Below, piece after piece: positions 1-26,844 of a stretch of 26,844 nucleotides of DNA. The notes below the pieces were generated by a model that ran no database searches, was not told the DNA's origin, and worked only from the letters and a program-made list of their open reading frames with translations. The DNA comes from a virus. A program made the translations under genes and the position numbers. The stretch spans positions 1-26,844 of the IMG/VR virus record IMGVR_UViG_3300022198_001289. The stretch is one strand, 5' to 3'. How positions within the stretch are numbered: position 1 is the stretch's first letter; each line of letters begins with the position of its first letter.

Positions 1-1557
1 TCAATGTTTCCTAAGCGTAAGTGGATGGTTTGGGAAGGTGAAACAGAAACTGACCAAGACAAGGAAGAAGTAATCTCCAACTACATGCAGTGGGTTGTTT
101 CTCACGGCTGGTTCAAGGAAGAAGTTGGTAAGTTAGTTCTGGACTACATTGACTATGGTACGTGCATTGGCACTGTAGAGTGGGTTGATGAACGAGTAGA
201 ATTAGAGGACAAGACACAGGTAGGCTACGTAGGCCCAAAGATCAGGCGTATTAGTCCTACTGACATTGTGTTTAATCCTGTGTCTCCTAGCTTTACGAAG
301 ACACCAAAGATTGTCCGTTCTCTTGTCACTATGGGTGAGATGAAGGACATTATCGAAGGGTTTTCTAATGATTCCGAAGCCTATGAACAGGCCAAGGAAA
401 TCTTTAAGTACATGCGTGAAATTCGTTCTGAGCAAGCAGAATACGTAGGAAACATAGAGGTTAAAGATGACTATTATAGTCTGGATGGCTTTGATTCTTA
501 TCGTCATTACCTTAGTAGCGACTATGTAGAACTCCTGACCTTCTATGGTGACATCTACGACCACGAGACAGACACTCTGCTTAAAAACTATGTCATTACT
601 GTAGTAGACCGTCACAAGGTTCTATACAAGAAGCCTAATCAGTCATTCTTTGGCTATGCTCCCTTTGCCAGTGCCGTATGGCGTGTACGACAGGACAACC
701 TCTGGGGTATGGGTCCACTAGATAATCTTCTTGGTATGCAGTATCGTATTGACTCTGTAGAAAACCAGAAGGCTGACATGATTGACCTTACCACTGTTCC
801 ACCACTCAAGATCAAGGGCTATGTAGAAGACTTTGAGTGGGGTCCAATGGAAAAGATTTATGTGGGTGACGAGGGTGACGTAGACATTCTACTTCCTAAC
901 TTCAATTCAGTAGCCCACAACGTAGAAATACAGACATACGAAAACCGAATGGAAGAAATGGCTGGATCACCAAAGGAAGCTATGGGTTTCCGTACTCCCG
1001 GTGAGAAGACAGCATATGAAGTACAGCGTCTAGAGAATGCTGCTGCACGTATCTTCCAGAGCAAGATTGCACAGTTTGAGGAACAGGTAACAGAACCTCT
1101 GTTAAACTTTATGCTAGAGCTTGCCAAGCGTAACATGAACAAGACAGTCATTCGTGTAATTGATGATGAGTTTAAAATTTCTGTATTCCAAGACTTGACT
1201 GCTAACGATATTACTGGTGCTGGACGTATCAAGCCTATTGCTGCACGACACTTTGCAGAGAAGGCAGAGTTTATCCAGAACATTAACAACTTCTATTCAT
1301 CTGGCGTAGGTATGGACCCAGAAGTCCGTATTCACCTAAGCTCAGTGAAGCTGGCGGATATGATTAATAGTGTCCTAGATGCAGAGGATTATGAAATCTT
1401 TACGCCATACATTCGACTAACAGAACAAGCAGAAGCTCAGAAGCTACAGGGTGTGCAACAAGAGGATGTCATGATGAATGCCATGACTCCTGCTGGTTTG
1501 ACACCTGATGATGTGGAGCTAGCAGCAGAGGATTTTAATGTCGAAGAACAACCTTAA
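1..1557 (+). CDS. Portal (head-tail connector) protein, 5' end outside window
   Basis: This is the dodecameric ring at the capsid vertex through which DNA is packaged and ejected, and to which the tail adaptor attaches. The frame is open from base 1 and an in-frame ATG sits at 4, but the codon before it is sense, so the true start is probably upstream. The visible 517 residues show a podovirus portal pattern. An aromatic-rich N-terminal half leads to a DNLWGMGPLDNLLGMQYRID segment (about 232-251), then a GSPKEAMGFRTPGEKTAYEVQ segment and a long helix typical of the portal stem/crown. The C-terminus is acidic. Its position before scaffold and capsid genes supports the call. The terminase expected upstream is not in the window. 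Arg codons are almost all CGN (21 of 22). Confidence 0.88.
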   Translation, partial: SMFPKRKWMVWEGETETDQDKEEVISNYMQWVVSHGWFKEEVGKLVLDYIDYGTCIGTVEWVDERVELEDKTQVGYVGPKIRRISPTDIVFNPVSPSFTKTPKIVRSLVTMGEMKDIIEGFSNDSEAYEQAKEIFKYMREIRSEQAEYVGNIEVKDDYYSLDGFDSYRHYLSSDYVELLTFYGDIYDHETDTLLKNYVITVVDRHKVLYKKPNQSFFGYAPFASAVWRVRQDNLWGMGPLDNLLGMQYRIDSVENQKADMIDLTTVPPLKIKGYVEDFEWGPMEKIYVGDEGDVDILLPNFNSVAHNVEIQTYENRMEEMAGSPKEAMGFRTPGEKTAYEVQRLENAAARIFQSKIAQFEEQVTEPLLNFMLELAKRNMNKTVIRVIDDEFKISVFQDLTANDITGAGRIKPIAARHFAEKAEFIQNINNFYSSGVGMDPEVRIHLSSVKLADMINSVLDAEDYEIFTPYIRLTEQAEAQKLQGVQQEDVMMNAMTPAGLTPDDVELAAEDFNVEEQP

Positions 1558-1801
1558 TCTACAGTGGTTCAAGGGTATTGATAAGTCCAAAAAGGACGAT
1601 CTAGAAAAACTAATACGAAATAGCAGGATTGTACTTTCTAGGCTTAAGGACATTCTGGACTCAGACATAAAAGAACTTAATGAATTTACAACGTCTGACT
1701 ATGACTCTCCTTCATGGAGCCATAAGCAGGCACACAACAACGGAAAGCTGGAGTATGCAAGACAAGTGCGCTCACTGCTTTCATTCTTAGAAACGAGGTA
1801 A
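1538..1801 (+). CDS. Small conserved-looking protein between portal and scaffold
   Basis: This 87-residue protein overlaps the portal 3' end by 20 bases. Its ATG follows an AGAGGA ribosome site inside the portal gene, which supports the start. It is charged and mainly helical: a basic/acidic helix at about 10-48, then an SPSWSHKQAHNNGKLEYARQ segment and a second helix. I recognise no enzyme motif and cannot name the family. Its place in the morphogenesis operon suggests an assembly or minor head role, but that is inference from position only. Confidence 0.72.
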   Translation: MSKNNLNLQWFKGIDKSKKDDLEKLIRNSRIVLSRLKDILDSDIKELNEFTTSDYDSPSWSHKQAHNNGKLEYARQVRSLLSFLETR

Positions 1802-1804
1802 TAC

Positions 1805-2551
1805 ATGACCGATGTATTCAACACTGATCCTTCTGAAGTGACCCAAACTCTAGAGGACAAGAACTATCTGGAAGAACTAGTAGGCGATAACAAGAAGTTC
1901 AAGGATGTACAGTCACTAGCCAAGGGTAAAGCCGAAGCTGATATGTATATCGAAACACTCACTCGTAAACTAGATGCTCTTTCGGAAGAAGTAAACAAGC
2001 GTAAGACTGCCGAAGAGATTGCCGACCAATTACGTTCTCAGATGGCAGACCGTTCTTCAAGTAGTCAAGAGACATACCAGTCTCGTGTCGAAAATGAAAA
2101 CGATGGTCAAAACAAACTTAGCATGGCAGACATTGAAAAGCTAGTCGAAGAGAGGCTAAAGAAAGATAAAGAACTCTCCAAGGCACAGCAAAATGTCAAC
2201 CAAGTAAACGAACGTCTAATCAAAGAGTATGGTGCTTCGGCTTCTAAAGTACTCCAAGACAAGGCTCTAGAACTTGGTGTTTCTGTAGAGTACCTAAAAC
2301 AACAGGCTTCAGTAAGCCCACAGGTGTTCTACAATCTGGTTGGTCTAAACAGTCAGAAACAGATGCAGACTAACTTTGTTCCACCTCAGTCATCCATGAA
2401 TACTGCGTCAAATGAACCAGTAGGGACTGTACGGAATAAGTCATACTACGACAAACTATATCGTGATAATCCGCATCTACGTAGTGACTCAAAGACTACC
2501 ATTCAGGAACATCGTGATGCCGTGCGACTAGGTGAAAAATTCTATGAATAA
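1805..2551 (+). CDS. Capsid scaffolding protein
   Basis: The 248-residue product is hydrophilic, rich in Glu, Lys and Gln, and has no Cys or hydrophobic core segments. Long helical, coiled-coil-like stretches lie at about 35-75 and 95-150, followed by a Gln/Asn/Ser-rich linker and a charged C-terminal helix ending in GEKFYE. This is the usual make-up of an internal scaffold that drives procapsid assembly and is then lost. It lies directly before the major capsid gene, the standard position. A GAGG ribosome site precedes the ATG by a few bases. Identity rests on composition, size and position, not on a catalytic motif. Confidence 0.82.
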   Translation: MTDVFNTDPSEVTQTLEDKNYLEELVGDNKKFKDVQSLAKGKAEADMYIETLTRKLDALSEEVNKRKTAEEIADQLRSQMADRSSSSQETYQSRVENENDGQNKLSMADIEKLVEERLKKDKELSKAQQNVNQVNERLIKEYGASASKVLQDKALELGVSVEYLKQQASVSPQVFYNLVGLNSQKQMQTNFVPPQSSMNTASNEPVGTVRNKSYYDKLYRDNPHLRSDSKTTIQEHRDAVRLGEKFYE

Positions 2552-2567
2552 TCGAAAGGAATAGATC

Positions 2568-3530
2568 ATGGCAGGATTTACAACCTCCAGCAATGACCAT
2601 CTGATTCGCAGTAATCTATGGTCTGCTCGTCTAAAGGAAATTCTCGAAGACGAACTAATGGGAACCCGTTACGTTGATATGATTACCGACTTCCCAGACG
2701 GTGACACCATCAACATCCCTTCAATCGGTCAGGCAGAAGTCAACGACTATGCTGAAGATGCCTCCATTCAGTACAATGCAATGGATACTGGTAACTTCAC
2801 CTTCTCAATCACTGACTACAAGTCAAGTGCAACCTACATTACTGAGAAGATGAAGCAGGACTCCTTCTACATGGACCGTCTTGTTTCAGCCTTTGTGCCT
2901 AAGCAGTCACGCGCAATCATGAAGGCAATGGAAGTTGACATTTTAAAGCAGCCTACTCCTGCTGGTGAAGCTGGTCAGACCACCGCCAATGCCAACGTAA
3001 TTAACGGTGCAGAACACCGCTGGGTTGGTTCAGGCACGAGTGAAGTTATTGCAGTAGCAGACTTTGCCAAGGCTCGTTATGCTCTACAGATGGCTAACGT
3101 ACCGATGACTAACCTCGTTGCAGTTGTTCACCCTTCTGTTGAGTACGAACTTAGCACTCTATCCAACCTCGTCAGTGTCTCTAACAACCCACGTTGGGAA
3201 GGCATTGTCCGTGATGGTATCTCTACTGGGATGCAGTTCCTTGTGAATATCTATGGTTTCGACGTTTACACTTCTCAGAACCTACACGTTAACACTGCTT
3301 CTGAAACAATTGGTGGCGTAACTGCCGCTGCTGGTGTTAACAACCTCTTCTTCAGTGCTGCTCCAGATGTTCTACCAATCGTTGGTAACATTCGTCAGCA
3401 GCCCAAGGTTGACTCCGAGTTTAACAAGGATCGCCAGCGTGAAGAGTATGTCACGACTTGTCGCTATGGCTTCAAGTTCTTCCGTCCTGAGAATATGTGC
3501 GTTGTCGTAACTGACACCGACCAAGTTTAA
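2568..3530 (+). CDS. Major capsid protein
   Basis: The 320-residue product forms the icosahedral shell, presumably with the HK97 fold common to tailed phages. It has the balanced, mostly beta-rich composition of a coat protein. The N-terminal arm is followed by a DMITDFPDGDTINIPSIGQA segment, a YITEKMKQDSFYMDRL helix like the spine helix, and an EYVTTCRYGFKFFRPENMCV C-terminus typical of coat proteins in marine podoviruses. It sits directly after the scaffold gene with an AAAGGAA ribosome site. Codons are strongly CGT/CTA/GTT-biased, as expected for the most abundant virion protein. Function is inferred from order, size and composition. Confidence 0.88.
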   Translation: MAGFTTSSNDHLIRSNLWSARLKEILEDELMGTRYVDMITDFPDGDTINIPSIGQAEVNDYAEDASIQYNAMDTGNFTFSITDYKSSATYITEKMKQDSFYMDRLVSAFVPKQSRAIMKAMEVDILKQPTPAGEAGQTTANANVINGAEHRWVGSGTSEVIAVADFAKARYALQMANVPMTNLVAVVHPSVEYELSTLSNLVSVSNNPRWEGIVRDGISTGMQFLVNIYGFDVYTSQNLHVNTASETIGGVTAAAGVNNLFFSAAPDVLPIVGNIRQQPKVDSEFNKDRQREEYVTTCRYGFKFFRPENMCVVVTDTDQV

Positions 3531-3533
3531 TAT

Positions 3534-3540
3534 AGGAGGA
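3534..3540 (+). promoter_or_regulatory. Near-perfect Shine-Dalgarno of the capsid-associated gene
   Basis: AGGAGGA lies 7 bases before the ATG at 3548. It is the strongest ribosome site noticed in the plus-strand block and suggests that the protein that follows is made in large amounts, close to capsid levels. Confidence 0.75.
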
Positions 3541-3547
3541 ATTTGAT

Positions 3548-4090
3548 ATGGCATGGACTAACAAAGATGGTCTGTACGTAAAGTATGGTCGTGAAGAGGC
3601 TGATGTAGCCAATGGTGGTCACTTTAATGTCGATGGTGCTACAAAGCTCCTTGAAGTTGATGTTGATTACACTGATCTAGCTGCATCCTATGCCTTTATT
3701 GGCTCTGCTTCAGGTACTGGTGCTCGCGGCATTGTTGTACCAAAGGGTGCTATTGTTGAAAAGATGGAATTAGTAGTTACTGAGGCATTTACGGTTTCTG
3801 GTGGCACTGCTGACTCTGTTGTGTTTAGCTTTGGTCTTGGTAAGCGTGATGCTGCTGGTGCCATTGCTGCTGTAGACTACGATGAGTACACCACAACTTC
3901 ATTTACTGGTGCACAGCTTTCTCTTGAGCAGGTTGGCAATGTTGTCACTGTTGATCCAGAGTCAACTGGTGCTGGTGATGGCTATGGTGTTGCTACTACT
4001 GAGAATGCTCTTCTTGTAGCTGCTAACACCACTCAGGCTACCAACGTACTAAATGGTGGTTCTCTTAAGCTACGGCTTTACTATCGCTAA
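3548..4090 (+). CDS. Probable capsid decoration or minor head protein
   Basis: The 180-residue product is rich in Gly, Ala, Val and Thr with almost no Cys, consistent with an all-beta virion protein. A basic/aromatic N-terminus (MAWTNKDGLYVKYGREEAD) is followed by repeated beta-strand-like segments and a C-terminus ending GGSLKLRLYYR. It follows the major capsid gene, has a near-consensus ribosome site, and is followed by a strong hairpin, as capsid-level genes often are. Decoration or capsid-stabilising protein is the best reading. A head-completion role cannot be excluded. Confidence 0.6.
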   Translation: MAWTNKDGLYVKYGREEADVANGGHFNVDGATKLLEVDVDYTDLAASYAFIGSASGTGARGIVVPKGAIVEKMELVVTEAFTVSGGTADSVVFSFGLGKRDAAGAIAAVDYDEYTTTSFTGAQLSLEQVGNVVTVDPESTGAGDGYGVATTENALLVAANTTQATNVLNGGSLKLRLYYR

Positions 4091-4098
4091 CTAAAACT

Positions 4099-4128
4099 CT
4101 AGGGGAGAGCAATAGGGTTCTCCCCTAG
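4099..4128 (+). terminator. Strong hairpin after the capsid genes (possible attenuator or partial terminator)
   Basis: A perfect 10-bp inverted repeat (CTAGGGGAGA / TCTCCCCTAG) with a 10-base spacer lies between the capsid-associated gene and the fibre gene. It is not followed by a T-run (the next bases are TACTTACATAAG), so it is not a textbook intrinsic terminator. Its place resembles the terminator after the capsid gene of T7, and it could lower transcription of downstream genes or protect the 3' end of the capsid mRNA. Confidence 0.5.
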
Positions 4129-4148
4129 TACTTACATAAGAGGATAAT

Positions 4149-4565
4149 ATGGCTAACGTACAACATTCCGCACTTACTGATCCAGAACTACATGAGCCAA
4201 AGGATATTTCTACTGCCTCTAGTGGTGAGGTGTACGTAGCCGATGGTTCTGCCTCTGGTGCTTGGGGTCTAGCAGAGACTATTGAGGCTACCAAGGACGT
4301 TACGGGTACTGATGGTTATGTTAAACTCCCCGGTGGTGTGATTCTACAGTGGGGTTTTAAAACTTTAGCTGCTAACACCGCTGTTTTAGTTTCTTTTAGT
4401 ACTTCTTTTCCTAATGCTCTATTAAGTGTACAAGCTACTATTCAAGAAAATAATAACCAAGATAGGTACCCTGCTAAGATAGGGTATACGGATGCTTCTC
4501 AATTTGGTTTATACAACACAAACGGTATTAGTCAAAATTACTACTGGATCGCAATAGGCTACTAA
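4149..4565 (+). CDS. Short head-fibre-like protein with gp53-like C-terminal domain
   Basis: The 138-residue product looks like a two-part fibre. Residues 6-39 (SALTDPELHEPKD, then GEVYVADGSASGAW) resemble the N-terminal segment found in phage head fibres and other capsid-attached fibres. Residues 52-138 begin with GYVKLPGGVILQWG and end with YYWIAIGY, matching the C-terminal domain of many phage tail fibres (gp53-like family), where it probably contacts the host surface. The N-terminal half is about 52% GC and the C-terminal half about 30-38% GC by hand count of single lines, which suggests the tip was exchanged. An AAGAGGA ribosome site precedes the ATG. Family names are from memory. Confidence 0.68.
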   Translation: MANVQHSALTDPELHEPKDISTASSGEVYVADGSASGAWGLAETIEATKDVTGTDGYVKLPGGVILQWGFKTLAANTAVLVSFSTSFPNALLSVQATIQENNNQDRYPAKIGYTDASQFGLYNTNGISQNYYWIAIGY

Positions 4566-4566
4566 C

Positions 4567-5262
4567 ATGAAGACTGGACCTAAAGGGATTAAACTCCTAA
4601 AGTCATTTGAAGGTTGGCGTAGTAAAGCCTACCGTGACTCAGTAGGTGTATGGACCATTGGTTATGGACATACATCTATGGCTGGTCCACCTAAAGTTAC
4701 TTCTAGTATGACCATCACTAAGGCACAGGGTGAGGCTATCCTCAAGAAAGACCTTAAGAAGTATGAGAAAGCAGTTAATGACTACGTTAGGGTCCAATTA
4801 ACTCAAGAACAGTTTGATGCTCTAGTAAGTTTCTGTTATAATGTAGGCCCCGGTAACTTCAAAAAGAGTTCAGTACTACGTTACGTGAATGCACGTAGGT
4901 TTGATGATGTACCTTCTAGGCTAATGCTATGGAATAAGGCTGGAGGTAAGGTTCTACGCGGTTTAACAAGGCGTAGAGCAGCGGAAGGAGAACTCTGGTC
5001 CTCTGGTACACGAGAATACAAACACGCTTCAGCGGCCTTCCCAGACGCTCCTAGAGGCAAGTCACCTATGGAGAGTACTACAAACATTGCTGCAACCATG
5101 AGTGCAGTAGCTGGTGTAACAGCCGCATCTAATGAGATAGTACAGAATACGAGTTCAATGATGCAGGCTGCTCCTTGGGTTCTTCTTGTTATAGTGATTA
5201 TTGGTGCTACCTTCTGGATATGGAAAGAACGTAACCGTAAGTCCAAGGAAGAAGGTATATGA
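4567..5262 (+). CDS. Endolysin: T4-type lysozyme (GH24) with C-terminal membrane segment
   Basis: This 231-residue enzyme cleaves the MurNAc-GlcNAc bond of peptidoglycan at lysis. Residues 1-150 are a GH24 lysozyme: KLLKSFEGWRSKAYRD and GVWTIGYGHT carry the triad E15, D24 and T30, with the same spacing as E11/D20/T26 of T4 lysozyme. DALVSFCYNVGPGNF and GLTRRRAAEGELW are also family-typical. There is no N-terminal signal. Instead an Ala/Ser/Thr linker (about 160-200) leads to a hydrophobic helix at about 203-219 and a basic tail (KERNRKSKEE). The last bases overlap the holin start (ATGA). An internal ATG at 5068 could give a separate 64-residue membrane product. Confidence 0.93.
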   Translation: MKTGPKGIKLLKSFEGWRSKAYRDSVGVWTIGYGHTSMAGPPKVTSSMTITKAQGEAILKKDLKKYEKAVNDYVRVQLTQEQFDALVSFCYNVGPGNFKKSSVLRYVNARRFDDVPSRLMLWNKAGGKVLRGLTRRRAAEGELWSSGTREYKHASAAFPDAPRGKSPMESTTNIAATMSAVAGVTAASNEIVQNTSSMMQAAPWVLLVIVIIGATFWIWKERNRKSKEEGI

Positions 5263-5609
5263 TTTCCCTAATTCTAAAGGCTATCCTTGGTCCTCTGTTA
5301 ACGATAGCAGAGAAGTACCTAGATAACCAAAGGGATTTGAATAGACTAAAGGAAACTACCAAGCGTGTAGCTATGGTAGAAGATACAAAGCAGAGGGTAG
5401 TCAAGTGGCAGTACGCTATTCTCAGGTTTCCACTGTTTGTGGGTGAGACAGTAGCAGTACTCTACTTTGGTGCAATCCTAATTGACTCTACGTTCCCTAG
5501 TGACTGGTTAAACCCTTTAGAGATACCACAGTGGTTTCAACCTTCTTTTGCTACTGCCCTAGCTTCTATCTTTGGTATTGCTGCCGCCGAAAGGATACTA
5601 CGTAAATGA
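5259..5609 (+). CDS. Probable holin
   Basis: This 116-residue membrane protein overlaps the endolysin by four bases (ATGA), the usual holin/endolysin pairing. An amphipathic N-terminus (ISLILKAILGPLLTIAEKYL) and a charged helix (about 20-45) precede two hydrophobic segments at about 58-76 and 94-110, the second ending in AAAERILRK. The pattern resembles small gene-transfer-agent-type three-TM holins, but I cannot assign the family with certainty. Its job would be timed permeabilisation of the inner membrane. Only one lysozyme/holin pair is visible, and no spanin (lipobox plus coiled coil) was found nearby. Confidence 0.7.
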   Translation: MISLILKAILGPLLTIAEKYLDNQRDLNRLKETTKRVAMVEDTKQRVVKWQYAILRFPLFVGETVAVLYFGAILIDSTFPSDWLNPLEIPQWFQPSFATALASIFGIAAAERILRK

Positions 5610-6364
5610 AGTATACGCTTCTAGAGATTGTACAGGAAATCCTTAGTGATATGGATAGTGATGAGGTTAACTCAATCTCAGACACTACTGAGTCACTACA
5701 GGTAGCAGGCATCGTAAAAGAAACATACTACCACCTTGTATCACAGAATGACTTACCTGAGCATACGGGTTTATTCCAGTTGAATGCTTCTGGGGATAAC
5801 ACTAAGCCAGTGCTTATGACTATGCCTAGCAATGCCCTCAAGCTCTACTGGATCAAGTATGATAAACGTAAGGATGGTGAGACTAACTCAGTATTTGATA
5901 CTGTACAGTTTCTAGAGCTTGATGACTTCCTAGAGCGTACTCAGCCAACTAACGTAGATGAAACCTACGTAGACTCTATGACAGTAGATGGGTTTGAGTT
6001 TAAGTTTCAGACTAATAAAGCTCCTGACTACTGGACAGCTTTAGGAGATGATACTCTAGTCTTTGATTCTTATGACTCTAGTGTAGACACCACACTACAA
6101 CAGTCAAAGACTTACTGCTATGGGCTACTGGAGCCTACATTCACTCTTAGTGACTCATATACTCCAGACATTGATGCTACAGAATTTAACTGGTTTGTGA
6201 ATGAAGCCAAGAAGGCAGCATTTGCTAAACTAAAGCAGGTTCGTGACCCTATTGCAGACGAACGTGCAAAGCGAGGGTGGGTACGTAGTCAGCGTAATCG
6301 TGAGAAGACACCAGCTAACGTACCCTTCTACTCAAGATTTAACAGTTATGGGAGAAACAGATAA
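5606..6364 (+). CDS. Head-tail adaptor (T7 gp11 / tail tubular A-like)
   Basis: The 252-residue product probably forms the ring joining portal to tail nozzle. It starts in an ATGA overlap with the holin. The N-terminus MKYTLLEIVQEILSDMDSDE and the following NSISDTTESLQVAGIVKETY helix are typical of adaptor proteins of podoviruses. A beta-rich middle region and a C-terminal FNWFVNEAKKAAFAKLKQV helix with a basic tail complete the pattern. The next large gene is the nozzle, the expected partner. No catalytic function is expected. The call is from pattern and gene order. Confidence 0.74.
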   Translation: MKYTLLEIVQEILSDMDSDEVNSISDTTESLQVAGIVKETYYHLVSQNDLPEHTGLFQLNASGDNTKPVLMTMPSNALKLYWIKYDKRKDGETNSVFDTVQFLELDDFLERTQPTNVDETYVDSMTVDGFEFKFQTNKAPDYWTALGDDTLVFDSYDSSVDTTLQQSKTYCYGLLEPTFTLSDSYTPDIDATEFNWFVNEAKKAAFAKLKQVRDPIADERAKRGWVRSQRNREKTPANVPFYSRFNSYGRNR

Positions 6365-6609
6365 TGCAGATTGAAGAGCGAGACGACCGTGTTCGCACCT
6401 ACGACCTTGGGAACAACAAAGCATTTATCAAACAGACTGATCCTTATGGGTTTGTATACATTAGTCTAGAGCGTGGACATCTACCAGAAAAACTACAGGG
6501 TGCCTACACAAACTATGACTATGCAGAACGTGACCTAAAACGCTACCTACAGGACAAGAAGCGTAAGGTACAAGAAGAAAAACAAGAGCCAATCAAACTG
6601 GAAGGCTAA
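6364..6609 (+). CDS. Small hypothetical protein between adaptor and nozzle
   Basis: This 81-residue product starts in a one-base TAATG overlap with the adaptor, which supports both its start and translational coupling. It has a short beta-like N-terminal half (RVRTYDLGNNKAFIKQTDPY) and a highly charged helical C-terminus (RYLQDKKRKVQEEKQEPIK). No domain is recognised. Location within the tail operon suggests an assembly or minor virion role, which is inference only. Confidence 0.7.
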   Translation: MQIEERDDRVRTYDLGNNKAFIKQTDPYGFVYISLERGHLPEKLQGAYTNYDYAERDLKRYLQDKKRKVQEEKQEPIKLEG

Positions 6610-6612
6610 TAG

Positions 6613-8802
6613 ATGACACGTAGTGCAGGTATTGCAGTTGAGAATAGTTTTGTTCGTGGTCTTATTACTGAGGCTACGGAACTAAACTATCCTGAAAACT
6701 CCTGTACTGAGACATTCAACTGTCGCTTTTTACGTACTGGTGAGGTTAAGCGTAGACTAGGGATTAACTTTGAAGTTTCCTATGCTGCGTTTAGCCTGAC
6801 TGGTGACGCTACTCGTAGTGTTAGTGCAGTGACAGAATACTTATGGCTAGGTGCTGCCGGGGATGGTAACTACAACTTTGTGGTTATTCAGGTCGGGCAG
6901 TACCTATATTTTTATCAGGCTGGTTCTGTCCTTAGTGCCAATAAGAATGCAGACAGTGTTGATCTAAGTACCCACGCTGTTTCTGGTGCTGCTAATCCAT
7001 ATGAGCATCCTTGTGCCTTTGCCTCTGGTGATGGTAAGCTCTTCGTGGTAGGTAAGCATATTGAACCCTTCTATGTTAAGTATGATCCTTCTACAGATAC
7101 TTTTAGTGAGACATCAATCACTGTAGAGGTACGGGATATTCAGGGTGATCCAGATGATCCTTATGCCTTTAATGAACGCCCTACAGCCACTACTAGCACT
7201 GTAAGTATACACCATCTATATAACCTATGGAACCAAGGGTGGGCAGAAGACGTACAGAACCATAGCTCTAACCAAGTCAATCCTGTTGCATACTGGGATA
7301 CTCAGTTAACTACTATTCCATCTAATCATGATCGTTGGTGGTTCTTTAAGGATGCTAACGAAAAGTATTACCCTAGTGACCAAGTAGGTATTATTCCTAG
7401 TTCTACGGGCATAGCACCAAAAGGACACTTTATCTTTAATGCTTTTAATATTGCTAGGACTACTGCTGCCAAAGCTAATGGTCAAACTATTAATACTGTT
7501 TATACACGTACAGACCAGAACACACTAAACGATACTACCTCTGGTGTTTATCGTCCCAGTGCAGTAGCCTTCTTTGCTAACCGTATCTGGTATGCTGGTG
7601 TAGATGCTTCAGGGTATAATAATGTATTGTACTTTAGTCAGCTTCTAGACGATATATCTAAAGTAGGTAAGTGCTACCAACAGAATGATCCTACTGACGA
7701 AACATTTAATGACCTTCTACCTACTGATGGTGGTACTCTAGTTATTCCTGCTTTGTCTAACGTAGTTAAGATGATGGAAGTGAATAACTCTCTAATGATC
7801 TTTGCTACTAATGGTATCTGGCGTATTACTGGTTCAGAAGGCATTGGCTTTACGGCCAGTGACTTTAGTGTTACTCAGGTCAGTTCACTACAGAACCGTG
7901 GTAGGCTGTCCTATGTGGATGTTAATGGTACACCCATCTGGGTCAATGCACAGGGTGTTTACACTATTGGTCAACAGGGTGTACAGTCAATTAGTGAACA
8001 GACTATACAGACATTCTTTGACACAATACCAAAAACTTCTATTCCGTACATAAAGGGTATTTACAATCAGGACGATAAGTGTGTATACTGGTTGTATAAG
8101 TCTGAGTCTGTTGGCCCTGTAGATCGTAACTATGAGTATGACAGAGTACTGGTACTTAATACTGAGACTGGTGCATTCTATCCTTGGACTATGGGTGTTA
8201 GCAGTGCACGTAATGTCATTGGTCTTGCTGTAGTTACTGGCTCTAGTACTGAGACTACAGTCGATAATGTTATTGACTCCAGTTCAAACACTGTAGTTGA
8301 TTCCAATACGGATCAAGTAGTAGCAAACACTGTGACTACAGTATCTCTTTCACCTACAACCAAGTTCTTAGTTGAGTACCTAGATAGTGGTGTACGTAAG
8401 CTAACTTGGGCTGAAGAGTTCTGTACTACCTACGAGGACTTCAATGCCTGTACGGTTGGTCAGGGTGTAGACTACTCAAGCTACTTTATCTCTGGTTACA
8501 AGACAAGAGGTGAAGCCATTAGACAGCAACAGGCTACGTACATGATGCTTCATAGCAGGGCTGAGTCTGGTGCTTCTGTGTATGTACAGGGTGTGTGGGA
8601 CTACAAGACATCTAGTGGGACCAAGAGGTGGTCTAATCCACAGCAGGGTTACAGACATAAGTCTAACTCTGCATTCACTACTCGTAAACTAAAGATACGT
8701 GGTAATGGGTTAAGTCTACAGATTAGGTGTTACTCAGAAACAAACAAACCATTCAATATCACTGGATGGGCAATGCTAGAGACAGCGGCAAACGCGGTGT
8801 AA
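6613..8802 (+). CDS. Tail nozzle protein (T7 gp12 / tail tubular B-like)
   Basis: This 729-residue, largely beta-rich protein would form the tubular tail below the adaptor. The N-terminus (AGIAVENSFVRGLITEATEL, then NCRFLRTGEVKRRLGINFE) is the typical opening of podovirus nozzle proteins. The middle contains propeller-like beta repeats such as NRIWYAGVDASGYNNVLYFSQ, IFATNGIWRITGSEG and NAQGVYTIGQQG. It ends in a jelly-roll-like region with RTRGEAIRQQ-type elements (about 630-729). Its length is close to that of T7 gp12 (about 790). GGAAGG precedes the ATG at good spacing. Arg codons are mostly CGT, unlike the genes that follow. Confidence 0.82.
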   Translation: MTRSAGIAVENSFVRGLITEATELNYPENSCTETFNCRFLRTGEVKRRLGINFEVSYAAFSLTGDATRSVSAVTEYLWLGAAGDGNYNFVVIQVGQYLYFYQAGSVLSANKNADSVDLSTHAVSGAANPYEHPCAFASGDGKLFVVGKHIEPFYVKYDPSTDTFSETSITVEVRDIQGDPDDPYAFNERPTATTSTVSIHHLYNLWNQGWAEDVQNHSSNQVNPVAYWDTQLTTIPSNHDRWWFFKDANEKYYPSDQVGIIPSSTGIAPKGHFIFNAFNIARTTAAKANGQTINTVYTRTDQNTLNDTTSGVYRPSAVAFFANRIWYAGVDASGYNNVLYFSQLLDDISKVGKCYQQNDPTDETFNDLLPTDGGTLVIPALSNVVKMMEVNNSLMIFATNGIWRITGSEGIGFTASDFSVTQVSSLQNRGRLSYVDVNGTPIWVNAQGVYTIGQQGVQSISEQTIQTFFDTIPKTSIPYIKGIYNQDDKCVYWLYKSESVGPVDRNYEYDRVLVLNTETGAFYPWTMGVSSARNVIGLAVVTGSSTETTVDNVIDSSSNTVVDSNTDQVVANTVTTVSLSPTTKFLVEYLDSGVRKLTWAEEFCTTYEDFNACTVGQGVDYSSYFISGYKTRGEAIRQQQATYMMLHSRAESGASVYVQGVWDYKTSSGTKRWSNPQQGYRHKSNSAFTTRKLKIRGNGLSLQIRCYSETNKPFNITGWAMLETAANAV

Positions 8803-8804
8803 AC

Positions 8805-8811
8805 AAGAGGG
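8805..8811 (+). promoter_or_regulatory. Ribosome site that sets the start of the first ejection protein
   Basis: AAGAGGG lies 8 bases before the ATG at 8820. It favours this start over a longer frame from 8727, whose extra 31 residues would lie inside the nozzle gene and look unlike a phage N-terminus. Confidence 0.65.
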
Positions 8812-8819
8812 AATACAGA

Positions 8820-9275
8820 ATGTTTTTTCTACCACTAATTGGTTTAGCTGCTTCTGTTATTGGTACAGGTGTTAGCGTTTATGGCCAGATGAAAGCCACT
8901 GAAGCGGCTAATAAAAGGGCTAGACTTCAAGAAAGAATGGAACAAATGCGGGCTAAACGTGCTATGGCAAAAGAGATGCGCGAAAGGGCTTTGTTGCAAT
9001 CTCAGTCTATTGCTAGAGGATACGCCCAAGGTGCAGGTGGGTCAAGTAGTCTTTATGGGGCTACATCTAACATCGCATCTCAGTCAGCCTCTAATGTCTT
9101 AGGTATAAACCAAGGACTATCTTTTTCTAGGCAGACGACTCAGTTGAATACTCAAATTGCTAACGCAGAAATGATTTCTAATCTTGGATCTGGTTTAAGT
9201 TCTCTAGGTGGAACTGCAATGAGTGTCGCAGGAAATGAAACCGCAATGAGGTCATTGAGGAGTATCACAGGTTAA
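8820..9275 (+). CDS. Internal virion protein, T7 gp14-like
   Basis: This 151-residue product is probably the first ejection protein, which forms a pore in the outer membrane when DNA enters. It starts MFFLPLIGLAASVIGTGVSV, a hydrophobic N-terminal helix containing small residues, followed by a strongly charged helix (about 25-60: ANKRARLQERMEQMRAKRAM). The C-terminal half is Gly/Ser/Ala/Asn-rich. This order (hydrophobic helix, charged helix, small-residue tail) and the location between nozzle and very large virion proteins match gp14-type proteins of T7-like phages. Eight of 11 Arg codons are AGA/AGG, a sharp change from the preceding gene. I chose 8820 because of the AAGAGGG site and the fit to family start. 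Confidence 0.72.
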   Translation: MFFLPLIGLAASVIGTGVSVYGQMKATEAANKRARLQERMEQMRAKRAMAKEMRERALLQSQSIARGYAQGAGGSSSLYGATSNIASQSASNVLGINQGLSFSRQTTQLNTQIANAEMISNLGSGLSSLGGTAMSVAGNETAMRSLRSITG

Positions 9276-9277
9276 TT

Positions 9278-12200
9278 ATGGCAGAGTGGTCAAATAAAAA
9301 TCCTGCTGTCTCTTCTGGTATTTCTTGGTCAGATAATACTTTAAGAATTGGAGACAAACAGGCTAGGACAAAGGCTGAGACTATACATGGTGCTCTTGGT
9401 GAATTTTCACCCGGAGTCGAATCTCTTTACTCTTCTTTGCTAGCTGATGGTAATGACACATCTTTTAGGGAACAGTATAGTTCTCAGGAAATGACTGATC
9501 TAGAGGAGGCTAGGTATGCTGGCATATCTGATATTCTATCTGGGTATTCTCAAGAAGAAATTAGTAAAAGGTTCGAAGGATTAGCAACATTTGATCCTGC
9601 TACAGCCATGACGCCACTTAGCATTAATCTTGAAAAGGGTTATGCTCAGAATATGGCTGACTTTGTAGATAGTTATCGTCAAGTTAGAGCTTACGATATA
9701 GACTATGGAGACTTTTTTAATTATCGGAAAAATCTAGAAGATAAGGTGCTAGACCAGATTGCTTTTTACAAGGGTTTTGAAGAAATCAATAGCTACCTAG
9801 AAGACCTAGACGAAGGCTTAACATCATATGACTTTGTAGACTTTTTCCAACAAGGTTTTCCTCTTAGGGGTGCAGCCTTGCAGATGAATGAAATTCCTAG
9901 CTTAGAGAATTTATCGTATCTTGCCGGACAGAACCTTAAAGAAACTGTAGAGTTTATTCGCAATATTGAAGACCCAGCAGAGCGTTTGAACCAGTCAAGG
10001 GCTTTGATAACTGCTATTGCTGAGGATGGTACTCTACCTTCCCCTGATGTTGCTGCTAAAGTAGCAGATGCTATTCTGCATGGTTTTGATAAAGAATCAG
10101 CTTTCTGGGACAATATCTTTATTCATGGTTCCGATGCTTTATTTGTTCCTTGGATAAAGGGACTAAGGGGTGCTGGTAAGGTAGCTGGTTCAAGCGCAGG
10201 AAGAGCTAGGGCTTACATAAAGGGATTATCCAGTAGGAAACCTCTTGTCGAGACAGCCCAAGAACTAGGTGATAATATCGAAATTGCTAAGTACGAGATG
10301 GTGAACACTACACTATCTGATACTATCGACGATATGACACGAAATTACCCAAGTTTGTTTAACTACCCTTCTATGGCAGAGGGTAAAGCTAACATTGGAT
10401 CAGCGGCGGCTCGTCAGATTTCTGATAGGTTAGAGGCAAACACCTTTGAAGCACTAGAGAAGATTCGTAGAGTTGGCTCTGTAGATAGGGTTACTCTAGA
10501 ACAACTTGATTTGGCTGCAAAGGCTACTGAGACTCGTGTTAAGCGTTGGGCAAAAGGACTAGAAAAACACGTAGTTGATATAGGGGAATCTATCAGGTTT
10601 AACGATCTTACCAATAACTATACTTATGCTATGCGCTTTGGGTATGGTGGTGCTCCATTCCCTTCAAAAAGTGCAGCTATTGACTTTGCTGAGAACCAAA
10701 TTGGTTTTACAAAGAACTTTGACTATAGAGAGATTGGTGAAGGTAGGTGGTTTGTTGAGACAGAGTTCCCTATTGATGAAACTAAAGGGATTATATCCTC
10801 TGTAAAGGATGTTGAAGTCACAACAAAGTTTGCTTCTAATGGTGATCGTATTGACTGGCTTACAGATATTCTTGATAAACCATTACTTAATAACCTTAGT
10901 CCTCGTGGTGTTCGCTCTATTGTAGACAAGGCAAACATGGGTGCTAGACTTTCTGCCGTCCACGGAACAGAGGCTCTTGTTGAGGCTATTGAACCTCTCG
11001 TAAGGAGTCTTAATAAGTTTACATTCTCTAAGCAAGACCGTAACGAAATCAACCGTATTCTTCACATACAGCAGGCTACCTACAATAAAAAGACAAAAAC
11101 TGAGGGTGTGTATTTTGAGACAGTATCCGAAGTGGAGAAAGCCTTCTTTAATGAGTTTGGTAAGTATCCAAAGGAAGGGCAGATAGAAGCTATTCTTTCA
11201 TACAAATCTATATCTGACATAGAGTTCTTTATGCACGAACTAGATATTATGAAGAACCTTCAAAGGGTAGGAAGTATCAAGCTAGAGGTAGAAGCCTTAG
11301 CAGGTAAGAAGAAAGAAAAAGTCGCTGTTAGTGGATTTGCACGGCCTGTTGACTTAATTCCTTTCTCAGAGGATGCACCAAAGAGAGTAGCTTTTATTGA
11401 CGAAAAGGGAAATGTTAGCTTTAAGACATACAGTAGGTCTTATACCACAGAGTCCAGTAAAAAGTTCTTTGATGACTTTACGAATGACGGCTCTGCTGAA
11501 ATCTTTGAGGCTGTTTGGAATCCAATTGATATTGGAGATGATGTTGCTCACTTTGTTGTTTCAAAGAAACAGGCAGTAAAGAACAGGATTAGCCCCGGTA
11601 ACTTAGGCTATAACTTTGGTGGTCACAGTCTTTATGAGGCTGGTTGGGGAATTAAACAGCCAAAGCTAAGAGGCAAGGAAACTGGAGTAAAGTACTATAC
11701 TGGGGATGAAGTTCTTCTTCTTGCGCACACAGAAAAGCAAGCTCGTGCTCTTACGGATGCCATCAACAAAGCTAAAGCTAGCCTTGCTAAAGGTACTGAC
11801 GAGTGGAAAGAAATTCGTAAGGAAAAGCTGTACTTCTGGAAAGAAGAAGAGTTTGAAAAAGTACTCAGGAAGAGCTTTAGCTTAGATGATACTGTCCCAT
11901 TTTCTGTAGTAAGGAGTGGTCAACGCTCTATTGACACCTACAATTACTCTACTCCACAGGTTAGGGTAATTGATTCTACTGAAGGTGTTTACTCACCTTT
12001 GGGAGAGATGGATCGTGCCTTCTCTCAGACAAGACAGCAGTCTAAGTTGCAGACTGTAATCGAGGAGAGTAATGGTCATATGCGTCTTGAGAGGGCTAGG
12101 AAGCTAAGTCCAGCAGTTGCCCTTGAGACTGGCCTTAAGAATGAGATACCAAAGCGTATCAAAAGAGACTACATCTATCGTTCAATGAACGACCTTATGA

Positions 12201-14047
12201 GGAACTTAGCTCTTAGGGATAAGAAAGTTTTCAATGAAAACCTAGAGAAGATTATTAACCAACCACTTGACTTCTTGCACTTCCCAGATAAGTACCTAGT
12301 ACCGGGAATAGACGCTAAAACCCGTAAAGAAATAGACGTATACAGGAAGAATATCCTTTCTATTCTTGAGAATACATCACCAGAGTACAATATGCTAGAA
12401 GCCTTTAGAATGAGGCTACTAGACTATGCTGCTCCGGGGAGTACTAAGTTTGAGTTTATTAAGGATTATATGATACCTCTGATAAAAGACCCATTTGTCT
12501 TTTCTCGTCGTATGGTATTTGCATCAAACCAAGGTTTTTGGAACTGGACTGCTTTCTTACCGCAGATGCAGCAGTTTACTATTATGGCTGGGGCTTATCC
12601 AGAGTTTGCTCTACAGAGTTTTGCAGGAGCTATCTTTCAAAAGATGGCTATGTTTACTGAGCAAGTACCTGTCTTAAATCACCTAGCAAAGCACTATGCT
12701 ATGTCCCTAGAAGGTCAATTACCAAAGAATGCAATAGGTACTGTCGCAAAAGACTTTCTTGAGATGACCCAGCTAGGTAAGGATAAAGGAGCGTTCAGGG
12801 TTGGCAATAGCTATGCTCTAATCGACGATATTACAGATGTTGATTTCACCTTTGGTTCTAGAACTAAACGCACTGCTAATGCGGTTGTTAACTCTGCTTC
12901 CATGTTTGTCCGACATGCTGAAGAGCTAATGAAGATGACTGCATGGAACATAGCATACTTAGAGTTTAAGAAAAAGAACCCAACAAAAACACTGACACAA
13001 GCAGATAAAGATGCTATACTTAATAGGGCTGATGTCTTGTCAGGTGCTATGTCAGCAGCAAACAACCAGTATTGGGCAAAGGGTGCTTTATCAGTTCCCA
13101 TGCAGTATCAGACTTTCTGGCTACGCACTATGGGTACTGTTACTCCATCTCTAATTGGTGCTAAAGACTATGATGTCAGACGGGCTTGGCAGGTTCTTGT
13201 GGCTCAGGGTATTGCATACGGTGCTCTGGATGGATCATTAAGCACTGCTTTACCATTAGCACCATATAGTGATCTCCTGAAAGAAGAGATGATAAAGAAC
13301 AATTACGACTGGTCTGAAGACTGGTATGCTAATGTTGTTATGGAAGGTCTACCAGACTTTCTTGTTCAGACTTACATGGGTATTGACCCAGACTTTTCAA
13401 GGTTCTCCCTAAAGAATGATGTTGTCTATAACATTCTTTCTGGAGATGAGAAGATGTTTGAGGTTCTTTTTGGGCCTTCTTATGACTTGTGGAAGGGTGT
13501 TGTAGCAACTCCTGTAAAGATACTAGGGTCATTCATAAATCAAAGGGATGAGTTTGAGTTAACCCAACAAGACTGGATTGATCTAGCTGGCTCAATAGGA
13601 ACTTTGAGACACATTAACGAAGTAGATATTCTTATGACACACAATAAGTGGGTTACACGTACTTCGAATAACCAAGCTGATCTTAATGACAAGAGAGAAG
13701 CATTGTTCTTTGCCATTGCTAGGGTAAAGCCAGATGCTATCAACGAAGGCTACCTAATTAAGAATGTAGAACGAAAGCGAAAAGAAAAGGTTACCGAAGC
13801 AAAGAAGGAAGCCAAGCGACTCCTAGAGAGGGCCATTAGAGTTCAAGATACGAATCCTGATGAAACTGATGCTTTAATCCGTAGGGCTAACACACTCCTA
13901 GCGACTCAAGACATTGTTGGTCGTTCAAAGTATATGTTCTTAAGAGAAATCTGGAAGGATGAAACAGACATTGAAAAGGCTACTGAGCTAATGAAGACTA
14001 TCGCAAGAAAAGCTGAACAGAAAAGCTATAGAGAAGGTCAAGAATAA
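9278..14047 (+). CDS. Very large internal virion (ejection) protein
   Basis: The 1589-residue protein is probably carried in the head and injected with the DNA, taking the role of T7 gp15/gp16. It is mainly helical, highly charged and without a signal peptide. I see no HExxH or lysozyme motif. A segment at about 775-830 (NFGGHSLYEAGWG, then TEKQARALTDAINKA) looks like domains found in large polyvalent phage proteins. A more hydrophobic stretch at about 1080-1125 (GFWNWTAFLPQMQQFTIMAG) and an SVPMQYQTFWLRTMG segment near 1270 may be membrane-interacting. The C-terminus is basic and coiled-coil-like. Arg codons are mainly AGA/AGG (15 of the first 22). The ribosome site is weak; the start follows the previous stop by two bases. 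Function is inferred from size and order. Confidence 0.75.
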   Translation: MAEWSNKNPAVSSGISWSDNTLRIGDKQARTKAETIHGALGEFSPGVESLYSSLLADGNDTSFREQYSSQEMTDLEEARYAGISDILSGYSQEEISKRFEGLATFDPATAMTPLSINLEKGYAQNMADFVDSYRQVRAYDIDYGDFFNYRKNLEDKVLDQIAFYKGFEEINSYLEDLDEGLTSYDFVDFFQQGFPLRGAALQMNEIPSLENLSYLAGQNLKETVEFIRNIEDPAERLNQSRALITAIAEDGTLPSPDVAAKVADAILHGFDKESAFWDNIFIHGSDALFVPWIKGLRGAGKVAGSSAGRARAYIKGLSSRKPLVETAQELGDNIEIAKYEMVNTTLSDTIDDMTRNYPSLFNYPSMAEGKANIGSAAARQISDRLEANTFEALEKIRRVGSVDRVTLEQLDLAAKATETRVKRWAKGLEKHVVDIGESIRFNDLTNNYTYAMRFGYGGAPFPSKSAAIDFAENQIGFTKNFDYREIGEGRWFVETEFPIDETKGIISSVKDVEVTTKFASNGDRIDWLTDILDKPLLNNLSPRGVRSIVDKANMGARLSAVHGTEALVEAIEPLVRSLNKFTFSKQDRNEINRILHIQQATYNKKTKTEGVYFETVSEVEKAFFNEFGKYPKEGQIEAILSYKSISDIEFFMHELDIMKNLQRVGSIKLEVEALAGKKKEKVAVSGFARPVDLIPFSEDAPKRVAFIDEKGNVSFKTYSRSYTTESSKKFFDDFTNDGSAEIFEAVWNPIDIGDDVAHFVVSKKQAVKNRISPGNLGYNFGGHSLYEAGWGIKQPKLRGKETGVKYYTGDEVLLLAHTEKQARALTDAINKAKASLAKGTDEWKEIRKEKLYFWKEEEFEKVLRKSFSLDDTVPFSVVRSGQRSIDTYNYSTPQVRVIDSTEGVYSPLGEMDRAFSQTRQQSKLQTVIEESNGHMRLERARKLSPAVALETGLKNEIPKRIKRDYIYRSMNDLMRNLALRDKKVFNENLEKIINQPLDFLHFPDKYLVPGIDAKTRKEIDVYRKNILSILENTSPEYNMLEAFRMRLLDYAAPGSTKFEFIKDYMIPLIKDPFVFSRRMVFASNQGFWNWTAFLPQMQQFTIMAGAYPEFALQSFAGAIFQKMAMFTEQVPVLNHLAKHYAMSLEGQLPKNAIGTVAKDFLEMTQLGKDKGAFRVGNSYALIDDITDVDFTFGSRTKRTANAVVNSASMFVRHAEELMKMTAWNIAYLEFKKKNPTKTLTQADKDAILNRADVLSGAMSAANNQYWAKGALSVPMQYQTFWLRTMGTVTPSLIGAKDYDVRRAWQVLVAQGIAYGALDGSLSTALPLAPYSDLLKEEMIKNNYDWSEDWYANVVMEGLPDFLVQTYMGIDPDFSRFSLKNDVVYNILSGDEKMFEVLFGPSYDLWKGVVATPVKILGSFINQRDEFELTQQDWIDLAGSIGTLRHINEVDILMTHNKWVTRTSNNQADLNDKREALFFAIARVKPDAINEGYLIKNVERKRKEKVTEAKKEAKRLLERAIRVQDTNPDETDALIRRANTLLATQDIVGRSKYMFLREIWKDETDIEKATELMKTIARKAEQKSYREGQE

Positions 14048-17000
14048 TGGCAGACTTTAGAGAATTTGTACAAACAGGAGATATACCTAAGTTTGAATCT
14101 CCTACATTTTATCAACCAGACTTTGGTAAAGCGATAGCTAATCTAGGTCAGACTGCTGGTATGGCTCTTGAGGCTTATGGTACACAGAAGGAGTCCCAAC
14201 TAAAAGAGGATGCAAACAGGATTGTTCGTGAAAGTTGGACAGAGGCGGGTCTTCTAGCCAGTGGGGATGCTCCTGAAGCCGATATTCCTGCTGCGCTAAA
14301 GAAGGACTTAAGTCGAGTTGAGTTCTTGGCTCAGGCATCAAGAAAGTCTACAGGTTCAAGAGCGCAAGCAGCGGCTGATGCTCTAAAAGTTAAGATGTCT
14401 GATATTCAAAAGGACTATATTGGGTACGAAGACTTGATTTATGCGACAGTAGAAAAAATCTCTGGTATCAATCCTTACAAGTTTGCCCTTGAGCTAGAAC
14501 TTGAAAAGGAAAAGGCTAAGGCTAACGCTATCAGCAATGAAGAGAAAAGACGTATGACTATTATTGGGAGTGACTCTGGTAAAGTTTTACTTCCTAATGT
14601 TGACCCAAAGAGTGCAATCTACGCTGAGAATTGGCCTGAGATAGAACAACAGATTCGACAAAGGGATGCTCGTGTAGCAGAAGCAGAGTCAGTTGAAAAG
14701 CTCTCCAAGCTGAATATACCTGCTGCTACAACTATCTATTATGATGTTGGTGGGGCAGGCAAGGGTATTGCTGTTAACGATGTCTTTACGCTGCTTAGAA
14801 ACTCTGCAAGGGAGTTTGCTAAAGACCCTAGTGAAGAAAACTATCAAAAGAACCTACAGGCTCTTCCTTTCTTTAGGCAGAAGTTAGTAGATATTCTTAT
14901 TCAAAAGAGACGGTATATACAAGAGACGAAGGGTCTTGGCGCTCCTCCTTTGGCTGACTTAACAGCTATCGAAGATCAGATACTTGAGGACTTTGATAGG
15001 CAGGCATCACTATTCTCAGAAAAGAAGTTAAATGTACTGAATACTGAACTAGAGACTCGTGCCTATGGTGCAGCTAAGTACGCAAACGAATGGCGTAGGA
15101 ATAATCCTGTTGCTGCCAGACTGTTTGATAACATCCAAATGGCTTCTCCTGAATTACGGCCAGTTATCTATTCTAACTTAGAGAATATGAAAGCGACGGA
15201 AAAAGCAGTTAACTCTGCAATTTTCTCAGGATTGACAACCCAAGAAACACCTGAAGGTGGTCAAAGCCTAGCAATAGACTATCTCAAGGGTATGATGGAT
15301 GATACTTCTATTTCAGAAGAAGAAAAGAATAGCTCCATCAAAGAAGGGTTTAGGAAGTGGAAAGAGGGTGTCTTCCTTGGCACTGAGGTATCAAAGACAA
15401 TGGCTATGTCCATTGCTGATCCAGTACAAATCAATAGGATTGCTAACGGGTTTGATAATGGAGTAGAAGACTTCTTTACTTACCTAATGGACCCACGTAT
15501 TGCACAGTCACTAAAAAAGGCTGGTGCTACGGATGAGGAAGTACAGCAGTATGTAACAAGTATTGGTACAGCTTTTGTAGAGAATGAACAAATCCGTAAT
15601 GAACTGTCTGCTACTTTGTTTAAGTACACTGCTAGGCAGAATACAGGAAGTCTCTTTGTTAATCCAGCTACTGGTGAATTATCCTTTAGGATTCGTCCAG
15701 AGATACTTGTACAACAGTCTTCTTATCCCGGCTTTGATCCAAAGAGAGGAAGTCCTAATCAGATTCTAGCGGATAATGTCTTAAAGAAAATTAACCCTTT
15801 CTTCAGGAATCTGTATAATGCTCTAGGTAATAGTGATTTAACCGAAGAAGCCAAGGTTGGTATAATCCAGTCTAATATGGCTATCTTAGGTATCCCTGTA
15901 GAGATTGCAGGAGAAGTTCAACAACAAGAACAACAGTCAAGTGCTCAAGAGCAACCTAGTTTAGAGAATGTAGCAGTACTAGAGGATGGTACTCAAGTCA
16001 TACCTACCTCTGGTACAACCACAAGGGCTGAGTTCTTAGGTGTAGATAAGGCTGTAGGTGACCTATACGAAGATAAGACTAACGTAGATACAGCAGTTAA
16101 GACAGCATGGGGTGAGGGCCGTGGAGAGACACCTGAAGGCCGTATAGCTATCTTTGAAGTACTACGTAACCGTGCTCTTGCTTCTGGTGAATCTATCGAC
16201 TACGAGGCTAAGAAGGGTAATGGATCACAGTTTAATGTCTGGAGAGAGAAAGATAAAAACTATAAGGTAGTAACTAACTTTAATGAGAAAGACCCTAACT
16301 ACGAAACGACAGTACAAGAGTTCTTGACTAGTGCCAATAGTGACATAACCAAGGGTGCTACTCACTACTACAATCCAGATACCTCAAGCCCGCCTTGGGA
16401 GAACTTATTCGTAGAGACAGCCCGTATTGGTAAGCATCGTTTTGGTTATCTAAAGAAGGATGATCCTTATCGTAAGAGGCTATCTAAGTATCGTGAGTCC
16501 TCTAATAACGATGTAATGAAGAGTGAAAGAGGGTCAGGATCAGGTTTTTTTAGTGGGTTAGTTAATACTATCTTTGGGTCAGAAGCCAAGGATGAGTTAA
16601 CTCGTGAGGAAAGGGCAACTCTAGGACGTATTGATTATACGAATGCTATCGTTGCAAAGTTTACAGATGACTTAAAGTTTTCTTCGCAAATTCTCTATAG
16701 TAGGGATTCTGGAGAAGTGGTAGAAGGGATGTTGTCTGGTCTTCCTAGTGGTGCTCTAAAAGATAAAGACAAGGTTAATCTTATATCAACCTTAGATATT
16801 GTTAAGAAGTCACCTATAGCTGCTGTTGGTTTAATAGAGGTCGATCCAAAGAAAGTTGTTTTATACAATAAGGATGACTCTCGTACAACTCTTGGAGGAT
16901 TTTATAAGCCAACCCAAGATGTCCTTTGGTACAATAAGAATGATCCTAGTGCTCTTTTACATGAGCTTGCTCATAGATCAATGGAAAAGTACAAAGATGA

Positions 17001-17277
17001 AATTTCTGCGGAAATGGATACCTATATGAATGCACCTGATCTTAAAAAGTACGTAGAGCTACCAGAGTACAATGAGTATCTTGTAAGGTACATGACAGAT
17101 GCACAACATGAGGGTGAAATAGACTTTGGAAGTAAGGGTAAGGAACAGCTAGAGATGGCTAAAGACTACTATAAAAAGGATATGTTCTTTAGGAAAGCTG
17201 TAGAAGCTACCCAAGCTGTTTTCTTAAGGAAGCTAGAGTCAATGCCGCAGGATAAATTTGGAAGAAGGCAGATGTAA
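14047..17277 (+). CDS. Internal virion protein with SleB-type cell-wall hydrolase domain and HExxH motif
   Basis: This 1076-residue protein starts in a TAATG overlap with the previous gene. Residues 1-620 are charged and helical. A Gln-rich linker follows (about 625-645). Residues 678-802 resemble a SleB/hydrolase_2 domain: AVKTAWGEGRGETPEGRIAI with probable catalytic Glu690, then VLRNRALASG, a GSQFNVW element, GATHYYNP and PPWENLF. It would open peptidoglycan during DNA entry, as the gp16 transglycosylase does in T7. Near the C-terminus H972-E973-L-A-H976 is an HExxH zinc-peptidase motif in LLHELAHRSMEKY, after a GGFYKPTQDVLWYN strand. The third zinc ligand is not certain. Arg codons are AGR-rich outside, but mostly CGT within, the SleB region. 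Confidence 0.82.
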   Translation: MADFREFVQTGDIPKFESPTFYQPDFGKAIANLGQTAGMALEAYGTQKESQLKEDANRIVRESWTEAGLLASGDAPEADIPAALKKDLSRVEFLAQASRKSTGSRAQAAADALKVKMSDIQKDYIGYEDLIYATVEKISGINPYKFALELELEKEKAKANAISNEEKRRMTIIGSDSGKVLLPNVDPKSAIYAENWPEIEQQIRQRDARVAEAESVEKLSKLNIPAATTIYYDVGGAGKGIAVNDVFTLLRNSAREFAKDPSEENYQKNLQALPFFRQKLVDILIQKRRYIQETKGLGAPPLADLTAIEDQILEDFDRQASLFSEKKLNVLNTELETRAYGAAKYANEWRRNNPVAARLFDNIQMASPELRPVIYSNLENMKATEKAVNSAIFSGLTTQETPEGGQSLAIDYLKGMMDDTSISEEEKNSSIKEGFRKWKEGVFLGTEVSKTMAMSIADPVQINRIANGFDNGVEDFFTYLMDPRIAQSLKKAGATDEEVQQYVTSIGTAFVENEQIRNELSATLFKYTARQNTGSLFVNPATGELSFRIRPEILVQQSSYPGFDPKRGSPNQILADNVLKKINPFFRNLYNALGNSDLTEEAKVGIIQSNMAILGIPVEIAGEVQQQEQQSSAQEQPSLENVAVLEDGTQVIPTSGTTTRAEFLGVDKAVGDLYEDKTNVDTAVKTAWGEGRGETPEGRIAIFEVLRNRALASGESIDYEAKKGNGSQFNVWREKDKNYKVVTNFNEKDPNYETTVQEFLTSANSDITKGATHYYNPDTSSPPWENLFVETARIGKHRFGYLKKDDPYRKRLSKYRESSNNDVMKSERGSGSGFFSGLVNTIFGSEAKDELTREERATLGRIDYTNAIVAKFTDDLKFSSQILYSRDSGEVVEGMLSGLPSGALKDKDKVNLISTLDIVKKSPIAAVGLIEVDPKKVVLYNKDDSRTTLGGFYKPTQDVLWYNKNDPSALLHELAHRSMEKYKDEISAEMDTYMNAPDLKKYVELPEYNEYLVRYMTDAQHEGEIDFGSKGKEQLEMAKDYYKKDMFFRKAVEATQAVFLRKLESMPQDKFGRRQM

Positions 17278-17432
17278 TGGCTAAACAAGGGTTGTATGCA
17301 AACATTCATGCTAAACGTAAGCGTATAGCAGCAGGGTCTGGAGAGAAGATGCGTAAGGTAGGTTCCAAGGGTGCACCTACCGCATCTGACTTTAGGAAGT
17401 CTAAGAAGACAGCAAAGAAGAGAGTAACGTAA
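17277..17432 (+). CDS. Small basic phage protein (GSGEKMRK...GAPT family)
   Basis: This 51-residue gene begins in a TAATG overlap with the preceding virion gene. It reads MAKQGLYANIHAKRKRIAAG, then SGEKMRKVGSKGAPTASDF and a Lys-rich tail. The GLYANIHAKRKRI...GSGE.MRK.G.KGAPT pattern is shared by tiny proteins in many unrelated tailed phages whose function is unknown to me. It has 16 Lys/Arg and only two acidic residues. A virion or nucleic-acid binding role is possible but unproven. The conserved pattern makes the gene secure despite its size. Confidence 0.82.
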   Translation: MAKQGLYANIHAKRKRIAAGSGEKMRKVGSKGAPTASDFRKSKKTAKKRVT

Positions 17433-17437
17433 CAAAA

Positions 17438-17806
17438 ATGGCAAAGTTAGAAAAACCATATAGACCTTTTAATAAAGGTGAGAAAATAAAGAATAAAGGT
17501 GGTAGAGGTTACTCTACAGAGAGAACAAAAACTATTGGTAATAAGAGGGCTGGTTATAAAAACATCAATACGCTATGGAAAACAAAAAGCGGTACTGTTA
17601 CGGATATAGGGCATTTATCTGAAGACAGAATTTTAGAGGTAGCAAAAAGCTATGAAAAACGTACTGGGACTTCTTATCCTATTTATACTAGTGCTCCAAA
17701 AGCAGTAGAGCAAGCTAAGAAGCGTTCTCGTTCTCAGGGCGCTGGTTCTTCTCGTTCCCTAACAGTTCCTAAACCTAGACCTAAACCAAAGAAGAAAGGA
17801 AGGTGA
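17438..17806 (+). CDS. Small very basic hypothetical protein
   Basis: The 122-residue product has 32 Lys/Arg against about 9 Asp/Glu. The first 50 residues are flexible and basic (KPYRPFNKGEKIKNKGGRG). A short folded-looking centre follows (ILEVAKSYEKRTGTSYPIYT). It ends in a Ser/Pro/Lys tail with RSLTVPKPRPKPKKKGR. The next gene has a related RSLSPKP motif. No catalytic motif is seen. Non-specific nucleic-acid binding is the most that composition supports. It lies five bases after the preceding stop and overlaps nothing of the next gene if that starts at 17812. Confidence 0.68.
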   Translation: MAKLEKPYRPFNKGEKIKNKGGRGYSTERTKTIGNKRAGYKNINTLWKTKSGTVTDIGHLSEDRILEVAKSYEKRTGTSYPIYTSAPKAVEQAKKRSRSQGAGSSRSLTVPKPRPKPKKKGR

Positions 17807-17811
17807 TTCAA

Positions 17812-18393
17812 ATGGCAAGACGTATGGGTAAAGCAGCAGACAATCAATACATGGGTGGTGGCACAGGTAACTGGAAGGGTGCACCAAAGGCTCCAGCTAA
17901 GAAGACTCCTGTTACAGGAGCAGTTAAGAAGTCTGCACCTAAGCCAATGAAGAAACGTAACATGGAGACTGCTAATAAGGTCAAGGCTGGTCTTTCTAAA
18001 TCAAAGGCTAAGTCTGGTGCTACTTATGGTAGTCCTAAAAGTAAAGTAGGATCTGGTTCACCACCAGCACCTAGAGACACTACTCGTTCATTGTCATCTA
18101 GGTCTGAAGTAAAGGCTCCTGCTCGTTCACTATCTCCTAAGCCAGTAAAATTGCTAGGATTCCCTACAGGAACAGGTTCTCTTAAGAGGAGTGCAAGAAG
18201 TAGACAAGCTATTTCTCGAAGTGCCAGTAGTCTTAATGCAAGGCGAGGTGCTATCTCCAGAGAGGCACAAGAATATCGTAAAACACAGAAGCCTAAGCCT
18301 CAGTCTCGTGGTGGTGAGATGGTTCTAGGTGGTGGTCGTGGCACTTCACAAGCAGAAAAACTAAGACGTACTCGTGGATTTGGTCGTAAATAA
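17812..18393 (+). CDS. Histone H1/protamine-like basic protein, last gene of the virion block
   Basis: The 193-residue product has 47 Lys/Arg against 8 Asp/Glu and is rich in Ser, Pro, Ala and Gly, so it is probably disordered. Lys/Pro/Ala segments (KGAPKAPAKKTP, KKSAPKPMKKR) give way to Arg/Ser segments (TTRSLSSRSE, PARSLSPKPVK, ARSRQAISRSASSLNARR) and a GGGRGTSQAEKLRRTRGFGRK end. I placed the start at the ATG at 17812, well spaced from AAGGAAGG; a GTG three codons earlier is in frame. The composition suggests nucleic-acid binding, and its place at the end of the late operon suggests a virion component or late DNA-binding factor, but neither is shown. Confidence 0.65.
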   Translation: MARRMGKAADNQYMGGGTGNWKGAPKAPAKKTPVTGAVKKSAPKPMKKRNMETANKVKAGLSKSKAKSGATYGSPKSKVGSGSPPAPRDTTRSLSSRSEVKAPARSLSPKPVKLLGFPTGTGSLKRSARSRQAISRSASSLNARRGAISREAQEYRKTQKPKPQSRGGEMVLGGGRGTSQAEKLRRTRGFGRK

Positions 18394-18420
18394 AGAGAGT
18401 TGGTGATCCGAAACAATAGA

Positions 18421-18450
18421 CCCCTTAAGGAGAAATCCTTAAGGGGTTTT
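18421..18450 (+). terminator. Intrinsic terminator between the convergent gene blocks
   Basis: An 11-bp perfect stem (CCCCTTAAGGA / TCCTTAAGGGG) with a GAAA loop is followed by TTTT and then ACTTTATT. This is a strong rho-independent terminator for the plus-strand virion block. On the minus strand the same hairpin follows the last early/middle gene by three bases, preceded by A-rich sequence, with only a weak U-tract afterwards, so it may also work in reverse. Confidence 0.92.
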
Positions 18451-18453
18451 ACT

Positions 18454-18669
18454 TTATTCGCTGTACTCTAGTTCTAGGAGTAGTTCAAGGTAGTGGATTG
18501 CTTTCTCTATGTCTGCCTTACCCTGTCCCTTTAGTCGGTGCCTTGTGATATACTTAACGGCATTACCCTCACACCAGCCTAGATTATTAGACACGATATA
18601 CTGAGTAGGCTGGATACCACAGTCCTTGTAGTGGCTACCGCCTACTTGCTTCTCAGTCGCCTTTGTCAT
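18454..18669 (-). CDS. DUF3310 protein (T7 gp1.7 C-terminal-like)
   Basis: The 71-residue product matches DUF3310 along its whole length: GGSHYKDCGIQPTQYI, NLGWCEGNAVKYITRH and then ADIEKAIHYLELLLE. The family occurs in many phages, and in T7 gp1.7 it is part of a protein reported to act as a nucleotide kinase. Here only the short domain is present, so catalysis cannot be assumed. It is the last gene of a run with glutaredoxin and ribonucleotide reductase, which fits a nucleotide-metabolism role. It overlaps the upstream acidic gene by 17 bases. Confidence 0.9.
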   Translation of the reverse strand: MTKATEKQVGGSHYKDCGIQPTQYIVSNNLGWCEGNAVKYITRHRLKGQGKADIEKAIHYLELLLELEYSE

Positions 18670-18898
18670 CTAACTCCTCAATCTTAATCCAACTATGTTC
18701 TACGAATAGGGATTCGTTACCATCCTCTTTAGACCATAGTTCTGAGTCATAGTCAAGCATATACCCTGCATCCTCTAACCCTTGTGTCTCAGCATCAATG
18801 ATTGCATAGACAGTTTCTTCATCCATATCGTCACCATCTAGACTACTGAAGGAAAACTCAATCCATACTTCTTTAGTCTCTGTTGCCTTGATCTTCAT
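18653..18898 (-). CDS. Small highly acidic hypothetical protein
   Basis: This 81-residue protein has about 25 Asp/Glu, six Lys and no Arg. An N-terminal strand-like stretch (KEVWIEFSFSSLDGDDMDEE) is followed by a helix (VYAIIDAETQGLEDAG) and another acidic strand region (ESLFVEHSWIKIEELDD). A TAGGAG ribosome site lies at good spacing. Family unknown. The charge would suit a protein that mimics nucleic acid, but acidic small proteins are common in phages and this remains a guess. It is the first gene after glutaredoxin. Confidence 0.74.
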   Translation of the reverse strand: MKIKATETKEVWIEFSFSSLDGDDMDEETVYAIIDAETQGLEDAGYMLDYDSELWSKEDGNESLFVEHSWIKIEELDDKGD

Positions 18899-18899
18899 G

Positions 18900-19121
18900 T
18901 TACACTCCTATATAGTCCCTTGTGTCTTCCATACCTCCGATAAGAACTCCATTGTGGAACACAACTGGAACAGTGTTAAAGCCTGCTGCCTTAACAAAGT
19001 CTAAGAGTATAGGATGTTCATCTATCTTATACTGAAAGACTTCTTTACCAGTATGCTCCTTTAGGTACTCCCTTACTCTATCACACCATACACAATTATT
19101 TCTTGAGATTACTGCATACAT
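18900..19121 (-). CDS. grx: Glutaredoxin
   Basis: The 73-residue product is a small thioredoxin-fold redox protein. The active site CVWC (C10-C13) lies in NNCVWCDRVREYL. A TVPVVF segment carries the cis-Pro, and LIGGMED is the glycine pair typical of glutaredoxins. Its start overlaps the ribonucleotide reductase stop by one base (TAATG), so the two proteins are almost certainly co-translated. The obvious role is to re-reduce the C-terminal cysteines of the reductase after each turnover, using host glutathione or another host reductant. Confidence 0.93.
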   Translation of the reverse strand: MYAVISRNNCVWCDRVREYLKEHTGKEVFQYKIDEHPILLDFVKAAGFNTVPVVFHNGVLIGGMEDTRDYIGV

Positions 19122-21022
19122 TAGGTTAGGTCCACTATCTCACATGATTCACCAGAGCAAGCAAATGTCTGGCTAGCCTTGGTCGTATCCTCAACTTCAT
19201 ACTCCTTTAGCTTGTCCCAGTCAATACTCTCTGGCATCTTGGCTAGGGCTTCTTCGTACTGTTCCTTGGTAATCTCTTGGTATGGTGCCTGTTGGTACGT
19301 ATGCTCATTGTAGGGCAGGAAGGATACACCACTCATCTCATCAAAGTGCTTGTAGACAAAGGCACCTACCTCAAACCATTCATCCTTACGTACATTGATC
19401 GTAACAGAAGGCTTGTGTTCACACCAGTGACGCTGGTAGATAAGCCACGTATTGAGTTGTTCGATAGCAGTCAAATCCTCTGTAACGATAGCATCCTCTG
19501 GAGCCTGTACAGGGAAGCTAAAGACAGTAGTAGAGTCTGGCTTCATAACGCATGGTTCACTAGGAATACCCTGATCTTCCATGAACTGGGTTAGTGGGTC
19601 TTTGTTATCACCACGTACAGTACGGATATAGAAGTGACTATGACGAGGATGGATACCACTAGAGCTATCCACTAGCTGAGATACTGTGCCTGAAGGTTTG
19701 ACACAAGTGATAGCTGCACTAGGCTCAATACCAAGTACTGAAGCTAGGTGTGCATTAGTATCAATGGCAATCTGCTTTAGTTCGGTTAGTCCTTCTTCTA
19801 GGTCCATGTTAGCAGCAGTGAGTAGCTTATTGTCCATGATACCCGTCAGAGATACACCTAACAGACGCTCATCCTCAGTGTTCTTCTTCCAGAGTTTACG
19901 TAGATATGGGAAGTCAGTGTAAGTGCTCTGTATGGTCCCTAGAACCGTTGCTAGACGTACCTTACGAGCAATGTCGCCAAAGGTATCAGTAGCCCTTACA
20001 ACAGCCTCTGTGAGATTACAGAACTGGTATGGACGAAGGATAATCTCTGAGCATGGATTAGTACCAAACTCCCAGTTACTGTCCCTACGGCCATTCTTTG
20101 TCACTTGCTTAACAGAAGCCTGACGATTGAAGATACCACGTTCGCCACTACCTGATTCAACTAGGGCCATCCACTCACGCATAAATGATACAGCATCTGG
20201 CTTTTCAGTGTAAGCTACAGAGTTATTGGCTAGAGCACGTTGAGGATCATTCTCCCACCATGCACCACTCTTGGCATGGCGCATACGGTCATCACTAAGA
20301 TTGCTCAGTGAGATCATGGCTGACCTACGTACACCACCTACGACTACTACTTCACCAATCTTGCACATGATGTCATGGCATTCGATAGAACTTAGCTTAC
20401 GTCCCTGTGCACCCTTGAATGTACGTACAACAAAGTTAAACAGATCAACAAGAGGACCGGGACCAGAGGCACGACCACCAAATGTCTTTAGCTTTGCACC
20501 AGCAGGACGAACCCTAGATGTGTCCCACTTAGGTGCTTCACCACTGTAGAGTAGTGCAATAAGCTGACGTAGTGCCTTAGCCCATCCTTCCTTGCTATCC
20601 TTGACTGCAACAACAGTGTCAGAGTCATAGATGATAGGAACCTCTGGTAGCTTCGTTACGAACTGACGCTCTACACTAAAGCCTACTCCAGTACCACACA
20701 TAAGGATGAACATAGCTTCATCGAAGGACTTGGGATCATCCACAGGCAGGTAGCTACAGTTGTAGGCACAAGTGTTATCACGATGTAGGGCTACACCAGC
20801 AGTCATTAGTGCTCGCATAGAAGGCATAACCTCAAGGTTAAGGATAGCTTCTTCTAGTTCCTTGACTAGCTTCTTATCGTTTAGCTTAGGCTCTACTACG
20901 TTTTCAATATACCTAGAGACAGTCTCAGGCCATGTCTCTCTACGTCCTTCTGTTTCGATCCAACGGGCATAGCGTGAAGTTGCTATGAAGTTCTGGTAGT
21001 CAGTGGGTAGGTAGTTGTTCAT
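19121..21022 (-). CDS. nrdJ: Class II (adenosylcobalamin-dependent) ribonucleotide reductase
   Basis: The 633-residue enzyme reduces ribonucleotides to deoxyribonucleotides using B12. NTCAYNCSYLPVDD (83-96) supplies a redox Cys, probably C89. NPCSEI (322-327) holds the thiyl Cys C324 and E326. C335 in FCNLTEAV is 11 residues on, the same spacing as C408/C419 of the Lactobacillus leichmannii triphosphate reductase. PSGTVSQLVDSSSGIHPRH is the family C-terminal barrel motif. C622 and C627 (CSGESC) match the CX4C pair that relays electrons. The length and single chain suggest the monomeric type. It is shorter than the L. leichmannii enzyme (about 739). No ATP-cone or intein is seen. No class I small subunit lies nearby. 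Confidence 0.95.
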   Translation of the reverse strand: MNNYLPTDYQNFIATSRYARWIETEGRRETWPETVSRYIENVVEPKLNDKKLVKELEEAILNLEVMPSMRALMTAGVALHRDNTCAYNCSYLPVDDPKSFDEAMFILMCGTGVGFSVERQFVTKLPEVPIIYDSDTVVAVKDSKEGWAKALRQLIALLYSGEAPKWDTSRVRPAGAKLKTFGGRASGPGPLVDLFNFVVRTFKGAQGRKLSSIECHDIMCKIGEVVVVGGVRRSAMISLSNLSDDRMRHAKSGAWWENDPQRALANNSVAYTEKPDAVSFMREWMALVESGSGERGIFNRQASVKQVTKNGRRDSNWEFGTNPCSEIILRPYQFCNLTEAVVRATDTFGDIARKVRLATVLGTIQSTYTDFPYLRKLWKKNTEDERLLGVSLTGIMDNKLLTAANMDLEEGLTELKQIAIDTNAHLASVLGIEPSAAITCVKPSGTVSQLVDSSSGIHPRHSHFYIRTVRGDNKDPLTQFMEDQGIPSEPCVMKPDSTTVFSFPVQAPEDAIVTEDLTAIEQLNTWLIYQRHWCEHKPSVTINVRKDEWFEVGAFVYKHFDEMSGVSFLPYNEHTYQQAPYQEITKEQYEEALAKMPESIDWDKLKEYEVEDTTKASQTFACSGESCEIVDLT

Positions 21023-21170
21023 TGTAGGGTGTTGTCCTCATCGAATGGTCATGCCAAGCGTACAGTGATTGGATTACTCCGAAGAGTGTGAGAAAGAAAA
21101 AGAGGCAGAAAATGATAACTACCTCTTTGCCTTCACTACTCTTTAGTTGTTCTAAAAGTCTATGGATCAT
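21000..21170 (-). CDS. Small single-span membrane protein
   Basis: The 56-residue product has a charged N-terminus (MIHRLLEQLKSSEGKE), one strong hydrophobic helix (about 17-37: VVIIFCLFFFLTLFGVIQSL) and a polar tail. The ATG at 21170 lies inside the last codons of the MazG gene and the 3' end overlaps the reductase start, consistent with the dense packing here. A GTG at 21182 would add four residues. The ribosome site is weak. It fills what would otherwise be the longest gap on this strand. Function unknown. Confidence 0.55.
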   Translation of the reverse strand: MIHRLLEQLKSSEGKEVVIIFCLFFFLTLFGVIQSLYAWHDHSMRTTPYNEQLPTH

Positions 21171-21555
21171 TAAATAAATCACTCAGGTCTGGTTTCTTGT
21201 AGTTCGGCCCCTTCAGTACCTTACCATCCTCACGATAGATAGGTTTACCATCTTCACCTAGCTTACTCATGTTGGATTCATGTACACGAGAGAAGGCTTC
21301 ATTGATTGGTAGCTCTAGTGCAATAGCCATGTCGTAGCACACATAGATAAGGTCACAGAGTTCCTTTGTCAACTTTTCTTTTTCAATATCCTTCTGAAAT
21401 AGGAACCCAGAACTATCCACACCATTAACTTCATGCCATAGCTCGTCTGCTTCCTCTTCAATAAGAGACAGTTGATTCTCTACGTTAGCTAGATTGTACT
21501 CATTCTTCTTCCCAAATGCAGTACGAAACTCTAGTACCATATCGTATGGTGTCAT
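21160..21555 (-). CDS. MazG-like nucleotide pyrophosphohydrolase
   Basis: The 131-residue product is an all-alpha NTP pyrophosphatase. SLIEEEADELWHEV (30-43) supplies the first EExxE metal-binding motif (E34/E35/E38), and KELCDLIYV (64-72) the second ExxD (E65, D68). The C-terminal HESNMSKLGEDGKPIYREDG and VLKGPNYKKPDL segments are typical of phage MazG-like proteins. Phage versions hydrolyse dNTPs or NTPs, and older ideas that they act on (p)ppGpp are disputed. Next to the reductase, a pool-cleaning or nucleotide-recycling role fits. It starts in an ATGA overlap with the upstream gene. Confidence 0.88.
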   Translation of the reverse strand: MTPYDMVLEFRTAFGKKNEYNLANVENQLSLIEEEADELWHEVNGVDSSGFLFQKDIEKEKLTKELCDLIYVCYDMAIALELPINEAFSRVHESNMSKLGEDGKPIYREDGKVLKGPNYKKPDLSDLFNDP

Positions 21556-21737
21556 TCTGTAGTCTCCTGTTCAATCGGTTCGATTGAGCCTAATACTAAG
21601 ACTTCATGGATTGTGTAGTAGGCTGGTTGGTCGTGAGTATTTACAAAGAGCCTAGCTTCATCGTAAGTAGGGTAAGAAGCAATAGGACAAGTCAGTGGTT
21701 CATCATAGTGTGTGACTACGTAACGATACTGTGTCAT
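21552..21737 (-). CDS. Small hypothetical protein upstream of MazG
   Basis: The 61-residue product (MTQYRYVVTHYDEPLTCPIA, then YPTYDEARLFVNTH) looks like a small alpha/beta domain with two strands, a helix and two strands, ending in an acidic tail. Its start forms an ATGA overlap with the upstream 40-residue gene and its stop overlaps the MazG start in the same way. That supports it as a real coupled gene. No family recognised. Confidence 0.72.
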   Translation of the reverse strand: MTQYRYVVTHYDEPLTCPIASYPTYDEARLFVNTHDQPAYYTIHEVLVLGSIEPIEQETTE

Positions 21738-21856
21738 TTCTTTTTCTTCTTAGACTTCATTTTCTTGTATGCCGCAGTAGCAATAGCATAGGCACTATCT
21801 TTGGACTTACCTGTTTTCTGTACTGCCTTACGGATTTCTTCTAGCTTCTTTGGCAT
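21734..21856 (-). CDS. 40-residue Lys-rich phage protein
   Basis: This short gene encodes MPKKLEEIRKAVQKTGKSKD, then SAYAIATAAYKKMKSKKKKK. It is joined at both ends to neighbours by overlapping stop/start codons (TAATG upstream, ATGA downstream). The GKSxDSAYAIATAAYKK pattern resembles tiny helical proteins seen in many phages, of unknown role. The short helices and poly-Lys tail suggest possible nucleic-acid binding, which is inference only. Exact coupling and the non-random sequence make the gene convincing despite its size. Confidence 0.78.
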   Translation of the reverse strand: MPKKLEEIRKAVQKTGKSKDSAYAIATAAYKKMKSKKKKK

Positions 21857-22050
21857 TATGTCACCACCATTAGATTATTATGGTCAAATGTATAGTAGTG
21901 CTCCTCAACGTCAATACCGTCTACATCTACGTATATAACCTTGAGGCCACTCTTGTCAACAACTAATTCAATATCGTATAAGTCTGTGGGTTCGTGGTCA
22001 TAAATAACCTCTTGCCCCTCAGAGTTTGTTCCATAGATACGTATGTTCAT
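21856..22050 (-). CDS. Small acidic hypothetical protein
   Basis: The 64-residue product is acidic and beta-rich (MNIRIYGTNSEGQEVIYDHE, then KVIYVDVDGIDVEEHYYTFD). It looks like a small beta-sheet domain. The start overlaps the upstream HNH-like gene stop (ATGA) and the stop overlaps the next start (TAATG). No motif for an activity is visible and I do not recognise the family. Confidence 0.72.
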   Translation of the reverse strand: MNIRIYGTNSEGQEVIYDHEPTDLYDIELVVDKSGLKVIYVDVDGIDVEEHYYTFDHNNLMVVT

Positions 22051-22343
22051 GTTGTCTTAGTACGTTTCTTTCTAAGATTTTTTGATGCAACTTGCTTAAA
22101 TGTATTGGCTTTAGTATTCCCACCACCCTTGCTTCTATCTTTTCTATGTGCAATGTGTGTATTACCGTTTCCATTGGCCATACCGTCTTTACCAGTAATA
22201 CCTTCTTCAACCCTACGCTTTCTTTGAAAGGCTCGATATTCTTTCTTCTCTTTAGTAGAAGCTTTCTTAGCTTCACATTTATAGCATCGTTCTTTACGAC
22301 TATCTCTAGATTTCTCTGCCCCGCAGTTCTTACACTTAGCCAT
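22047..22343 (-). CDS. Zinc-ribbon protein with HNH-like core
   Basis: I start this 98-residue protein at 22343, where the ATG forms a TAATG overlap with the upstream stop and follows a GAGGGGGG stretch; a longer frame from 22379 lies inside the neighbour. Residues 4-23 form a zinc ribbon (C4-X2-C7-X12-C20-X2-C23). A basic helix follows, then NTHIAHRKDRSKGGGNTKAN (61-80), which resembles an HNH nuclease core: H63/H66, the S-x-GG turn and N80. The final H/N of the classic motif may be N89. The tail is basic. It may be a small nicking or homing-type endonuclease, or a related zinc protein that has lost catalysis. Confidence 0.62.
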   Translation of the reverse strand: MAKCKNCGAEKSRDSRKERCYKCEAKKASTKEKKEYRAFQRKRRVEEGITGKDGMANGNGNTHIAHRKDRSKGGGNTKANTFKQVASKNLRKKRTKTT

Positions 22344-22801
22344 TAAACCCCCCTCATGTTCTCCTTCATCAAGGTCCATGCCTCAGCAGTCAACCTAAAC
22401 GATCCTAACCAACAGTTACCCCTAAAGCCTAGAACAAGAACACCAGCTAGGGTGCCATCATCCTTTGGGAACTCTACCACAATAAGCTCTGACTCCTGTT
22501 CATCAGCAAATGGACGCTGAGTTACAGCAGTGAATGCCTTGGCAAATAAGGCAATCTCTTCTTGTGTATTAAAGATGTTTTCTGTCTTGGCTAGAGCAGT
22601 AGCCTTATTGTAAATTTCTAGAGACTTCTCTGGTGTATTTACACAGGCTTCAGATACAGTCCATAGGTCAGACTTACCTAGACGATTGACTAGGATAGAC
22701 TCATTAGGGTCAATAGTGTTTGCTTTGGTAAACACAGTAGCACCTAGTAGGGTTAGCATAAGTAGGGCTACAGCACCAATCATTAGCTTATACATCTTCA
22801 T
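22343..22801 (-). CDS. Exported or membrane-anchored small protein
   Basis: The 152-residue product begins MKMYKLMIGAVALLMLTLLG, a positively charged N-terminus with a hydrophobic helix (about 6-24), so it is a signal peptide or a single anchor. The rest is hydrophilic and alpha/beta, with two cysteines only (C53 and C130), which could form a disulfide outside the cytoplasm. An ATG two codons in (22795) has a better spaced AAGGA site and may be the real start. No lipobox is visible. The family is unknown. An exported protein in the early/middle block could alter the cell envelope, for example in superinfection exclusion, but this is a guess. Confidence 0.72.
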   Translation of the reverse strand: MKMYKLMIGAVALLMLTLLGATVFTKANTIDPNESILVNRLGKSDLWTVSEACVNTPEKSLEIYNKATALAKTENIFNTQEEIALFAKAFTAVTQRPFADEQESELIVVEFPKDDGTLAGVLVLGFRGNCWLGSFRLTAEAWTLMKENMRGV

Positions 22802-23003
22802 ATCCTTTTAAGCGTAGGTTTTCAAACAAAACGTCTTGTACGGCTTGTACTGCCTTCTCTGAACCATAGACCCAGTAGTTGTCCTTAACCTTGATAGAGT
22901 AGTACGTATCTCTTTTCTTGAGTTGATCTTGGTAGAGTTGTACTTGTTCCTTTAGGTAGTCTATCGTAGCTAAGGCAGCATTGTAGTCTACTTGGTTAAT
23001 CAT
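22788..23003 (-). CDS. Small hypothetical protein with N-terminal helix
   Basis: The 71-residue product has an N-terminal helical region (AALATIDYLKEQVQLYQDQLKK, about 9-30) that may form a coiled coil, then a strand (YYSIKVKDNYWVYGS) and a second helix (EKAVQAVQDVLFENL). It overlaps the genes on both sides by 8-14 bases. No family recognised. Confidence 0.7.
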   Translation of the reverse strand: MINQVDYNAALATIDYLKEQVQLYQDQLKKRDTYYSIKVKDNYWVYGSEKAVQAVQDVLFENLRLKGYEDV

Positions 23004-23184
23004 CTGGTTCTACGTCCGAAGTAATGTAGTTATACTTGTTGTACAACTCTCTGTCGCTAACTCGTTTGTACTCAGTTTTCTTAGGGTTAACAACCCTTAA
23101 CTTGTACTCCCCAGTGCGTCCCTCGTGTAGTCTCTTGGCCTGTAGGTTTCTCCTACGCTTCTCTTTCTGTTCGTTGTCGCCCAT
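22996..23184 (-). CDS. Small basic hypothetical protein
   Basis: The 62-residue product is Arg/Lys-rich in its first half (QKEKRRRNLQAKRLHEGRTG) and ends in an acidic tail (SDVEPDD). It overlaps the upstream gene by one base (TAATG at 23184) and the downstream gene by eight. There are no Cys or known motifs. Function unknown. Confidence 0.68.
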   Translation of the reverse strand: MGDNEQKEKRRRNLQAKRLHEGRTGEYKLRVVNPKKTEYKRVSDRELYNKYNYITSDVEPDD

Positions 23185-23351
23185 TAGAGTGATCTCATGT
23201 TCTCTAGGATGTCTTCGTCTAGTAGTCCTGCATAGTATATAGTAACAAATACTTCTTGTGGTGTCAATCCGAATAATTCAAATAGTTCCTCCAGATCACC
23301 ACGTTTGTTTATGTAGCTAGTCACGATTAGCTCTAGTGTTTCTTCATCCAT
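23184..23351 (-). CDS. 55-residue acidic helical protein
   Basis: The start at 23351 (MDEETLELIVTSYINKRGDL) is set by a GGAGAAGGAG stretch directly upstream; a frame from 23402 would add 17 residues lying inside the phosphoesterase gene. The product is acidic and helical, with DLEELFELFGLTPQEVFVTIYY looking like a small helix-turn-helix-like bundle. A DLxELxExFxLTPxEVF pattern recurs in small phage proteins of unknown role. The start overlaps the end of the metallophosphoesterase gene. Confidence 0.76.
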   Translation of the reverse strand: MDEETLELIVTSYINKRGDLEELFELFGLTPQEVFVTIYYAGLLDEDILENMRSL

Positions 23352-24105
23352 ACTCCTTCTCCAATCTACGTAGAGAAATAAACTCAGGATCATACTGTCC
23401 ATTCTCTACACCACGCTTGACTACGATACCACGCCACCATAGTTTGTTACACTCACCAGCCCAGTCAGCATCATAGTCCTGATACACACCAGCAATACAA
23501 CCATACACCTTCTTACCATTTACTGCTGTTCTTTCAGCGAAGTCCATAATGTGTATGTGACCGCAAGTACACGAAGTGAACTCCTTAGTGATGAGACTGT
23601 AAGCAGGATGCTCACCACCGATAGCGCGACCCATAACGCCAGAGACAAAGAAGTGGGCGTAGTGTATCCCGTCAACTTCCACAACACCGGGAGTATTCCC
23701 ATTGTAAGGAACGACAGTATCATAATAGTCAGATTCTTGGAGATCGTTAATAGAGATAGCACCATCCAACTCAGGAGAGCTATTGATTGCCTTAACGATT
23801 CGTTGTTCGTGGTTTCCATGTAGCTTGATTCGTAGAGGTAGACGCTTCTTCTGCTTCTTTACAATGGACCACACACGGTCTTCGAAGTCTACGGCTGCTT
23901 CCACATCCTTCTTATAATTACGTCCAATAAACCCCTTAGTTCCCTTATCATAGGAAGACAGGCTAGGCATATCAGCAGTATCCCCAATGTTAATAACAAC
24001 ATCAGGCTTAATATCGTTAATGAGATGTCCAAGGTACTCTGCCCTTTTGTTGTGGTGGTTAGGGTGTGCATGACTATCAGGGATAATCAAGTGAGTCTTA
24101 GCCAT
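23344..24105 (-). CDS. Calcineurin-like metallophosphoesterase
   Basis: The 253-residue product has the complete motif set of this two-metal phosphatase/nuclease superfamily: D10-x-H12 (PDSHAHP), G41-D42, G97-N98-H99-E100, H148 or H151 in DGIHYAHFF, and G182-H183-x-H185 (CGHIH). Members cleave phosphomonoesters, phosphodiesters or DNA. Many podoviruses carry one in the replication region. The short family and lack of extra domains do not reveal the substrate. It overlaps the upstream gene by 8 bases. Nuclease, DNA-end trimming or nucleotide phosphatase roles are all possible. Confidence 0.92.
   Translation of the reverse strand: MAKTHLIIPDSHAHPNHHNKRAEYLGHLINDIKPDVVINIGDTADMPSLSSYDKGTKGFIGRNYKKDVEAAVDFEDRVWSIVKKQKKRLPLRIKLHGNHEQRIVKAINSSPELDGAISINDLQESDYYDTVVPYNGNTPGVVEVDGIHYAHFFVSGVMGRAIGGEHPAYSLITKEFTSCTCGHIHIMDFAERTAVNGKKVYGCIAGVYQDYDADWAGECNKLWWRGIVVKRGVENGQYDPEFISLRRLEKEYG
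23353..23362 (-). promoter_or_regulatory. Ribosome site setting the start of the 55-residue gene
   Basis: On the minus strand this reads GGAGAAGGAG, ending one base before the ATG at 23351. The GGAGA part lies six bases from the ATG. It argues for the shorter reading over one starting at 23402. Confidence 0.6.
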
Positions 24106-24349
24106 CTAGGATGTCCTTTAGTACAAATGTCTTTAGTGCTTCACAACCGAATACAATCTCACGATGGTCACCAGTGCTACTGAAGAACCTGTAACCATCC
24201 TCAGTAATGACAATAGAGATAACTGCCCTCTTGTTAGTCATATCGTCAATCTGATCCATGACAAAGTTAATGTTCTCTTGTTCGTCTTCCTTTAGAGAGC
24301 TCTTGAACTCTGCCATAGAGATTACACGATCTCTTTTGTCATCACTCAT
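24098..24349 (-). CDS. Small acidic hypothetical protein upstream of the phosphoesterase
   Basis: The 83-residue product starts MSDDKRDRVISMAEFKSSLK, continues with an acidic helix (about 20-40) and then a beta-rich half (RAVISIVITEDGYRFFSSTG). The EDGYRFFSSTGD pattern looks like a small strand-turn-strand sensor or binding fold, but I do not recognise a family. It overlaps genes on both sides by eight bases. Confidence 0.7.
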   Translation of the reverse strand: MSDDKRDRVISMAEFKSSLKEDEQENINFVMDQIDDMTNKRAVISIVITEDGYRFFSSTGDHREIVFGCEALKTFVLKDILDG

Positions 24350-24506
24350 CCTCTGTCTCCTTGATGTAGTCTTTTAGTAGTTTCAGGAAGCCGATCTCTA
24401 TCAGCATCTGGGCGGTACGCTGTGTTATGTCCATCGTAACAGTAGCAGAGCCATCTTCGTTTTCGATGTAGTCGATGATCTTGATTGTATCAGGTCCGTC
24501 AGTCAT
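24342..24506 (-). CDS. 54-residue hypothetical protein
   Basis: This short gene fills the gap between two small genes. It encodes MTDGPDTIKIIDYIENEDGS, then ATVTMDITQRTAQMLIEIGF and an acidic helical tail. An AGGAAGG ribosome site sits six bases before the ATG at 24506, and it overlaps each neighbour by eight bases, the spacing seen repeatedly in this block. The EDGSATVTMDIT strand followed by an amphipathic helix resembles small proteins from other phages that are not characterised. Confidence 0.78.
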   Translation of the reverse strand: MTDGPDTIKIIDYIENEDGSATVTMDITQRTAQMLIEIGFLKLLKDYIKETEDE

Positions 24507-24822
24507 GCGTCACCTTCCTAAGTATACCTTCTGCACCATCTAACCACTCAGGTTTATCCTCTTGGAGGTAGGCCCACTCAACAATACTAACTAAGATACC
24601 CTTCAGCATCCCAGCATTATAGGCGTGGTCAGGTATTTGGTTTAGAGTTGCATTAAGGGCAGCTATTGTATCCTGTTGCTGGCGGATGGTGTCATAAGAC
24701 TGCTTGGGTTCTTGCGACTTTAAAGGCATGATGGCGTATGTGCCGATCTTGCGTATGTCATCGTGAAAGCCTTTGTAGTAGGCTAATTCAGCTTCCAGCT
24801 CTTCGATGCGGTCATCACTCAT
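24499..24822 (-). CDS. Small coiled-coil-like hypothetical protein
   Basis: The 107-residue product (starting MSDDRIEELEAELAYYKGFH) has an N-terminal heptad-like helix, a middle helix (SYDTIRQQQDTIAALNATLN) and a more hydrophobic part (MLKGILVSIVEWAYLQED). Two tandem ATG codons (24825 and 24822) are possible starts; AGGGA is better spaced from the second, and a TTG before them is unlikely. Function unknown. Confidence 0.66.
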   Translation of the reverse strand: MSDDRIEELEAELAYYKGFHDDIRKIGTYAIMPLKSQEPKQSYDTIRQQQDTIAALNATLNQIPDHAYNAGMLKGILVSIVEWAYLQEDKPEWLDGAEGILRKVTHD

Positions 24823-25078
24823 CATCAATCCCTATCTTGTAGTCATAGTCACCACTGAAGTAGATGTAGACATGCTTGAATGCTATCGCATCTTTACGGT
24901 GATCTTCCTTGTCCTCCTGCTCGTGAGGCTTTAGACCGTAAGTTCCATGCTTTGAATGGAGCCTCTTGTACTCTTCAGCGTGGTACTCACAGGTATCCTT
25001 CATCTTCCAAGAGATGAGGTCATTCATGAAGTCGCTGTGGAGGAGGTGGTTTAGGAAGTCTGGTGTTTTCTTAGTCAT
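24815..25078 (-). CDS. Small hypothetical protein following the resolvase
   Basis: The 87-residue product starts at 25078 (MTKKTPDFLNHLLHSDFMND). AAAGGAA is seven bases upstream and the overlap with the resolvase stop is eight bases. A longer frame from 25141 lies inside the resolvase and lacks such a site. The sequence is rich in His, Lys, Asp and Tyr. The helix EYHAEEYKRLHSKHG and a tail (HVYIYFSGDYDYKIGIDDE) are visible. No family recognised. Confidence 0.7.
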   Translation of the reverse strand: MTKKTPDFLNHLLHSDFMNDLISWKMKDTCEYHAEEYKRLHSKHGTYGLKPHEQEDKEDHRKDAIAFKHVYIYFSGDYDYKIGIDDE

Positions 25079-25493
25079 CGAACCATTCCTTTGGTACTGT
25101 TCCAATAGAGAATTTGTAGTTGTACTTGGTAGCCCAGTCACTAGCCCTCATCTTTGCTCCCTTGGATATAGGACCATCTTTGTAGAATACAATACGTATA
25201 TCCAAGTCTGGGTACTGTTCCTTTATGGCAATCATCTTCTTGCGTGTCTGGTAGTCGAATGCTCTTCCTAGTCCTTTGGCTTCTATGTACATCTTTGTAC
25301 CATCCTTACGTTCAATAACAAAGTCAGGAATGTACTCAGATGTTACAGTGTAGGTTAGTTTCTCTGGTTCGTAGTATGCCTTGGCTTTCTTGTTAGGTAG
25401 AAAGGCTTGGATACCTTTCCATACTTCGTACTCAAATGCACTACGTACTTTCTTTCCTTGTATCTTTTCTGGTGTCTTACGCTTCTTTGGCAT
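25071..25493 (-). CDS. T7 endonuclease I-like Holliday junction resolvase
   Basis: The 140-residue enzyme cuts branched DNA, resolving recombination intermediates; in T7 the homologue also breaks down host DNA. It aligns well with T7 gp3: RSAFEYEVWKG with catalytic E21, YIPDFVI with D57, YIEAKGL with E71 and K73, LDIRIVFYKDG and the closing VPKEWFDD. The catalytic set E-D-ExK matches T7 E20, D55, E65 and K67. The length is close to T7 gp3 (149). It follows the Cys-rich small gene with a 17-base overlap and sits near exonuclease and SSB genes, a complete recombination set. Confidence 0.93.
   Translation of the reverse strand: MPKKRKTPEKIQGKKVRSAFEYEVWKGIQAFLPNKKAKAYYEPEKLTYTVTSEYIPDFVIERKDGTKMYIEAKGLGRAFDYQTRKKMIAIKEQYPDLDIRIVFYKDGPISKGAKMRASDWATKYNYKFSIGTVPKEWFDD
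25086..25092 (-). promoter_or_regulatory. Ribosome site setting the start at 25078
   Basis: On the minus strand AAAGGAA lies seven bases before the ATG at 25078, inside the resolvase gene. It supports the 87-residue reading of the following gene over the longer one. Confidence 0.6.
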
Positions 25494-25671
25494 ACTGTGT
25501 AAAGCCCTTTATTTTTCTTCCTCCTTTAGCGGGGTTTGGGTCTTTACCAAAGCGAAAGGAATGTAAAGCACACGTGTGTACAGGACATTGTTCGACTTCT
25601 GTGTACTGATAGCAGCTACAGTCCATGCACTTAGCTCTGATAACTTTTAGAACTTCTGCTTTAGTAGTCAT
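25477..25671 (-). CDS. Small Cys-rich, probably zinc-binding protein
   Basis: The 64-residue product contains C15-X2-C18-x-C20 and C29-X4-C34 with H32 between, followed by LHSFRFGKDPNP. The IRAKCMDCSCYQ...VEQCPVHTCALHSFR pattern is shared by small proteins of many phages and prophages that I cannot name with certainty. A single zinc site is likely. The basic C-terminus could bind nucleic acid. It begins five bases after the exonuclease stop and has a weak ribosome site, so it may depend on re-initiation. Confidence 0.78.
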   Translation of the reverse strand: MTTKAEVLKVIRAKCMDCSCYQYTEVEQCPVHTCALHSFRFGKDPNPAKGGRKIKGFTQYAKEA

Positions 25672-25676
25672 TTTAG

Positions 25677-26525
25677 TTACGCTTTCGGGACATTAGGTTC
25701 TCGTACTACTTTAGTCAAGTACTTAGGTCCAGTGCTGTAGATGTAAGTCTGAAGGCTAGGCCAGCACTTCTTCTTCCAGTCACAATAGGAGCACTGAGTA
25801 CACAGCTTCATGTTACCTGATTTACCATCTGGTTCATCCTTGAATACCCTGTTGGGTATGTTGGGTGAGTTGATAGCATCCCTAGTGAAGTTAACATAGT
25901 TATCATAGTTAACACCATCTGACTCATGTATGTCAAGGCAAATGTGACCAAGTGTTTTGTCTATGACTAGGAATGCAGCACGGTTCTTGTCTGTTACAAG
26001 AGGATCATCCTTGGATGCCCACAGGTACTGCATCAACTGAGGAATGTAACCAAAGGCATCCTCTTCCTTTGTCAGATGGTTCTTGAACTTTTGAAATGAA
26101 TACGTAGAGGCACTCTTGACATCAACAACTACACCATCAATAACTGCGTCACGGTGACCCTTGATCCCATCAATCTCTAGCTCATCCTGCATACCTTCAA
26201 CAGAGTGTCCTGCTTCAGCAGCCAGATACAAGAGAAGCTCTTCTAGGATGTCACCATAGAGGAACTTGACACGAGCGTATGGTGGCAGTGGTTCAGCATG
26301 TTCAATGTCCATGTTGACATGATACCAGAGTTTACGAAGGCAAGGAGTACCCATGTTGGACATGCGTAGTGTTCCCTTGCCTTCCTTGTTTTGTGCACCA
26401 ATACGTGACTGTACTGTCTGGGCCAACATGAGACCAAACCGATCAGAAAGGTAGCTATCGAACTCCTTCTCTGAACCGAAGAGTCCGTAGATGTCATCCA
26501 CCAGTGTTTCGATTTGCTTGCTCAT
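25677..26525 (-). CDS. PD-(D/E)XK exonuclease with Fe-S cluster (Cas4/AddB-like)
   Basis: The 282-residue nuclease has a RecB-type core: GHRDAVIDG with D126, VDVKSAS with D135 and K137, and IPQLMQY with Q163/Y167. One N-terminal Cys (C62, in PCLRKLWYH) and the C-terminal C245-X2-C248-X5-C254 match the four-cysteine Fe-S staple of Cas4, AddB and Dna2 nucleases; C242 is extra. It probably degrades or resects DNA ends, taking the place of T7 gp6 exonuclease. There are no CRISPR repeats or cas genes nearby, so it is a phage replication/recombination enzyme. AAGAGG precedes the ATG, 13 bases after the SSB stop. Confidence 0.9.
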   Translation of the reverse strand: MSKQIETLVDDIYGLFGSEKEFDSYLSDRFGLMLAQTVQSRIGAQNKEGKGTLRMSNMGTPCLRKLWYHVNMDIEHAEPLPPYARVKFLYGDILEELLLYLAAEAGHSVEGMQDELEIDGIKGHRDAVIDGVVVDVKSASTYSFQKFKNHLTKEEDAFGYIPQLMQYLWASKDDPLVTDKNRAAFLVIDKTLGHICLDIHESDGVNYDNYVNFTRDAINSPNIPNRVFKDEPDGKSGNMKLCTQCSYCDWKKKCWPSLQTYIYSTGPKYLTKVVREPNVPKA

Positions 26526-26538
26526 GTTAGCCTCTTTA

Positions 26539-26844
26539 TCAGTCTAGTGGGTTGTCTTCAGCAGTAGGCTTAACGTACTCAACGAGGTTAGTGATAATCA
26601 CCTTGTTGAAACGATGGCCCATACCCATTGAAGTGTCATAGGTGATGAACTCTACAATAGCCTCAGAGCCATTACCAATGGTCTTACCGTCTAAGGATTC
26701 ACCATTCTCCATGACTACCTCTGGAGGAGGAAACTCAATAAGATCATCCTTAATCATCTTACGAGTAGGACGCTTCAGTGTATACATAACATCACCCTCT
26801 TTGTCTTCACGAGGGCGTGTCTGTACACCTGACTTCTTCCACAC
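26539..26844 (-). CDS. Single-stranded DNA-binding protein, C-terminal part
   Basis: The frame is open to the window edge, so the N-terminal part is missing. The visible 101 residues include PPPEVVMENGESLDGKTIGN, then GNGSEAIVEFITYDTS and ITNLVEYVKPTAEDNPLD. The IGNGS strand followed by an alternating beta strand and a short acidic end is typical of T7 gp2.5-like phage SSBs, whose acidic tail recruits polymerase and helicase. Here the tail is short (EDNPLD). Being next to exonuclease and resolvase supports the call. A GTG at the very edge should not be taken as the start. Confidence 0.75.
   Translation of the reverse strand: MWKKSGVQTRPREDKEGDVMYTLKRPTRKMIKDDLIEFPPPEVVMENGESLDGKTIGNGSEAIVEFITYDTSMGMGHRFNKVIITNLVEYVKPTAEDNPLD

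Follow-up and report, generated by a model that had tools for sequence, protein, structure and literature searches.

The window, that is, the whole stretch of DNA analyzed here, is the 26,844-nucleotide viral record IMGVR_UViG_3300022198_001289 of IMG/VR. Its source appears to be a marine podovirus resembling the Zobellviridae; its tail appendage shares about 28 to 31% identity with its counterparts in Zobellviridae and related podoviruses. The ejection block of this phage ends in an open reading frame of 1076 residues, and the original prediction, centered on positions 16012 to 17277 (residues 656 to 1076), had suggested that its product unites a SleB-type wall hydrolase with a zinc-peptidase-like region and that both would enter the host together. 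The relevant genes and features are the following.

4567..5262, + strand: Phage_lysozyme endolysin, encoded by a separate gene
8727..9275, + strand: 182-aa protein, a probable outer-membrane ejection protein with weak similarity to T7 gp14 and a hydrophobic stretch
9278..14047, + strand: 1589-aa internal virion protein (PHROG 12003), a probable large ejection protein
14047..17277, + strand: 1076-aa ejection-type protein, final gene in the ejection block, as judged from gene order shared with Zobellviridae records and IMG/VR relatives
14047..16002, + strand: its N-terminal body (residues 1 to 652), 26 to 29% identical to the protein in the same slot of relative L014
16003..16047, + strand: 45-bp linker encoding PTSGTTTRAEFLGVD, with 89% DNA identity to positions 9438 to 9482 of relative L117
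16069..16488, + strand: SleB/Hydrolase_2 domain (residues ~675 to 814, Pfam core 693 to 799), from Pfam, PHROG, and PDB matches
16114..16116, + strand: Glu690 in WGEGRGE, the probable catalytic acid, from alignment to SleB YGESRGE
16894..17106, + strand: probable zincin core (residues ~950 to 1020), from profile, alignment, and model
16960..16974, + strand: HELAH (residues 972 to 976), predicted to supply two zinc ligands and the general base
17074..17076, + strand: Glu1010 in YNEYLVRY, the probable third zinc ligand, aligned with NEFMAW of N4-like virion RNA polymerases (vRNAPs) and invariant in the alignments

The endolysin gene is grouped with one for a protein with a gp53-like tail fiber C-terminal domain (window 4149 to 5262) within the structural gene block; in the Zobellviridae-like phage T5S1-k141_653015 (L008 18666 to 19046) the endolysin is of the M15 type, as against Phage_lysozyme in the window. 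Within the ejection block, the gene order is the gp14-like 182-aa protein, the 1589-aa PHROG 12003 protein, and the 1076-aa protein. The T7_gp14 profile matches the first of these at E 0.0027, under its cutoff, and the N-terminal body of the last (residues 1 to 652) has no Pfam match. From gene position, we infer that the 1076-aa protein is packaged in the virion. Its entry with the DNA is a reasonable expectation because the gene comes last in the block, after those for the gp14-like and 1589-aa proteins, because other wall hydrolases occupy the same slot in relatives, and because a separate lysozyme gene serves lysis. To this extent the joint entry role suggested originally is supported, but it is less special than had been suggested, given the precedent described by Iyer et al. 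2017 (PMC5512222) and the absence of the zincin from a near relative.

The predicted SleB half of this two-enzyme architecture is well supported by sequence comparison. The PF07486 (Hydrolase_2) profile recovered residues 693 to 799 with 36 bits against a cutoff of 27 (E 1.1e-8), and PHROG 938 matched residues 675 to 814 (E 9e-12); the NCBIfam spore_SleB model gave a weak match, under its cutoff. Among PDB sequences, the SleB chains 4f55 and 4fet were the only matches. The domain had been put at residues ~678 to 802, and Glu690 was correctly placed: WGEGRGE spans residues 688 to 694, and within it Glu690 aligns with the Glu of SleB YGESRGE, the G-E-x-R-G-E context being present. The SleB domain matches positions 48 to 184 of PHROG 938, and positions 387 to 484 of the same profile are matched by a 122-aa protein (window 17438 to 17806; L014 10202 to 10570) that is 87% identical in L014.

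The second half, around HELAH, required more indirect evidence. The motif and its preceding context lie where the original prediction had put them, with GGFYKP at residue 950. The whole protein has only 5 His, and an HExxH motif, of which 0.002 would be expected by composition, was seen in 0.165% of 20,000 shuffles of the protein. A tblastn search gave the initial hint: it matched, at E 0.9, the Roseobacter phage RD-1410W1-01 virion RNA polymerase, in which NYDPNNDVIFLATKDPEAALHELVHA...LNEFMAWGLTN faces GFYKPTQDVLWYNKNDPSALLHELAH...YNEYLVRYMTD of the window protein. The zincin-bearing part of this polymerase is common to 224 phage records (E≤0.01), and our comparison set comprised 13 annotated and 49 metagenomic N4-like zincin versions. 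In a joint alignment with 41 N4-like vRNAP zincin domains, H972, E973, H976, and E1010 were the only invariant columns; hence, the third zinc ligand that had been sought from the outset is most likely E1010.

A profile of 49 N4-like zincins matched residues 945 to 977 at E 1.9e-5 in a one-protein search, and its score was reached by 0 of 3892 full shuffles and by 3 of 4496 in which HELAH was kept in place; for two smaller profiles, the HELAH-keeping shuffles scoring as high numbered 1 of 4519 and 11 of 4408. A profile-profile comparison in which the window was left out gave E 7.5e-5 over 53 columns, replacing one with an alignment that included the window, which was discarded as circular. The same zincin match was not significant in a search over all collected open reading frames (E ~0.7) and was weak with phmmer (E 0.025), so the profile evidence has the weight of a directed test. 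The C-terminal region matched no zincin family in Pfam, PHROG, or NCBIfam, and vRNAP_dom Pfam matches, present in P0006, were found nowhere in the 1076-aa protein (P0001). When IMG/VR was scanned with the full-length protein, the C-terminal region, an N-terminal alignment, a zincin alignment, and a GFYxP-x15-LHELxH DNA pattern, only near-identical copies of the window phage, L014, and other HExxH-type proteins were recovered, and scans of plasmids and bacterial genomes returned no relatives.

Structural modeling was informative only when an alignment was supplied. The AlphaFold model from the single sequence had a pLDDT of 36, and Foldseek matched it to no zincin or anything else of use. With the N4-like alignment, the pLDDT rose to 54 overall and to ~78 around HELAH, and the predicted elements follow the order helix, strand, strand, strand, HELAH helix, helix, short helix, and helix with E1010, which matches the description of the zincin-like MPTase superfamily (PMC5512222). 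HELAH falls in a predicted helix in both models, both of low confidence overall, and in the low-confidence alignment-based one E1010 would lie in a downstream helix (153 to 163 in model numbering). The elements expected for a three-stranded sheet flanked by helices come in the right order in this model, but at a pLDDT of 54 and with best Foldseek E-values of 0.019 (viral library) and 0.35 (PDB). In the PDB, the first matches were zincins (selecase and lethal factor, E 0.35 to 0.6), and in the viral library the RD-1410W1-01 polymerase came first (probability 0.90); ART-PolyVal and MuF-type proteins ranked next, and SprT- and IrrE-like ones lower. No match reached E 0.001. These structural matches are consistent with a zincin but depend on the alignment used. 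Taking sequence and model together, the C-terminal region is a probable zincin; so distant a similarity and so uncertain a model stop short of proof. The claim that one protein carries both enzymes thus has good support for SleB and is a probability for the zinc peptidase.

Comparison with the near relative L014/L117 suggests how such an architecture may be exchanged. Its DNA is ~90% identical to that of the window up to position 8803, where the tail appendage gene has its stop codon; from 17274, which marks that of the 1076-aa open reading frame, identity is again at least 83%. Between these points (window 8803 to 17274 versus L117 1941 to 10025) there is almost no DNA similarity, the whole ejection block being different, and identity between corresponding ejection proteins is 46, 35, and 26% for the three. 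Within the replaced block, DNA similarity is confined to the 45-bp linker, which encodes PTSGTTTRAEFLGVD in the window and PASGTTTMAEFLGED in L117 and lies at the join of the body and the unrelated catalytic parts; its pattern was found in no other viral contig searched. This island could be a recombination linker or a constrained peptide.

A wider set of relatives was collected via the tail appendage, yielding 44 loci with a long enough protein in the same slot, several of which are repeat fetches of one phage. Many of the slot proteins scanned have no recognizable domain, but others carry SLT (L014 and L029, and GX1 weakly), CHAP (L017 and L065), M15 (L038, and L023 weakly), or Phage_lysozyme2 (L063). 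None outside the window phage has an HExxH motif (44 loci, repeat fetches included). The idea that the zincin is unique to the window phage within related ejection blocks was nevertheless ruled out, since other genes of L079, L084, and L089 encode HExxH proteins; it applies only to the slot protein and to the loci examined. In L089, a separate LPD23 protein with HEVQH (11861 to 12937) directly follows the slot gene, and in L079 HELAH lies within a large internal virion protein (13197 to 18743). The homologous slot protein of the near relative L014 has SLT at its end and lacks the zincin; hence, we regard the latter as an accessory and not as part of a fixed entry device. At least five unrelated families of wall-cutting domain (SLT, CHAP, M15, Phage_lysozyme2, and Hydrolase_2) accordingly occur in one ejection slot, and one lineage has a probable protease in addition.

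We propose, as a reading with about an even chance of being right, that the 1076-aa protein is a Zobellviridae-like ejection protein with an exchangeable C-terminal module, in which SleB opens the wall and the zincin cuts in trans after ejection. Wall cutting at entry would be the simplest use of SleB in this phage: the glycan-cutting domain would open peptidoglycan during passage of the ejected proteins through the periplasm. The HExxH...E zincin, of the kind seen in N4-like vRNAPs and polyvalent proteins, would then cut proteins after ejection, our preferred reading of its role, and its target is more likely to be a host protein or another ejected protein in trans than the wall. Both self-processing and host-directed roles have been described for such zincins (PMC5512222), and for the window protein we rank action in trans after ejection ahead of self-processing, a structural role, and wall cutting, in that order. 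Action in trans is placed first because the N4 zincin is kept in a protein packaged unprocessed (PMC5512222), because the L014 homologue has no zincin, and because HExxH proteins occur in other ejection-region genes (L079 and L089). The N4 precedent likewise disfavors a role solely in capsid maturation.

Self-processing is a possible but doubtful alternative, in which the zincin would cut the 1076-aa chain itself (e.g., in the linker at residues 815 to 860), before packaging or after ejection, and free the wall domain. The Gly/Ser-rich stretch SERGSGSGFFSG between SleB and the zincin would suit such a cut, and self-processing has been proposed for polyvalent proteins generally and is likely for P1 DdrB (PMC5512222); however, the uncut N4 vRNAP and the zincin-free L014 homologue speak against it, and the 1076-aa protein has no recognizable processing site. 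A more elaborate version of the entry reading, which we consider rather unlikely, is that the SleB-zincin pair was gained as one cassette and acts as a two-step tool, SleB opening the wall and the zincin then cutting a host envelope or defense protein or trimming the ejectosome, with the wall module of the slot exchanged between phages at the short conserved DNA linker.

It is unlikely that the HELAH region lacks protease activity, whether as a degenerate domain, as one with a solely structural role, or because the motif arose by chance. Such a reading could draw on the missing family match, the remote similarity, and the low-confidence model, as well as on the available parts of the N4 polymerase structure report (PMC12633501), which give domain C1 an HExxH motif and report no protease activity; the rarity of the motif, the conserved third ligand, and a similarity of context that extends beyond the motif all count against it. 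It is more unlikely still that the zincin is a second wall enzyme for the peptide cross-links, so that one protein would cut both glycan and peptide. Peptide-cutting CHAP or M15 domains do occur in the same slot of relatives, and gp30 of Ochrobactrum phage POI1126 joins Hydrolase_2 to Peptidase_M15_3, but the nearest zincin relatives found are virion RNA polymerases, and we know of no HExxH zincin that acts as a peptidoglycan endopeptidase. Least probable is the assignment of the SleB domain to lysis instead of entry: several phages have SleB/Hydrolase_2 proteins annotated as endolysins, but this one lies within an ejection-block protein, other wall domains fill the same slot in relatives, and the domain is not needed for lysis since the phage has its own Phage_lysozyme endolysin.

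The favored reading, with SleB acting on the wall and the zincin in trans, has several partial counterparts in known systems. Wall hydrolases carried by ejection proteins, with domains swapped between phages, are typified by T7 gp16 and K1E gp35 (PMC8954989); the window protein differs in having SleB instead of SLT or lysozyme and an added probable zincin, and its wall domain is C-terminal whereas that of T7 gp16 is N-terminal. The C1 zincin domain of N4-like (Schitoviridae) vRNAPs (N4 gp50 ~2124 to 2375), reported as an HExxH subdomain in the polymerase structure paper (PMC12633501), shares with it the HExxH motif and, in alignment, the third ligand in (N)E(F/Y); the RD-1410W1-01 vRNAP also has an equal spacing from the preceding Y-x-P to HExxH. 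These polymerases are virion proteins ejected with the DNA, as the window protein would be, but the latter has no RNA polymerase domain, is only 11 to 20% identical to them, and bears its zincin C-terminally, after SleB. RD-1410W1-01 also has both SleB (PF07486 E 4e-20) and a zincin in one gene region, though on two adjacent proteins: the SleB-bearing 638-aa protein (L010 3639 to 5555) is directly upstream of the zincin- and ART-bearing vRNAP (5617 to 15675). POI1126 gp30 (4841 aa) does combine Hydrolase_2 and HEAFH with a downstream EEF on one chain, but ~3560 residues separate the two in this giant protein, which also has methylase, helicase, and InPase domains, and its zincin part has no detectable similarity to that of the window. 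Finally, the polyvalent proteins with MPTase domains likewise place unrelated enzymes on one injected chain, including zincins joined to lysozyme, with PF07486 in some, and the HExxH domain of the N4 polymerase was described along with them (PMC5512222). Against these, the window protein is short, consists of two modules, and occupies a podovirus ejection slot, with no LPD or ArdC domain found and a zincin without a family match. Being shorter than the N4-like polymerases, it may offer an easier system for finding out what such zincins cut; since wall hydrolases and zincins in injected phage proteins have already been described (PMC5512222), we view it as a compact variant of that architecture and not as a new class.
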